This document shows positions 1-64,000 of a DNA stretch of 64,000 bases, one piece after another. The notes under the pieces are model-generated. The model saw nothing but the letters and a program-made list of their open reading frames with translations, ran no database searches and was not told the DNA's origin. This DNA comes from Pseudomonas fluvialis (GTDB lineage: Bacteria > Pseudomonadota > Gammaproteobacteria > Pseudomonadales > Pseudomonadaceae): positions 211,425 to 275,424 of the forward strand of contig NZ_NMQV01000005.1 of assembly GCF_002234375.1 (NCBI RefSeq), given 5' to 3'. Both the position numbers and the translations under genes were made by a program. Every line of letters begins with the position of its first letter. Within the stretch, counting starts at the first letter, position 1.

Positions 1-596
1 ACATGGAATCCAACGGCAAGTCGGTACGCCAGGACGGCAGCCCACTGCACACGCCGAGCGGCCCGGTGATCTGGGGGGGCGTCGGCTGCAACGGCCAGCA
101 TGCCTACCACCAGTTGCTGCACCAGGGCACGCCGCTGATTCCCGCCGACTTCATCGTGCCGGTGGTCAGCCATCAGCCGCTGGCCGATCACCACCAGTGG
201 CTGTATGCCAACTGCCTGTCGCAGAGCCAGGCGCTGATGCACGGCAAGACCCTCGCCGAGGCCGCCGCCGAACTGCGCGCCCAGGGCCTGGACGAGCAGG
301 ACGTACAACGCCTGGCCCCACACAAGGTGATTCCCGGCAACCGGCCGAGCAACACGCTGATTCTGGAGCGTGTCAGCCCGCGCCGCCTCGGCGCACTGAT
401 CGCCCTCTACGAACACAAGGTCTATGCACAGAGCGTGCTGTGGGGCATCAATGCCTTCGACCAGTGGGGCGTAGAACTGGGCAAGCAGCTGGGACGTCAG
501 GTCTATCAGCACCTACAGGGCCAGGACAGTGGACAGCCACTGGATGCCTCCACGGCCGGCCTGGTGAGTTTCTTCCGTAACCGCCATCGCGGCTGA
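1..596 (+). CDS. pgi: Glucose-6-phosphate isomerase, C-terminal part (cut by window edge)
   Basis: Interconverts glucose-6-phosphate and fructose-6-phosphate in the cytoplasm. About 197 C-terminal residues are visible, and the frame is open to the left edge, so the 5' part lies outside the window. The second PGI signature is clear near the end ([14 protein letters not shown]), and [20 protein letters not shown] and [10 protein letters not shown] match the family's central region. The internal ATG at position 3 is not the real start. It ends normally at TGA, with no strong terminator; only a 5-bp GC stem follows at 601-616. The family identity is secure. Confidence 0.96.
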
Positions 597-679
597 ACTG
601 GCCGCTCTAGCGCGGCTGTGCCAAGATGGCCGGTGTTTTCGGCCCACCCTGCCCGCACGCGGGCGCAGAGGAGAATTGC

Positions 680-1861
680 ATGCAAGACGTCGTCATCGTA
701 GCCGCCAGCCGTACCGCCATTGGCAGCTTCCAGGGTTCACTGGCGAATGTCGCCGCCGTAGACCTGGGCGCCGCGGTCATCCGCCGCCTGCTGGAGCAAA
801 CCGGGCTGGAGGCGGCCCAGGTTGACGAGGTAATCCTTGGCCACGTACTGACCGCCGGCGCCGGGCAGAACACCGCCCGCCAGGCCGCGCTCAAGGCCGG
901 CCTGCCGCACGCCGTACCGGCGCTCACCCTGAACAAGGTCTGTGGCTCCGGCCTCAAGGCCCTGCACCTGGCCGCCCAGGCGATTCGTTGCGGTGACGCC
1001 GAGGTGGTAATCGCCGGCGGCATGGAGAACATGAGCCAGGCGCCCTATGTCATGCCCGCCGCACGCACCGGCCAGCGCATGGGCCACGGCAAGCTGATCG
1101 ACACGATGATCCAGGACGGCCTGTGGGACGCCTTCAACGACTACCACATGGGCATCACCGCCGAGAACCTGGTGGACAAGTACGCCATCAGCCGCGAGGA
1201 GCAGGATGCCTTCGCCGCCGCCTCGCAGCAGAAGGCTGTGGCCGCCATCGAAGCCGGGCGCTTCGCCGATGAAATCACCCCGATCCTCATCCCCTCGCGC
1301 AAAGGCGAACCGGTCAGCTTCGCCAGCGACGAGCAGCCGCGCGCTGGCACCACGGCCGAGTCGCTGGCCAAGCTCAAGCCGGCCTTCAAGAAGGATGGCA
1401 GTGTTACCGCCGGCAACGCTTCCAGCCTCAACGACGGCGCCGCTGCCGTGCTGCTGATGAGCGCCAGCAAGGCCCAGGCCCTCGGCTTGCCGGTACTGGC
1501 GCGCATTGCCGCCTACGCCAATGCCGGCGTCGATCCGGCAATCATGGGCATCGGCCCGGTCGGCGCCACCCAGCGTTGCCTGAGCAAGGCTGGCTGGCAA
1601 CTGGCCGACCTCGACCTGATCGAAGCCAACGAAGCCTTCGCCGCCCAGGCCCTGGCCGTAGGCAAGGAGCTGGGCTGGGATGCCGCCAAGGTCAACGTCA
1701 ACGGCGGCGCCATCGCCCTCGGCCACCCCATTGGCGCCTCCGGCTGTCGCGTACTGGTGACCCTGCTGCACGAGATGATCAAGCGCGACGCCAAGAAGGG
1801 CCTGGCCACGCTGTGCATCGGCGGCGGTCAGGGTGTAGCACTGGCCATCGAGCGCAGCTGA
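680..1861 (+). CDS. Acetyl-CoA C-acetyltransferase (thiolase)
   Basis: Condenses two acetyl-CoA to acetoacetyl-CoA, or runs in reverse in fatty acid and ketone-body degradation; cytoplasmic. 393 residues, the normal thiolase length. The acyl-enzyme cysteine is C88 ([10 protein letters not shown]), the catalytic histidine is H349 (GHPIGASG) and the C-terminal proton-transfer cysteine is C379 (CIGGGQG). An in-frame start at 626 would add 18 unlike residues; 680 follows a GAGGAG ribosome site and gives the canonical [15 protein letters not shown] start. It stands alone and has its own terminator. Whether it acts as AtoB or PhaA cannot be told from sequence. Confidence 0.93.
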
Positions 1862-1888
1862 TCCTGGCGCAATACGCCACAGCGCAGC

Positions 1889-1921
1889 CCTGTAGCACAG
1901 GAGCGAGCCCTGCTCGCGAAT
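1889..1921. repeat. REP-like palindromic intergenic element
   Basis: The stretch carries the GAGCGAG...CTCGCGAA pattern of Pseudomonas extragenic palindromic repeats. It forms a 6-bp hairpin, GCGAGC/GCTCGC, at 1903-1917. It lies between the thiolase gene and its terminator. I saw only this one copy in the window, so the assignment rests on memory of the genus consensus. Confidence 0.5.
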
Positions 1922-1958
1922 AGGTGTAGCGCTCGGAAGCTGCGCTGATCACGAAGTC

Positions 1959-1983
1959 ACGCCGGCCTGGAGCCGGCGTTTTT
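1959..1983 (+). terminator. Rho-independent terminator after the thiolase gene
   Basis: An 8-bp stem, ACGCCGGC / GCCGGCGT, with a 5-base loop is followed by five T residues. It sits about 100 bp past the thiolase stop, beyond the REP-like element, and about 40 bp before the next gene. Confidence 0.75.
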
Positions 1984-2023
1984 CTTGGTAGACTGCGCAC
2001 CCGTTCATTTCGAGACGCCGCGC

Positions 2024-3040
2024 ATGTCCTCTCTCGACCAGGCGCTGCGCGCCGCCCTTGATGCCCGCCGGCCGCTGCTGGCCGAGCTGCACCAACAACA
2101 GACCGATTGCTATCGGCTGTTCCACGGCAGCCAGGAAGGCCAGCCCGGCCTGACCGTGGATCGCTATGGCAGCCAGCTGCTGGTACAGAGTTTCCACCAG
2201 CCACTGACCCGCGAAGCCCTGCTGGACCTGCATGCCCTGTGCTGCGCACAACTCGCCAGCCCGTTGCAGCTGGTTTACAACGACCGTAGCGCTGGCAACT
2301 CGCGTATCGACCGGCGTGACAGCGTGTACAGCGCCAGCGCCGAGGCACTGGCCGATCAGCAGGGCCAGGAATGGGGCATCCACTACCGGGTGCGCGGCCG
2401 GCATGCCGGGCAGGATCCGCTGCTGTTCCTCGATCTGCGCCAGGCACGTGCCTGGGTCAAGGCCAACAGCGCCGGGCAACGCGTGCTCAACTTGTTCGCC
2501 TACACCTGTGGTGTCGGCCTGTGTGCCGCCGCCGGTGGCGCCCGCGAGGTGGTCAACCTCGACTTTGCCGAGGGCAACCTGCAGGTTGGCCGGGAGAATG
2601 CCCAACTCAACCCGCACTTGCCGGCCATGCAGTTCGTGCAGTCCGACTATTTTCCGGCCATCCGCCAGTGGGCCGGCCTGCCCCTGGCGCGGCGCCGCGG
2701 CCAGGCCCTGCCGGCTTACCCGCGCCTGGAACAACGCAAGTTTGATATGGTGTTCCTCGATCCGCCGGCCTGGGCGCGCAGTGCCTTCGGCACGGTGGAC
2801 CTGCTGCGCGACTATCAGAGCCTGCTCAAACCGGCGATCCTCACCACGGCACGTGACGGCATCCTGGTCTGCAACAACAACCTGGCCAAGGTAGCCTTCA
2901 GCGACTGGCTGGAACAGGTATTGCGCTGCGCCAGCAAACTGGGTCGCCCGGTGCGCGACTGGCAACAACTACTGCCAGCCGCTGACTTTCCCTCGCACGA
3001 CGCTCAACCGCCGCTGAAGACGCTCATTCTGCGCTTCTGA
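2024..3040 (+). CDS. Class I SAM-dependent rRNA methyltransferase (RlmI-like)
   Basis: Probable 23S rRNA or similar RNA cytosine methyltransferase. 338 residues. An N-terminal RNA-binding-like part (residues ~1-110, with GLTVDRYG) precedes a Rossmann methyltransferase domain. That domain has the SAM-binding motif VLNLFAYTCGVG, an acidic residue after the second strand (NLDFAEGN) and the catalytic-site motif VFLDPPAWA. The family's usual catalytic cysteine is not obvious, so the exact base modified is open. The start at 2024 (MSSLDQAL) is preferred over 1985, which overlaps the upstream terminator tail. It is a single gene, followed by DUF748. Confidence 0.82.
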   Translation: MSSLDQALRAALDARRPLLAELHQQQTDCYRLFHGSQEGQPGLTVDRYGSQLLVQSFHQPLTREALLDLHALCCAQLASPLQLVYNDRSAGNSRIDRRDSVYSASAEALADQQGQEWGIHYRVRGRHAGQDPLLFLDLRQARAWVKANSAGQRVLNLFAYTCGVGLCAAAGGAREVVNLDFAEGNLQVGRENAQLNPHLPAMQFVQSDYFPAIRQWAGLPLARRRGQALPAYPRLEQRKFDMVFLDPPAWARSAFGTVDLLRDYQSLLKPAILTTARDGILVCNNNLAKVAFSDWLEQVLRCASKLGRPVRDWQQLLPAADFPSHDAQPPLKTLILRF

Positions 3041-3126
3041 TCATTCGTCGCCCGGCCCAGGCGTGCCATACTCGAGCGAGCTGGCATGCCAGCGCGTTTA
3101 TGCATGAGTCACAAAGGCCGTTAGCC

Positions 3127-6054
3127 ATGCCCAAAGGATTGACCCGCGCCCTGCGCGCGCTTGCCGTAACCCTCACCCTCTACAGCCTGCTGGGCTTTCT
3201 GCTGATTCCCGGTCTGGCCCTGCGCCTGATCAACCAGCAGCTCAGCCTGCAGGCCAGCGAAGCTGCCAGTCTGCAACGCCTGCAGCTCAATCCCTTCACC
3301 CTGGAAGTACAGGCCTGGGGGCTACGTATCGGCACACCCGAGCAGGAGCCGATTCGTCTCGAGCAGCTGTATGCCGACCTGCAATGGAGCAGCCTGTGGC
3401 AAGGTCGCCTGAACCTAGGTGAAGTACGCCTGCAGCAGCCGCAGATTGCCGTAGCCTTTGCCGCGGACGGTCAACTCAATCTGGCACAGCTGTTCAAACC
3501 CGGCCCGACCAGCGAGCCGCCCAGCGAATCCGCTGACAGCCCCATGCCCGCAATACGTCTGGAGCGTCTAGCCATCCGCCAGGGCGCCCTGGCCTTCGCC
3601 GACCAGCGCCTCGCCGAACCCATTGCCCTGGACTACCAGGACCTCGATCTGCAGCTGCTGCACCTCGACACCCGCGCCACGGAGCACGCCGCACTGCAGC
3701 TCAGCGCCCAGGGAGCGCAAGGTGGCAAGCTCGACTGGCAGGGTACGCTGCAGCTGCAACCGCTGCAGTCCAGCGGCCAGCTCAGCCTGCGCGATGTGCA
3801 ACTGCAGGCGCTCTGGCCTTATGTCCGCGAACATCTGCCGCTGCAGCTGAAGGGCGGAGAACTACAGGTAGCCGCTCAGTACACTCTGGATCTCAGCCAG
3901 GGCACCGACCTGCGCCTGCAACAGCTGCATACCCGCCTGAACGCCCTGGCCCTGCACAGCGACAGCGACCAGCCCCTGCTCAAGCTGGCCAGCCTGGAAT
4001 TGCACGATGGACAACTGGACCTGGCCAAGCAGCAGCTGCACCTCGGGCGTATCGATAGCCAGGCACTGCAAGCCTGGCTAAGCCGCGAAGCCGACGGCCA
4101 GCTGAACTGGCAGAAAGTGCTGGCTCAACCGCCTGGCCGCACGACCCCCGCTGCGCCGCCCGCAGCTACGCCGCCAAACGAGTCCAGTGAAACGGCTGAA
4201 ACGGCTGAAACGGCTGAAACGAGTAACCAGCCCTGGCATATCCAGGTCAAGGCGCTTGACCTGCGTGATTACCAGCTGCACCTTGCCGACCACACCGTCA
4301 ATCCACCGCTGGCCCTGGAGCTGAGCCAGCTGCAACTGAGCCTGCAGAACTTCGACAGCCGCTCAGCCCAAGCCTTCCCGGTCAGCCTGCAGAGCCAGGT
4401 CGGCAAACAGGGGCGCCTCAAAAGCAGTGGCCAGATACAACTGCAACCCCTGGCCGTGGAGCTGACCATCGATGCCCAGCAGCTCGATCTACGCCTGGCT
4501 CAGGGCTATCTCAATCCGTATGTGCGCCTTGAGCTGCGCAGCGGCCTGCTCGGCAGCCAGCTGCAGGTCAGCCTGCGCGACGGCACGCCCCTGCAACTGC
4601 AGGTACGCGGCGCCGCGCAGGTCGAGCAACTGCACAGCCTCGACAAGCTCAAGGGACGCGATTTCGTACGCTGGAAAAAACTCAACCTCGACGGCCTGGA
4701 TTACCAGCACGGCGAGCACCTGCACATCGCCAGCGTCGACCTGCAACAGCCCTATGTGCGCTTCATCATCAATGAAGACCGCACCACCAACCTGGGTGAA
4801 CTGCTGATACCCCAGCCCGCCAGCGCGCCTCCCGCAGCCGCCCCGGGCAGCCCCCTGGCCCTGCGCATCGGCGGTATCGCCATCAACGACGGCTCGGCAA
4901 ACTTTGCCGACTTCAGCCTGATGCCCAGCTTCGCCACCGCCATCCAGCAGTTGCACGGACGCATTGGCATGCTCGACAGCCAGCGCAACAGTGCCGCCCG
5001 CGTGGATATCAGCGGCAAGGTCGACAAATATGCGCCGGTAAGCATCAAGGGCCAGCTCACCCCCTTCGACCCGCTGGCCAAACTGGACATCGCTACCCAG
5101 TTCAAGCGCGTCGAACTGACCACCCTGACCCCCTACTCCGGCAAGTTCGCCGGCTACCGCATTCGCAAGGGCCGGCTCAACCTCGACCTGCACTATCGCA
5201 TCGAACAGGGCAAGCTGAATGCCGACAACGCTGTGGTGCTGGAGCAGCTGCAACTGGGCGAGAAAGTCGACAGCCCGGATGCCGTCGACCTGCCCATCCG
5301 TCTAGCCGTGGCCCTGCTCAAGGATACCGAAGGCAAGATAGAGATCCGCCTGCCCGTGCAGGGCGATCTGAACAACCCCGAGTTCAGTGTCATGCCGATC
5401 GTCTGGCAGACCCTGCGCAACCTGGTCTTGCGCGCTGCCCAGGCGCCCTTCAAGTTCGTCGCCGGGCTAGTCGGCGGCAACAACGCCGACCTCAGTGTGG
5501 TGCCCTTCGCCGCCGGCAGCCAGCAACTGGATGGTGCGGCCCAGGACAATCTACGCACGCTGGGCAAAGCGCTGCAGGACCGCCCGGCATTGCGCCTGGA
5601 AATCGAAGCGCTGGCCAGCACGGCCGCCGATGGCCCGCACGTCGCTGCAGCCCGCCTGGAGCGCGAATACCAGTACACCTGGTACCGTCTCCTGCAACGA
5701 CGTGGTGAGCGAGTGCCCGCCTCGGCACGTGAACTGCAGGTTCCCGAAGACGACAAGCCGGCGCTGCTGGAAGGCATCTATCGCGCGCGCCTCAAGCAAC
5801 AGCCCCCAGCGGCCTGGCGCGAGCTAGACGATGAGCAACGCACTGCGCAACTGCGCCAGGCCCTGCTGCAACACTGGCAAGGCAGCAACCTGCTACTGCG
5901 CCAACTGGCACAGACCCGTGCTACCGCCATCAAGGACTTCCTGGTCAGTGAAGCCGGCCTGGAAGACAGCCGCGTCTATCTGCTCGACGTCAGCGTCGAA
6001 GCCGGCGAGCCCGAGCGGGCCAGCGAAACCCGCCTGCATCTGGATAGCCTATGA
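3127..6054 (+). CDS. DUF748 / AsmA-like envelope protein
   Basis: About 975 residues, with one N-terminal membrane segment (residues ~10-35, rich in L and F) and a long periplasmic part. That part shows repeating hydrophobic beta-strand texture of the AsmA-like kind (LDYQDLDLQLLHLD, ARVDISGKVDKYAP, FKRVELTTLTPYSGKFAGY). The C-terminal ~200 residues look like an OmpA/MotB-type module (LRTLGKALQDRPALRLEIEA). Such proteins are thought to span the periplasm and help move or position envelope lipids; that role is inference. The start at 3127 has AAAGG upstream, and an alternative ATG exists at 3100. Its 3' end overlaps the next gene by four bases (ATGA), so the three genes are co-transcribed. A 9-bp tandem repeat lies inside. 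Confidence 0.82.
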   Translation: MPKGLTRALRALAVTLTLYSLLGFLLIPGLALRLINQQLSLQASEAASLQRLQLNPFTLEVQAWGLRIGTPEQEPIRLEQLYADLQWSSLWQGRLNLGEVRLQQPQIAVAFAADGQLNLAQLFKPGPTSEPPSESADSPMPAIRLERLAIRQGALAFADQRLAEPIALDYQDLDLQLLHLDTRATEHAALQLSAQGAQGGKLDWQGTLQLQPLQSSGQLSLRDVQLQALWPYVREHLPLQLKGGELQVAAQYTLDLSQGTDLRLQQLHTRLNALALHSDSDQPLLKLASLELHDGQLDLAKQQLHLGRIDSQALQAWLSREADGQLNWQKVLAQPPGRTTPAAPPAATPPNESSETAETAETAETSNQPWHIQVKALDLRDYQLHLADHTVNPPLALELSQLQLSLQNFDSRSAQAFPVSLQSQVGKQGRLKSSGQIQLQPLAVELTIDAQQLDLRLAQGYLNPYVRLELRSGLLGSQLQVSLRDGTPLQLQVRGAAQVEQLHSLDKLKGRDFVRWKKLNLDGLDYQHGEHLHIASVDLQQPYVRFIINEDRTTNLGELLIPQPASAPPAAAPGSPLALRIGGIAINDGSANFADFSLMPSFATAIQQLHGRIGMLDSQRNSAARVDISGKVDKYAPVSIKGQLTPFDPLAKLDIATQFKRVELTTLTPYSGKFAGYRIRKGRLNLDLHYRIEQGKLNADNAVVLEQLQLGEKVDSPDAVDLPIRLAVALLKDTEGKIEIRLPVQGDLNNPEFSVMPIVWQTLRNLVLRAAQAPFKFVAGLVGGNNADLSVVPFAAGSQQLDGAAQDNLRTLGKALQDRPALRLEIEALASTAADGPHVAAARLEREYQYTWYRLLQRRGERVPASARELQVPEDDKPALLEGIYRARLKQQPPAAWRELDDEQRTAQLRQALLQHWQGSNLLLRQLAQTRATAIKDFLVSEAGLEDSRVYLLDVSVEAGEPERASETRLHLDSL
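4188..4223 (+). repeat. 9-bp coding tandem repeat (TGAAACGGC, ~3.7 copies)
   Basis: Three perfect TGAAACGGC units at 4188-4214 are followed by a partial TGAAACGAG. The repeat is in frame and gives an ETAETAETAET stretch in a proline/alanine-rich linker of the DUF748 protein. The unit is a multiple of three, so copy-number change would alter linker length without a frameshift. Confidence 0.9.
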
Positions 6055-6362
6055 ACCACTACCGTGCGCTACCTCACCTAGCCCTCACCCTTCTGCTGCT
6101 GAGCGGAGCCAGCCTGCCAGCGCAGGCCGACAGCCTGCGCTGCGGCAGCAGCCTGGTAAGCGAGGGTGATCGCAAGTTCGAAGTACTACAGGCCTGCGGC
6201 GAGCCGCGCTACCGCGACCCGGTAGGCTATACCCTCGGCCCTTACGAGCGCCGCGAGCTGCTGATCGAGGAATGGGTGTACGGCCCGAACAACGGCATGC
6301 TCAATATCCTGACCTTCGAAGGTAACCGCCTGGTGCGCATCGAACGCAAGAGGAACCGCTGA
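6051..6362 (+). CDS. Secreted DUF2845 protein, copy 1
   Basis: 103 residues with a signal peptide (LALTLLLLSGASLPAQADS). The mature part is DUF2845: SLRCGSSLVSEGD, VLQACGEPRYRD and EEWVYGPNNGMLNILTFEGNRLVRI. Two cysteines (RCG, ACGEP) could form a disulphide. It overlaps the DUF748 stop as ATGA and is followed one base later by a paralogue. Function is unknown; location is periplasmic by the signal peptide. Confidence 0.87.
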   Translation: MNHYRALPHLALTLLLLSGASLPAQADSLRCGSSLVSEGDRKFEVLQACGEPRYRDPVGYTLGPYERRELLIEEWVYGPNNGMLNILTFEGNRLVRIERKRNR

Positions 6363-6363
6363 G

Positions 6364-6672
6364 ATGTCGCCCCGCCACCTGCTGAGCCTGGTTTTGTTGC
6401 TGGGCAGTCCCGCACTGCTCCAGGCCGCCTCCACCCACCGCTGCGGCAACCAGCTGGTCAGCCTGGACGACAGCAGCCATGAAGTACACAGCAAGTGCGG
6501 CGAACCCAACAGCCGCGACCCGCTGGGCTACCGGGAACGCCGCGACGACTACGGTTTCCTTCACGAAGTGGCCGTCGAGGAATGGAGCTACGGGCCGTAC
6601 AATGGCATGTACTACTTCCTGCGTTTCGAGGGTAACCGCCTGGTGCGCATCAGCAGCCGGCGTGGCCGCTGA
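6364..6672 (+). CDS. Secreted DUF2845 protein, copy 2
   Basis: 102 residues, a tandem paralogue of the preceding gene: signal peptide (LLSLVLLLGSPALLQA), then HRCGNQLVSLDDS, SKCGEPNSRD and a near-identical C-terminus (FEGNRLVRISSRRGR). It has an extra charged insert, RERRDDYGFLHEVAVE. The start is one base after the previous stop, so translation is probably coupled. The gene ends 12 bp from the convergent mscS stop. Function unknown. Confidence 0.87.
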   Translation: MSPRHLLSLVLLLGSPALLQAASTHRCGNQLVSLDDSSHEVHSKCGEPNSRDPLGYRERRDDYGFLHEVAVEEWSYGPYNGMYYFLRFEGNRLVRISSRRGR

Positions 6673-6683
6673 CGCGCCGCCCG

Positions 6684-7517
6684 TCACGCCTGGCGCAGGT
6701 GCACCACGCGCTGCGGAAAGGGGATCTCGATACCGGCCGCAGCCAGACGCTGCTGGGCCTGCTCGGTAAAGGCAAACAGCACTGGCCAGTAGTCCGGCGA
6801 ATTGACCCACAGGCGCAACGATAGGTTGATGGCACTGTCGCCCAGCGCGGTTACCACCACCTGTGGCGAGGGATCACGCAGCACCCTGCTGTCCTCGGCC
6901 ACCGCCAGCAACACGCTGCGGGCCTGCTGCACATCGCTACCGTAGGCAATGCCCAGGTTGATGTCCACACGACGGGTCGGCTGCCGCGAGTGGTTGATGA
7001 TCACCCCGTTGGACAGGCTGCCATTCGGCAATACCAGCAGTTTGTTGTCGGCACTGCGCAGCGTCGTGTGGAAGATCTGGATACTGTCCACCGTACCACT
7101 GACCCCCTGTGCCTCAATCCACTCCCCCACCCGGAAAGGGCGAAACAGCAGAATCAACACCCCGCCGGCAAAATTGCCCAGGCTGCCCTGCAACGCCAGG
7201 CCGATAGCTAGGCCGGCGGCACCGATCACGGCAATGAACGACGTGGTCTCCACGCCGATCATCGAGGCCACGCTAACCAGCAGCAGGACCTTGAGCAGGA
7301 TGTTCGCCAGGCTACCGATAAAACCATGCAGGGTTGGGTCCACCTGACGCGACTGCAGCAAATTGCCGACCCGTCGGGTCAAACCGTTGACCAGCCACCA
7401 GCCCACCGTCAGGGTCAGCAAGGCCAGCAGCAACTGTCCGGCATATTGCATGACAACCGGCAGCCAGGCCTCCGAGCGATCCAGCCAGTGTTCCAGTTGT
7501 TGCACGTTCATCTCCAT
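6684..7517 (-). CDS. Small-conductance mechanosensitive channel, MscS family
   Basis: 277 residues: about three membrane helices (residues ~20-110), then the cytoplasmic beta and alpha/beta domains. The pore-lining helix appears as GAAGLAIGLALQGSLGNFAGGVLIL and the conserved beta-domain motif as FRVGEWIEAQGVSGTVDSI. This is the short MscS type that opens on membrane tension to release solutes under hypo-osmotic shock. The start at 7517 (MEMNVQQ) has an excellent AAGGAGGT ribosome site; the longer frame to 7595 reads through the yajQ terminator and was rejected. Confidence 0.92.
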   Translation of the reverse strand: MEMNVQQLEHWLDRSEAWLPVVMQYAGQLLLALLTLTVGWWLVNGLTRRVGNLLQSRQVDPTLHGFIGSLANILLKVLLLVSVASMIGVETTSFIAVIGAAGLAIGLALQGSLGNFAGGVLILLFRPFRVGEWIEAQGVSGTVDSIQIFHTTLRSADNKLLVLPNGSLSNGVIINHSRQPTRRVDINLGIAYGSDVQQARSVLLAVAEDSRVLRDPSPQVVVTALGDSAINLSLRLWVNSPDYWPVLFAFTEQAQQRLAAAGIEIPFPQRVVHLRQA

Positions 7518-7539
7518 GCCTACCTCCTTGGTTTGCCAC

Positions 7540-7575
7540 AAAAAAAGACGTCGCCTGGCGCAACCAGGCGACGTC
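7540..7575 (-). terminator. Rho-independent terminator after yajQ
   Basis: A perfect 12-bp stem, GACGTCGCCTGG / CCAGGCGACGTC, with a 5-base loop is followed on the minus strand by seven T. It lies between the yajQ stop (7623) and the mscS start (7517), separating the two minus-strand genes. Confidence 0.9.
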
Positions 7576-7622
7576 CATTGTCCGACCCGCGACAAGCCAC
7601 CGGGTTCCCCCGGCGCTGCGCA

Positions 7623-8102
7623 TCAGTCGCGGAAGTTGTTGAACTGCAAGGGCATCCCCAGGCTTTGCGTGCGCAGCAGGGCAATCACTTCCTGCAGCTC
7701 ATCGCGTTTCTTGCCGGTCACCCGCACCTGCTCACCCTGAATGGCCGCCTGCACCTTGATCTTCGAGTCCTTGATCAACGCGACGATCTTTTTCGCCAGC
7801 TCCTTGTCGATCCCCTCGCGCAGCAGCACCTCCTGCTTCATGACCTTGCCCGAGGCATAGGCGTCCTTGACTTCCAGGCACTGGCAATCGATCTTGCGTT
7901 TGATCAGGCTGCCGCGCAGGATGTCGAGCACCTGCTCAAGCATGAACTCGGCCTCGGCGGTAATCGTCACGGTCTTGTCCTTGTGCTCCAGGCTGCATTT
8001 GCCACGCAGGTCGAAGCGCCGCTCCAGTTCCTTAACAGCGTTGTCCACGGCATTGGTAACCTCGTGCTTGTCCAGTTCGGACACCACGTCGAACGAAGGC
8101 AT
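7623..8102 (-). CDS. YajQ family nucleotide-binding protein
   Basis: 159 residues, the full family length. It has the N-terminal [22 protein letters not shown] and the charged [18 protein letters not shown]. YajQ proteins have two RNA-binding-like folds; some members bind cyclic di-GMP and act in gene control. The start at 8102 has CAGGAG upstream, and the 216-residue longer frame is not supported. It is divergent from the response regulator gene at 8266, which may fit a shared second-messenger theme, though this is inference. Confidence 0.92.
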
Positions 8103-8265
8103 GAAAACTCTCCTGATAAACGGTACGAAGCCCATCACGGATGGGGCGTACCTGGCTTGACGATAAAAAGGCCGGCTCATTATAACTGAGCCTCCCAAAA
8201 CACTGCGGATTCGGCAGCCATGCCACCTCATGATCCGCTCCGCCTCAGCGACCAGCGAGACACGC

Positions 8266-9225
8266 ATGCCCAATCCTCAACTCAGCATCCTGGTGGTGGA
8301 CGACGCCAAGTTCTCCAGCGCCATGATCGGCCGCAGCCTGCGCCAGGCCGGCTACCAGGACATCCGCTTTGCCCACAGCGCGGCCGATGCCCTGCAGCAG
8401 CTGGAACAGCGCCCGGCCAGCGTGTTGCTCGCCGACTGGCTGATGCCGGAAACCGACGGCCTGCAACTGACCGCCCAGGTACGCCAGCTCGACGAAAGCA
8501 TCAACCACTACACCTATGTCATCCTGCTCACCGGCAAGGAAGGCGACAACGCCCTCAGCGAAGCCTTCGACCACGGTGTCGACGACTTCATCAACAAGGG
8601 CCAGATGAACGAGCAGTTGCTACCCCGGGTCTTTGCCGCTGATCGCCTGTGCAACACCCTGCAGCGCCTGCTCATCGAAAACCGCCTGCTCACCCAGAAC
8701 ATCGCCAGCCTCGAACAGCGCAATCTGGTCGACCCACTGACCGGGCTGGGCAATGCCCGCCTGCTGCAACAGCGCCTGCAGGACAGCCTACGCCAGGTCG
8801 ACACCCGCGGCGGCGCCGTATGTTTCCTGCTGGTCGCCCTGCAGGGCGTGGACAACCTGCGCCTGCAACATGGCCCTGCCTATCTACAGGAACTGCAGCG
8901 TGGCGTGGCCCGCCGCCTGCAGCAACTGGTCCGCCCGCTGGATGTGCTGGCGCGCCTGGACGACGAGCACTTTGCCGTCATCACCCTGCTGGAAAACCTC
9001 CAGGAATGCTCGCCGACCAGCTTCAAGCGCCTGCATGAGGGGCTCAATCTCAAGGCCTTCAAGACCAGCGAAGGCTTTGTCAGCGTCAAGGCGGCCATCG
9101 CCCTGGTCGGCATGGACGGCAAGGCGCTACCGATCAATGCCGAGCAACTGTTCGCCGAAGCCCGCCAGTTGCTTCCGGAAGCCATTGCCAGCGGCCGCAT
9201 GGCTGCCACCCGCCTGCCTCACTGA
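8266..9225 (+). CDS. Response regulator with degenerate GGDEF domain
   Basis: 319 residues. An N-terminal receiver domain (residues ~5-125) shows the acidic pair (VVDDAKFS), the phospho-acceptor aspartate ([12 protein letters not shown]) and the lysine-equivalent region ([10 protein letters not shown]). The C-terminal part begins like a diguanylate cyclase ([19 protein letters not shown]), but the GGDEF signature is replaced by RLDDEHFAV. Cyclase activity is therefore unlikely, and an output role as a partner or c-di-GMP sensor is possible. The start 8266 (MPNPQLS) is preferred to 8230. The stop abuts the panE-like start with no gap. I recall the orthologue as PA4396 of P. aeruginosa. Confidence 0.85.
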
Positions 9226-10131
<906 letters not shown>

Positions 10132-10187
10132 GCTGGCGGCCGTCCGGCACACAGGCTACCCTGCCGCACAGCCGTGGAGACTGCCGT

Positions 10188-12206
10188 GTGAACAAGCTGC
10201 GTCAACGCCTCGACAACCTGCCGGTCGGCCACAAGCTGCTGGCAGCCCTGCTGGTGCTCCTGCTGGCCGTACTGCTGCTGGCCAACCTGGCGTTCATCAG
10301 TGCCGCCTACTGGATCTCCCGGGAGAGCCTGACCCCTCAATCGCTGCACACCCTGGCTCGCCTGATCGCCAGCCCGGCCCTCAGCCAGCAGGCGCTGAGT
10401 TCGCCACAGGCCGCGCAGGCCGTGCTGCAGCACCTGGATAGCTATACCAGCCTGCGTGCCGCCGCACTGTACGACCGCCAGGGCAACCTGCTCGCGCAAC
10501 TGCAGCGCGGCAGCCCCTTGCCACTGCCGGAACAGGCCAGCGCACTGGCCAACTGGCAACAGCAGGAGTTTCGCGCCAGCCTGCTGCAGGCCCTGCCCGA
10601 ACAGGCCAGGCAGCCCGGCTACCTGCTCCTGGTGGCCAGTAGCGAAGTACCGGGCGCCTTCTATACCGGTACGCTCAGCGCCAGCCTGGTGATCCTGCTG
10701 TGCAGCCTGCTGTTCGGCGTCTGGGTATTGCGCCAGGTACGCCGCCTGATCACCCGGCCGATCCGCCGCCTGGAAGAGTTGTCGCAGCGGGTCACCCGCG
10801 AAGAAAACTATGCACTGCGCGCCCGCCCCGGTAATCAGGACGAGATCGGCAGCCTGGCCACGGCCTTCAACACCATGCTCGAACGCATGGCCAACCGCGA
10901 ACGCGAGCTGCAGGAGGCCCATGCACAAACCCGCCAGCAGAGCGAGGCGCACGAGCGCAGCAACCGTAAGCTGGCCCTGGAAGTGCAGGTGCGCAGCAAG
11001 ATCGAGAAGAAGCTCACCGGTTTCCAGAAATACCTCAACGACATCATCGACTCCATGCCCTCGGCACTGATCGCCGTCGACGAGCAACTCTATGTCAGCC
11101 AATGGAACCAGCAGGCCAGCCGCCTGGCCGGCTGCACGGCCGAACAGGCCCTGCACCGCCCCTGTACCCAGGCCTTCGCCGCGCTGCGCGATTACCTGCT
11201 GCCCTTGCAGCAGTGCCTGGCCCGCCAGCAGGTACAGCGTATCGAGCGGGTCTGCTGGCCCGATGCCCAGGGCCAGCCACGTCACTATGACCTGACCCTC
11301 TACCCACTGAGCGGCAAACATGGTCTGGTGATCCGCATCGACGACATCACCGAACGTCTGGCCATGGAGGCGCTGATGGTACAGTCGGAAAAGATGCTGT
11401 CGATCGGCGGCCTGGCAGCCGGCATGGCCCATGAAATCAACAATCCACTGGGCGCCATCCTGCACAATGTACAGAACATCCGCCGGCGCCTGTCTGTCGA
11501 CCTGCCCCGTAACCAGGACGCTGCACTGAGCAGCGGCGTGCGCCTGGAAGCAGTCAACCATTACCTGCAGGCGCGTGACATCCCCCACCTGCTGGAAGGT
11601 ATCCAGCAGGCCGGCAGCCGGGCCAGTCGCATCGTGCGGCACATGCTCAGCTTCAGCCGGCGCAGCGACCACCTGTTGCACCCCTGTGCACTGGAGCCCC
11701 TGCTCGAGCAAGCGCTGGAAATCGCCGGCAACGACTTTGCGCTGGTCGAAGGCCTGGATTTCCAGCACCTGCACATCGAGCGCGACTATGCCAGCGACCT
11801 GCCCGCCGTGCCGGTGATTGCCAGCGAACTGGAACAGGTGCTGCTCAACCTGCTGAAGAACGCTGCGCAGGCCATCCAGCAGCGCCCCGCAGGTAGCCCG
11901 CCCGGACGCATCCTGCTGCGCACCCGACGCTGTGGTGCCTGGGCGCAGATCGAGTTGCAGGACAATGGCATGGGCATGGATGACGCGGTACGCAAGCGTA
12001 TCTTCGAGCCGTTCTTCACCACCAAGGATGTCGGCCAGGGCAGCGGCCTGGGCCTGTCAGTGTCGTATTTCATCATCACCAACAACCACAAGGGGCAGAT
12101 GGACGTACAGGCCCGCCCCGGCCAGGGCACCTGCTTCACCCTGCGCCTGCCGCTACCTGGTGTTTTACCGTCGCCCCCTGCACAAGCAGGGGCAGACACG
12201 GAATAA
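10188..12206 (+). CDS. Membrane PAS-domain sensor histidine kinase
   Basis: 672 residues from a GTG start with GGAGA seven bases upstream. Order: membrane helix (~residues 15-40), short periplasmic domain, second helix (SLVILLCSLLFGVWVL), HAMP (LITRPIRRLEEL), coiled coil, PAS (DIIDSMPSALIAVDEQLY), HisKA with phospho-acceptor H415 (GMAHEINNPLG), and HATPase with N box (LLNLLKNAAQAI), DNGMGM, FEPFFTTK and GSGLGLSV. It belongs to the NtrB/ThrB-like kinase class with no receiver of its own. The likely partner is the response regulator two genes upstream (inference). I recall P. aeruginosa PA4398, linked to swarming and biofilm, as the orthologue. Confidence 0.88.
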   Translation: MNKLRQRLDNLPVGHKLLAALLVLLLAVLLLANLAFISAAYWISRESLTPQSLHTLARLIASPALSQQALSSPQAAQAVLQHLDSYTSLRAAALYDRQGNLLAQLQRGSPLPLPEQASALANWQQQEFRASLLQALPEQARQPGYLLLVASSEVPGAFYTGTLSASLVILLCSLLFGVWVLRQVRRLITRPIRRLEELSQRVTREENYALRARPGNQDEIGSLATAFNTMLERMANRERELQEAHAQTRQQSEAHERSNRKLALEVQVRSKIEKKLTGFQKYLNDIIDSMPSALIAVDEQLYVSQWNQQASRLAGCTAEQALHRPCTQAFAALRDYLLPLQQCLARQQVQRIERVCWPDAQGQPRHYDLTLYPLSGKHGLVIRIDDITERLAMEALMVQSEKMLSIGGLAAGMAHEINNPLGAILHNVQNIRRRLSVDLPRNQDAALSSGVRLEAVNHYLQARDIPHLLEGIQQAGSRASRIVRHMLSFSRRSDHLLHPCALEPLLEQALEIAGNDFALVEGLDFQHLHIERDYASDLPAVPVIASELEQVLLNLLKNAAQAIQQRPAGSPPGRILLRTRRCGAWAQIELQDNGMGMDDAVRKRIFEPFFTTKDVGQGSGLGLSVSYFIITNNHKGQMDVQARPGQGTCFTLRLPLPGVLPSPPAQAGADTE

Positions 12207-12241
12207 TGCCCGCCCCGTCATGTCGAGAAGGACTGCCAGTC

Positions 12242-12817
12242 ATGGGCTATCGCCTATCGAAGATCTACACCCGCACCGGTGACCAGGGTGAAACCGGGCT
12301 GGCCGATGGCCGCCGGGTTGCCAAGGATCACCCACGTATCGAAGCCATCGGCGAGGTGGACATGCTCAACAGCCAGCTGGGCCTGCTGATCGCCGAACTG
12401 GTCGAACAACAGAGCATGTGGCCGGCCCTCGGCGAACTGCTCGAGGTCCTCGAGCCTTGCCAGCATCGCCTGTTCGATCTGGGCGGCGAGCTGGCCATGC
12501 CCGAATACCAGGCCCTGCAGGACAGCGACATCGAGGTCCTCGAACAGGCCATCGACCGCTGGAACGAAGAGGTCGGCCCGCTCAAGGAATTCATCCTGCC
12601 GGGCGGCTCACGACTGCTCGCCCAGGCGCATGTCTGCCGTAGCCAGGCGCGCACCGCCGAACGCCGCTGCCAGCAGCTCAACGCCCTGGAGCCGCTACGT
12701 GGTACGGGCCTGGCCTACCTCAATCGTCTCTCCGACCTGCTGTTTGTCGGCAGTCGGCTGATTGGCAAGCGCATGCATATTGGCGAAATCCTCTGGCGCG
12801 CCGCCGAGCGTCGCTGA
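12242..12817 (+). CDS. Cob(I)yrinic acid a,c-diamide adenosyltransferase, PduO type
   Basis: 191 residues. Transfers the 5'-deoxyadenosyl group of ATP to cob(I)alamin. The ATP-binding N-terminal motif YTRTGDQGETGLADG, the central FDLGGELA and the C-terminal helix CRSQARTAERR are all present, so the active site looks intact. The start at 12242 (MGYRLSKIY) follows GAGAAGGA; a frame from 12206 would overlap the kinase stop. The gene runs with the kinase, 35 bp apart, and converges on the GGDEF/EAL gene. Confidence 0.92.
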   Translation: MGYRLSKIYTRTGDQGETGLADGRRVAKDHPRIEAIGEVDMLNSQLGLLIAELVEQQSMWPALGELLEVLEPCQHRLFDLGGELAMPEYQALQDSDIEVLEQAIDRWNEEVGPLKEFILPGGSRLLAQAHVCRSQARTAERRCQQLNALEPLRGTGLAYLNRLSDLLFVGSRLIGKRMHIGEILWRAAERR

Positions 12818-12838
12818 CCCCGACCTGCCCGGCGGCCG

Positions 12839-15800
12839 CTACTCAAGGATGAACAGGGCCGCCCCGCTGAAACGCGCAGCGAATGAGGCTGCCGGCATAG
12901 GCCGACCAAACAGGTAGCCCTGTACCTGGTCGCAGCCATGCTCGCGCAGGAAGTCCAGCTGCGCCTGCTCTTCGACACCTTCGGCAATCACCCGCAGATT
13001 GAGACTGTGCGCCATGGCGATGATGGCGCGGGCAATCTGCGCATCCTGCTCGCCATCGGGAACCCCGTCGACAAAGCTGCGGTCGATCTTCAGCACATCG
13101 ATGGGAAACTGCTTGAGGTAGTTGAGCGACGAATAGCCGGTACCGAAGTCATCCACCGCCACCCCCACGCCCAGGCGCTTGAGGCCACGCAAGACCTGCA
13201 GGGTTTCAGCCACATCACGCATCAGGATACTTTCGGTCAGCTCCAGCTCCAGGGCCGCCGGCGCCAGGCCGACCTGCGCCAGGGTGGCGGCGATCCGCGC
13301 CCCCAGCTGGCCATCGGCAAACTGCCGCGCCGACAGGTTGATCGACACCTTGGGTAATTGCAGGCCCGCCATCTGCCAGGCCTGTAGCTGACGGCAAGCC
13401 TCCTGCAACACCCAGTCACCGACCTGCACCACCAGGCCCAACTCCTCCAGCGCCGGCACGAACTCATCGGGGCGCACCAGGCCGCGGCGGGGATGTGCCC
13501 AGCGCAGCAGAGCCTCGGCCCCGATCAGGCGCTTGCCGTCACCGGAAAACTGCGGCTGGTAGTACAGGCAGAACTGCCCGGCTTCCAGGGCATGGCGCAG
13601 GTCGCTTTCCAACTCCAGGCGCTCCAGCGCGCGGGCGTTCATCTCGGCCTGGTAAAACTGAAAGTTGTTCTTGCCCTTTTCCTTGGCGTGATACATCGCG
13701 GTATCGGCATTCTTCATCAACTGGCTGAGTTCAGTGCCATCCTGCGGGGCCAGCGCGATGCCGACACTGGCACTGATGAAGAACTCGCGCCCCTCCAGTA
13801 CGAAAGCCTGCTGCAGGCGTTCCAGAATACGCTCGGCAACCCGGATGGCCCGGTGCAGCGCCTGGTCGCGGCTTTCCTGGGCGACCAGCAACAGGGTGAA
13901 CTCGTCGCCGCCCATGCGCGCCACCGTATCTTCATCGGCCACGCAGGTCAGCAGGCGCTGGGCAACTTCCTTGAGCATGCGGTCACCCGCCGCGTGGCCC
14001 AGCGAGTCGTTGATCGGTTTGAAGCGGTCCAGGTCGAGGAACATCAATGCCACCCACTGCTCATGCCGTGCAGCATGCTGCAGCGCGGTATGCAGGCGGT
14101 CCTGGAACAGCGTGCGGTTGGGTAGCTGGGTGAGGTTGTCGTAATAGGCCAGTCGATGGATACGCTGCTCGCTGGCCTTGCGCTCACTGATGTCGTTGAA
14201 GAAACACACGTAGCTGACCAGGTCGCCATCATCATCGCGAATTGCGGTAATCCCGACCCAGGCTGGGAAAGGCTCACCCTGTTTGCGGCGCAACCACAAC
14301 TCCCCCTCCCAGCTGCCTTGCTCGGCCAGGCGCTGGCGGATGAACTGCAGGCTGGCAACCTGCTGGCGGTCAGCCATGAGCATGGCCGGTTGCTGGTCGA
14401 TCACCTCGCCACTGGCAAAACCGCTGATGCGCCCGAAGGTTTCGTTAACCTGCACGATGTAGCCGACCAGGTCGGTCACCATAATCGCCGCGGTAGAGTG
14501 TTCGAACACCGTGGCCGCCATGCGCAGCTGTTTCTCGGCGCGGCGCTGCTGGCTGATGTCGCGCCCCACGCCGAGCAGGCCGAGCAAGCGCTGTTGTTCG
14601 TCCCAGAGCAGGCTGACCCGCAGCTCGACGGGAATCTTCTTGCCATCGGCACGCAGGCAGTCGAGGACGAACACCTCGGTATTGAAACGCGCCCGCCAGG
14701 CCTGCAGGCGCGCCGGCTGTCCCTGCAACTGGCGAACCTGGGCAAGCAGCGCGAGCAGAGGTTGCAGCTGCGCCGGCACGGCGATCAGGCTGTCGAAACC
14801 ATGTGCCAGCAGCCAATCGCCATCGTAGCCGAAGAGTTTTTCTGCAGAAGGGCTGACGTAGTTCAGGCGCAGGTCACGGTCGGTGGTGACGATCACATCG
14901 CTGGTGCTTTCCGCCAGTAGCCGGTAGCGCTGTTCGTTGGCACGCAACGCCTCGCGGGCGGCAATCTGCTCGGTAATGTCCTTGGCGATACCGATCAGCC
15001 GGCTGACCCGCCCGTTGTGATCGCGACTGAGCGCCTGCTCGCGGATGTCGAACCAGTGCCAGTGCCCGTTACGATGTCGCCAGCGCAGCTCGAACTGCAT
15101 CAGCTGGCCATTGCCAATCACCTTCTGCAAATTACGCAGGCGCCCGTACAGCTCCCCGTCGTCGGGGTGCAGCAGTTTCTCCCAGGGATTGTTGCCCAGC
15201 GCACGCCACTGCGCCGTGTCGTAGCCCAACTGCGTCATCAGGTGATTGTTGCTGAACAGCACGCGACGTCCGGGAATATCGTGCACATACAACAGGTCGG
15301 GCACGGCACGAATCACTTCACCCCAGAAGTGCTCACGCTCGACCAGGGCCAGCTCGCTGCTCTTGCGGCTGCTGATGTCACTCATGCTCAGGGTGACCGC
15401 ATCCAGATCAGCCACGTTATCCGGCAGATTGAGGGTCAGCCACAGGTAGCGCGTCTCCCCCTGGGCAGTACGAATGCAGCTTTCCATGGCCAGGTGCTGC
15501 GGACGCCCGAGCAGTGCCACCAGCAAATGCAGGCGCGCCGAGCCGGCCTCCAGCGGACCATGGTCGATCAGTAGCCGCCAGGCCTGGCGGGCATCAGCCA
15601 CCCCCAGCAACTGTTTGCCCAGCTGATTGATCTCGCTGATGCGCAGCAGTTGCAGCAACTCGGCATGACGCTGGCCATCCTCCGCCAACCAGTCGAGCAA
15701 CTGTGCCTGGTCGCGCACCTGCAGTTGTTGCAGGCGCTGACGCAAGGCACTGAGGTCGAGCACGCACAAACCGCAACCGGCCCCCTGGAAAATATCCTGG

Positions 15801-17041
15801 TAACGCCGCCGGGTGTCATCGAGCACCGCCAGGGCCTGCTGCTGCTCGGTGACATCACGCAACACCCAGACCAGCCCGAGACGCTCACCAGCATCCTGCA
15901 ACTCGCTGCGGTGCACGGCAAACAGACGCGTCGTGCCATTTTGCAGCAGCGGCAATAGCTCATCCTCGCTCGACGCGTCAGCATCCAGCTGCACGCCAGG
16001 CAGCAGCTCAGCCAGGCGATACTGGCCGGCCTGGGCGGAGCTCAGGCCAAACATCTGTTCGGCACGCCGATTGAGAAAACGCAGCTGGCCCTGACAGTCA
16101 CTGACCAGCACCTGCTCGTCGATCGCCGCCAGAGCACTGGCGGCCTGCAACAGCGAGCGCTGCGAGCCGGCATGCAACTCGCGCAGGCGGCGCTGCTCAC
16201 GCAACAGCGCATAAAGCACCAGCAAGGCCAGCAGCAGGCACAGCACGAAGAACAGCAGCTGCATGGCCAGCGACTGCCGCCACCCCTGCAACAGGCCGGG
16301 TGCCGGACTCAAGGCAATGATCTCGCCATCGCTGTGCGGCAGGGGCAGACGGCGCAGGCTGCGAGCCGCCTGCTCGGCACTCAGCGGGGCGGGTTGTACA
16401 CGCCCTCCGCGACTGTGCCAAAGCACTTGCTGGCTGACCTGATCGAACAGCAGCCATTGCGCCTGTTCGCTCTGGCTGGCCGGCAACCACAACGGCAAGG
16501 CCTGCGCATGCATGCGCAACAGCCAGTAGTGCCCCGGACGTTCCGCCTGACGCAGACTCATCTGCAATAACTGCGGCGCCTCCAGCCAGCTTAGGTAATA
16601 GGGCTGCTCACCCTGTCGCTGCCGTATGGTTTGCCACATCTCGACCGGCAAGGCCGGCTCGGCACTGTCCACCAACCCTTGTGGGCCAACCCAGGCCAGG
16701 CTGTGCAGGTTGGGGAACAGCTGCTGCAGACTGAACAGCAGCTCGTCACGCAGCGCGCCCTGCAGCGGCTGCGCCGCCTGCCGACTGAGCAGGGCACTGG
16801 CTACTTGCGCCTTGAGCTCAAGGGTCAGGCTCACCTGACTGAGCAGTTGCTCGGCACTATCCAGGCTGCGTTGCTGCGCGGCTTCCTGCGCCTGCCGGTA
16901 CTGCTGGTGCAGCTGCCAGGCAAGTAGCAACAACATCACCAGCAACAGCACGACCAGCATGCCCTGGTAGGCGCCACGCCCCTGGGAGGGAGGCTGAACC
17001 GGTGTGGCTGGCATGTGTGCAAGATCGGACAAGGACAACAT
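12839..17041 (-). CDS. Membrane multi-PAS diguanylate cyclase/phosphodiesterase (PAS-GGDEF-EAL)
   Basis: About 1400 residues. Two membrane helices (starting near residue 28 and near 260) bracket a periplasmic sensor. At least four PAS-like units follow, e.g. [60 protein letters not shown] and [20 protein letters not shown], with PAC segments between. The cyclase motif is intact ([11 protein letters not shown]), without an RxxD inhibitory site in the usual place. The EAL domain keeps AEALLRW, INLSAR, ELTES and DDFGTGYSS, so c-di-GMP hydrolysis is likely. The start is uncertain: 17041 (MLSLSDL), 17014 or a GTG at 17098. Divergent from ettA. Confidence 0.87.
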
Positions 17042-17163
17042 TCCCGTAGTCAGCCGGCAGGCACCGGATGAATTGATACATGAAGAAGGCAAACCCACGC
17101 CCGGCGCATGGCCGGAGGCTTACAGAAAAAGCAAAAACAATGCCGCATCGCACGGCCTGCTAG

Positions 17164-17361
17164 CAGGTCGTTGAAAAACGTAGGCGAGGCAGGCAAGACA
17201 AGGCGAAAACGGCCGCAACGTAGCGAAGCGGAGTAATAGCCGCAGGCTGGCCCGCAGGGCGAACGCAGTGAGTCAAAAGCGCAGTTTACGTGTTGTAAAT
17301 GAGCATTTTGAGGCTGTTTTCAACGCTGTATTGCCAACGCAGGTAGTTTTCCAACGGCCTG
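17164..17361. mobile_element. 198-bp MITE-like element with CTAG flanks
   Basis: Imperfect terminal inverted repeats CAGGTCGTTGAAAAAC (17164-17179) and GTTTTCCAACGGCCTG (17346-17361) match at 14 of 16 positions. Both ends are flanked by CTAG (17160-17163 and 17362-17365), as expected of a 4-bp target duplication. There is no credible gene inside. The interior resembles a repeat I remember as common between genes in several Pseudomonas genomes. The size, ends and absence of coding capacity suggest a non-autonomous element mobilised by a transposase elsewhere, perhaps of the IS5 class, which favours YTAR targets; the family is inference. Confidence 0.7.
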
Positions 17362-17574
17362 CTAGACACAGGCAGCACCACCAGTCTGACCATCCGGCAC
17401 ATCAGGGGTTGCCTGCCAACCTGCAAGAATGCCGATTTCACCGGCAAAGTGCCAGCCGCAGGCGCCGGGTGGTTTGCCCTGTCTGGCGCATTCCGGTAGC
17501 TTTGCGCCACGCGCGCGCGGGCGAGCCAATCGCCGCCAACGCGCTTTAATTTCAGATCGCTAGCAAGGTCCGTC
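17362..17574. other. Non-coding leader region between the MITE-like element and ettA
   Basis: About 210 bases without a credible gene. A promoter for ettA must lie here or within the element, but no strong -35/-10 pair was found. A run of CGCGCG at 17510-17520 is the only low-complexity feature. Confidence 0.4.
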
Positions 17575-19242
17575 ATGGCTCAATACGTCTACAGCATGCA
17601 TCGGGTGAGCAAGGTCGTTCCCCCCAAGCGTGAAATTCTCAAGGACATCTCTCTGTCGTTTTTCCCTGGCGCCAAGATCGGTGTGCTGGGCCTGAACGGC
17701 GCGGGTAAATCTACCCTGCTGCGCATCATGGCCGGCGTCGATACCGAGATCGACGGCGAGGCCCGGCCGATGCCGGGCATCAAGGTCGGCTACCTGCCGC
17801 AGGAGCCGCAGCTCGACCCCAGCAAGACGGTGCGCGACATCGTCGAAGAGGCCGTAGGCGAGATCAAGCAAGCCCAGGCGCGCCTCGACGAGGTGTACGC
17901 CGCCTACGCCGAGCCGGATGCCGACTTCGATGCGCTGGCCGCCGAGCAGGCCAAGCTGGAAGCCATCCTGCAGGCCTCCGACGGCCACAACCTGGAGCGC
18001 CAGCTGGAAGTGGCCGCCGACGCTCTGCGCCTGCCGCCATGGGACGCCAAGATCGAACACCTGTCCGGTGGCGAGAAGCGCCGCGTGGCGCTGTGCCGCC
18101 TGCTGCTGTCGGCACCCGACATGCTGCTGCTGGACGAACCGACTAACCACCTGGACGCCGATTCGGTGGCCTGGCTGGAGCGCTTCCTGCACGACTTCCC
18201 CGGCACCGTGGTAGCCATTACCCACGACCGTTACTTCCTCGACAACGTCGCCGGCTGGATTCTCGAGCTCGACCGTGGCCACGGCATCCCCTACGAGGGC
18301 AACTACTCCGGCTGGCTGGAATCCAAGGCCAACCGCCTGGCCCAGGAAGCCAAGGCCGAAGCCTCGCACGCCAAGGCCATGAAGGCCGAACTGGAATGGG
18401 TACGCCAGGGCGCCAAGGCGCGTCAGGCCAAGTCCAAGGCGCGCCTGCAACGCTTCGAGGAAATGCAGTCGCAGGAATTCCAGAAGCGCAGCGAAACCAA
18501 CGAGATCTACATCCCGGCCGGCCCGCGCCTGGGCGACAAGGTCATCGACTTCCATAACGTGTCGAAGTCCTTCGGTGATCGCGTGCTGATCGACGACCTG
18601 TCCTTCAGCATCCCCAAAGGCGCCATCGTCGGCGTGATCGGCGGCAACGGTGCCGGCAAGTCGACCCTGCTGCGCATGATCACCGGCAAGGAGCAGCCGG
18701 ATTCCGGGACCATCGAGATCGGTGAAACCGTGCAGATCGCCAGCGTCGAACAGAGCCGCGACATGCTCGACGGCAGCAAAACCGTGTGGGAGCAGATCTC
18801 CGACGGCTTCGACATGATCAAGGTGGGCAATTACGAGGTGCCGTCGCGCGGCTACGTCGGGCGCTTCAACTTCAAGGGCGCCGACCAGCAGAAGTTCGTC
18901 AAGGACCTCTCCGGCGGTGAGCGCGGCCGCCTGCACATGGCCCTGACCCTCAAGCAGGGCGGCAACGTGCTGCTGCTCGACGAACCGTCCAACGACCTCG
19001 ACGTGGAAACCCTGCGCGCCCTGGAAGAAGCGCTGCTGGACTTCCCCGGCGCGGCCATCGTGATTTCCCACGATCGCTGGTTCCTCGACCGTATCGCCAC
19101 GCACATCCTCTCCTACGAGGACGACGGCAAGGTCAACTTCTTCGAAGGCAACTACAGCGAATTCGAAGCCGACCGCAAGAAGCGCCTGGGCGATGCCGCT
19201 GCGCAGCCGCACCGCGTACGCTACAAGAAGCTAGCCCAATAA
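17575..19242 (+). CDS. ettA: Energy-dependent translational throttle protein EttA (ABC-F)
   Basis: 555 residues, the standard length. Two ATP-binding cassettes: Walker A GLNGAGKST with LSGGEKRRVALC and LLLDEPTNHLD, then GGNGAGKST with LSGGERGRLHMA and LLLDEPSNDLD. The charged arm and linker (ANRLAQEAKAEASHAKAMK, ARLQRFEEMQSQEFQKRSE) identify EttA within the ABC-F group. It binds the ribosomal E site and controls entry into elongation according to ATP/ADP level. It has no membrane segments. A strong terminator follows. Confidence 0.96.
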   Translation: MAQYVYSMHRVSKVVPPKREILKDISLSFFPGAKIGVLGLNGAGKSTLLRIMAGVDTEIDGEARPMPGIKVGYLPQEPQLDPSKTVRDIVEEAVGEIKQAQARLDEVYAAYAEPDADFDALAAEQAKLEAILQASDGHNLERQLEVAADALRLPPWDAKIEHLSGGEKRRVALCRLLLSAPDMLLLDEPTNHLDADSVAWLERFLHDFPGTVVAITHDRYFLDNVAGWILELDRGHGIPYEGNYSGWLESKANRLAQEAKAEASHAKAMKAELEWVRQGAKARQAKSKARLQRFEEMQSQEFQKRSETNEIYIPAGPRLGDKVIDFHNVSKSFGDRVLIDDLSFSIPKGAIVGVIGGNGAGKSTLLRMITGKEQPDSGTIEIGETVQIASVEQSRDMLDGSKTVWEQISDGFDMIKVGNYEVPSRGYVGRFNFKGADQQKFVKDLSGGERGRLHMALTLKQGGNVLLLDEPSNDLDVETLRALEEALLDFPGAAIVISHDRWFLDRIATHILSYEDDGKVNFFEGNYSEFEADRKKRLGDAAAQPHRVRYKKLAQ

Positions 19243-19261
19243 AAGGGCGCAAGCCGCACCG

Positions 19262-19289
19262 AAACGGAGCCTTAATGGCTCCGTTTTTT
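19262..19289 (+). terminator. Rho-independent terminator after ettA
   Basis: A 10-bp stem, AAACGGAGCC / GGCTCCGTTT, with loop TTAAT and a run of six T. It lies 20 bp past the ettA stop and isolates it from gdhA. Confidence 0.92.
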
Positions 19290-19337
19290 CTTGTTTTCAC
19301 ACAAGCTTTTATGTTTTTGCACCAAAAAAGTACATGA

Positions 19338-20768
<1,431 letters not shown>

Positions 20769-20818
20769 CCCCGCCGACGCCTGCCCGAGCCATCTGGCCC
20801 CGGGCAGGCGCTCCCCGC

Positions 20819-22663
20819 TCAATAGTGATACCAGCGCAGCTGTAGCTGCACCTCGTTCTGCGCTGGCGTCCACTGACTAAACTCACGGCGCGCCGCCAGG
20901 CGTAGCGCCAGATCAGCACCCAACTCCCACTGCTGTTGCAGCGCCAGACTGCGGCGTACCTCGCCATTGGCAAAGTAGTCGCCACGCCCCTCGAGGCTCA
21001 GATTACCCAGCCCGTTGCGCCACAAGATCCCCGTATTGAAACCCACCGCCGGCTCCAGCAGGTTGCCGAACTGGGCATTGTGCTCAACCCGCGCCGTACC
21101 CATAGCGAAGCCCAGCAGCCTCTCGCTCAGTTGCCAGCTGCCGCCGGCACCCCCGCTGAGATGCCCGACCAGCTCGCGCTGGCCGTCCTCGCCCGGCACA
21201 CGCTCCAGGCCGCCGCCGACCTGCCAGCTGATCGGCTGCAACAGGCGGTTGCGCGGAGTCAGCGAGCGAATATTGGCCAGGTCCAGGCGCTGCAGCTGCC
21301 AGTGGTTGCCTTCGTACTGACGCACCTGCATCCCCAGGATCTCGATCTGCGCACCCAACGGGAAGCCCTGCGCGTTGTCGTTGAGGTCGTGATAGGCCAT
21401 GCGCAAGCCGTACTCGGCGTAGCTGCGCCCCTCCTGGCTACCCAGGGCAAGTTGCCAGGTACGTGACTGATGCCCCTCTTCCGGCAACCCCGGCCGCTCG
21501 ACCTGCAAGGGCTCGGGAGGGTTGCGGTTGATGGACTGCAACAGACGCAGGCTGCGCTGTGCCACCTGGCTGTCACGCGCCTCACCCGTCGCCTGGTAGC
21601 GCAGCAAACGATAGGCGGTATCCTGCACCTGGGCCTGACGCGGCAAGGGCAGCGCGCGGAACTGTGCGTCCTCCAGCCGGGCAGGATCATCGGCCAGGCG
21701 CAGAGCCCAATCTTGTTCAGTGGCGTCCAGCCCGGCACTGCGGGTCAGCAGTTCACGCTCGCGCGACGGCCGGTAGTCGATCTGCTCGACCAGCCCCGCC
21801 TGCTTGACGGCCTTGACCGTATCGGCGGGAATCGCGGTCAGCGGGAACTGCTCGGTCAGCCGCAGGCCGGGACGGGCAATCTCGAGGAGTTCCAGCAGGC
21901 GATAGGAGCAGTTTTCGTCAAAGAAGTAATAGTCGAAGCGAACCTGCTTGAGTTCCCAGACATGCTCGACCATGCGCTGGGTTTCCTCGGCCGAGAGATT
22001 CAGCCGGTACTCCCACAAGTCACGGTTTTCCAGACGACTGTACTCGCTGAGTTTCTCGCGGTAGGGCAGCAGGGCAAACAGCCCGGGGTAGCCACCCATC
22101 AGGCCTTTCCAGGCATACAGGATGCTGTTGTCGCTACCCTCGATATAGGCGCCGAAATTCAGCGCATAGCTGAGCATCGCCGTGCTTTGCGCAAAGTCTG
22201 GCGGGTCGATGCGCAGCAACGTGTGTCCGAACATCGACGAAGGACTATTCAGGTAGGCCGCGGGGAATACCAAAACCGTGCTGTGCGGATTGACGTCGGC
22301 CAGCCAGGCTTCGTATTCACTGCAGGTCACCGCCGGCAGATCATCCAGCTGCAACTGCTCGCGCAGCCAGCGGGTACGCGCCGGGTAGCGGCACTGCGCA
22401 TGCTGATCGGCGTCGCTCAGCGGCGCGTACAGGGCCGCCAGGGTCGCACGCAGTTCGGCCTGCGGATCGTGCGCGCCCTGCTCGGCGAGGAAAAACTGCG
22501 CATCGTCGACATGGCTACGCCAGCCACCCAGGCGCGCCGCTTCGTAATGTCCCAGTGCCAGCCAGAACGGCTGTTCAGCCAGTTCGGCCAGAGGCAACGC
22601 GGACGCAGCCGCCTGAGCGCCGCCAGCGCTGGCCAGGAGCAGCGGCAAGAAAAATCTTCGCAT
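20819..22663 (-). CDS. DUF4105 outer-envelope protein
   Basis: 614 residues with a signal peptide (FFLPLLLASAGGAQA). The central DUF4105 domain (residues ~130-290) contains SSMFGHTLLRIDPP, ALNFGAY, GYPGLFALLPYREK and FFDENCSYRLLELLE, which resembles a papain-like fold with Cys and His candidates. The C-terminal ~250 residues alternate polar and hydrophobic residues and end in WYHY, as an outer-membrane beta-barrel would. No experimental role is known to me. No good ribosome site precedes the ATG. The DUF3015 gene starts upstream on the same strand, 70 bp away. Confidence 0.82.
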   Translation of the reverse strand: MRRFFLPLLLASAGGAQAAASALPLAELAEQPFWLALGHYEAARLGGWRSHVDDAQFFLAEQGAHDPQAELRATLAALYAPLSDADQHAQCRYPARTRWLREQLQLDDLPAVTCSEYEAWLADVNPHSTVLVFPAAYLNSPSSMFGHTLLRIDPPDFAQSTAMLSYALNFGAYIEGSDNSILYAWKGLMGGYPGLFALLPYREKLSEYSRLENRDLWEYRLNLSAEETQRMVEHVWELKQVRFDYYFFDENCSYRLLELLEIARPGLRLTEQFPLTAIPADTVKAVKQAGLVEQIDYRPSRERELLTRSAGLDATEQDWALRLADDPARLEDAQFRALPLPRQAQVQDTAYRLLRYQATGEARDSQVAQRSLRLLQSINRNPPEPLQVERPGLPEEGHQSRTWQLALGSQEGRSYAEYGLRMAYHDLNDNAQGFPLGAQIEILGMQVRQYEGNHWQLQRLDLANIRSLTPRNRLLQPISWQVGGGLERVPGEDGQRELVGHLSGGAGGSWQLSERLLGFAMGTARVEHNAQFGNLLEPAVGFNTGILWRNGLGNLSLEGRGDYFANGEVRRSLALQQQWELGADLALRLAARREFSQWTPAQNEVQLQLRWYHY

Positions 22664-22733
22664 GGGGGGACAACCGGAAAAAGCAGCGGCGACCGATGTG
22701 CACCGGCCGCCGCGGGGAGGGTCAGAACGCCAA

Positions 22734-23222
22734 TCAGGCCTGCTTGGCGTACTTGGCCAGGCGCGCGTCAGCCTTCAGCACGGCCAGCGTGGCTTCATGC
22801 ACCTGCTGCTCGTTGACATCGGCAGCGCTGAAAATCTCGCTGAAGTGCGCCTGGGTCACCGCGGCAAAATGCGCGCGGTCTTCCGGCGCCACGCCCAGTA
22901 CCACGGCATAGGTGGTCAGCGCTTCGCCTTCACCCTTGGCCATGTCTTCGGACAGCTCGTCCATGATGCCGCTGAGTACCAGCATCGGCTTGCCACCGTA
23001 GGTCAGTACGCCGCTGGTGGAGCAGCCGTTGGTGCCCGAGGTCATGCCGAAGGTGGCGTTGCCCGAGGTGCCGTTAGTGGTGGAGGCGACAAAGTGCGAG
23101 GGCATGCCGCTGTGGCCCTTGAACAGCATGTTGCCCCAGCCACAGTTCGGGCCGCCCGGAGCCTCGGCAAAGGCGCTGGCGGAGGTGACTGCAAGCAAGC
23201 TAGCAAACAGAACTCGTTTCAT
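22734..23222 (-). CDS. Secreted DUF3015 protein
   Basis: 162 residues with a signal peptide (VLFASLLAVTSASAFA). The mature domain has GPNCGWGNMLFKGHSGM, STTNGTSGNATFGMTSGTNGC and GGKPMLVLSGIMDELSEDMAKGEG. Paired cysteines suggest a periplasmic disulphide. The start 23222 (MKRVLF) follows AGAAGAGA; the upstream frame adds 33 unlikely residues. It may be co-transcribed with the DUF4105 gene. Function unknown. Confidence 0.88.
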   Translation of the reverse strand: MKRVLFASLLAVTSASAFAEAPGGPNCGWGNMLFKGHSGMPSHFVASTTNGTSGNATFGMTSGTNGCSTSGVLTYGGKPMLVLSGIMDELSEDMAKGEGEALTTYAVVLGVAPEDRAHFAAVTQAHFSEIFSAADVNEQQVHEATLAVLKADARLAKYAKQA

Positions 23223-23414
23223 ATGCTGATCTCTTCTTCTGGTCATGGGGTCGGCGTCATTGCCAACCTGTGTGTCAGCATTTTGCAAGCGCCGCGCCCT
23301 GTCAAGGCGCAGAGCCGGCAATAGCCCGCAAAATACAACGTTTGATCCATGTCACGGCGCCCATCACCACACGCGCCACACTGATAGCACTCTCCTGCAC
23401 ACCGAGGTGCCCGC

Positions 23415-23738
23415 ATGTCTACGTTCGACCCCGCCGCCGCACTGGAACAACTGCTTGCCGAATACAGCCAGCGCGCTGCGGCGATTCGCCACGACCTTGG
23501 CAAGGCGCACGCTGCCGACTTCGCCGAACAGGCCGTGGAACGGCAAAACGACGAGGTACTCAATGCCCTGCTCGCCGAAGCGGAAGCCGGCATGCGCCTG
23601 GTGGGCCTGGCCCGCCTACGCCTGGCCGAGGGCCGCTACGGCCTGTGCCAGCGCTGCGGTGAAGCCATCAGTCCCGCCCGCCTGCAAGCCCTGCCGGCGG
23701 CGGAATACTGCCTGCACTGCGCCGACCAGGCGAGCTGA
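23415..23738 (+). CDS. TraR/DksA-family zinc finger protein
   Basis: 107 residues: an N-terminal helical hairpin (residues ~5-65, with DFAEQAVERQNDEVLNAL) and a C-terminal four-cysteine zinc finger (LCQRCGE ... YCLHC). It is shorter than DksA (about 150 residues) and resembles the short DksA-like proteins that may bind the RNA polymerase secondary channel. The acidic tip residues of DksA are replaced here by AADFAEQ, so ppGpp-dependent action is uncertain. Confidence 0.87.
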   Translation: MSTFDPAAALEQLLAEYSQRAAAIRHDLGKAHAADFAEQAVERQNDEVLNALLAEAEAGMRLVGLARLRLAEGRYGLCQRCGEAISPARLQALPAAEYCLHCADQAS

Positions 23739-23883
23739 CAGGCCTCGGGAAACGCCGGCAAGGACGCTCCAGGCTGCCTGAGTGCAGCCGGCCAACCTTG
23801 CTGGCGGGGCAGGTGACGGCCAGAATGTTCGCCCAATGCAGTGATGTGCCTGCGCATTCGCCCCACCGCCCCCAGGATTCACC

Positions 23884-26352
23884 ATGCCCGATACCCTTGC
23901 CAACGCGCTGCGCCTGCCCGTGCAGTCCCTCGCCCGCCCGTTCAGCCCCGAGCAGTTCAGCTTTGCCAGCACCGATGAACTGGAACCGTTCCGCGGCGTG
24001 CTCGGCCAGGAGCGCGCCGTGGAAGCCATGCAGTTCGGCGTGGCCATGCCGCGCCCCGGCTACAACCTGTATGTCATGGGCGAGTCGGGCACGGGACGCT
24101 TTTCCTTCAGCCAGCGTTACCTGCGTGCCGAAGCCAAGCGCCAGCCCACCCCGGGCGACTGGCTGTATATCAACCATTTCGCCGAACCCCGCGAGCCCCA
24201 TGCGCTGGGTCTGCCGGCAGGACAGGCGGCCAGCTTCTGCAATGAGATCAGCCAGCTGATCGACAACCTGCTCGCCACCTTCCCGGCGGTGTTCGAGGCG
24301 CCGACCTACCAACAGAAGAAAAGCGCCATCGACCGCGCCTTCAACCAGCGTTACGACCGCGCCCTGGACAACCTGGAAAAGCGTGCGCTGGAAAAGAACG
24401 TCGCGCTGTACCGCGACAGCAGCAACATCGCCTTCACCCCCATGCAGGAAGGCAAGGCGCTGGATGAGGCCGAGTTCGCTCAGCTTCCCGAAAGTGTCCG
24501 CGAGCAGTTCCACGAGGACATCGCACAGCTCGAGGAGTGCCTCAACGAGGAACTGGTCAACCTCCCGCAATGGAAGCGCGAGTCAAGCAACCAGCTACGC
24601 CAGCTCAACGAGGAAACCATCAGCCAGGCCCTGGCCCCGCTGCTCGACCCGCTGCTGCAACGGCATGCCGACAACCCCGGCATCCTCGCCTACCTGCAGG
24701 CCATGCACGACAACCTGCGGCGCACCGTGGTCGATCAACTGGTCGACGACAGCAAGCCCGAACTGCAGCGGCGCGAGCTGCTCGAAGAGCAGTACGCCCC
24801 CAACCTGCTGGTCGGCCATGCCGAGGGCGCCGGCGCGCCGGTGATCTTCGAGCCGCACCCGACCTACGACAACCTGTTCGGGCGCATCGAGTACAACACC
24901 GACCAAGGCGCGCTCTACACCAGCTACCGCCAGCTGCGCGCCGGTGCGCTGCACCGTGCCAACGGCGGCTACCTGATCGTCGAAGCCGAGAAACTGCTCT
25001 CCGAACCGTTTGTCTGGGACGCCCTCAAGCGCGCCCTGCATTCGCGCCAGCTGAAGATGGAAGCGCCGCTGGTCGAACTGGGGCGCATCGCCACGGTCAC
25101 CCTCAATCCGCAGCGCATCCCCTTGCAGGTCAAGGTGCTGATCATCGGCTCCCGCGAGCTGTACTACACCCTGCAGGACCTCGACCCGGACTTCCAGGAG
25201 ATGTTCCGCGTCCTGGTGGACTTTGACGAAGAGATCCCCCTGGCCGAGGACAGCCTGGAACAGTTCGCCCAGCTGCTGAAAACCCGTACCAGCGAAGAAG
25301 GCATGGCCCCGCTGAGTGCGGCCGCCGTGGCCCGCCTGGCCACCTACAGCGCGCGCCTGGCGGAACACCAGGGACGCCTGTCGGCACGCATCGGCGACTT
25401 GTTCCAGCTGGTCAGCGAAGCGGATTTCGTCCGTCAGCTGGCCGGTGCCGAGCTGACCGACGTCGGCCATATCGAACGCGCCCTCAAGGCCAAGGCCGAC
25501 CGCACCGGACGCGTGTCGGCGCGCATTCTCGACGACATGCTCGATGGCACCATCCTTATCGACAGCGCCGGCGCGGCCATCGGCAAGTGCAACGGCCTCA
25601 CCGTACTGGAGGTGGGCGACTCGGCCTTCGGTGTGCCGGCGCGAATTTCCGCCACCGTCTACCCGGGCGGCAGCGGCATCGTCGATATCGAGCGCGAGGT
25701 CAACCTCGGCCAGCCGATTCACTCCAAGGGCGTGATGATCCTCACCGGCTACCTGGGCAGCCGCTACGCCCAGGAGTTTCCCCTGGAAATTTCCGCAAGC
25801 ATCGCCCTGGAACAGTCCTACGGCTACGTCGATGGCGACAGCGCGGCCCTCGGCGAGGTCTGTGCACTGATCTCGGCACTGGCCCGTGCGCCGCTCAAGC
25901 AGTGCTTTGCCATCACCGGCTCGATCAACCAGTTCGGCGAAGTGCAGGCGGTCGGCGGGGTCAACGAAAAGATCGAAGGCTTCTTCCGCCTGTGCCAGGC
26001 GCGCGGGCTGAGCGGCGAGCAGGGCGTGATTATCCCGCGTGCCAACGTCAGCAACCTGATGCTCGACGAACGCGTGCTGCAGGCAGTGCACGCCGGACAG
26101 TTCCACGTATTTGCCGTCAGCCATGCCGACCAGGCACTCAGCCTGCTGGCCGGCGAGGCGGCTGGCGAGGCCGATGCGCAGGGGAATTTCCCCGAGGGCA
26201 GCCTGAATGCCCGCGTGGTAGCCCGCCTGCGCGAGATTGCCGAGCAGGGCCTGGACGACGACAACGACAAGGCCGAAGAAGCCCCGGTCAGCAAATCGCG
26301 GCGCACCCGCCAACCGGCCGCGGACAAAGCCAAGAGCGGCGACGGCGCCTGA
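23884..26352 (+). CDS. Lon-like ATP-dependent protease (LonB-type, AAA plus S16 peptidase)
   Basis: 822 residues. The N-terminal AAA half has a modified Walker A, MGESGTGRFS, where the usual lysine is arginine. A long helical insert (~residues 90-260) and the second part of the AAA module follow (GGYLIVEAEKLL, VKVLIIGSRELYY). The C-terminal Lon protease domain carries the serine/lysine dyad: serine in YVDGDSAALGEV and lysine in GGVNEKIEGFF. A lysine- and arginine-rich tail ends the protein. It has no membrane helix and is distinct from housekeeping Lon. Substrates are unknown. Confidence 0.9.
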   Translation: MPDTLANALRLPVQSLARPFSPEQFSFASTDELEPFRGVLGQERAVEAMQFGVAMPRPGYNLYVMGESGTGRFSFSQRYLRAEAKRQPTPGDWLYINHFAEPREPHALGLPAGQAASFCNEISQLIDNLLATFPAVFEAPTYQQKKSAIDRAFNQRYDRALDNLEKRALEKNVALYRDSSNIAFTPMQEGKALDEAEFAQLPESVREQFHEDIAQLEECLNEELVNLPQWKRESSNQLRQLNEETISQALAPLLDPLLQRHADNPGILAYLQAMHDNLRRTVVDQLVDDSKPELQRRELLEEQYAPNLLVGHAEGAGAPVIFEPHPTYDNLFGRIEYNTDQGALYTSYRQLRAGALHRANGGYLIVEAEKLLSEPFVWDALKRALHSRQLKMEAPLVELGRIATVTLNPQRIPLQVKVLIIGSRELYYTLQDLDPDFQEMFRVLVDFDEEIPLAEDSLEQFAQLLKTRTSEEGMAPLSAAAVARLATYSARLAEHQGRLSARIGDLFQLVSEADFVRQLAGAELTDVGHIERALKAKADRTGRVSARILDDMLDGTILIDSAGAAIGKCNGLTVLEVGDSAFGVPARISATVYPGGSGIVDIEREVNLGQPIHSKGVMILTGYLGSRYAQEFPLEISASIALEQSYGYVDGDSAALGEVCALISALARAPLKQCFAITGSINQFGEVQAVGGVNEKIEGFFRLCQARGLSGEQGVIIPRANVSNLMLDERVLQAVHAGQFHVFAVSHADQALSLLAGEAAGEADAQGNFPEGSLNARVVARLREIAEQGLDDDNDKAEEAPVSKSRRTRQPAADKAKSGDGA

Positions 26353-26402
26353 CCCAGGCGGCTGCTAAGCTGCGGATAAGCCCCGCTGCGAGGACTGCCG
26401 CC

Positions 26403-26738
26403 ATGCCGACGACCTTCTGTCTGATCCGCGACTGCCTCGGCCTGCGCCTGCGCATCGAATGCCAGGCCCGCGCCCTGCGTGATGGCAGCGGCCTGTGGTG
26501 GATACTATGTGCCGCCGGCCGCGATGGCGAACCAGTCAGTGCGCTGCGCAGCCAGGGTCCGTTCCACGGTGAACTACAGGCGCAGCGCGGGCTGCAAGCC
26601 ATCATCGCCAACCTGCAGGCGCTGGGTTACCAGAGCAGCGCCCAGCCAGCACTGTGGAGCCTGCCGCTCCAAGCCGAGCTACGCCGTCTCCAGCACCAGC
26701 CGCATAGCCGTCCCTGGCATTGCCCGCAACATCTGTGA
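26403..26738 (+). CDS. Small conserved-looking hypothetical protein
   Basis: 111 residues from an ATG preceded by GAGGAC, the same spacing style as neighbouring genes. Sequence features: [40 protein letters not shown] and a C-terminal [14 protein letters not shown] helix, ending in [10 protein letters not shown]. There is no signal peptide or membrane helix. The frame is easily missed because it continues as a shadow frame into the protease gene. It lies between the Lon-like gene and the UPF0114 gene, both on this strand. I do not recognise the family. Confidence 0.6.
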
Positions 26739-26811
26739 ATGGGCTCGCGCTTGTCTGGATTGGGGCCACGGGTATACTTGCGACCCGTTTTTTCCGGCTT
26801 GGAGTCACCCC

Positions 26812-27306
26812 ATGGAACGCTTTCTGGAAAACGCCATGTATGCCTCGCGCTGGCTGCTGGCGCCCATCTATTTCGGCTTGTCGCTTGCCTTGCTGGCCCT
26901 GGCACTGAAGTTCTTCCAGGAAGTCTTCCACATCCTGCCCAATGTCTTCAGCATGGCCGAGGCCAACCTGATTCTGGTGCTGCTGTCGCTGATCGACATG
27001 GCCCTGGTCGGTGGCCTGCTGGTGATGGTGATGATTTCCGGCTACGAGAACTTCGTTTCGCAGCTGGACATCGATGAAGGCAAGGAGAAGCTCAACTGGC
27101 TGGGCAAGATGGACTCCGGCTCGCTGAAGATGAAAGTCGCGGCATCCATCGTGGCCATCTCCTCGATCCACCTGCTCAAGGTATTCATGGATGCCAAGAA
27201 CATCCCCGACAGCAAGCTGATGTGGTACGTCATCCTGCACCTGACCTTCGTCGCCTCGGCGTTCGCCATGGGCTATCTGGACAAGCTGACCAAGCATGAC
27301 CACTGA
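26812..27306 (+). CDS. UPF0114/TIGR00645 (YqhA-like) membrane protein
   Basis: 164 residues starting [22 protein letters not shown], the family hallmark, with about four hydrophobic segments (residues ~10-35, 50-80, 105-125, 135-155). [12 protein letters not shown] is also typical. The start at 26812 has GGAG seven bases upstream. Function unknown. Confidence 0.9.
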
Positions 27307-27410
27307 GTGAACGCCACTTGTCATGCCGATGACGGCCTTTCATATGCCAGCGCCCCAACCTTGAGTTAGAATGCCCGCCTTTTTCCAGCATCGCCCCGCA
27401 GAGGACTGCC

Positions 27411-28664
<1,254 letters not shown>

Positions 28665-28715
28665 TACACTGCGTTACCTGAGTGGCAGGCCCAACCTGCT
28701 ACTCATTCACTGTTT

Positions 28716-28791
28716 AGGCCAGTAGCTCAATTGGCAGAGCGGCGGTCTCCAAAACCGCAGGTTGGGGGTTCGATTCCCTCCTGGCCTGCCA
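28716..28791 (+). tRNA. tRNA-Trp (anticodon CCA)
   Basis: 76 bases with a full cloverleaf: acceptor stem AGGCCAG/CTGGCCT, D arm AGCTC..GAGC, anticodon loop TCTCCAAAA with CCA, T arm GGTTCGATTCC, encoded 3' CCA. It closely matches bacterial tRNA-Trp. Confidence 0.96.
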
Positions 28792-28797
28792 AACAGG

Positions 28798-28837
28798 CAA
28801 AGGCCCGGCATAGCACTATGTCGGGCCTTTGTGTTTT
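28798..28837 (+). terminator. Terminator of the tRNA-Trp transcript
   Basis: A long stem, CAAAGGCCCGGCATA / TATGTCGGGCCTTTG, with one G-T pair and a GCAC loop is followed by TGTTTT. It begins seven bases after the tRNA 3' end. Confidence 0.85.
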
Positions 28838-28967
28838 ACCCGACCCAGTCTTGCCCTGCACTCCCCGCACCAGCCATGCGTTGGCGTTGCCACGCCACGC
28901 ACACGCCGTACAACGTCTTCTGCCCGACACTTGCTATAGTGTGGAAAACCCAGTCAGGAGTGCAGCA

Positions 28968-29336
28968 ATGACCGATACCAGCCAAGAGCGCCGGCGCTTC
29001 CAGCGCATTGCCTTCGACGCCGCCACCGTGCTCAGCCAGGGGGATCATCAGTGGCCGGTAGAATTGCTCGACATCTCCCTGCGCGGCCTGCTGGTACGCT
29101 GCCCGGCAATCTGGCACGGCGATCCGCAACAACCCTTCACGGCACGCCTGAGCCTGGATGACGGCACCCAGGTACAGATGGACGTCCAGCTCACCCGCGA
29201 CAGCCAGGGACTACTGGGCTTCCTCTGCCAGCACATCGATCTCGAATCGATCAGCCACCTACGCCGCCTGGTCGAACTCAACCTGGGCGACAGCAGCCTG
29301 CTGGAACGCGAGCTCGCCGCCCTCAGCGACAACTGA
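28968..29336 (+). CDS. PilZ-domain c-di-GMP-binding protein
   Basis: 122 residues, essentially one PilZ domain. Both c-di-GMP motifs are present: the arginine cluster ERRRFQR near the N-terminus and LDISLRGLL (DxSxxG) at residues ~26-31. A helical tail follows ([22 protein letters not shown]). CAGGAG lies seven bases before the ATG. It is a single gene with its own terminator. The reader's output is unknown; the window also encodes a GGDEF/EAL protein. Confidence 0.93.
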
Positions 29337-29355
29337 CACTGCTGCCCACCTGCAC

Positions 29356-29379
29356 AGCGCCGCCTCCGGGCGGCGCTTT
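29356..29379 (+). terminator. Terminator after the PilZ gene
   Basis: A 9-bp stem, AGCGCCGCC / GGCGGCGCT, with TCCG loop and a short TTT tail. It separates the PilZ gene from the light-response promoter 20 bp further on. Confidence 0.75.
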
Positions 29380-29400
29380 GCTGTGTGCCCGCCATCTTTA

Positions 29401-29497
29401 TGTACAACTTTTCCGACCTAACTGTACAAAAGCATTGACTTGTACAACAGCACACCTAAGATGAACACAAGCTGTACAACAAATCAGATTTGTACAA
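29401..29497 (+). promoter_or_regulatory. Five TGTACAA boxes: probable LitR operator array
   Basis: TGTACAA occurs five times in 97 bases, all on the + strand, starting at 29401, 29423, 29441, 29473 and 29491, with spacings of 22, 18, 32 and 18. The core TGTACA is itself palindromic. LitR/CarH-type MerR regulators are known to bind TGTACA-like repeats, and the regulator gene is the second gene of the operon downstream. Autorepression with light-dependent relief is the expected logic (inference). Confidence 0.8.
29435..29462 (+). promoter_or_regulatory. Candidate promoter of the light-response operon
   Basis: TTGACT (29435-29440) and TAAGAT (29457-29462) are 16 bases apart. The third TGTACAA box lies directly in the spacer, so a bound regulator would block polymerase. 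Distance to the first ATG is about 54 bases, with a strong TAGGAGG ribosome site just before it. Confidence 0.65.
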
Positions 29498-29515
29498 CAC
29501 ATCCTAGGAGGCCCC

Positions 29516-30475
29516 ATGCATACGTCGATGCCCAAGCCCAAGCTCGCCATCAGCGCCTGCCTGCTCGGCGCCAACGTGCGCTTCAACGGCGGCCACAAGG
29601 AATCGCGCCTGTGCAGCCAGAGCCTGGCCGAACATTTCGAGTTTGTTCCGGTATGCCCGGAAGTCGGCATCGGTCTCGGCACCCCCCGCCAACCGATCCG
29701 CCTGGTCGGTGATGCGCAATCTCCGCGTGCCGTAGGGACCGTCCAGCGCGAGCTGGATGTCACTGATGCGCTGCGCGACTACGCCGAACGCATGGCCGGC
29801 GAACTCGACGATATCTGCGGGCATATCCTCATGCAGAGGTCGCCGTCCTGCGGCATGGAGCGGGTCAAGCTCTATCAGGACAATGGTTATCCGGCCGAGG
29901 GAGGGGCAGCCGGTATCTATGCAGCCCGTTTCATGGCGCTGCGCCCCGACCTGCCGGTAGAAGAAGACGGCCGCCTGAACGACCCGGTGCTGCGTGAGAA
30001 CTTCATCACCCGTGTATACGCCTATGCCGAATGGCAACGCTTGTGCCGAGCCGGCCTGAGCCGACGTGGCGTGCTGCAATTTCACGCACGCTACAAGTAC
30101 CAGCTGCTGGCCAATAATCCGCAGGCCTACAAAGAACTGGGCCGGCAACTGGCCAGCATTGCCCAGCATGACCTTGAGCAGTTTGCCGCCGACTATTTCA
30201 GCCGCCTGATACAGGCCTTGCGTCGTACCGCCAGCCGCGGCAGCCACAGCAATGTACTGCAGCACCTGTTCGGTTACCTCAAGCATGCACTGAGTGCCGA
30301 GGAGAAGCGCGATACCGTGCAACTCATTGAGCAGTACCGGGAAGGCATCGTCCCGCTGGTGGTTCCGCTGACTCTGCTCAAGTACCACTTCCGTCGCCAT
30401 CCGCATCCCTATGTGGCGCAGCAGGCTTATCTGCAGCCGCATCCGGAGCGCCTCAGCCTGCGCAACGCGCTCTAA
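29516..30475 (+). CDS. DUF523 plus DUF1722 (YbgA-like) protein
   Basis: 319 residues. The N-terminal DUF523 (residues ~8-150) has ISACLLGANVRFNGG, VPVCPEVGIGLGTPR and MQRSPSCGM, with several conserved cysteines that could hold a metal or iron-sulphur site. The C-terminal DUF1722 (residues ~190-305) contains FHARYKYQLLANNPQAY and GIVPLVVPLTLLKYHFRRHP. Members are often neighbours of photolyase genes. Recent work I recall ties DUF523-type proteins to tRNA thiolation or desulphuration chemistry, but I cannot confirm that for this one. First gene of the operon. Confidence 0.86.
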   Translation: MHTSMPKPKLAISACLLGANVRFNGGHKESRLCSQSLAEHFEFVPVCPEVGIGLGTPRQPIRLVGDAQSPRAVGTVQRELDVTDALRDYAERMAGELDDICGHILMQRSPSCGMERVKLYQDNGYPAEGGAAGIYAARFMALRPDLPVEEDGRLNDPVLRENFITRVYAYAEWQRLCRAGLSRRGVLQFHARYKYQLLANNPQAYKELGRQLASIAQHDLEQFAADYFSRLIQALRRTASRGSHSNVLQHLFGYLKHALSAEEKRDTVQLIEQYREGIVPLVVPLTLLKYHFRRHPHPYVAQQAYLQPHPERLSLRNAL

Positions 30476-30478
30476 ACC

Positions 30479-31408
30479 ATGCAGCCCGAAGATTACAGCA
30501 GCGCACTGGCTGCCGGCTGGTTGCCGATTCGTGACGTGGCCCGGCAGACCGGCGTCAATCCGGTCACCTTGCGCGCCTGGGAGCGACGCTATGGCCTGCT
30601 GCAACCACAGCGCACTGGCAAGGGCCACCGCCTGTATCCACCGGGCCAGGTGGAGCGCATCCGACAGATTCTCACCTGGCTGGGGCGCGGCGTCTCGGTC
30701 GGCCAGGTCAGCGAGTTGCTGCAACGCCAGGAACACCAGCCGCTGGCGCACAACCTCTGGCAGGAGCAGCGCCAGCAGCTTCTGCAAGCCATCGCCGAGC
30801 AAGCCGAGCGACGCCTGGATGACCTGTTCAACCAGGCGCTTACCCTCTATCCACCCGCTACCCTCTGCGCACAGCTGCTCCTGCCGTTACTCGACAGCCT
30901 GCAGCAACGCTGGCAAGGCCAGTTCGGCGCCGAGCTGGAGCGGGTGTTTTTTCACTCCTGGCTGCGCAGCAAACTCGGCGCGCGCCTCTATCACCAGAAT
31001 CGCCAGCTGGGCGGTGCCCCGCTGCTGCTGGTCAACCTCTCGCAGCGTCCGCTTGAGCCTGGCCTCTGGCTGACCGCCTGGCTATGTGTCAGCGCGGCCT
31101 GCCCCAGCGAGGTATTCGACTGGCCGCTGCCGGCCAATGAACTGCTGCTGGCCATTGAACACATGCAGCCGCGAGCCCTGCTGCTGTATGCCAGCGACAG
31201 CCTGCCGAGCCCCCTCCTGCAACAACAACTGCCCCGTTTGCTGGCCAGCAGTCCGGTGCCGCTCTTGCTCGCCGGCCCAGCCAGCCAGATTCATGCAGCG
31301 AGCCTGCAGGACCTGCCAGGCCTGCACCTGGCTGCCGGCCCGCTGGCCGCCCTGCACAGCCTGCAACATCTGGAACTGCTTGGCAGCGCACAAGGATCAC
31401 CCGCATGA
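30479..31408 (+). CDS. litR: MerR-family regulator, class II LitR-like
   Basis: 309 residues. The N-terminal MerR helix-turn-helix (residues ~14-80) reads LPIRDVARQTGVNPVTLRAWERRYGLL and GHRLYPPGQVERI. A four-helix cap domain follows, then a C-terminal part shaped like a cobalamin-binding domain. The expected lower-ligand motif DxHxxG is replaced by LSQRPLEPG, so B12 binding is unlikely. That matches class II LitR proteins of Pseudomonas, which I recall sense light through a separate LOV protein. No LOV gene is in the window. It overlaps phrB by four bases. The TGTACAA array upstream of the operon is the probable target. Confidence 0.82.
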   Translation: MQPEDYSSALAAGWLPIRDVARQTGVNPVTLRAWERRYGLLQPQRTGKGHRLYPPGQVERIRQILTWLGRGVSVGQVSELLQRQEHQPLAHNLWQEQRQQLLQAIAEQAERRLDDLFNQALTLYPPATLCAQLLLPLLDSLQQRWQGQFGAELERVFFHSWLRSKLGARLYHQNRQLGGAPLLLVNLSQRPLEPGLWLTAWLCVSAACPSEVFDWPLPANELLLAIEHMQPRALLLYASDSLPSPLLQQQLPRLLASSPVPLLLAGPASQIHAASLQDLPGLHLAAGPLAALHSLQHLELLGSAQGSPA

Positions 31409-32835
31409 CTCAGCTCTACTGGTTGCGCAATGACCTGCGCAGTACCGATAACACGGCACTCAACGCAGCCATGGCCAATGGCCCGACCGTAGCCCTGTAT
31501 GTGCTGAGCCCGGCCCAGTGGCAGGCGCACCACGACTCGCCGAACAAGGTCGATTTCTGGCTGCGTAACCTGCACGCACTGCGCGACGAGCTCAACGCCC
31601 TCGGCGTACCACTGCTGATTCGCCAGGTCGAGCACTGGCAGGACATTGGCGAGCTGCTCCTCACCCTCTGCCAGCAACTGCAGGTACGTGCCGTGCAGGT
31701 GAACGCCGAATACGGCGTCAATGAAACCCGTCGCGATCAGTCGGTAGCCGCCTGCCTGGCCCGCGCGGGCGTCGCCTGGCATAGCCATCTCGACCAGTTG
31801 CTGTTCGCCCCTGGCAGTCTGCTGACCCAGTCTGGACAGTGCTTCCAGGTGTACAGCCAGTTTCGCAAGGCCTGCTATCGACAACTCGCCCGTCACCTGC
31901 CAACGCCCCTGCCACGCCCGCGTGCGCAACCCGCGCTGCCCCTGGCCAGCGATCCGCTGCCCGAGCAGGTGAGTGGCTTTGCCCGCCCCACGGACAGTCT
32001 GCGCCAGCTCTGGCCGGCCGGCGAACAGCAAGCCCTGCAACGTCTGCAGCGCTTCGCCGAAGCGCGGCTGGAGGACTACGACCGCCAGCGCGACCTGCCG
32101 GCCCTGCCCGGTACCAGCCAGCTGTCGCCCTATCTGGCGGCCGGCGTACTGTCGCCCCGCCAATGCCTGCACGCGGCGCTGCAGCACAACCAGGGCGAGT
32201 TCGAAAGCGGCAACCCCGGGGTGGTCTGCTGGATCAACGAACTGCTCTGGCGCGAGTTCTACAAACATATCCTCGTCGCCCATCCCCGCCTCTCCATGGG
32301 CCGTGCCTTTCGCCACGAGACCGAGGCACTGGCCTGGCGCGATGCCCCACACCAGCTGCTGGCCTGGCAGGAAGGACGCACCGGTTTCCCGCTGATCGAT
32401 GCGGCCATGCAGCAGTTGCGCGCCACCGGCTGGATGCACAATCGCCTGCGCATGGTCGTCGCCATGTTCCTCTGCAAGAACCTGCTGATCGACTGGCGAC
32501 ATGGCGAGCGCTTCTTCATGGAGCAGCTAATCGACGGCGACCTGGCCGCCAACAACGGCGGTTGGCAGTGGAGCGCCTCGACCGGCACCGATGCCGTGCC
32601 CTACTTCCGCCTGTTCAACCCGGTTACCCAGTCGCAGCGCTTCGACCCGGACGGGACCTTCATTCGCCACTGGCTGCCGGCCCTGGCCGGTCTGAACAAG
32701 CGCGACATCCATGACCCAGCGCGGCTCGGCGGTCTGTTCGGGATAGCCGACTACCCACGTCCGCTGGTCGACCTGGCGGCCAGCCGCAGCCGCGCACTGG
32801 CCGCCTTCAAGGCCCTGGAGCGCAGCCATGAGTGA
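31405..32835 (+). CDS. phrB: Deoxyribodipyrimidine photolyase (class I CPD photolyase)
   Basis: 476 residues. Uses blue light and FADH- to split cyclobutane pyrimidine dimers. The N-terminal antenna-binding domain starts LYWLRNDLRSTDNTAL. The C-terminal FAD domain shows GRTGFPLIDAAMQQL, ATGWMHNRLRMV, LIDGDLAANNGGWQW and FNPVTQSQRFD, with the dimer-site and electron-transfer tryptophans present. The length is normal. The start overlaps the litR stop (ATGA); the stop overlaps the next gene by eight bases. Confidence 0.95.
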   Translation: MTQLYWLRNDLRSTDNTALNAAMANGPTVALYVLSPAQWQAHHDSPNKVDFWLRNLHALRDELNALGVPLLIRQVEHWQDIGELLLTLCQQLQVRAVQVNAEYGVNETRRDQSVAACLARAGVAWHSHLDQLLFAPGSLLTQSGQCFQVYSQFRKACYRQLARHLPTPLPRPRAQPALPLASDPLPEQVSGFARPTDSLRQLWPAGEQQALQRLQRFAEARLEDYDRQRDLPALPGTSQLSPYLAAGVLSPRQCLHAALQHNQGEFESGNPGVVCWINELLWREFYKHILVAHPRLSMGRAFRHETEALAWRDAPHQLLAWQEGRTGFPLIDAAMQQLRATGWMHNRLRMVVAMFLCKNLLIDWRHGERFFMEQLIDGDLAANNGGWQWSASTGTDAVPYFRLFNPVTQSQRFDPDGTFIRHWLPALAGLNKRDIHDPARLGGLFGIADYPRPLVDLAASRSRALAAFKALERSHE

Positions 32836-33253
32836 ATTCCTGCGCCACTTCGCCCAGCGTTTCGCCAGTCTGGATGCCGCACACTTGCACCAGCTCGCGG
32901 AGCTGTACAGCGAGGACATCCTGTTCCGCGATCCGCTGCACGAGATACAGGGCCTGGCGGCCCTGCAGCGCTACTTTGCCGAGCTGTACAGCAACGTGCG
33001 CGAACTACGCTTCGATGTCTACGCCTTCGACACCCTGCGCGAAGGCGAAGGCTACCTGCGCTGGACCATGAGCTACCGCCACCCGCGGCTGGCAGGTGGT
33101 GCGCTGATCCGCGTGGACGGTTGCTCGCACCTGTTGTGGCGAGATGGCCGGGTCTACCGCCATCGCGACTATTTCGATGCCGGCGCCCTGCTGTATGAAC
33201 ACCTGCCACTACTCGGGCGGGTGATTGCCTGGTTGAAACGGAGGTTGGCATGA
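32828..33253 (+). CDS. NTF2/SnoaL-like small protein
   Basis: 141 residues with the cone-fold pattern of nuclear transport factor 2-like proteins: a helix FLRHFAQRFASLDAAHLHQL, LYSEDILFRDPLHEIQG, then beta strands ending in DGCSHLLWRDGRVYRHRDYFDAG. Members of this type are common in the LitR/ChrR light and singlet-oxygen gene sets. A ligand or enzyme role is unproven. It overlaps phrB by eight and the SDR gene by four bases. Confidence 0.85.
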   Translation: MSEFLRHFAQRFASLDAAHLHQLAELYSEDILFRDPLHEIQGLAALQRYFAELYSNVRELRFDVYAFDTLREGEGYLRWTMSYRHPRLAGGALIRVDGCSHLLWRDGRVYRHRDYFDAGALLYEHLPLLGRVIAWLKRRLA

Positions 33254-34026
33254 GCTGGACGGAACAACGGATCTGGCTGACCGGTGCCAGCAGTGGTATC
33301 GGTTTGGCACTGGCCGAACAGTTGCTCGAGCGGGGCGCACGCCTGGCCCTCAGCGCGCGACGTGAGGCGCCGCTGCAGGCCCTTGCCGAACGTTATCCCG
33401 GACAGGTGCTGGTCCTGCCGGGCGACCTCGGTCAGGAGAGCCAGGTACAGGCCATCGCCCAGGCCATCGATGCCCACTGGGGCGCACTGGATATGCTGCT
33501 GTGCAATGCCGGCAGTTGCGAATATGTCGAAGCGGGCGCTTTCCAGGCAGCCAGTATCGAACGCATGCTGCGTAGCAACCTGCTGTCGGTGGCCTATGCC
33601 ATCGAGGCGGGCCTGCCGCTGCTGCGCCGCGGCCGACAGGCGCAACTGGTCGCGGTGGGCAGTTCGGTCACCTACCTGCCGCTGCCCCGCGCAGAAGCCT
33701 ACGGCTGCTCCAAGGCCGGCCTGCGCTACCTGCTGCAAAGCCTACGCATTGCCCTGGCCAGTGAGGACATCGCAGTCACGCTGATCAGCCCCGGCTTTGT
33801 CGACACCCCGCTGACCCAGCGTAACGATTTCCCCATGCCGATGCGCTGGACAGCCGAGCGTGCCGCCAGCGAGATCATCACGCGCCTGCCGGCGCGCCCG
33901 CTGGAAATCCGTTTCCCCGGCCCCTTCATCAGCCTGCTGCGCCTGCTGGGCAGCCTGCCGCAACGTTGGCAGCTGGCCATTGGCCGCCGCCTGGCGCGCC
34001 CCGTTCACAAGGAATCACGACCATGA
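33250..34026 (+). CDS. Short-chain dehydrogenase/reductase
   Basis: 258 residues of classical SDR type. The cofactor motif LTGASSGIGLALAEQL is at residues ~10-25, NAG at LLCNAGSC, the catalytic serine lies in VAVGSSVTYLP, and Tyr/Lys in YGCSKAG. Arginine after the second strand (LSARREA) favours NADPH. Likely substrates are fatty-acid-derived ketones or alcohols, judged only from the lipid-modifying neighbours. It overlaps the next gene as ATGA. Confidence 0.9.
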   Translation: MSWTEQRIWLTGASSGIGLALAEQLLERGARLALSARREAPLQALAERYPGQVLVLPGDLGQESQVQAIAQAIDAHWGALDMLLCNAGSCEYVEAGAFQAASIERMLRSNLLSVAYAIEAGLPLLRRGRQAQLVAVGSSVTYLPLPRAEAYGCSKAGLRYLLQSLRIALASEDIAVTLISPGFVDTPLTQRNDFPMPMRWTAERAASEIITRLPARPLEIRFPGPFISLLRLLGSLPQRWQLAIGRRLARPVHKESRP

Positions 34027-35270
34027 AGATCGCCATCATCGGCAGCGGCATTGCCGGCCTGACCTGCGCCTACCTGCTCAATCGCCGCCATGCCATCACC
34101 CTCTTCGAAGCCGAGTCCTGGGTAGGCGGGCATACGCATACCGTACCGGTCAGCCTGGATGGCCAGCACTACGCCATCGACACCGGCTTTATCGTCTTCA
34201 ATGACTGGACCTATCCAAACTTCATCCACCTGCTGCGCCAGCTTGGCGTGCGCTACCAGCCCACCGAGATGAGCTTTTCCGTACACGACCCACGTAGCGG
34301 CGTGGAGTACAACGGCAATAACCTCAACAGCCTGTTCGCCCAGCGCAGCAACCTCCTGTCACCGCGCTTCTGGGGCATGCTGCAGGATATCTTGCGCTTC
34401 AACCGCGAAGCGCTGCGTGACCTGGAGGAAGGGCGCATCGCCGCCGACCTGACCCTGGGCCAATACCTGCAGCAGAATGGCTATGGGCAGCGTTTCATCG
34501 ACCACTACATCGTGCCGATGGGCGCAGCGATCTGGTCGATGTCGCTGGAAGGCATGCTCGGCTTCCCCCTGCAATTCTTCGTGCGGTTCTTCCGCAACCA
34601 CGGGCTGCTCTCGGTGAGTGATCGCCCTCAGTGGTATGTCATCGAGGGCGGCTCCAGTGCCTACGTGGAACCGCTGACCCGCGACTTCCTGCAGCACATC
34701 CGCAGCAACTGCCCGGTACAGCGCATCGAACGCGATGCCAGCGGCGTCACCGTACACAGCGCAGCGGGTAGCGAACGCTTCGACAAGGTAGTACTGGCCT
34801 GTCACAGCGATCAGGCGCTGGCCCTGCTGGCAAAACCCAGCGAAGCCGAACAACAGATTCTCGGAGCCCTGCCCTACGCCGAGAACGATGTGGTGTTGCA
34901 CACCGACACCCGCCTGCTGCCGCGCCGCCCGCTGGCCTGGGCCAGCTGGAACTACCGGCTGGGCGGACCACGCCAGCAGCCGGCGGCGGTCACCTACAAC
35001 ATGAACATCCTGCAGGGCATCAAGGCCCCGCAGACCTTCTGCGTCAGCCTCAACCAGAGCGAGGCGATCGCACCCGACAAGGTGCTGGCGCGCTTTCGCT
35101 ATGCCCATCCACAGTACAGCCTGGCCGGCATGGCCGCCCAGGCACGCTGGGAAGAAATCCATGGTGTGCAGCACAGCTACTATTGCGGCGCCTACTGGGC
35201 CAACGGTTTCCACGAGGACGGCGTGGTCAGCGCGCTGCGCGTGGCCAGCGCCTTCGGGGAGCAACTGTGA
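34023..35270 (+). CDS. FAD-dependent amine-oxidase-like oxidoreductase
   Basis: 415 residues. The N-terminal FAD motif IAIIGSGIAGLTCAYLL is followed by FEAESWVGGHTHTV, and FIVFNDWTYPNFIHLLRQLGV is typical of this COG2907 group. The C-terminal part has SYYCGAYWANGFHEDGV. In known singlet-oxygen and light gene sets this protein pairs with DUF1365 and a Cfa-like methyltransferase, and related genes act in furan fatty acid formation. The start at 34023 overlaps the SDR stop; the longer frame from 33966 is within the SDR gene. Confidence 0.88.
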   Translation: MKIAIIGSGIAGLTCAYLLNRRHAITLFEAESWVGGHTHTVPVSLDGQHYAIDTGFIVFNDWTYPNFIHLLRQLGVRYQPTEMSFSVHDPRSGVEYNGNNLNSLFAQRSNLLSPRFWGMLQDILRFNREALRDLEEGRIAADLTLGQYLQQNGYGQRFIDHYIVPMGAAIWSMSLEGMLGFPLQFFVRFFRNHGLLSVSDRPQWYVIEGGSSAYVEPLTRDFLQHIRSNCPVQRIERDASGVTVHSAAGSERFDKVVLACHSDQALALLAKPSEAEQQILGALPYAENDVVLHTDTRLLPRRPLAWASWNYRLGGPRQQPAAVTYNMNILQGIKAPQTFCVSLNQSEAIAPDKVLARFRYAHPQYSLAGMAAQARWEEIHGVQHSYYCGAYWANGFHEDGVVSALRVASAFGEQL

Positions 35271-36079
35271 GCGCGCTACAGCACAGCGCGCTGTACCTCG
35301 GCCAGGTTGGGCACCGGCGTTTTGCTCCGCGTGCGCACGCCTTCAACTATGCCATCGGCCTGTTCTACCTCGACCTCGACGAACTGCCGCAGCTCCTGCA
35401 ACTCAGTCGCTGCCTGGGCTCGCAGCGCTGGCGGCCACTGGCGTTCCGCGAGCAGGACTACCTGCCGGGCCTGACCGGCAGCGGCCTGTCACTGCGTGAA
35501 GCGGTGCGCCAGCGTCTGCACGAGGCGCTCGGCCGCGATATCGACGGCCCGGTCCGTCTGCTCACCCAGCTGCGCTGCTGGGGACTGAGTTTCAACCCGG
35601 CCAGTTTTTTCTACTGTTTCGATCGCCAGGAACAGTTGCAGGCGATCCTCGTCGAGGTCAGCAATACCCCCTGGCGCGAACGCTATCACTACGTGCTACC
35701 CGCCCAGGGCGACGGCCCGCAGTTCTTCGCGGTGGCGAAGTGTTTCCATGTCTCGCCCTACCTGCCCCGCGAGGTGGATTACCACATGCACTTCAGCCCA
35801 CCGGGCCAGCGCCTGGGCATTCACATGGCCGACTGGCAGGGCCCGCTCAAGCTGTTCGATGCCAGCCTCAGCCTGCGCCGCGAGCCACTGGACCAGCGCA
35901 GCCTGCATCGCTACCTGCGGCATTTTCCGTGGATGACCGGCAAGGCCGTGCTAGGCATCTACTGGCAGGCCTTGCGCCTGCTGCTCAAACGTACCCCCAT
36001 CCATGACCATCAGGCGGCCCTGGGCCAGTTCCAGGTCGCTCAGTTTCGTCACAAGGAGTCAGCCGATGAAAACCTCTAG
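35267..36079 (+). CDS. DUF1365 protein
   Basis: 270 residues from a GTG overlapping the previous TGA, with GGGGAG five bases upstream. The DUF1365 pattern is clear: ALYLGQVGHRRFAPRAHAFNYAI at the N-terminus, SFNPASFFYCFD in the middle and VAKCFHVSPYLP towards the C-terminal half. Its role is unknown; it is always seen near the flavin oxidoreductase and the Cfa-like enzyme. It overlaps the latter by 14 bases. Confidence 0.88.
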   Translation: MSALQHSALYLGQVGHRRFAPRAHAFNYAIGLFYLDLDELPQLLQLSRCLGSQRWRPLAFREQDYLPGLTGSGLSLREAVRQRLHEALGRDIDGPVRLLTQLRCWGLSFNPASFFYCFDRQEQLQAILVEVSNTPWRERYHYVLPAQGDGPQFFAVAKCFHVSPYLPREVDYHMHFSPPGQRLGIHMADWQGPLKLFDASLSLRREPLDQRSLHRYLRHFPWMTGKAVLGIYWQALRLLLKRTPIHDHQAALGQFQVAQFRHKESADENL

Positions 36080-37337
36080 CCTCACCGGCAAAGCGCGCCT
36101 GTTCAGCCACACCGGCCTGGCCAATGGCCTGCTGCGCAGCGCGGTATTGCGCCAGCTTGGCCAACTGCGCCATGGCCAGCTGCGCGTCATCGAACAGGGC
36201 GAAAGCATGGAGTTCGGCCCGGGTGGGCACGGTCCGCATGCCGAGATCGAAATTATCGACAGCGCTGCCTGGGGCCTGATCGCCGGCAACGGCTCGATCG
36301 GTGCCGGCGAGGCCTATATCCATGGTTACTGGTGCAGCCCCGACCTGACCGCCGTGGTGCGCCTGTTCGTCGCCAATCTCGACGTACTCGACGCCATGGA
36401 GCGTGGCCTGGCCAGCCTCGGCCGACCGCTGGTCAAGGCCCTGCACTGGCTCAACCGCAATACCCGCAGCGGCGCGCGCCGCAATATTGCCGCGCACTAT
36501 GACCTGGGTAATGCCCTGTTCGAGCAGTTCCTTGATCCGACCATGATGTATTCGGCGGCGATGTTCCCGCCCGGTTGCGACGACCTGGAGCAGGCGCAAC
36601 TACACAAGCTGGAGCGCATCTGCCAGAAGCTCGACCTCAAGCCCAGCGATCACTTGCTGGAAATCGGCACCGGCTGGGGCAGCATGGCCATCTATGCCGC
36701 CAGCCACTACGGCTGCCGGGTGACCACCACCACCCTGTCGCGCGAGCAGTTTGCCTACACCCAGGCGCGCATCGAGGCTCAGGGCCTGCAGGATCGTATC
36801 ACCCTGCTGTTAGAGGACTACCGCGACCTGCGTGGCGAATACGACAAGCTGGTGTCGATCGAGATGATCGAAGCGGTGGGTCATCGTTTCCTGCCCACCT
36901 ATTTCCGCCAGTGCGCAAGCCTGCTCAAACCCGACGGGTTGATGCTGCTGCAGGCCATCACCATCCGCGAGCAGCGCTATGAAATGGCCCGCCGCTCGGT
37001 GGACTTCATCCAGCGTTACATCTTCCCCGGCGGCGCCCTGCCCTCGGTACACAAGATGCTGGAAATCGTTGGCCGCGACACGGACCTCAACCTGCACCAC
37101 CTGGAAGATTTCGGCCTGCATTACGCCCGCACCCTGCGCCACTGGCACGAACGCCTGCGCCAGGCGCGCGGCAAACTGGCCGAACTGGGCTACGACGAGT
37201 ACTTCTTCCGTCTCTGGGAGTTTTACCTGTGCTATTGCGAAGGCGGCTTCCTCGAGCGCAGCATCGGCACCGCGCACCTGCTGCTGGCCAAGCCGCAGGC
37301 CCGGCCATTGCCGCTCCTGGGAAAGTTCGATGAATAA
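36066..37337 (+). CDS. Cyclopropane-fatty-acyl-phospholipid synthase-like methyltransferase
   Basis: 423 residues. SAM-dependent transfer of a one-carbon unit to unsaturated acyl chains of membrane phospholipids. Motifs: NIAAHYDLGNALFEQFLD, MMYSAAMFP, the SAM loop LLEIGTGWGSMAIYAA, TTTLSREQFAYTQARIEAQGL and IEMIEAVGHRF. The operon context suggests a UfaM/Cfa-type enzyme that modifies lipids in response to light. AAGGAG seven bases before 36066 supports this start. A separate housekeeping cfa gene is not in the window. Confidence 0.88.
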   Translation: MKTSSLTGKARLFSHTGLANGLLRSAVLRQLGQLRHGQLRVIEQGESMEFGPGGHGPHAEIEIIDSAAWGLIAGNGSIGAGEAYIHGYWCSPDLTAVVRLFVANLDVLDAMERGLASLGRPLVKALHWLNRNTRSGARRNIAAHYDLGNALFEQFLDPTMMYSAAMFPPGCDDLEQAQLHKLERICQKLDLKPSDHLLEIGTGWGSMAIYAASHYGCRVTTTTLSREQFAYTQARIEAQGLQDRITLLLEDYRDLRGEYDKLVSIEMIEAVGHRFLPTYFRQCASLLKPDGLMLLQAITIREQRYEMARRSVDFIQRYIFPGGALPSVHKMLEIVGRDTDLNLHHLEDFGLHYARTLRHWHERLRQARGKLAELGYDEYFFRLWEFYLCYCEGGFLERSIGTAHLLLAKPQARPLPLLGKFDE

Positions 37338-37839
37338 ACTGCTGCTCAACGCCCTGCTGTTTCAGCTCGGCTGGTTCCTCTGCGTATTCGCCGCCCAGCA
37401 GCCCTGGTTGCTGCTCGGCGTGCCGTTGCTGCTGGCCATCCACCTGCGCTGGGTGGCCGGCTGGCACGCCGAAGGCCGTCTACTGGTCAGCGTGCTGCTG
37501 AGCGGCGCGGCACTGGACAGTACCTTGCTGCAAATGGGCGTGCTCGACTTTGCTGGCGACAGCCTGCTGCTGCCACTCTGGCTGGCCACCCTGTGGCTGC
37601 TGTTCGGCACCACGCTCAATCATTGCCTGGCCTGGAGCGCACGGCCCTGGTGGCGTGCCAGCCTGCTCGGCGCATGTGGCGGGCCGTTGTCCTACTACGC
37701 TGGCGCGCAACTGGCCGGTGTCGGGATGCCGCTGGGCCTGTGGCCCAGCTTGCTGATCCTCGCCGGCTGCTGGGCCGTCTTGCTACCGCTGCTGCATGGT
37801 TTCGCCAGCCTGCAACGGCAACGTCTGGCCAGTCAGTGA
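37330..37839 (+). CDS. DUF2878 integral membrane protein
   Basis: 169 residues with about five hydrophobic segments (residues ~5-40, 50-70, 77-97, 105-125, 135-157). LLNALLFQLGWFLCVFAA and WPSLLILAGCWAVLLPLL mark the DUF2878 family. Its ATG overlaps the methyltransferase gene by eight bases. It is the last gene of the light operon and converges on the nos cluster, stopping 15 bp from the tatE stop. Function unknown. Confidence 0.85.
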   Translation: MNKLLLNALLFQLGWFLCVFAAQQPWLLLGVPLLLAIHLRWVAGWHAEGRLLVSVLLSGAALDSTLLQMGVLDFAGDSLLLPLWLATLWLLFGTTLNHCLAWSARPWWRASLLGACGGPLSYYAGAQLAGVGMPLGLWPSLLILAGCWAVLLPLLHGFASLQRQRLASQ

Positions 37840-37854
37840 CCCACCCTCAGGCGC

Positions 37855-38013
37855 TTAGGATTTCTCACCGGGCTGTTCGTCACTGCCCACCGCACGGCGA
37901 AAGCCCTTGATGGCGCCTCCCAGGTCGCTGCCCAGGCCACGCAGGCGCTTGGTGCCGAACAGCAGGGCAACGATCAGCAAAATGATCAGCAATTGCCAGA
38001 CACTGATTCCCAT
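37855..38013 (-). CDS. tatE: TatA/TatE-like small translocase subunit
   Basis: 52 residues, shorter than typical TatA. One N-terminal membrane helix ([17 protein letters not shown]) is followed by the amphipathic helix [19 protein letters not shown] and a short acidic tail. A tatE gene closes nos operons in denitrifying Pseudomonas and supports export of the folded copper enzyme NosZ. It sits 15 bp downstream of nosL, so it is part of the operon. Confidence 0.85.
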
Positions 38014-38028
38014 GGTCCTGCTCCTCGA

Positions 38029-38622
38029 TTAATGGTGCGCGTGGGCGTCATGGCCGGCTTCGGCAGCCTGGCTGTCGGTTTGCTGGCTCATGGGCGCATG
38101 CCCATGTCCCATGGCGGCGCCCTGTTGCAGCAACTCAGCCGTGATGTCGTCGATGCGCAGCACCTGACCGCCCTGCATCTGCGCGAACTGCTCGGCAGCC
38201 GCCTGCTCGGCAAAGGAAGCCAGCGGCACACCCATCGCCCCCTGCAGGTTGGGCGCTACCACGTAGTAAGCCGTGCTGGCGTCGATCAGGTGCTCATCAT
38301 CGGGAGCCTGCCAGTCGCTGCGCGCCATGTCATGCACAAACATTTTTGCCGTGGCCAGGCGGTTTTCCGGCTGCAGCCACCAGCCAAACATTTCCGCACT
38401 GGAACAGAACTTGCGCACCGCGCCACGCTTTTCCACCGCCTGCCCTTTGGCTCCGGGGAACTCTTCGATGATCATGCCGCAGACATGGCATTCATCACTG
38501 TCATGGATGGCTACCGGCACGATCTCGCGTACCTCTTCGGCTTTTTCCCCACACCCGGCCAGCAGGCTGGCACCCAACAGACACGCGGCCAGCGCCGCAC
38601 TTTTTGCCAGATTGATTTGCAT
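38029..38622 (-). CDS. nosL: NosL copper chaperone lipoprotein
   Basis: 197 residues. Lipoprotein signal with lipobox LLAGC, so it is anchored in the outer membrane facing the periplasm. The copper-binding motif CHVCGM follows (residues ~45-50), and the C-terminus is histidine-rich (HGHAPM, HDAHAHH). Delivers Cu(I) to NosDFY/NosZ. Two adjacent ATGs exist (38628, 38622); AAGGTG sits six bases before the second, which is preferred. Confidence 0.93.
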   Translation of the reverse strand: MQINLAKSAALAACLLGASLLAGCGEKAEEVREIVPVAIHDSDECHVCGMIIEEFPGAKGQAVEKRGAVRKFCSSAEMFGWWLQPENRLATAKMFVHDMARSDWQAPDDEHLIDASTAYYVVAPNLQGAMGVPLASFAEQAAAEQFAQMQGGQVLRIDDITAELLQQGAAMGHGHAPMSQQTDSQAAEAGHDAHAHH

Positions 38623-38648
38623 CGTCATCACCTTACACCCAGGAGGAT

Positions 38649-39479
38649 TCACAATTCGCGGCGGCGGAAGGCCAGAAACGCCAGGCCCAGCGCCAGCCCC
38701 GCCCAACCCAGCAAGCACAGCCAGAGCAGACCGTTGCCCACCGGCAGGTCACTGCCCAAAGCCATCACCCCAACCATGCTGCTGGCCCCCTCGAAACCGG
38801 CCAGGTTGATCAGGCGGAACACATCGGTGGGGTTGAGCAGCAGCAGCCAGGGCAGCAGTTCGGGATTGAAGCGCCCTTCGCTGAGCACCAGGATCGCCAG
38901 CAGGGCCAGGTCGAAGACCAGCACAAAGACGAACCACACGCCCAGCGCCAGCCCGGCTGCGCTGGATTTTTCCTGCACCAGGCTGCTCAGCAGGTAAGCC
39001 AGGGCGATGAACACCAGGCCCAGCAGCGTCGACGACAGCATGAAGCGGGCAAAGGCCCAGACCAGCATGCCCAGCTCGACATCGGCGACCAGCACGGCGA
39101 TGGCCAGCGCTGCGCAGCCGAAACCGATCAGCGTAGCCAGACCGAGGATCAGCCCGTGGCCGATGAACTTGCCTAGCAGGATCTGCGCACGACTCAGTGG
39201 GTAGGTGAGCAGCAGCAGCAGCGTACCGCCCTCCTCCTCGCCGACGATGGCGTCATAGGCCAGCAGCAAGGCAATCAACGGCATGAGGAAGGTCGCCAGG
39301 CTGGATAGGCTGGCAATGGTCGCCGGAATCGAGGTGAACCCCACCTGCCCGGAGGCGGCTGCGCCAAGCCAGGCGATACCGGCGGCGAGCATGGCGAACA
39401 ACAGGCTGATGGCCAGCAACCAGCGATTGCGCAGGCCGTCGCTGAGTTCCTTGCGGGCGATATTCCAGATCTGATTCAT
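38649..39479 (-). CDS. nosY: NosY ABC transporter permease
   Basis: 276 residues, six hydrophobic segments. The N-terminus WNIARKELSDGLRNRWLL and PLIALLLAYDAIVGEEEGGTL are typical of NosY. With NosF and NosD it forms the complex that receives copper from NosL and loads NosZ. The ATG at 39479 shares a base with the nosF stop (TGATG); GGGGAG precedes it. A GTG three bases earlier is the alternative. Confidence 0.94.
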   Translation of the reverse strand: MNQIWNIARKELSDGLRNRWLLAISLLFAMLAAGIAWLGAAASGQVGFTSIPATIASLSSLATFLMPLIALLLAYDAIVGEEEGGTLLLLLTYPLSRAQILLGKFIGHGLILGLATLIGFGCAALAIAVLVADVELGMLVWAFARFMLSSTLLGLVFIALAYLLSSLVQEKSSAAGLALGVWFVFVLVFDLALLAILVLSEGRFNPELLPWLLLLNPTDVFRLINLAGFEGASSMVGVMALGSDLPVGNGLLWLCLLGWAGLALGLAFLAFRRREL

Positions 39480-40402
39480 CACGACTCCCCGGCAGGCGCG
39501 GTGCTTTCCGCACGCTGCATGTAGTAGCAGTACAGGTCCTCCAGGGACGGCTGCTGGATTTCCACGTCCGCGACCTGCCCTTCGCCCAGCAACTGACGCA
39601 ACAGGCCCAGCTTGTGACCATTGTGCGCCGCCACCTCAAGCAGGCCTTCAGCACTGCTGCTGGCACTATGCCCGGCCTCGCTGAACCGTGCCTGCCAGTG
39701 CTGGGCCTGGCTCAGCCCGCTGGCGCGGATCAGCGTGGGCAAACCGGCCGCGGCACGCAGGCTGGGCAGGTCGCCCACCGCCTGCAGGCGTCCGTTGGCG
39801 AGAATTGCCGCACGGTCGATATAGCGCTCCACCCCCGGCAGTACGTGGGAGCAGAGGATGATGCTGGTGCCCTGGCTGCGTAGTTGCTCGATCAACTGGT
39901 AGAGCGCCTGGGTGGCGATCGGGTCGAGGCCCACGGTGGGTTCGTCGAGCAGCAACAGACGGGGTGTGCCCAGCAAAGCCTGCGCCAGCCCGAGGCGCTG
40001 ACGCATGCCCTTGGAATAGGTTTTCACCCGACGCCGCGCCGCGCCGGCCAGCCCCACCTGCTCGAGCAACTGATCGACCTGCCGCTGCTCCGCCCCCTTG
40101 AGACGGGCAAAGTGACTGAGGGTTTCCCGACCGCTTAGCTGCGGGTAGAACGTCACGTTCTCCGGCAGGTAGCCAAGCAGACGGCGTACCTGGGCATCGC
40201 CCGGCGCGCCACCGAGCACCCGTACGCTGCCTTCGCTGGCACTGAGCAGGCCGAGAATCAGCTTCATGGTGGTGGTCTTGCCCGCACCGTTGTGGCCGAA
40301 CAGCCCCAGCACTTCACCCTCACCGAGGGTCAGGTCAAGATCGTGCAGCACCTGCATGCTGCCGTAGCGCTGCTGGACGCGCTGGATTTCCACTGCATTC
40401 AT
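39479..40402 (-). CDS. nosF: NosF ABC transporter ATPase
   Basis: 307 residues. Walker [12 protein letters not shown], signature [17 protein letters not shown], Walker [13 protein letters not shown] and H-loop CSHVL are all intact. It powers the NosDFY complex. The start at 40402 ([14 protein letters not shown]) overlaps the nosD stop by four bases; a longer frame to 40570 lies within nosD and is rejected. Confidence 0.95.
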
Positions 40403-41706
40403 GGTCGGGTTTCCTTGGCTGCCGGCAGCAGTTTTTCCGTCGGCATACGCATCAGGGGGTGGCTGTCCTGCACGCCCGGCGACTTCATCACCGGGAAGGC
40501 ACGCTGCACCCAGCGCAGCATTTCGATACTCGGGCTGTTCATCAGCAGACGCACCTGCGGGTACATCCACAGCAGACGGTCGACATTGTCATTGGGCTCA
40601 TAGGGCACGTCGCCCAAGCCATCGCCGTTACGATCCCAGCCCAGGTAGTCACTCCAGTAATTGCCACGCCCATCAATCGACCACTCCTGGGTACGCATGG
40701 CGACGTATTTCACCTGCTGCTGGTTGTCGATAAAGCTGTTGAGGGTGATGCGGTTGCCTTCCGAGCCGGCGGTCAGGTGCACACCCAGGCCACTGCGTTG
40801 GAAATGATTGCCACGAATATCGTTGAACAGCGTGTTGTAGATAAACAGCGCCTTGCCCTCGGCGCCACTGATCATGCTGTCGCCGTCGGTAGAGCCGCTT
40901 TGCACATCGCTGACGTAGTTGTCGTAAATGCGCGAATAGGTGATGTAGTTCATCAGGATGCCGTAGTTCTGGTCGAACTCCGAGCGATTGCCAACCACCG
41001 TCAGGTTGCGGCTGGACATCAAGGCGAAACCGGTCCGGGTACGCCGGGTGATGTTGCTGATCACCGTGTTGTCATTGGCGAACATGTAGTGCACGCCGTA
41101 ACGCAGGTCTTCCAGCAGATTGTTTTCCAGGTGGTTACCGTGGGACGTGTCGATATAAATGCCGTCCCGCGCCTCGCGTACGGTATTGCCGAGAATCCGC
41201 GCGCCTTTCACGGAAAACAGGTGGATGCCGTTACCACGATCCTGCGAGCGCACGCTGGCGTCGCCGCTAATCTGGTTATCCAGCACCTGCACGTCACGAT
41301 TACCATCCAGCCAGATGCCAAAACCACGGCCGCGTATCTGGTTGCCCCGTATCACGCTGCCATCGGCACCTCGGCCGACGAAGATGGCCGAGTCCATCTG
41401 GGTGAGGTCATGGCCCCAGTTTTCCAGGGTACAGCCCTGTACGCGCACCTGCGGCGCCTTGATCAACAGGGCGTGCCCTTTTCCCTGGGCATCAATGCGC
41501 GCGCCTGGCGCACACTCAAGGCTCAGACTGCTCTCGATATGGAACTGTCCGAAATAATCGCCGGCAGGCAGCTGCCAGCGATCATCACCCAGCGCCTGCA
41601 GCGGCAGCTCGGTGATCGCGCGCGATTCGGCCAAGGCCGACGCGCTGAAAAAAAGAGGCATGCACAACGCCAGCAGGCGCAGGCGAGTCGCCGAGAAAAG
41701 CTGCAC
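40399..41706 (-). CDS. nosD: NosD periplasmic copper-maturation protein
   Basis: 435 residues with a signal peptide ([16 protein letters not shown]). The body is a right-handed parallel beta-helix of CASH/NosD type: [38 protein letters not shown], and [19 protein letters not shown]. It binds NosZ and passes on copper. No ATG fits; a GTG at 41706 with AGGA seven bases before gives a clean signal peptide. Confidence 0.92.
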
Positions 41707-41731
41707 GAAATTGTCCTTAGCTAGCCAGAGA

Positions 41732-41767
41732 ATTGTTCCTGCCCGTCTGCTGACTGGCAGGAACAAT
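41732..41767. other. Perfect 12-bp stem-loop between nosZ and nosD
   Basis: ATTGTTCCTGCC (41732-41743) pairs with GGCAGGAACAAT (41756-41767) around a 12-base loop. There is no T run on either side, so it is not a standard terminator. It sits 60 bp after nosZ and 26 bp before nosD within a presumed single transcript. A role as mRNA 3'-end stabiliser or partial terminator would favour nosZ over nosDFYL. Confidence 0.75.
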
Positions 41768-41826
41768 AGACACTAAGCCTCCCGGCTGCCCCGTCGCACA
41801 AGCAACGGGACATCCACCGGCAGGAC

Positions 41827-43746
41827 TCAGGCCGGCTCTACCAGCATGCGGCCAACCATCTCCATGTGCAGGGCATGGCAGAACCAGCTGCAGTAGTACC
41901 AGTGCAGGCCGGGCTTGTCGGCCACGAAGGTCACCGAGGCCGTCTGCTGCGGGCTGATTTCCATGCTCACACCATGGTTGACCATGACAAAGCCGTGCGA
42001 CACGTCTTCGATCTGGTCAATGTTGGTGATGACCACGGTGACTTCATCGCCTTGCTTGACGGTGAACTCCTGCACGCCATAGCTGGGTGCCATGGAGGTC
42101 ATGTAGACACGCACCTTGTTGCCGTCACGGATAACCTTGTTGTCGGTCTCCAGGTTGATGCCGTCCTTCTTGGCCATGGCGGTAGTGCCGGCAAAGAAGG
42201 GATCGTTGCGCTCCCAGATCTTCTTCGGCTTGATCTGGTCACGGCGCGCCAGGATGCAGTCATGCGGCTCGGCATAGGTCGGGCCGTCGTGCACCAGCTT
42301 CATTTCCTCACCGGAAATATCGATCAGCTGGTCATTCTCCGGGTGCAGCGGGCCGACTTGCAGGAAGCGGTCCTTGGAGAATTTGCACAGGGCAATCAGC
42401 CACTGGCCATCAGCCTCGCTGGTTTCGCACAACGACGCATGGATGTGCCCCGGCTGATAGTGCACATCGAGTTTCTGCTTGATGTAGTTGACCTTCTCAC
42501 CCTTGTAGGCACGCACGGCGTCAGCCATGTTCCACTTCACCACCTGGCTGTCGATGAACAGCGTGGTGTAGGCATTGCCGCGGCCGTCGAAGGTGGTATG
42601 CAGCGGGCCGAGGCCCAGCTCCGGCTCGGCGGCGATGGTATCGCGCGGATCCTTGAGCTTGCCGGCAAACAGGTCAGGCAGCTTGGCGATCTCGATCATC
42701 GAGACGGTCGGCGACAGCTTGCCGTTGGCGATGAAGTACCTGCCATCCGAAGAGGTATTGCAGCCGTGCGGGTTCTTCGGCACCGGGATGTAGCGGGTGA
42801 ATTCGCTGTCCTGGTCGCCTTTCTTGCGACCATCCAGTACCGGCACCTTGGAGTCGCCCAGAGTAATGAACTTGCCGGCCTTGACCGCTTTCTCGGCAGC
42901 GTGGATATCGAATACCACAACCCAGTCACGCTCGTTGCGCATCATGCCGCCGAGGTCGTAGGCCTTTTCCGAGTTGTAACAGGTCGCTGCAGTGAAACGC
43001 CCGGTGTAGTCGGCATCGGTGTTGTCGAGGTTACCGTCGACGATGATCTGGAAGGCCACTTCCATTTTCTCGGCGTCGATGACGTTGTACATGGTGTAGC
43101 TGTTTTCATGCTGCAGGTCGAAGATCTTGCCGTCGTTCGGGTGCGGGATGACGAATTCGGCGTTGGCGAACACGTACTTGGTGTAGGGCACCTTCTGCAG
43201 GCGCAGACCGTGAATGGCCTGGCAGTTGGGGATAGTGATCATCTTGTCGCACTTCATGATATCCAGGCGGATACGTGCAACGCGGGTGTTGGCCTTGTCG
43301 TTGATGAACACATACTTGCCGTCGTACTTACCGTCGGTCATCGAGATGTGCGGGTGGTGGCAGTCGCCGTTGAGGAACTTGGCGCTCTCGCCCATGATCG
43401 CCCGGCTTTCGTTGGTGATGCCCCAGCCGGTAGCCGAATCGACGTTGAATACCGGAATACGCATCAGCTCGCGCATCGACGGGATACCCAGCACGCGTAC
43501 TTCGCCCTGGTGGCCACCGCTCCAGAAACCGATGTAGTCATCCAGTTCACCGGGGGCCACATGGTATTTCAGCTTGGCATCCTTGACCGCTGCCGCCCAG
43601 GATTCGCGGCTCATCACCGCCGAACCCAGACCCGCAGCCCCCACCAGGGCAGCACCGGCACCGGTCATGGCTGTGGCGCCGAGGAAGCCACGGCGACTCA
43701 GGCCGGTTTTTTCCACCTCGTTCTCGGGTTTCTTGCTGTTAGACAT
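41827..43746 (-). CDS. nosZ: Nitrous-oxide reductase, TAT-dependent (clade I)
   Basis: 639 residues. Reduces N2O to N2 in the periplasm. A twin-arginine signal, LSRRGFLG, is at residues ~16-23. The CuZ histidines begin at SGGHQGEV and CHHPHIS; the C-terminal cupredoxin domain binds CuA with CSWFCHALHMEM. All expected motifs are present and the length is normal. AAGGAG precedes the ATG. The Tat signal marks clade I, in line with the presence of nosR. Confidence 0.97.
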   Translation of the reverse strand: MSNSKKPENEVEKTGLSRRGFLGATAMTGAGAALVGAAGLGSAVMSRESWAAAVKDAKLKYHVAPGELDDYIGFWSGGHQGEVRVLGIPSMRELMRIPVFNVDSATGWGITNESRAIMGESAKFLNGDCHHPHISMTDGKYDGKYVFINDKANTRVARIRLDIMKCDKMITIPNCQAIHGLRLQKVPYTKYVFANAEFVIPHPNDGKIFDLQHENSYTMYNVIDAEKMEVAFQIIVDGNLDNTDADYTGRFTAATCYNSEKAYDLGGMMRNERDWVVVFDIHAAEKAVKAGKFITLGDSKVPVLDGRKKGDQDSEFTRYIPVPKNPHGCNTSSDGRYFIANGKLSPTVSMIEIAKLPDLFAGKLKDPRDTIAAEPELGLGPLHTTFDGRGNAYTTLFIDSQVVKWNMADAVRAYKGEKVNYIKQKLDVHYQPGHIHASLCETSEADGQWLIALCKFSKDRFLQVGPLHPENDQLIDISGEEMKLVHDGPTYAEPHDCILARRDQIKPKKIWERNDPFFAGTTAMAKKDGINLETDNKVIRDGNKVRVYMTSMAPSYGVQEFTVKQGDEVTVVITNIDQIEDVSHGFVMVNHGVSMEISPQQTASVTFVADKPGLHWYYCSWFCHALHMEMVGRMLVEPA

Positions 43747-43785
43747 GGTGTTTCTCCTTGGGAAGGGGATTTTTCTTTCTCGTTA

Positions 43786-45966
43786 TTAAGTGCGCGGATC
43801 CATCTCGACTACCGGGATCAGCTGCGGGTCGGCCGGGGCCGCCTTGTCGCGCTTTCGCTTCTTCTGCTGGGCGATAAGCGGGGGACACTTGTGCTCGTTG
43901 TGGTACGTCATCTGGCAATCCAGACAGTAGTGGCACTCGTTGGCATTGATCCGTCCATCCGGGTGGATGGCCTGGATCTCGCATTCATTGGCGCACAGCT
44001 GGCAAGGCTGACCGCACTCCTTGCGGCGTTTCAGCCAGTCGAACAGGCGTAGCTTGGTCGGTATGGCCAAGGCCGCCCCCAGCGGGCAGATATAGCGGCA
44101 GTACACCTTGCGGGTGAAGATATTGATCACCAGGAGCAGCACGGCGTAGGCCACGAACCACCACTCACGGCCGAACTTCAGGGTAATCGCGGTCTTGAAG
44201 GGCTCGACCTCGGCGTAACGCTCGGCCGTGGCCAGCGACTCCAGTGAGAGGCCGAACAGCAACAGCAGGATGATGTACTTCACCGCCCACAAGCGCTCAT
44301 GTACGGCGAAGGGCAGCTCGTACTGACGAATCTTCAGCTTGCGTGCAGCCTCGTTGATCAGCTCCTGCAAGGCACCGAACGGGCATAGCCAGCCACAGAA
44401 CACGCCACGCCCCCAGAGCAGGATGCTCCCTGCGGTGAACACCCAGAGCATGAAGATCACCGGGTCACTGAGGAACAGCTCCCAGCGGAAGTCCTGCATC
44501 ACCGCATGCACGAAGGTCAGCACATTGACCACCGACAGCTGCCCCAGGGCATACCAGCCAATGAACACCACGGTGAACATCAGATAGCCTCGGCGCAACC
44601 AGTGCAGGAAAGCCGGATAGCGGGTAAAACGATCCTGCAGGAACAAAATGGCCATCAGCAGCAACAATGCCGCGCCCAGCACGGCCACCTGGAAGCTCTT
44701 GGCATACCAGATGTTCACCCACATCGGCCGATTGGCCTCCTCGATGGCTGCCAGTTCTTCAGCCGTAGGCAGTGGCCGCTCGATATAGTCCTCAGGGATC
44801 TGGTAGGACATCTCGAAGCTGGTGAACACGCCATCCACAGGACCGGTCTGGCGACGCACCAACAGCTCCAGCGTCCAGTCCGACCCCGGATCGAAGGCAT
44901 ACTGGTTGCGCACGATGAAAATCGCTTTCTCGGCAAACGCCGGCATGCCGTCCAGATAGACATCATCCAGGCGCTGAAAATCGAGATCGCGGAAGCTGAT
45001 CAGGTCACCAAACTGGCGCAGTTGTACGCGGTCGAAAATCCCACCACGCACATAACCCGAGCCCTTGAAGGAATACAGCCCATTGCCAAGTACCGCGATG
45101 GCCTGCTCACCCTCTTTCAACTGCCCCATCAGGTAGTCGTACTGGCTGTCGCCAAGCAGATTGCGCCCGATGGTCGGAGCATTGAGATGCGCCACATACA
45201 GATCGATGAAGGTGTCATCTTTCTGCTCGGCACTTGCTTCATCAATACCTTCGGCCTCACTGCCAACAAAGGCCTGGTCGATCTGCCCACGGGTCAGCAG
45301 CAGCCGGCGAATCGCCCCATTGCCGGTCAGGGTTGTCCAATCGCTGGGGCTGTAGACAGCCTGGCGAATCGTGGCCGGCTTACTCTTGATCGCGGCATGC
45401 GCCTCGACCAGTCCCAGCGACACTGCCACTTTATGCGCGGCACGCATCACGGTCTCGCTGAGTACCATGACCGTCACCGTGGCCCCCGTCACCGCATCCA
45501 CAGTCACTGCATTGGGATCACTGGAACGCCCCACCACCACGCGCTGGTTAACACCGATGCCGGTGTACTTGGCAGAGAACTCATGCAGTTTCGACTCGGG
45601 AATACCGGTCAACAGGATCGGCTCATGGTGCTCAAGCACATAGGCATCCTGGATGATCCCCTGAGGATCCAGCACCACCTGCATATTGATCGGCTTACCC
45701 GAATAAGCCGGCAAATCGATCACCGACTTACTCTGAAAGGCGTAGCCCAGTACGTCCTCCCCAGCCTTGAGGGTACGTACGGCAAACTCGCCCGCAGGCT
45801 CGGAGATACTGGTCAGCGCCGGGAAGGCAACCAGCATGCGCTCACGCTCTAGCGCGCCCGGTGGATCCGCAAGGGCCTGCTGCATCCCCGCCAGCACCAG
45901 CCCCCACACCAACAGCCATCTTATGGATAGCTGCAACCCTGTACCGACTCGCCCGTGGCTGAACAT
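43786..45966 (-). CDS. nosR: NosR polyferredoxin/flavoprotein
   Basis: 726 residues. A signal helix is followed by a periplasmic FMN-binding domain (VDAVTGATVTVMVL, the threonine flavinylation motif DxxTGAT). Several membrane helices come next, with CGWLCPFGALQEL and CRYICPLGAALAIP, and a cytoplasmic ferredoxin tail with two four-cysteine clusters (CGQPCQLCANEC, CHYCLDCQ). It supplies electrons to NosZ and is needed for nosZ expression. First gene of the cluster, with an FNR-type box 60 bp upstream. Confidence 0.96.
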   Translation of the reverse strand: MFSHGRVGTGLQLSIRWLLVWGLVLAGMQQALADPPGALERERMLVAFPALTSISEPAGEFAVRTLKAGEDVLGYAFQSKSVIDLPAYSGKPINMQVVLDPQGIIQDAYVLEHHEPILLTGIPESKLHEFSAKYTGIGVNQRVVVGRSSDPNAVTVDAVTGATVTVMVLSETVMRAAHKVAVSLGLVEAHAAIKSKPATIRQAVYSPSDWTTLTGNGAIRRLLLTRGQIDQAFVGSEAEGIDEASAEQKDDTFIDLYVAHLNAPTIGRNLLGDSQYDYLMGQLKEGEQAIAVLGNGLYSFKGSGYVRGGIFDRVQLRQFGDLISFRDLDFQRLDDVYLDGMPAFAEKAIFIVRNQYAFDPGSDWTLELLVRRQTGPVDGVFTSFEMSYQIPEDYIERPLPTAEELAAIEEANRPMWVNIWYAKSFQVAVLGAALLLLMAILFLQDRFTRYPAFLHWLRRGYLMFTVVFIGWYALGQLSVVNVLTFVHAVMQDFRWELFLSDPVIFMLWVFTAGSILLWGRGVFCGWLCPFGALQELINEAARKLKIRQYELPFAVHERLWAVKYIILLLLFGLSLESLATAERYAEVEPFKTAITLKFGREWWFVAYAVLLLVINIFTRKVYCRYICPLGAALAIPTKLRLFDWLKRRKECGQPCQLCANECEIQAIHPDGRINANECHYCLDCQMTYHNEHKCPPLIAQQKKRKRDKAAPADPQLIPVVEMDPRT

Positions 45967-46026
45967 GAGAATTCTGACTTGCCCGTTAAGATGCGTGCAT
46001 GGTTACCGACTAACCTTAGACTGCCC

Positions 46027-46040
46027 TTGACCCTGGTCAA
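46027..46040. promoter_or_regulatory. FNR/ANR/DNR-type box upstream of nosR
   Basis: TTGACCCTGGTCAA is a perfect palindrome (TTGAC-N4-GTCAA), one base per half-site from the FNR consensus TTGAT-N4-ATCAA. Its centre is about 67 bp before the nosR ATG, which places a class II activation start near 45992. This fits oxygen and nitric oxide control of nos genes by ANR or DNR. Confidence 0.75.
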
Positions 46041-46138
46041 GAAAGAGTTTGTGCGGCGCTATACCGCACCCACTATGCGCTCTCAATGAGCATCGCTAAG
46101 CGACTGAATGCACAAAGAAAAAAATTTGCCCGCCAAGG

Positions 46139-46167
46139 TTGACAGCGCACAAGAGCAAGAGAATAAT
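46139..46167 (+). promoter_or_regulatory. Strong sigma70-type promoter of tRNA-Met
   Basis: TTGACA (46139-46144) and AATAAT (46162-46167) are separated by exactly 17 bases. The predicted start is about 7 bases before the mature tRNA. This is the best promoter match seen in the window. Confidence 0.85.
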
Positions 46168-46180
46168 GCGCGCCACAAAT

Positions 46181-46257
46181 GGCAACGTAGCTCAGTTGGT
46201 TAGAGCACGGCATTCATAATGCTGGGGTCGGTGGTTCAAGTCCACTCGTTGCTACCA
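46181..46257 (+). tRNA. tRNA-Met (elongator, anticodon CAT)
   Basis: 77 bases: acceptor GGCAACG/CGTTGCT, D arm AGCTCAGTTGGTTAGAGC, anticodon loop TTCATAA with CAT, variable loop, T arm GGTTCAAGTCC, encoded CCA. The pairing first base rules out the initiator type, and it resembles E. coli metT. A tRNA-Ile(CAT) is the alternative but fits less well. Island remnants follow it. Confidence 0.93.
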
Positions 46258-46264
46258 TACAAAA

Positions 46265-46292
46265 CAAAGGCTTACCTTCGGGTAGGCCTTTG
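46265..46292 (+). terminator. Terminator after tRNA-Met
   Basis: A 12-bp stem, CAAAGGCTTACC / GGTAGGCCTTTG, with one G-T pair closes a stable TTCG tetraloop. The T tail is weak (TGTGCTTTC). It lies 7 bp past the tRNA. Confidence 0.75.
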
Positions 46293-46300
46293 TGCTTTCT

Positions 46301-46328
46301 GGGGTAGTGACTACAAAGTGACTACCCC
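46301..46328. repeat. Compact inverted/direct repeat beside tRNA-Met
   Basis: GGGGTAGT (46301-46308) and ACTACCCC (46321-46328) form perfect 8-bp inverted arms. Between them GTGACTAC occurs twice, three bases apart. It may be a recombination or regulatory remnant of the element that inserted next to this tRNA. No matching copy was seen at the other side of the island debris. Confidence 0.5.
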
Positions 46329-46409
46329 TTGCCTACATCGTCGCCCAAGGCCTTCAGCGCCGATCTCAGCTTGAACCGTTGACGCTAACAGGCCCCAGGG
46401 CGATTGCTG

Positions 46410-46715
46410 CTAGCCGACTGCCCGCAGCGGTTCGATCTCATGCTCGATCTCTTCGCCGGCCACCGCATACGTAGTCGCCAGGGCGTATTCCGTCTGCAGA
46501 TTCATCCAGAACTGCGCGGACGTGTCGAAGTAACGGCCCAGGCGAATCGCCGTATCGGCAGTGATCCCCCGACGCTCCCGCACAATGTCATTGATGGTCG
46601 GAGCCGACACATGCAGAGCGCGAGCCAATGCAGCCGGGGTAATTCCCAGCGGCTCAAGGAACTCTTCGCGCAGCACTTCACCAGGGTGGACGGGGCGCAT
46701 GCCGTTGATTGCCAT
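46410..46715 (-). CDS. higA: HigA-type antitoxin
   Basis: 101 residues. Helix-turn-helix of the HigA/VapI group: MRPVHPGEVLREEFLEPLGI, then LARALHVSAPTINDIVRERRGITADTAIRLGRYF and SAQFWMNLQTEYAL. It neutralises HigB and represses the operon. GGAGGTGG lies just before the ATG. It is the second gene, 11 bp after the toxin, which is the usual reverse order of higBA. Confidence 0.92.
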   Translation of the reverse strand: MAINGMRPVHPGEVLREEFLEPLGITPAALARALHVSAPTINDIVRERRGITADTAIRLGRYFDTSAQFWMNLQTEYALATTYAVAGEEIEHEIEPLRAVG

Positions 46716-46726
46716 GTTCCACCTCC

Positions 46727-47005
46727 TCAGTGGTAGTCGACTATTTCTACTTGGCTTGGACCCGAGTCAGTCCAAACAAAGCAGATCCGCCATTGATCAT
46801 TAACCCTGATGCTATGTTGGCCAGCGCGATCACCCTGCAACTGCTCCAGCCAGTTACCCGATGGCGAGCGCAGACCCCGCAGTTCAACAGCCGCATTCAG
46901 CATCGTCAGTTTCCGCGTGGCCACGTTAAGCACGTTAGCCCAGCGCCTTGAACTCCCTGACTCGAACAGAGCCTGGGTTTCTGCACATCTGAAACTCAGG
47001 CTCAC
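46727..47005 (-). CDS. higB: HigB-type mRNA interferase toxin
   Basis: 92 residues from a GTG, with AAGGA seven bases upstream. RelE-fold pattern: SFRCAETQALFESGSS, LNVATRKLTMLNAAVELRGLRSPSGNWLEQL, then QHSIRVNDQWRICFVWTDSG, which carries the conserved R and W of ribosome-dependent RNases. Length is full, so it may be active. An ATG start is absent, which would keep translation low. Confidence 0.9.
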   Translation of the reverse strand: MSLSFRCAETQALFESGSSRRWANVLNVATRKLTMLNAAVELRGLRSPSGNWLEQLQGDRAGQHSIRVNDQWRICFVWTDSGPSQVEIVDYH

Positions 47006-47014
47006 GCTTTAATC

Positions 47015-47026
47015 CTTAACGTTAAG
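47015..47026. promoter_or_regulatory. Palindrome upstream of higB: probable HigA operator
   Basis: CTTAACGTTAAG is a perfect 12-bp palindrome ten bases ahead of the higB start, in an AT-rich patch. A further GTTAA half follows at 47029. Its position over the probable -10 region suits autorepression by HigA. Confidence 0.6.
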
Positions 47027-47114
47027 CGTTAATATGACCATACACCGCCCCACTCAAGCTGTCACGCTGCCAATCTGAGCACGCGGAGATAAGCGCAATG
47101 CAGACTCCAAGTGA

Positions 47115-47340
47115 TCAGCCGACAGGTGCGCGTAACGCATGGGGCATGGTGATTGAGGAATGCCCCAGGATCCGCTGCAGGCCGAGAATGTCGCCTCCGG
47201 CCATCAGGTAATGGCTGGCGAAGGTATGCCGAAGAATGTGGGTCATCTGCCCCGGAGTATCAAAGCCGCAACGCTGGTAGGCACTGCGGAATGCCGAGCG
47301 GCAGCACAAGGCAGGCCCCTTTTTATTGGCCGGCAGGAAC
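47115..47340 (-). pseudogene. Truncated tyrosine recombinase (phage-type integrase), C-terminal fragment
   Basis: The frame encodes a recognisable catalytic-domain piece: AFRSAYQRCGFDTP, the HxxR box in HILRHTFASHYLMAGGD, and ILGHSSITM. It lacks the N-terminal and core-binding domains, and it breaks off before the nucleophilic tyrosine, ending in unrelated PHALRAPVG. There is no start codon in the homologous part. It is best read as the decayed integrase of an element that targeted tRNA-Met. Confidence 0.8.
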
Positions 47341-47345
47341 CTGCT

Positions 47346-47381
47346 CAGCCACCCCGTCACCCTGCCGTGACGGGGTGGCTG
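47346..47381 (-). terminator. Long hairpin after the TPP-enzyme gene
   Basis: CAGCCACCCCGTCA and TGACGGGGTGGCTG form a perfect 14-bp stem with an 8-base loop, 10 bp past the TPP-enzyme stop. There is no T run, so it may act with Rho or only protect the mRNA end. It marks the boundary between the integrase remnant and the metabolic genes. Confidence 0.6.
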
Positions 47382-47390
47382 TACCTCGGT

Positions 47391-49121
47391 CTAGCCGGTC
47401 ACGCGGCGCCACAGTGCGCGGCCGATCACCCGTACCTTATCGCGCGGCGTGAAGCGCTTGAGGGTGGCCTTGACCACGCCTTCGGTAAAGCGCGTGCGCT
47501 TGCTGTAGTCGATGCGCACATCCACCAGAACCGGCTGCCCGGCCTCGGCCAGCTGCATGGCCTGAGCGATACCGGCGGCACACTCGGCATTGCTTTCGAT
47601 ACTCAGGAAGGCCGCACCGGTGGCTTCGGCCAGTGCGGCCAGGTTGAGCGGCTTGAGCACCGTGCAGGTCTTGCGGTTGTAGGGAATTTCCTGAGCCTGG
47701 GCGATCTGCGACAGCTCGCCGTCGTTGAACACAAACAGCGGCACGCCTAGCTGCAGACTACTGGCGGTGACCAGCTCCAGTCCGGTCATGCGCAACGCGC
47801 CATCGCCCACCACCCCGACCACCTGCCGCTGCGGATTGGCCAGCTTGGCACCGATGACGGCCGGCACGCAGTAGCCCATCGCATTGAAGTCACTGGGCGA
47901 AATGAAACCGCGCGGACCGTGGATGGGCAGCAGCTCGGCAAGCAGGAAGGTGTGATTGCCATCATCGGCCACCACCAGCGCATCGTCGGCCAGCTGTGCG
48001 CGCAGGGCCTGACAGAACACGGCCGGATTGACCCGGCTGCCGCTGTCGTGCTGCAGCCACTGCTGCAGGTAGGCGGCCTTGTCACGGGCAATCTGCGCCG
48101 GCAGGCTGCTGCTGCGCGGCTGGCCGAGCAGCGCGCGCACTTCACCGAGCAGGGCGGGAATAATCAGCGCAGCATCACCTGCCAGGCACAGGCTGGCGGG
48201 GAAGTTGGCATTGAACACCTGCGGGTTGATGTCGATGTGCAGCAACTGTTCCGGCACCGGCATGCTGTAACTGCCGGTGGGGATTTCCGAGAAGCGGGTG
48301 CCCACCGCCAGCAGGCAGTCACATGCCGCGAAGGCCTGCTCGGCAGCGGGTACGGCATAGGCGCCGAAGCCCATGCCGACATGCAGGGGATGATTGGCCG
48401 GGAACGCACTCAAGCCCTGCAGGGTGGTGCAGACCGGCGCGCCCAGCCATTCGGCCAGCTCGATCAGTTCGCGCTGGGCAGCCATTGCCCCCCAGCCGAG
48501 AAACAACCCGGGATGACGCGCCGCAACCAGTTGCCGGGCCATCTCGCGGAGGGTCTGCTGGTCGGCCGTCGCAGCTGGAGGCGCAGGCTGGAACAACGGC
48601 ATGTCCTCGACCTCGCCGAGGAAATTGCCGATGTTGTAGGGCAGTTCGACAAACACCGGCCCCGGTTCGCCACCTGTGGCGATGCGGTAGGCCTCGTATA
48701 GCGTGGGAATCACCTCGGCATGGCTGAGAATGCGAAAGGTCGCCTTGGTGATCGGCTTGAGCAGGGCATGCTGGTCGATATCGTGCAACTGGTACTGCCG
48801 GCCATTCTCGCTATGAATACCGCCGGAAATGATCAGCATGGGAATGCCATCCAGCCCCGCCTCACCGATGCCGCTGGCGGCATGCGTCACCCCGGCTGCC
48901 GGGACGATCACCAGCGTGCCGATACGCTGCCCGGTGCGGCTGAAGGCGTCGGCCATGAAGGCCGCCCCGCACTCGTGGGCGACCAGCACCGGCTGGATGT
49001 GTGGCGAGGCGTTCAGCTCGTCATACAGCTCAGTGTTGTGCACCCCCGGAATGCCGAAGGTGTGGCTGACGCCCAGTTGCTCCAGGGCAAAGCGCGCCAG
49101 TGCTGCGCCGGTTTTCTTCAT
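47391..49121 (-). CDS. Thiamine-diphosphate-dependent enzyme (acetolactate synthase/decarboxylase family)
   Basis: 576 residues. Three TPP-family domains: N-terminal pyrimidine-binding with the catalytic glutamate in LVAHECGAAFMADAFSR (residues ~47-63), a middle domain (GLFLGWGA, VGTRFSEIPTGSY), and the C-terminal diphosphate site GDGALRMTGLELVTA with NDGEL. It acts on a 2-keto acid; the product is not predictable, and family members include acetolactate synthase and 5-guanidino-2-oxopentanoate decarboxylase. The start at 49121 (MKKTGAALAR) has GAGGA upstream. Transcribed after the flavin dehydrogenase gene. Confidence 0.83.
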   Translation of the reverse strand: MKKTGAALARFALEQLGVSHTFGIPGVHNTELYDELNASPHIQPVLVAHECGAAFMADAFSRTGQRIGTLVIVPAAGVTHAASGIGEAGLDGIPMLIISGGIHSENGRQYQLHDIDQHALLKPITKATFRILSHAEVIPTLYEAYRIATGGEPGPVFVELPYNIGNFLGEVEDMPLFQPAPPAATADQQTLREMARQLVAARHPGLFLGWGAMAAQRELIELAEWLGAPVCTTLQGLSAFPANHPLHVGMGFGAYAVPAAEQAFAACDCLLAVGTRFSEIPTGSYSMPVPEQLLHIDINPQVFNANFPASLCLAGDAALIIPALLGEVRALLGQPRSSSLPAQIARDKAAYLQQWLQHDSGSRVNPAVFCQALRAQLADDALVVADDGNHTFLLAELLPIHGPRGFISPSDFNAMGYCVPAVIGAKLANPQRQVVGVVGDGALRMTGLELVTASSLQLGVPLFVFNDGELSQIAQAQEIPYNRKTCTVLKPLNLAALAEATGAAFLSIESNAECAAGIAQAMQLAEAGQPVLVDVRIDYSKRTRFTEGVVKATLKRFTPRDKVRVIGRALWRRVTG

Positions 49122-49141
49122 GGGTCGGTCCTCGCTTGTCA

Positions 49142-50758
49142 TTATTGTGTCGGACGGTTGGCGATGGCTTGCGCCGCTCGCCGGCCGTTGAAGATGCAGT
49201 TGGAGAGAAAGGTGCCTTCCAGCGAACGGATACCGCTGATGCCACCGCCGCCAAACCCCGCGGCCTCGCCAGCGGCATACAGCCCGCGGATTGGCTGGCC
49301 CTGGGCATCGAGCACCCGCGACTGCAGGTCGGTCAGCATGCCACCCATGCTCTTGCGGCTGATCAGCCGGGTACGGATGGCGATCAGCGGTCCGGCCTTG
49401 GGATCGAGGATCGCCTGGAAGCGGCAAGTACGCAGGCGGTCACTGCGCCATTGCCGCAACTGCTGCAGGCGGCGCAACTGTTCATCATTGTGCAGCGCCG
49501 GGCCCCGCGCCAGCATGGCATCGTAGCGCTGGATATCGGTACGCATGGCCGCCAGGTCCAGTCGCCCATCGCCGGCCAGCTCGGCCATCTGTGCAGCCAG
49601 CGCCTCCAGGCTGTCGGCGGCCAGCACATCCGCACAGGTGTCGATCAACTCGCGCACCAGCGCCTGATTGCCCGTCAGGGTCTGCCAGAGCAGACGCAAC
49701 AGCTTGCGGTCACGGAACAACGGATTGGCATCGGTACCGGACACCGCCAGTTCCTTGATGGCAATCCGCCAATTGAGCAGTTGCCAACCGTACTGCCCGG
49801 GCAGATGGCCAATCCGTTTGCACAGGTCATGGGTATCGAAGCCGGTCACCAGCGGCTGCGGGCCGATGCGCCGGCCACTGGCATCCAGCCAGAGCGCCGA
49901 ACGTGCCGGGATCAGACTGATGCCATGCGCCGGGAAGCGCGGTTGCGGGTGGGCAATGCCGGCGGCGTAGTTCCACATCTGCCCCAGCCGCACTACCTGG
50001 CCGCCCAGGCGCTGCACTTCGCCATGCAAAGCACCGTCGGCACGCGGATCGGTACCGTTGAGCAGGTTGTCCGGGCAGGGTCCGTAGAGCGGGTCCCAGT
50101 GACGCCGCACCAGTTCTAGGTTGCCGTTGATGCCGCCACTGCACAACACTACCTGCTCGGCCGCCAGGCTGAAGTCACCGTCCGGGCCGCGCCCCTGGCA
50201 GCCGACAATCGCCCCGTTGTGTTGCAGCAGGCGCTCCACGCGGTGTTCGAACAGGCTGCGCAGGCGCTCAGCCGCGGAGTGTTCGAAGAGCTGCCGCACC
50301 AGCGGCTGGACAATGCCACGTCCACAGCCCCAGGCCACGTGATAGCGCGGCAACGAATTGCCATCGCCGTGATTGCCCCGTTCCACCCACTGCACCGCCG
50401 GAAAGAAGCTAATGCCCCGCGCACGCAGCCAGTCGTAGATGTCCGCCCGGTTGCGCTCGGCGTAGGCCGCCGCCCAGCGCTGCCCCCACAGGTCTTCCTC
50501 GGCAAAAGCAGCGCTGCGCAGCCAGTCATCCAGCAACAACTGCGGCGAGTCATGTACGCCGTTGCGCCGCTGCTCCGGGGTGTCGCACAGCAGCAATCCG
50601 CCAAAGGCATCATTGGCCTGCCCACCGCACTGACTGCGCGGCGCGCCATCCACCAACAGCACGCTACGCCCCAGATCCAGCAACTCCAGGGCCGTGGCAA
50701 TACCGGCCAGGCCGGCACCGATAACCAGGGTGTCACAGTGGTATTGCTTACTCGACAT
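49142..50758 (-). CDS. FAD-binding dehydrogenase (flavocytochrome c / KstD-like)
   Basis: 538 residues. The FAD motif TLVIGAGLAGIATALELLDLG is at the N-terminus, QCGGQANDAFGG follows, and the C-terminal flavin segment GLYAAGEAAGFGGGGISGIRS is typical of the fumarate-reductase/ketosteroid-dehydrogenase superfamily. It has no signal peptide or heme site. It likely inserts or reduces a C=C bond in an acid or cyclic ketone. AGGAGA precedes the ATG. Head-to-head with the AraC gene; the TPP enzyme follows 20 bp downstream. Confidence 0.83.
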   Translation of the reverse strand: MSSKQYHCDTLVIGAGLAGIATALELLDLGRSVLLVDGAPRSQCGGQANDAFGGLLLCDTPEQRRNGVHDSPQLLLDDWLRSAAFAEEDLWGQRWAAAYAERNRADIYDWLRARGISFFPAVQWVERGNHGDGNSLPRYHVAWGCGRGIVQPLVRQLFEHSAAERLRSLFEHRVERLLQHNGAIVGCQGRGPDGDFSLAAEQVVLCSGGINGNLELVRRHWDPLYGPCPDNLLNGTDPRADGALHGEVQRLGGQVVRLGQMWNYAAGIAHPQPRFPAHGISLIPARSALWLDASGRRIGPQPLVTGFDTHDLCKRIGHLPGQYGWQLLNWRIAIKELAVSGTDANPLFRDRKLLRLLWQTLTGNQALVRELIDTCADVLAADSLEALAAQMAELAGDGRLDLAAMRTDIQRYDAMLARGPALHNDEQLRRLQQLRQWRSDRLRTCRFQAILDPKAGPLIAIRTRLISRKSMGGMLTDLQSRVLDAQGQPIRGLYAAGEAAGFGGGGISGIRSLEGTFLSNCIFNGRRAAQAIANRPTQ

Positions 50759-50810
50759 GACCGCTTCTCCTGTTGCTGCGCAGAGAATAGGCAGAGAACC
50801 GTCATGCAGC

Positions 50811-50847
50811 CTGACATTTTACGAAGCAAAGGCTGACATTTTACGAA
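50811..50847. promoter_or_regulatory. Phased direct repeat: probable AraC-regulator operator
   Basis: CTGACATTTTACGAA occurs at 50811-50825 and again at 50833-50847, identical over 15 bases, with starts 22 bases apart (two helical turns). It lies in the 133-bp divergent region between the flavin dehydrogenase gene and the AraC-family gene. Tandem same-face sites are what AraC-type proteins bind. Confidence 0.75.
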
Positions 50848-50891
50848 TACACAGGCACGCTGGAGCACCGCACGCCGAGCCACACGCCGCG

Positions 50892-51896
50892 ATGACCCAG
50901 ATAGCCCGCAGTGCCGTATTCATCGGTTTCGACAGCCTGTGTCGACAACATGGGCTGAATCCCCATGCGCTGCTGCAACAGTGCCAGCTCGACCCACTGC
51001 TGCTGCGTCGCCAGGATCTTTACCTGCCCTATGCGCGCTTCGCCCAGGTTCTCAGCCTCGCCGCGGCACAGGCCGAATGCCCGAGCTTCGGCCTGCAACT
51101 CAGCGAATACCACGACTACCTGGTGCTAGGCCCCTTCGGCCTGCTGCTCGCCCAGGCCGAGAGTTTTGCCGATGTCCTCAAGCTCACCCAGCAGTACGTG
51201 CACCTGCACGCCCAGGGCATAGCTCTGCAGGCCAGGCTGGACCGCCAGCATCTGCAGGTGGAATACCGCCTGCAATTGCAGGAAAACGTCGACCAGCGGC
51301 AGCTGCTCGAACTGGGTCTGGGCGTGGTGCATCGTTCCATGCAGAGCCTGTTTGGCGAGCAGTGGCAACTGCGCCAGCTTCTCATCCGCCACGCCTGCCA
51401 GGGGCAGCCGAGCGACTACCAGCGCTTTTTCAACTGCCCGGTGCTGTTCGAGCAACCGCTCACTGCGCTGGTCGCCGATCCGGCGACCGCCACCCTGCGA
51501 CCTCTGGAGCAACGTCAGCAGCTGAAATCCCATCTGCTGCAGCAATATGCCCAGCGTCATCAACTGGTCGATGACCTGGCCACACGGATTCGCTTCGTCC
51601 TGCAGTCGATTCTCTCCACTGGCGAAGCCAGCCTGCCGGTGGTTGCCCGTCTGCTCGACAAGCACCCACGCAGCCTGCAACAGGCGCTGCACGCGCAGGG
51701 CCTGAACTTTCGCCGGCTGCTCGATGAAGTGCGCTATGCCGAAGCACGGCAGCAGTTGCGTCAATCCAACCAGTCGATCACCGACCTGGCCCTGCACCTC
51801 GGCTATGCCGACGAGACTGCGTTTTCCCGCGCGTTCAAACGCTGGAGCGGCCAGGCGCCCCAACCGTGGCGGCTGGCGGCACGCGCGGCGCATTGA
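50892..51896 (+). CDS. AraC-family transcriptional regulator
   Basis: 334 residues. An N-terminal arabinose-binding-like ligand domain (residues ~20-200, with CRQHGLNPHALL, PSFGLQLSEYHDYLVLGPFG) and a C-terminal double helix-turn-helix (ASLPVVARLLDKHPRSLQQALHAQG, NQSITDLALHLGYADETAFSRAF). It probably activates the divergent flavin dehydrogenase and TPP-enzyme genes through the 22-bp-phased repeat. The start 50892 (MTQIARSAVF) gives family length; the longer frame overlaps the operator. Its 3' end overlaps the EamA gene by 62 bases. Confidence 0.87.
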   Translation: MTQIARSAVFIGFDSLCRQHGLNPHALLQQCQLDPLLLRRQDLYLPYARFAQVLSLAAAQAECPSFGLQLSEYHDYLVLGPFGLLLAQAESFADVLKLTQQYVHLHAQGIALQARLDRQHLQVEYRLQLQENVDQRQLLELGLGVVHRSMQSLFGEQWQLRQLLIRHACQGQPSDYQRFFNCPVLFEQPLTALVADPATATLRPLEQRQQLKSHLLQQYAQRHQLVDDLATRIRFVLQSILSTGEASLPVVARLLDKHPRSLQQALHAQGLNFRRLLDEVRYAEARQQLRQSNQSITDLALHLGYADETAFSRAFKRWSGQAPQPWRLAARAAH

Positions 51897-52791
51897 AGCC
51901 TGTACCGCGCCCGGCCAGCAGCAGGCCACTGAAAATCAGCGCCGCCCCACTCCAGTGGTAATGCTGCAGCTGCTCATCCAGCCACAGGCTGCCGAGCAGC
52001 GCGGCAAACACCGGCATCAGGTAATTGCTCATCGCCGCACGTGCAGCGCCCAGCACACGCACGCCCTGGTTCCACAGGAAGTAGGCGAGCACCGAGGCAC
52101 AGGCGGCGGTGTAGGCAATCGCCAGCAGGTTGCCCGAGCTTGGCGCGAAACGCAGCCCCTGGCTCAACTCATACAGGTAGAGCGGCGCCTGCAATGGCAG
52201 GCCGAGCAGCACCAGGGCCGTCAGCAGGGTCAGCGGCGGCACCTGGAAATAGCCTTGCCAGCGGCGCAGCAGCACCGAGTAAAGCGCCCAGTCGAGGGTG
52301 GCCAGCAGCATGAGCAGATCACCGCGACTGAAGGACAACTGCCAGAGCAAGCTCAACTGCCCCCGCGAAAGCAGCCAGAGCAACCCGGCGAACGCCAGTA
52401 ACAACCCCAACCAGGCACGCCGCGGCGGCCACTCGCCGAGCAACAGGCCGGCCATGAGAAAGGTCGCCAGCGGCAAACAGGTACTCAGCAGGGTGATATT
52501 GATCGCCGCCGTGCTATGCGCGGCGCTGTACAGCAGGCTGTTGAAGGTGGTGATGGCCAGCAGCGCGGCCAGCCACAGGCGCCAGCCCGCGCGGCGCAGC
52601 AGCTGACGATGTCGCCACAGCGAGGCTCCAGCCAGCGGCAACAACAAGCCCAGGGCCAGCGCCCAACGCCAGAAACCCAGGCTGAACGGCGGAATATCCC
52701 CGGCAAAGGCACGAGCTACCAGGGCATTGCCCGCCCAGCACAGGCTGGCCAGGGCCAGACCCAGCCAGGCCCACAGCAGCGGGCGGGTCAT
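51835..52791 (-). CDS. EamA/DMT-family transporter
   Basis: 318 residues with ten hydrophobic segments in two EamA repeats (WAWLGLALASLCWAGNALVA; LLMLLATLDWALYSVLLRR). Probably exports a metabolite or amino acid across the inner membrane. The proline-rich C-terminus (NAPRVPPAATVGAPGRSSV) overlaps the convergent AraC gene. The ATG overlaps the carbonic anhydrase stop by four bases. Confidence 0.88.
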   Translation of the reverse strand: MTRPLLWAWLGLALASLCWAGNALVARAFAGDIPPFSLGFWRWALALGLLLPLAGASLWRHRQLLRRAGWRLWLAALLAITTFNSLLYSAAHSTAAINITLLSTCLPLATFLMAGLLLGEWPPRRAWLGLLLAFAGLLWLLSRGQLSLLWQLSFSRGDLLMLLATLDWALYSVLLRRWQGYFQVPPLTLLTALVLLGLPLQAPLYLYELSQGLRFAPSSGNLLAIAYTAACASVLAYFLWNQGVRVLGAARAAMSNYLMPVFAALLGSLWLDEQLQHYHWSGAALIFSGLLLAGRGTGFNAPRVPPAATVGAPGRSSV

Positions 52792-53435
52792 GTCACACGA
52801 ACAGGCGAGCGCAGGCGATATTGTGGCGGCACCTGCTCCAGGCTGCTGACCGTGACATTCAGGTTCTTCCAGCGACCATCGCGGATACCGTAGATGCAGC
52901 CATGCACGGCCAGCGACTGGCCGCGATGCCAGGCGTTCTGCACGATGCTGGTATGGCTGACATTGGCCACCTGCTGGATCACGTTGAGCTCACACAGCCG
53001 GTCGACACGTTCCTCCTCGCAGGCGAACTGCGCCAGGTGCTCGCGCTGCTCGTAGCAGAGATCGCGAATGCTGCGCAGCCAGCCATCGATCAGGCCGAAC
53101 TGGGTGTCCTGCATCGCCGCCCGCACACCGCCGCAACCGTAGTGACCGGTCACCAGGATATGTTTGACCTTGAGCACGTCCACCGCGTACTGGATCACCG
53201 ACAGGCAGTTGAGATCGGTATGCAGCACCACGTTGGCGACGTTGCGGTGCACGAACAGATCACCCGGCAGCAAGCCGACGATCTCGTTGGCCGGCACGCG
53301 GGCATCCGAACAGCCAATCCACAGGTATTCCGGCAGCTGTTGCTGGGCCAGCTTGGCGAAGAACTGCGGGTCCTCCTCCTTGATCGCTTCGGCCCAGCGT
53401 GCATTGTTGTCGAACAGGTGTTGCAGCTCATTCAT
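52788..53435 (-). CDS. can: Beta-class carbonic anhydrase
   Basis: 215 residues. Interconverts CO2 and bicarbonate. Zinc ligands are visible in IGCSDARVPANEIV (Cys, with the Asp/Arg dyad) and VTGHYGCGGVRAA (His, Cys). The C-terminal LAVHGCIYGIRDGRWKNL is typical. Cytoplasmic, probably a dimer or tetramer. Same strand as rimI upstream (85 bp) and EamA downstream (overlap). Confidence 0.94.
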   Translation of the reverse strand: MNELQHLFDNNARWAEAIKEEDPQFFAKLAQQQLPEYLWIGCSDARVPANEIVGLLPGDLFVHRNVANVVLHTDLNCLSVIQYAVDVLKVKHILVTGHYGCGGVRAAMQDTQFGLIDGWLRSIRDLCYEQREHLAQFACEEERVDRLCELNVIQQVANVSHTSIVQNAWHRGQSLAVHGCIYGIRDGRWKNLNVTVSSLEQVPPQYRLRSPVRVT

Positions 53436-53519
53436 CCGTCAGCTCTCCCGGCGGGGCTGTCATTCTCAGTGCGTGGCCCGGTTGGACTGGCCTGCCCCGG
53501 CAAGGGTCACAGTGGCGCA

Positions 53520-53972
53520 TCAGTCGAGCAGGGTGCAAACCATCAGCAGAGCATCCTCGCGCCCGCCCTGGGCGGCCGGGTAGTAGTCACGACGCCGGCC
53601 GACTTCATTGAAGCCATAGCGCTCGTACAACCGGTAGGCCTGCTGATTACTCGCGCGCACCTCCAGGAAACACTCGCATGCTCCCTGGCGCCCGGCCTCC
53701 TGCATGATCTGCTGCAACAGCCGCAACCCCAGGCCACGCCCCTGCCAGGCCGGCGCCACGGTGATATTCAGCAGGTGCGCCTCATCGAGGATCATCTGCA
53801 ACACCGCATGGCCGACCTGCTCGCCGTCCACACGCATCACCCAGCACTGGTAACTGTTCAGCGCGTCGGCAAACAGGGCACGCGACCAGGGATGCGAGAA
53901 GGCCGCCTGTTCGATGGCCACCACCGTATCCAGATCGGCGGCCTGCATGGGGCTAAATTCAACCTGGCTCAT
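53520..53972 (-). CDS. rimI: Ribosomal protein S18 alanine N-acetyltransferase
   Basis: 150 residues of GNAT fold. The acetyl-CoA loop VAPAWQGRGLGLRLLQQIM and the C-terminal EVRASNQQAYRLYERYGFNEVGRRRDYYP define RimI. The start at 53972 is preferred over the adjacent ATG at 53975 because GGAGG is nearer optimal spacing. It overlaps the holD-like stop by 14 bases, the arrangement also known for E. coli holD-rimI. Confidence 0.93.
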   Translation of the reverse strand: MSQVEFSPMQAADLDTVVAIEQAAFSHPWSRALFADALNSYQCWVMRVDGEQVGHAVLQMILDEAHLLNITVAPAWQGRGLGLRLLQQIMQEAGRQGACECFLEVRASNQQAYRLYERYGFNEVGRRRDYYPAAQGGREDALLMVCTLLD

Positions 53973-54759
53973 CATCCCTCCAGCGCGCCTGCACACCCTG
54001 CATGGCCTGCCACAGCGCAGCCTTGCGCTGCGGTTCGTCGATCAGCAACTCCAGCCCCGGCAGCGCCCAGGCACGCCCCAGCTGCGCCAGGTCCAGCTCG
54101 CGCAGGTAATCCTGGCTATCCGCTCCCGCGGCATAGCGCAGTGCCGGCAGGCCGAGCAACCACAGGCAGGCCCACTGCTCGCCACGCTCGCGCTGGGCGT
54201 ACAGCAGGTCCTCGATCACCGCACGCGCCGCCTGCGGGCCCTGGTCGAAATCACGGCTATTGAGCAACGGCCAGCGCAGCGGTTCGCCAAGCAGTTGCGG
54301 GCTGTCCGGCAGACCGGCAGCGCGCAGCAGGTCCTTGAGCAGCAGGTAGGAGGGATCGCGCCGCTGAAACGGCTCACCGGTCGGCAATTCAACCAGCAGC
54401 AGGCAAGCGCCGGCGCGGTACAACTGCAGGGTAAAACGCGGAGTAACCGGACGGGCGACGGGCTCGACCGGCACCTCGGGCGGACTATCCGGGGTTTCCA
54501 GTGGCGCACGGGCAACGGGCGCCGGACGCCGCAATGGCAGGCGCGCCAGTACTTCTCCGGGCAACGCCGGCTCGGCCGGCACTGCGCTCGGCGCGGGCGC
54601 GGCACTGGCCGGGCGCGGCGGCGTCAGGCTGGGTGCGGCAACCACTTCGGCCAGGCAGTCCGGGCGCGAGGGCGCGGCAAACGGCAGCAACAGGCGCGGC
54701 AGCCAGCAGTCGACCTGCATGGCGCTCAGGTAGGCACGACGACGGCTTTCTTCGATCAC
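53959..54759 (-). CDS. holD: Probable DNA polymerase III psi subunit (HolD-like)
   Basis: 266 residues from a GTG overlapping the leuA stop. The N-terminal [16 protein letters not shown] recalls the chi-binding helix of psi. A long proline/alanine-rich linker follows (residues ~40-105). The C-terminal globular part ends in [11 protein letters not shown], comparable to ARAALWQQI of E. coli HolD. Position directly upstream of and overlapping rimI supports this. I recall that the pseudomonad psi subunit was described as cryptic because its sequence is so divergent. An ATG at 54720 is a less likely start. Confidence 0.68.
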
Positions 54760-56306
54760 ACGTCAGCCGCTTGCGGATGGGCCTTGGGGGCTCCGGCCTG
54801 CATCAGGTTCAGCGCATTGATGTAGGCCTTGGCCGATGCCACCAGGATATCGGTGTCGGCGCCGTTGCCATTGACGATGCGCCCGCCCTTCTCCAGACGC
54901 ACCGTCACTTCACCCTGCGAGTCGGTACCCTGGGTGATGGCGTTGACCGAATAGAGCTGCAGGCTGGCCTCGGAATGGGCGATCGACTCGATGGCCTTGA
55001 AGGCGGCATCTACCGGCCCTGAGCCCTGCGCCGTGGCACGCTGCTCCTGCCCTGCCACGCTGACCACGATCTGCGCCTGGGGCACCTCGCCGGTCTTGCT
55101 GGCCACTTCCAGGGTCACCAGCTTGAAGTGCTCCGGCGCTTCCTCGGCCAGCGTGTCGCTGACCAGCGCCTGCAGGTCTTCGTCGAAGATCTCGTGTTTC
55201 TTGTCGGCCAGCTCCTTGAAGCGCGCAAAGGCCGCGTTCAGCTCCGCCTCGCCGGCCAGCTCGATACCCAGCTCTTCCAGGCGGGCACGGAACGCCGCAC
55301 GTCCAGAGTGCTTGCCCATGACCATTTTGTTGGTGTTCCAGCCCACCGACTGCGCCGACATGATCTCGTAGGTTTCGCGGTGCTTGAGCACGCCATCCTG
55401 GTGGATACCCGACTCGTGGGCGAAGGCATTGGCGCCGACGATGGCCTTGTTCGGCTGTACCGGAAACCCGGTGATGCCGGAAACCAGACGCGAGGCGGCG
55501 AGGATATGCTCGGTCTCGATGCGCGTATGCACCTTGAGCAGGTCCTGGCGGGTCTTGATGGCCATGACGATTTCTTCCAGCGCGGCGTTACCAGCGCGCT
55601 CGCCCAGGCCGTTGATGGTGCACTCGACCTGGCGCGCACCAGCGACCACCGCAGCCAGCGAGTTGGCCACGGCCAGGCCGAGGTCATTGTGGCAGTGCAC
55701 GGAGAACACCGCCTGGTCGGCATTGGGGATGCGTTCCAGCAGCTGGCGGATGGTGTCGGCGTACTGGTGCGGGATGGCGTAGCCGACAGTGTCCGGAATA
55801 TTGATGGTGCGTGCGCCGGCATCGATGGCTGCCTCGATGATGCGGCAGAGGAAGTCGATCTCCGAGCGCCCGGCGTCCTCGCAGGAAAACTCCACGTCGC
55901 TGCACAGGTTGCGCGCCTTCTTCACCGCACGCACCGCCTGCTCGACTACCTGATCGGGCTGCATGCGCAGCTTGTACTGCATATGGATCGGGCTGGTGGC
56001 AATGAAGGTGTGGATACGCCCGGAATTGGCCCCGCGCAGCGCCTCGGCGGCGCGCTCGATATCGGCATCGACAGCCCGCGACAGGCTGCACACGGTGCTG
56101 TCCTTGATGCTGTCGGCGATCAGTTTGACCGCTTCGAAATCACCGGGACTGGCAATCGCAAAACCCGCCTCGATGACATCTACACGCAGGCGCTCGAGGG
56201 CCCGGGCAATGCGCAGCTTTTCTTCCTTGGTCATCGACGCGCCGGGGCTCTGCTCGCCATCGCGCAACGTGGTGTCGAAGATGATGACGCGATCATTGCT
56301 GCTCAT
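54756..56306 (-). CDS. leuA: 2-isopropylmalate synthase (LeuA type 1)
   Basis: 516 residues. Condenses 2-oxoisovalerate with acetyl-CoA in leucine synthesis. The HMGL-like TIM barrel has [17 protein letters not shown], the metal site [15 protein letters not shown] and [14 protein letters not shown]. The C-terminal regulatory LeuA dimer domain (residues ~385-505) should give leucine feedback. GAGGAG precedes the ATG. No leucine-codon leader peptide was seen upstream, so attenuation is not supported. Confidence 0.95.
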
Positions 56307-56423
56307 GGAAAACTCCTCACGGCTATCTCAACCCACGCTTGCCGGGTGGGCCCTCATACCAGTGATTGTCGCGTGAAATACCGCGGGCGGGAAGGAGCAG
56401 CTGCACGCTGGCGCGTGGCAGAC

Positions 56424-56462
56424 AGCAAAAAGCCCCACGACCAGGACCGCAGGGCTTTTGCT
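56424..56462 (-). terminator. Terminator between the carboxynorspermidine dehydrogenase gene and leuA
   Basis: AGCAAAAAGCCC and GGGCTTTTGCT pair with one bulged A around a 15-base loop, giving T-rich sequence on both strands. It lies 25 bp past the dehydrogenase stop and would separate the polyamine genes from leuA. Confidence 0.7.
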
Positions 56463-56486
56463 GATGGCTGGCGAGCGGATACGCCC

Positions 56487-57725
56487 TTATTGATCCCAGG
56501 GACGGTCGCCCTGTTCATCCTTGATGCGGGTCGGCAGCCCCATCTCGTCCAGCAGGTGCAGGAAGGGCTCCGGCGGTAGCTGTTCGACGTTGACCATCTG
56601 CCCGGCGTCCCAGTCACCACGGGCAATCAGCCGCGCGGCAGCGACCGGTGGCACACCGGCGGTATAGGAAATGCCCTGACTGTCGGTCTCGGCATAGGCT
56701 TCGGCGTGGTCGGCGACGTTGTAGATCAGCACCTCGCGCGCCTGGCCATCCTTGCGGCCTTTGACCAGGTCGGCGATGCAGGTCTTGCCGCTGTAGCCCG
56801 GCGCCAGTGAAGCCGGATCGGGCAGTACGGCCTTGACCACCTTGAGCGGCACCACTTCGACACCCTCGGCGGTTTTCACCGGCTGCTCGGAGAGCAGGCC
56901 AAGGTTCTTCAGCACGCTGAAGACGTTGATGTAGTGATCACCAAAGCTCATCCAGAAACGGATGTTCGGCACATCGAGGTGCTTGGACAGCGAGTGCACC
57001 TCGTCATGCCCGGTCATGTACAGGTTCTGCACGCCGACCACCGGCAGGTCATCAGTCCGCTTCACCTCGAACATGCTGTTGCTGGTCCACTGGCGGCTCT
57101 GCCAGCTCCACACCTGACCGGTGAACTCGCGGAAGTTGATTTCCGGGTCGAAATTGGTGGCGAAGTACTTGCCGTGCGAGCCGGCATTGACGTCGAGGAT
57201 GTCGATCGAGTCGATCTGATCGAAATGCTGCTTGGCCGCCAGCGCCGCCCAGGCGTTGACTACGCCCGGATCGAAGCCCACGCCGAGAATGGCGGTGACG
57301 CCCTTCTCCTGGCATTCGGCCAGGTGTTTCCACTCGTAGTTGCCGTACCACGGCGGGGTTTCACAGATTTTCCCCGGTTCTTCGTGGATCGCGGTATCGA
57401 GATACGCCGCACCGGTATCCATGCAGGCGCGCAGCACCGACATGTTGAGGAAGGCCGAGCCGACGTTGATGACGATCTGCGAGTGGGTCTCGCGGATCAG
57501 CGCCTTGGTCGCCTCGATATCCAGCGCGTTCAGGGCATAGGCCTTGAGCTCGGCCGGCTGCCTGAGGCTGCCCTTGGCCGTCACGCTGTCGATGATCGCC
57601 CGGCACTTGTTGACATTGCGCGAGGCAATGGCGATCTGGCCCAGCTCATCATTGTGTTGTGCACATTTATGGGCCACAACCTTGGCCACACCTCCCGCAC
57701 CGATGATCAGAACGTTTTTCTTCAA
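56487..57725 (-). CDS. Carboxynorspermidine dehydrogenase (saccharopine dehydrogenase family)
   Basis: 412 residues. Joins aspartate semialdehyde and a diamine reductively to a carboxy-polyamine. The N-terminal Rossmann motif NVLIIGAGGVAKVVAHKC and the middle CMDTGAAYLDTA, GVGFDPGVVNAWA and GSHGKYFATNFDPE fit the carboxynorspermidine synthase branch. The only fitting start is TTG at 57725, with GGGGGAG upstream, so expression may be limited. It lies 24 bp after nspC in the same operon. Confidence 0.9.
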   Translation of the reverse strand: MKKNVLIIGAGGVAKVVAHKCAQHNDELGQIAIASRNVNKCRAIIDSVTAKGSLRQPAELKAYALNALDIEATKALIRETHSQIVINVGSAFLNMSVLRACMDTGAAYLDTAIHEEPGKICETPPWYGNYEWKHLAECQEKGVTAILGVGFDPGVVNAWAALAAKQHFDQIDSIDILDVNAGSHGKYFATNFDPEINFREFTGQVWSWQSRQWTSNSMFEVKRTDDLPVVGVQNLYMTGHDEVHSLSKHLDVPNIRFWMSFGDHYINVFSVLKNLGLLSEQPVKTAEGVEVVPLKVVKAVLPDPASLAPGYSGKTCIADLVKGRKDGQAREVLIYNVADHAEAYAETDSQGISYTAGVPPVAAARLIARGDWDAGQMVNVEQLPPEPFLHLLDEMGLPTRIKDEQGDRPWDQ

Positions 57726-57749
57726 TTTAGCTCCCCCAATCGCAGGCCG

Positions 57750-58847
57750 TCAGGACAGGCTCTGCAGGTAGTCGTCAAAACCAAACTCGCGAACCACTTC
57801 GACGCTGCCGTCGAGCTGGCGCACGGCGATCGCCGGCATCTTGAGTCCGTTAAACCAGTTTTTCTTGACCATGGTGTACCCCGCCGCATCAATGAACGAC
57901 AGGCGATCGCCGATGGCCAGCGGACGATCGAATTGGTACTCCCCGAAGATGTCGCCGGCCAGGCAGGACTTGCCGCACACCATGTAGGTGTACTCGCCGG
58001 CACAAGGCGCCATCTTTGCATTCAGTCGGTAGATCAGCAGGTCGAGCATGTGCGCCTCGATCGAGCTGTCCACCACGGCCAGGTGTTTGCCGTTGTAGAG
58101 GGTGTCGAGCACTGTCACTTCCAGCGACGCGCTCTGCGTGATGGCTGCCTCGCCCGGCTCCAGGTAAACCTGCACGGCGTACTTCTCGGAGAACGCCTTG
58201 AGTCGCGCACAGAACTGTTCCAGCGGATAGCCTTCGCCGGTGAAATGGATGCCGCCGCCCAGGCTGACCCACTCGACCTGGTGCAGCAGGTGGCCAAAGC
58301 GCGCTTCGATCACCCCGAGCATTTCGTCGAACAGCTCGAAACGACCATTCTCGCAGTTGTTGTGGAACATGAAGCCGGAGATCTTGCCGATCACCGCCTC
58401 GACCTTCACCGGGTCCCACTCGCCGAGGCGGCTGAACGGGCGCGCCGGGTCAGCCAGCAGGTAGTCGGAGCTGCTTACCTGCGGGTTGACGCGCAGGCCG
58501 CGAATGGCCCCGGCGGTCGCTGCGTCGAAACGCTCCAGCTGGCTGATGGTGTTGAAAATGATCTTGTCGCAGTTTTCCAGCATCTCGGGGATTTCGTCAT
58601 CCGCCCAGGCCACGCTGTAGGCATGCGTCTCACCGGCGAACTTCTGCCGGCCAAGCTTGAGCTCATACAGCGAGCTGGAGGTGGTGCCGTCCATGTACTG
58701 CTCCATCAGGTCGAACACCGACCAGGTGGCAAAGCACTTGAGTGCCAGCAGGGCCTTGGCCCCGGAGTGCTCGCGCACATAGGCAATCTTCTGCAGGTTG
58801 CCCAGCAGCTTCTGCTTGTCGATCAGATAGTAAGGCGTCTTGAGCAT
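57750..58847 (-). CDS. nspC: Carboxynorspermidine decarboxylase
   Basis: 365 residues. PLP enzyme of the alanine-racemase fold that decarboxylates carboxynorspermidine/carboxyspermidine to the polyamine. The PLP lysine is K37 (LALKCFATW); SLGGGIHFTGEGYP binds phosphate, and CGKSCLAGDIFGEY carries the catalytic cysteine region. The start at 58847 (MLKTPYYLID) has GAGGGG eight bases upstream. First gene of a two-gene operon, divergent from mksF. Confidence 0.93.
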   Translation of the reverse strand: MLKTPYYLIDKQKLLGNLQKIAYVREHSGAKALLALKCFATWSVFDLMEQYMDGTTSSSLYELKLGRQKFAGETHAYSVAWADDEIPEMLENCDKIIFNTISQLERFDAATAGAIRGLRVNPQVSSSDYLLADPARPFSRLGEWDPVKVEAVIGKISGFMFHNNCENGRFELFDEMLGVIEARFGHLLHQVEWVSLGGGIHFTGEGYPLEQFCARLKAFSEKYAVQVYLEPGEAAITQSASLEVTVLDTLYNGKHLAVVDSSIEAHMLDLLIYRLNAKMAPCAGEYTYMVCGKSCLAGDIFGEYQFDRPLAIGDRLSFIDAAGYTMVKKNWFNGLKMPAIAVRQLDGSVEVVREFGFDDYLQSLS

Positions 58848-59101
58848 CTTCTGGCCCCTCTTGGTCCGGCCACCTGGGGCACCGCGTCCCCACCCCGAAA
58901 AGCGGAGGCGAATTGTGCCTATGCGCGGCCAGGATCGAAAGGGTATTCGTGACCCTTTCGTCATTTGTTGGCCAGCATGTAGCGTCTGCATGGCTGCATT
59001 GTGACAATCCACGGCAGCACCGATCTGTCGAGTTTTTCCACGACCGCGCGGGTCCCTGCAGTACAATGCGCGCCCATTATGGACAGCCCAGACAGCCCGT
59101 C

Positions 59102-60340
59102 ATGATTGACCCCAAGCGCGTGCTACGCGCCCTTGCCGAACACTGGTCGCTGCTCGACCCACTGTGCGAACGCTTTGACAGCGGCACGCTCAGTCTGGTC
59201 GAACTGCGCGCCCAACTGGCCGCTCAACGCGGCACGGCCGATGCGGCGGAAATCACCGCCCTGCTTGACCAGTGGATCCGCCTGGACATCCTCGTGCCCG
59301 TGGCCAAGAGCCCCAACCGCTTTGAGCTCAACGCGCAGATTCACGACTTCCTCGCCTACCTGCGCCGTGAACACCGGCTTGGCCTGTGCCTGGAAATCGA
59401 AGCCTACCTGCGCCACCTGGAACGCCTGGCCGGGCATATCCAGGAGGCCTTCGCGCAACGCGACAGCCAGGATCTCGCCCGCCAGTTACGCCTGCTCGAC
59501 ATGCGTGTGCGTGACGTCCTGAAGAAGCTCGCCAACGATGAGCAGGCGCTGGTTGGCGTGGCCGAGCGTGCCAAGACCTCGGACCGGCAGATTCCCCTGC
59601 GCCAACGCTACGCCGAGGTACTGGCCACCTGGGACGAGTACGTCGAGCCAATGATCCAGCTGGTGGCAGCCGACGGCGCGTTCGAGCAGGGCGTGCGACG
59701 CGCCGAACAGGTCCTGCTGCACCTGCTCGGCGAGCAGCAGCGCCTGGGACAACTGGTCGATGACGACCTGCTGCTACGCACCCACGCACGCATTCTCGAC
59801 ATGCAGACCACCGCGCAATTGACGCTGCGCCGCGCCCGCGAGCTGCTCCTGCCGCTGCGTGAAGAAGCGCGCCGTCACAATGCCGTGACCCGCGGCGCCG
59901 CGCTGGCCCTGGCAGCCATCCGCCGCAAGGGCCTGGACGGCGTCCCACAAGCTGCGCTGCCGCTGTTCAGCCGTCCGCAAAGCATCTTCCTCGGCACGGC
60001 CAACCAGGTGGAAGCCTATGTCTACGCGCTGGCGCGCTTTGAAGCCAAACCGGCGCATTTCCCGCGGGCAGGCGGGACACGTCGCCACATGCCCAGCCGG
60101 GCGCCACTGACTGCGCGGGAGATGATCGAGCGTTGCGAGCAGGCCCTGCCACTGCCGGACCTGATGCAATGGCTGCTCGATCAGGTGCCCGAGGGCGCCA
60201 CCGACGAGCTGCTCTACTGGTTTTCCCGCCTGTCGCGCGACAGCCGCTTCCAGCGCGAGCGCCTGGCACGTCGCGACTACCTGACCCGCGAACATCAGGT
60301 CAGCCTGAGTTCCTATGCCCTGACAGGACGCCAAGCATGA
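59102..60340 (+). CDS. mksF: MksF, kleisin-like condensin subunit
   Basis: 412 residues. Predicted winged-helix N-terminus (RVLRALAEHWSLLDPLCERF ... IRLDILVPVAKSP), a long central helical part (residues ~80-290) and a C-terminal winged-helix-like region (MQWLLDQVPEGATDELLYWFSRL), the MukF/MksF layout. It would bridge the heads of MksB. The name follows gene order: MksF-MksE-MksB matches Mks and Wadjet JetABC. A TACAAT at 59062-59067 may be the -10 site. The ATG at 59102 lacks a strong ribosome site. Confidence 0.82.
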   Translation: MIDPKRVLRALAEHWSLLDPLCERFDSGTLSLVELRAQLAAQRGTADAAEITALLDQWIRLDILVPVAKSPNRFELNAQIHDFLAYLRREHRLGLCLEIEAYLRHLERLAGHIQEAFAQRDSQDLARQLRLLDMRVRDVLKKLANDEQALVGVAERAKTSDRQIPLRQRYAEVLATWDEYVEPMIQLVAADGAFEQGVRRAEQVLLHLLGEQQRLGQLVDDDLLLRTHARILDMQTTAQLTLRRARELLLPLREEARRHNAVTRGAALALAAIRRKGLDGVPQAALPLFSRPQSIFLGTANQVEAYVYALARFEAKPAHFPRAGGTRRHMPSRAPLTAREMIERCEQALPLPDLMQWLLDQVPEGATDELLYWFSRLSRDSRFQRERLARRDYLTREHQVSLSSYALTGRQA

Positions 60341-60416
60341 GCGGTCTGTCCTTTCTTGCAGCGGCTGGTGCTGGCAGCCATCCCGCACAACCGCCCTCTG
60401 TCTGTGAGGCCCACGC

Positions 60417-61094
60417 ATGATCATCGACCTCAAAGAAATGACCCTGCTGGCGGCGATCTTCCGCGAGCTGCTCAAGGGTGGCCACATCAGCCGCCGCGAT
60501 GCCGAGCTGTATGCCCAGCTGAACACCCTGCAGGACGCCTATCGCGCACTGTTCAAGGCACAGGGCTTCGAGCTGGTGTGCGATAGCCGCGGTTTCTATT
60601 ACTTCGTCCCGGAACAGATGGGCGCCCAGGTCAACAAGACTGCGCAACGCCTGGCACTGTTCACCTTCATCCTCGTCGAACACCTCGCCGACCAGGGGCG
60701 CGATCCCCTGAGCGTGCTGGATGGCGGCAGCCTGGGCCGCGATGAACTGCCCGGCCTGCTGGACAAATACAGCGACCTGTTCGTCCAGGCCGAAGTCGCC
60801 AGCCAGGACGAACTGGAAGAGAAAATCATGCGCCGCCTCACCCAGCTGGGCTTCGCCAGCGAAGAACAGGGGGTGTATCGCTTCCTGGCACCCATGCACC
60901 GCTTTCTCGATGTGTGCCTGGCCGTGCAGCAGGATCGCGACCTGGCGGCCAGCCTGCACAGCCACCTGCCCCTGCCCACCCCCGCGCTGGGCGACGACAG
61001 CGAATCCGCCAGCGCCGCTGAAGATGACGACGAAGAACAGCAATTGGCCCGCGCCATCGCCGCGGAGCGTGCGGCTCAGGAGGACTTGCAATGA
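60417..61094 (+). CDS. mksE: MksE, condensin accessory subunit
   Basis: 225 residues, two winged-helix-like units (MTLLAAIFRELLKGGHISRRDAEL; EEKIMRRLTQLGFASEEQGVYRFL) and an acidic tail (SAAEDDDEEQQLARAIAAE). It would bind MksF and regulate the ring. The ATG lies 76 bp after mksF; the stop overlaps mksB as ATGA. Confidence 0.85.
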   Translation: MIIDLKEMTLLAAIFRELLKGGHISRRDAELYAQLNTLQDAYRALFKAQGFELVCDSRGFYYFVPEQMGAQVNKTAQRLALFTFILVEHLADQGRDPLSVLDGGSLGRDELPGLLDKYSDLFVQAEVASQDELEEKIMRRLTQLGFASEEQGVYRFLAPMHRFLDVCLAVQQDRDLAASLHSHLPLPTPALGDDSESASAAEDDDEEQQLARAIAAERAAQEDLQ

Positions 61095-63892
61095 GCCAGG
61101 AAAGCTATGGCATTCGCCGTTTTGCCCTGCTGAATACCGCCGGCTACAGCCTGGGGATCTTCCCGCTGGAGCACCCGTTGTCGGTGTACGGCGCCAACAA
61201 CCTGGGCAAGTCGGCTTCGATCAACGCCTTGCAGTTCCCCATCCTGGCCCGCATGTCGGACATGAGCTTCGGCAAGTACAGCCTGGAGCAATCGCGCAAG
61301 TTCTACTTTGCCGCAGACACTAGCTACATCCTCGTGGAAGTCGCCCTGCCCCACGGCCCGCATGTCATCGGCGTAGCCGGTCGCGGCCCCGGGGGGGGCT
61401 TTGGCCACCAGTTCTTCGCCTACCAGGGCGCACTGGATCTGGCCCACTACCAGAAAGACGGTACCTGCCTGCGCCAACGCGAATTGTTCGCCAACCTTGA
61501 GCAGCACGGCCTCAAGGCTTATGAAATCAAGCCCGAGGAGCTGCGCCGACTGCTGGTCGGCGGGCATACCAGCATACCGCTGGACCTGACACTGATCCCT
61601 CTGCGCTCGACCAGCGAACAAAGCCTGAAGACCTTCCGCGCACTGTTCATCAACCTGCTGCATATGCGCGAGATTACCGCGGCGAAGCTCAAGCAGCTGT
61701 TCCTCGATGCCTTCGAGCACAGTCTGCGCTCCGGCAGCGTCGACTATATCGCCGCCACGGAAGAGGCATTCCGCGACGTGCGCCGCATGGAGCAGGACTA
61801 CCAGGCGCTGGTCAATGCCGCGCCGCTGATCGAAGCACTGGCCAGCGGCGTGACACAGCGTGAAATCCTGCGCGGCCGGCTGCATCGCCTGTCGCCACTG
61901 CTCGACAACCTGCTCGGCAGTTGGCAGGACTATGCCGGTGCCCGCCGCGAAGAGCTGCTGATCCAGGCCGAACACTACCAGCGCGAACAGGACGGCCTGC
62001 AACAAGAACAACGCCACGGCACCGCTGAACTACTGCGCCTGCAGCGCGAGATCAGCGAACTGCAACGCTGGCTGGGCGAACTGGCCGTGCTCAAGCATCG
62101 CTTTGCCTTGCTGGAGGATGCCAGGCCACTGGAAGAGCAGTTGCTGGCGGCCAAGGACGCGCATGACGAACTGGCCGGCGCGCTGGCCCAGGCCCGCCAG
62201 TTTTCCACCAGCGACATCGAAGAACGCCTGCGCGACCTGCAGCAACGCCTCAAAGCGGTTCGCCAACAGTTCGATCACGCGGACAACAACAGCTACGCAC
62301 GCCTGCGCGAAGAGTTCTCGCAGGCCGATGTCGATCGTCTGATGCGCCTGTTCAATGGTCAGCTGTTCAGCTTGCCGGTTGGTGAAAAAGGCATTCAGAC
62401 CGAGGGCGAGGCCTGGATTCCGACACTGGAAGCCATCCTCGCGCACTTCAAGGGCGAGCACTTCCAGGCCCCTGGGCTGAGCATCGACCTGTCCAGCATC
62501 GAACCTCCGGCACTGCAGGCACTGGCTGACCGTGCCGCCTTGCGCGACCAGAAGGATCGCCTGGAGCGCGAACTCAAGCAGCTCAAGGCACAACAGGCCG
62601 TGGCCACCGATCGCGCGGCCAGCAAGACTCAGGCCGAGCAGCTCTACCAGGCCGTACTGGATGCCCAGAAGGCGCTGGAAGATTACCGTCGACTGGAAAC
62701 ACTGGCGGTTGAAGAAGAAGACAAACTGCAGCTACTCAGTCAGTTGCAGGCAGCACAGGACGAATGCCAGCGGCACAGCGACAGCTTCACCGAGCGCGTT
62801 CAACAACTGGCCGCCAAACTGCAGCTGGTCAACCGCCAGCTGGCCGACATGGAAGCCAAACAGCGCACGCTGGATGACGCCCTGCGGCGCCGCCAGTTAC
62901 TACCCGCCAGCCTGCCTTTCGGCCAGCCCTGCCTGGACGCGCTGGATGACAGCCTGGACAACCTGCTGCCGCTGCTCAACGACTACCAGGACAGCTGGCA
63001 GGCATTGCAGCGCATCGACGGGCAGATCGAAGCGCTGTATGCCCAGGTGCGCCTCAAAGGCGTAGCCAAGTTCGACAGCGAAGACGATCCCGAGCGACGC
63101 CTGCAACTATTGCTCAATGCTTACCAGCACCGCCAGGACGAAGCGCTGACCCTGGCCAAGGCACGACGTGCCGCAGTAACCGATATCGCCCGTACCCTGC
63201 GCAATATCCGCAGCGACTATGACAATCTGGAACACCAGTTGGCGCTGTTCAACCGCGAGATCAACCGGCGCCAGGTTTCCAACCTGGAGAGTTTCCGCAT
63301 CGTACTGGCTCCCAACAAGGAAGCCCTGCGACACATCGACCAGATCATTCACAGTGCCGGGCAATACGAGGAGGGCGAAACCCTGTCGGTCTTCGACCTC
63401 AGCCAGTCAGCCGATCAGGATGCGCGCAACGAGGAAGCCAAGGAATACCTGGCCCGCCTGGTCGCGGCGAATGGCAACCAACTGGGCCTCAAGGACCTGT
63501 TTGAACTGGCCTTCGAGATCACCAAGATGGGTGGACAACCAATCATCCATACCGATATCGATGGTGCGGCGTCGAACGGCACGACCATGACCATCAAGGC
63601 ACTGACCAATATGTATCTGCTGCTGCACCTCATGGATCGCGAGCAGGCCGGCAAGGTACGCCTGCCCTACTATCTCGACGAGGCAGCCGACATTGATGAA
63701 CGTAACCAACAGGCCCTGATTGAAACCAGCCTGCAACTGGGCTTCGTACCAATCCTCGCTTCGGTCAAGCCGCAGGTGTGCGCGCACGTGGCCATTGACC
63801 TCGAGGCCGGCAGCGGCCCTGCGGGTATCTACATCGACGAAGCTGACTGGAAGTACATCAAGCGTCGCGAGAACTTACCCAGCCCCAGCTGA
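61091..63892 (+). CDS. mksB: MksB, SMC-like condensin ATPase
   Basis: 933 residues, SMC architecture. Walker A is YGANNLGKSASIN (G34-S41); long coiled coils cover residues ~230-380 and ~480-730; the head is completed by YYLDEAADID (Asp-Glu at ~863-864) and LASVKPQ. It forms ATP-driven rings that compact DNA; in Wadjet-type versions a nuclease partner cleaves plasmid DNA. The frame is complete to the stop. An IS66-type end starts three bases after it. Confidence 0.9.
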   Translation: MSQESYGIRRFALLNTAGYSLGIFPLEHPLSVYGANNLGKSASINALQFPILARMSDMSFGKYSLEQSRKFYFAADTSYILVEVALPHGPHVIGVAGRGPGGGFGHQFFAYQGALDLAHYQKDGTCLRQRELFANLEQHGLKAYEIKPEELRRLLVGGHTSIPLDLTLIPLRSTSEQSLKTFRALFINLLHMREITAAKLKQLFLDAFEHSLRSGSVDYIAATEEAFRDVRRMEQDYQALVNAAPLIEALASGVTQREILRGRLHRLSPLLDNLLGSWQDYAGARREELLIQAEHYQREQDGLQQEQRHGTAELLRLQREISELQRWLGELAVLKHRFALLEDARPLEEQLLAAKDAHDELAGALAQARQFSTSDIEERLRDLQQRLKAVRQQFDHADNNSYARLREEFSQADVDRLMRLFNGQLFSLPVGEKGIQTEGEAWIPTLEAILAHFKGEHFQAPGLSIDLSSIEPPALQALADRAALRDQKDRLERELKQLKAQQAVATDRAASKTQAEQLYQAVLDAQKALEDYRRLETLAVEEEDKLQLLSQLQAAQDECQRHSDSFTERVQQLAAKLQLVNRQLADMEAKQRTLDDALRRRQLLPASLPFGQPCLDALDDSLDNLLPLLNDYQDSWQALQRIDGQIEALYAQVRLKGVAKFDSEDDPERRLQLLLNAYQHRQDEALTLAKARRAAVTDIARTLRNIRSDYDNLEHQLALFNREINRRQVSNLESFRIVLAPNKEALRHIDQIIHSAGQYEEGETLSVFDLSQSADQDARNEEAKEYLARLVAANGNQLGLKDLFELAFEITKMGGQPIIHTDIDGAASNGTTMTIKALTNMYLLLHLMDREQAGKVRLPYYLDEAADIDERNQQALIETSLQLGFVPILASVKPQVCAHVAIDLEAGSGPAGIYIDEADWKYIKRRENLPSPS

Positions 63893-63895
63893 AAC

Positions 63896-64000
63896 GTAAG
63901 CGCTCCATAAACCCCACCTGCCCATAGGCCGCAGATCATTGGATGCTGAGCTCCCGTTTTCACTGGAGTTCATCCCATGATGCGTCCCGATGCCAAGGTG
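63896..64000 (+). mobile_element. Left end of an IS66-family insertion sequence (cut by window edge)
   Basis: GTAAGCGCTCC at 63896 matches the usual IS66 inverted-repeat start GTAAGCG. 81 bases later a frame opens that begins like IS66 TnpB. If the end is at 63896, the preceding 8 bases GCTGAAAC (63888-63895), which include the mksB stop, would be the target duplication. The other end lies outside the window. Confidence 0.62.
63977..64000 (+). CDS. tnpB: IS66-family accessory protein TnpB, first eight codons
   Basis: Only MMRPDAKV is visible before the window ends. It matches the N-terminus of TnpB from Pseudomonas IS66-family elements as I recall it. TGGAG lies eight bases before the ATG. 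Eight residues are too few for a firm call; the adjacent terminal repeat supports it. No tnpA fits between the terminal repeat and this start. Confidence 0.55.

What the first reader, a model, noticed from the sequence alone, without database searches (positions are those of the whole stretch)
29401..29497. Five-copy TGTACAA operator array with one box inside the promoter spacer
Five identical heptamers lie in 97 bases ahead of a nine-gene operon that encodes a LitR-like regulator. The third box occupies the 16-base spacer of TTGACT...TAAGAT, so simple promoter occlusion is predicted, unlike the spacer-distortion activation of most MerR proteins. Uneven spacings (22, 18, 32, 18) suggest cooperative sets of 2-3 boxes.
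Basis: partly seen in the sequence, partly recalled or inferred. Interest (0 to 1): 0.7.

Follow-up and report, generated by a model that had tools for sequence, protein, structure and literature searches.

The report
Blue-light repressor sites, plus one
The five short DNA repeats ahead of this bacterial operon, which includes a gene for light-driven DNA repair, are two copies of a 24-base switch site already described in a relative plus one extra copy, and a repressor would likely sit there to block the operon in the dark and be released by blue light.

Summary
In detail: five TGTACAA heptamers lie at 29401-29497, and box 3 sits in the 16-base spacer of TTGACT-N16-TAAGAT. It is not a new kind of array. 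Boxes 2+3 and 4+5 are each TGTACA-N12-TGTACA, the Site 1 and Site 2 already footprinted on the homologous promoter P6650 of Pseudomonas mendocina (PMC9758184). There a class II LitR repressor blocks RNA polymerase and a blue-light-activated short LOV protein removes it. This genome also encodes a second LitR and a short LOV protein. The four-box layout occurs in 122 of 298 sampled genomes of the family. Box 1 (22 bp upstream) has no exact counterpart in 64 other aligned promoters. Comparative data refine the reading: in 65 promoters, G2-to-A occurs only in left boxes and C5-to-T only in right boxes, so each site is an inverted repeat, as reported for E. coli MlrA, not a CarH-style direct repeat. 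The Site 2 spacer covaries arm to arm; G-U pairs are not in excess overall, which favours DNA symmetry over an RNA hairpin. Verdict: a real, well-conserved promoter whose mechanism is largely explained.

The parts
29401..29407 (+). Box 1, orphan TGTACAA, 22 bp upstream of Site 1 (about -67 to -61 from the predicted start)
   Evidence: no exact counterpart 7-59 bp before Site 1 in 64 other aligned promoters; 22-bp version only in the own genome of 398 searched
29423..29446 (+). Site 1: TGTACA-N12-TGTACA (boxes 2 and 3), overlaps the -35 hexamer and runs into the spacer
   Evidence: corresponds to footprinted Site 1 of P6650
29435..29440 (+). -35 hexamer TTGACT
   Evidence: TTGACT in 61 of 65 aligned promoters, which were anchored partly on this hexamer
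29457..29462 (+). -10 hexamer TAAGAT (TATGAT in 61 of 65 aligned promoters)
29468..29468 (+). Predicted transcription start, by analogy (48 bp before ATG in P. mendocina)
   Evidence: inference
29473..29496 (+). Site 2: TGTACA-N12-TGTACA (boxes 4 and 5), in the predicted leader (+6 to +29)
   Evidence: corresponds to footprinted Site 2 of P6650
29506..29511 (+). Ribosome-binding site AGGAGG
   Evidence: sequence
29516..30475 (+). RudS-type gene (2-thiouracil desulfurase + DUF1722), tRNA s4U desulfidase family
   Evidence: PMC11417400
30479..31408 (+). Class II LitR-type MerR regulator (LitR1)
31405..32835 (+). Deoxyribodipyrimidine photolyase PhrB
32828..33253 (+). SnoaL-like protein
33250..34026 (+). 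Short-chain dehydrogenase
34023..35270 (+). FAD-dependent amine-oxidase-like oxidoreductase (start read by eye)
35267..36079 (+). DUF1365 protein (start read by eye)
36066..37337 (+). Cyclopropane-synthase-like methyltransferase, in the place of UfaM (start read by eye)
37333..37839 (+). DUF2878 protein, last gene of the nine (start approximate)

Best explanation
The array holds two 24-base sites of the form TGTACA-N12-TGTACA, one over the -35 hexamer and one just after the predicted transcription start, where a class II LitR repressor likely sits in the dark and blocks RNA polymerase until a blue-light-activated short LOV protein would pull it off. Steps shown here: the sites, the promoter hexamers and their conservation, the gene order, and the presence in the same genome of a second LitR and a short LOV protein. 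Steps shown elsewhere on the P. mendocina homologue and carried over by inference: binding, repression and light-dependent release. Each site most likely binds a symmetric head-to-head pair of DNA-binding domains (inferred from mirror-symmetric variation), and box 1 would at most be a weak extra contact.
For: Same layout as P6650: Site 1 over -35, Site 2 between start and ATG, TTGACT-N16-TATGAT, start 48 bp before ATG, footprint -54 to +37; no binding when both Site 2 boxes are changed; repression and LOV anti-repression in run-off assays (PMC9758184). Nine genes in an order that agrees with the genes the paper names (against 12). Second LitR (316 aa), short LOV (148 aa; best PDB match 7r5n, E 2.7e-71), folM and folE together in this genome. 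Four-box layout in 122 of 298 family genomes; Site 1-Site 2 offset 50 bp in 50 of 65 promoters. Dyad: G2-to-A in 15 of 130 left boxes and 0 of 130 right boxes, C5-to-T in 0 of 130 left and 7 of 130 right; at least 11 left and 5 right changes on a RudS tree, none the other way.
Against: No binding or light response was measured for this genome. In the paper the gel shift and BIAcore disagreed on whether light-activated LOV releases or supershifts the repressor. One own-genome near-match beside LitR2 (L047, CATACA-N12-TATACA, one mismatch) carries G2-to-A in both boxes, against strict mirror symmetry, if it is a real site. 16 of 81 promoters could not be anchored to both sites and were left out of the counts. 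176 of 298 family genomes do not match the exact four-box pattern. Box 1 is unexplained.
Confidence: 0.88

Rival explanations
1. The operon's own MerR protein (LitR1), not the LOV-linked LitR2, is the main repressor of this promoter, as an autoregulator.
For: It lies in the operon, and the consensus T(G/A)TACA-N12-TGTA(C/T)A was defined with P. putida PplR1 (cited in PMC9758184). Both proteins of this genome share the stretch TGVNPVTLRAWERRYGL by eye.
Against: In P. mendocina it is PmlR2 that was shown to bind, repress and respond to LOV; binding by PmlR1 is not reported in the sections read.
Confidence: 0.3
2. CarH-type operator: tandem direct repeats read by a B12-bound head-to-tail repressor.
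Against: CarH repeats step by 11 bp (PMC9304148); here the steps are 22/18/32/18. The 29462 word is present in 3 of 65 promoters. DxHxxG (recalled B12 motif) is absent from both LitR proteins and present in 1 of 74 orthologues. PF02607 matches and PF02310 is not listed.
Confidence: 0.04
3. Classical MerR activation by untwisting a long spacer.
For: The regulator has a MerR-type DNA-binding domain.
Against: The spacer is 16 bp, not the 19-20 recalled for MerR activators, and the Site 1 dyad is centred at the edge of the -35 hexamer (29434/29435), not in the spacer; run-off assays on P6650 show repression.
Confidence: 0.03
4. Site 2 is kept mainly as an RNA hairpin at the 5' end of the message.
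For: Spacer arms covary: 213 Watson-Crick cells against 144.5 expected, z 7.9, register 0 only, 101 distinct Site 2; folded Site 2 is more stable than its shuffles (mean z -1.33, n 79; Site 1 0.01, n 65). At the fourth spacer pair alone G-U cells exceed expectation (12 against 6.8).
Against: Over the four pairs together G-U cells are depleted like A-C cells (52 against 65.2 expected; 57 against 72.3), as DNA symmetry predicts. Window Site 2 is ordinary (z 0.24; whole leader z 0.16). Site 2 alone binds PmlR2 as DNA. One upstream Site 1 (L118) has extended symmetry too.
Confidence: 0.1

Closest known systems
P6650, light-inducible promoter of the pmlR1/phrB operon, Pseudomonas mendocina NBRC 14162 (PMC9758184)
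   Same: TTGACT-N16, two TGTACA-N12-TGTACA sites in the same places, a nine-gene operon agreeing with the genes named in the text, second LitR plus short LOV elsewhere in the genome
   Different: Window has TAAGAT instead of TATGAT, and an extra upstream box at 29401 that would lie beyond the -54 end of the P. mendocina footprint; the text names no such box there, but the upstream sequence of P6650 was not seen
PplR1 operators of Pseudomonas putida KT2440 (Sumi 2020, not held; consensus as quoted in PMC9758184)
   Same: Consensus T(G/A)TACA-N12-TGTA(C/T)A
   Different: Primary paper not read, so nothing further compared
MlrA and BluR sites of E. coli (PMC9662190, PMC3509220, passages read)
   Same: MlrA: TGTACA-type halves 12 bases apart, described as palindromic; BluR: GTACA half-sites over the -35 and spacer, released by a blue-light BLUF protein. 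MlrA is the best NCBIfam match of the window regulator (90.2 bits, below its cut-off of 417)
   Different: Different targets; light input to BluR by BLUF, not LOV
CarH / class I LitR operators (PMC9304148, passages read)
   Same: Related repressor fold; operator overlaps the -35; dark repression
   Different: 11-bp direct repeats and B12 photochemistry, neither found here

Membership tests
Class II LitR-controlled phrB operon promoter (P6650 type) | TTGACT-N16-TATGAT-like sigma70 promoter | tested here: met
   TTGACT-N16-TAAGAT
Class II LitR-controlled phrB operon promoter (P6650 type) | Site 1 over -35 and Site 2 between start and ATG, each TRTACA-N12-TGTAYA | tested here: met
   the start is predicted
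Class II LitR-controlled phrB operon promoter (P6650 type) | Nine-gene operon with litR, phrB, short-chain dehydrogenase, FAD oxidoreductase and ufaM in this order | tested here: met
   the four hypothetical proteins of P. mendocina were not compared by sequence, and ufaM is matched only as a cyclopropane-synthase-like methyltransferase
Class II LitR-controlled phrB operon promoter (P6650 type) | Second class II LitR with short LOV gene nearby | tested here: met
   L057
Class II LitR-controlled phrB operon promoter (P6650 type) | Binding by LitR and induction by blue light | not testable with these tools
   needs protein and RNA experiments
Class II LitR protein | MerR HTH plus 4-helix B12-binding_2 domain without the second B12-binding domain match | tested here: met
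   PF13411 and PF02607 match, PF02310 not listed up to E 0.001; DxHxxG absent
Class I LitR/CarH | B12-binding motif in the C-terminal domain | tested here: not met
   DxHxxG (motif recalled) absent; fold alone resembles CarH
Class I LitR/CarH | Tandem 11-bp direct repeats nnnnTnnACAn | tested here: not met
   spacings 22/18/32/18; TnnACA 11 bp upstream at 4 of 260 box positions in 65 promoters
MlrA equivalog (NF011617) | Score above the curated cut-off | tested here: not met
   90.2 bits against 417

The most novel reading that the evidence does not exclude
Class II LitR operators are head-to-head dyads whose recognition reaches into the 12-base spacer, and the two spacer arms of the downstream site co-evolve in register across Pseudomonas; once transcribed, that site may also act as a 5' stem-loop, so one element would work as DNA switch and as message structure.
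Probability: 0.3. Interest if true: 0.42.

Novelty: new member of a known kind. Interest (0 to 1): 0.22.

Why it matters
It shows that a striking repeat array is a conserved, largely explained light switch, and gives the operator a sharper definition (TRTACA-N12-TGTAYA, mirror-symmetric) that can be used to look for class II LitR targets and separates them from CarH-type direct repeats. It also places a tRNA 4-thiouridine desulfidase-family gene and a photolyase gene under the same predicted blue-light control in another genome.

Tried and rejected
CarH-like 11-bp repeats: rejected. RNA-hairpin selection at Site 2: the covariation stands out by shuffle and in 39 nearest-relative pairs (15 pair-keeping double changes at register 0, 0-6 at six slid registers), though double changes of any kind are not more frequent at register 0 (34, others 8-35). 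The G-U test over four pairs speaks for DNA symmetry, but at the fourth pair alone G-U is in excess. At least one row (L126) was anchored on a wrong downstream word and so also. The window's own Site 2 is weak. Outer flanks of Site 2 (positions 1-5) showed no general covariation (position 4 mildly, 25 against 19.0), although several P. putida-group promoters have long outer arms by eye. A non-transcribed control set from the LitR2/folM region gave too few sites: five TGTACA-N12-GGTATA words among 30 loci. Regulon by one-mismatch search: of the 16 places found (L036-L051), 15 are covered by some reading frame of at least 100 aa, which is no proof of coding; three of these (L047-L049) lie in the LitR2-folM region; L036 lies in a 666-aa frame that runs off the locus. 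At two mismatches the pattern gives 160 and 168 matches per strand against 83 and 81 for the backward control, which was not followed up. Counterpart of box 1: none exact within 7-59 bp of Site 1 in 64 other promoters; six have a one-mismatch word at other distances. L058 was fetched and not analysed. Rfam at gathering scores found only a tRNA at 28716-28788 in 28700-29900.

Papers: PMC9758184 read as outline with abstract and sections 3, 4 and 15 plus a term search (words beginning 'inverted', 'direct repeat' and 'palindrom' occur 0 times); methods, figures and supplement not read. PMC11417400, PMC9304148, PMC9662190 and PMC3509220: passages only. Sumi 2020 is not held and is known only as cited. 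Literature searches, seen as listings. I make no claim that the inverted-repeat reading is absent from print.

Full report
What is there. Five TGTACAA heptamers lie at 29401, 29423, 29441, 29473 and 29491. The promoter is TTGACT (29435-29440), 16 bases, TAAGAT (29457-29462), followed by AGGAGG and the ATG of the first gene at 29516. The nine genes are a RudS-type (tRNA 4-thiouridine desulfidase family) protein, a MerR/LitR regulator, photolyase, SnoaL-like protein, short-chain dehydrogenase, FAD oxidoreductase, DUF1365, cyclopropane-synthase-like methyltransferase and DUF2878. The heptamer is enriched over chance (9 against 1.72, 0 of 100 shuffles).

The unit is not the heptamer. Boxes 2+3 and 4+5 have the same step of 18 bases and are both TGTACA-N12-TGTACA. 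In the own genome of 3.29 Mb the pattern TRTACA-N12-TRTACA occurs at these two places only, with no match of the backward control. PMC9758184 describes the homologous promoter P6650 of P. mendocina: nine genes, among them a photo-lyase, LitR (PmlR1), a short-chain dehydrogenase, a FAD oxidoreductase and UfaM; TTGACT-N16-TATGAT; a start 48 bp before the ATG; Site 1 over the -35 and Site 2 between start and ATG; one broad footprint of PmlR2 (-54 to +37); no binding when both Site 2 boxes are changed; repression in run-off assays; [quoted passage not shown] Carried over, the start here would be 29468, Site 1 -45 to -22, Site 2 +6 to +29, and box 1 -67 to -61, outside that footprint (inference).

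The other parts are in this genome. A second LitR-type protein (316 aa) and a 148-aa short LOV protein lie on the same contig about 2 kb apart, with an acyl-CoA-dehydrogenase-like frame (by eye) between them, beside folM and folE. The LOV protein matches Pseudomonas short LOV structures (7r5n, E 2.7e-71) and carries the DCRFLQ stretch. The word TGTACA-N12-GGTATA that the paper names before folM is here too (L049).

Conservation. Of 298 genomes drawn from the family, 122 carry two exact sites with 20-40 bases between them (7 of 19 genera), 176 do not. Of 80 named loci around a RudS relative plus the window, 65 of 81 could be anchored to both sites; 16 were dropped. The anchor scored the boxes and TTGACT. 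In the 65, the two sites start 50 bp apart in 50, 49 in 11, and 48, 51 or 53 in 4, and TTGACT-N16-TATGAT is present in 57; the window alone has TAAGAT. Box 1 has no exact counterpart within 7-59 bp upstream of Site 1 in the other 64. A search for a further box 10-24 bp before an exact Site 1 found 2 of 398 genomes of the genus: the own genome (22 bp) and one other (13 bp). How many of those 398 carry Site 1 at all was not counted. Box 1 is therefore local as far as these samples go.

Direct or inverted. TGTACA is its own reverse complement, so only variation can tell. In the 65 promoters G2-to-A (TATACA) is found in 15 of 130 left boxes and 0 of 130 right boxes; C5-to-T (TGTATA) in 0 of 130 left and 7 of 130 right; TGTACG occurs twice on the left and its mirror CGTACA twice on the right. 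On a RudS tree the first two need at least 11 left and 5 right changes and none the other way. That is the mirror symmetry of an inverted repeat. The PplR1 consensus quoted in PMC9758184, T(G/A)TACA-N12-TGTA(C/T)A, has the same symmetry. E. coli MlrA is described as binding a palindrome of TGTACA-type halves 12 bases apart (PMC9662190), and BluR binds GTACA half-sites over the -35 and spacer, which its authors draw both as direct and as inverted repeat (PMC3509220). CarH operators are 11-bp direct repeats (PMC9304148); the window spacings do not fit, and the one 11-bp word, at 29462, occurs in 3 of 65 promoters. A counter-example is a one-mismatch site beside LitR2 (L047) with the same substitution in both boxes; whether it is a real site is unknown.

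Site 2 spacer. Across 101 distinct Site 2 sequences the outer four pairs of the 12-base spacer are complementary more often than when right arms are dealt anew (213 against 144.5 cells, z 7.9, 0 of 2000), at register 0 only; Site 1, held by the -35, shows nothing. In 39 nearest-relative pairs, double changes that keep pairing number 15 at register 0 and 0 to 6 at six slid registers, while double changes of any kind are 34 at register 0 and 8 to 35 elsewhere. An RNA hairpin would favour G-U over A-C mismatches; over the four pairs both are depleted alike (52 against 65.2; 57 against 72.3), though at the fourth pair G-U is in excess (12 against 6.8). I read this as DNA-level symmetry of the operator, with an RNA role not excluded. 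These shuffles do not remove relatedness, and one row (L126) was mis-anchored. The window itself is a poor example (z 0.24).

Verdict. Added here are one extra box of unknown use and comparative evidence for the inverted-repeat reading; the primary P. putida paper was not available, so I do not claim that this reading is unpublished.

Noticed in passing
L057 (G000 C45:101001-108500): LitR2, an acyl-CoA-dehydrogenase-like frame, short LOV, folM and folE lie together; near-matches of the operator sit before folM and beside LitR2.
   Followed up: partly
L118, about 117 bp before the RudS match: Upstream site of a P. putida-group promoter is, by eye, a perfect palindrome with 16-base arms around the TATACA-N12-TGTATA core.
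   Followed up: no
G255 and G270: Two genomes carry two four-box arrays each instead of one.
   Followed up: no
window 38029-43746, - strand: Reading frames look by eye like a nitrous-oxide reductase (nos) cluster downstream of the operon; not tested with models.
   Followed up: no
window 28716-28788: tRNA gene between a glyA-like gene (by eye) and the small gene ahead of the operon (Rfam RF00005).
   Followed up: no
G000 C23:5543-5836 (L005, L058): A third, weaker relative of the regulator's DNA-binding domain (34% identity, query residues 15-116).
   Followed up: no
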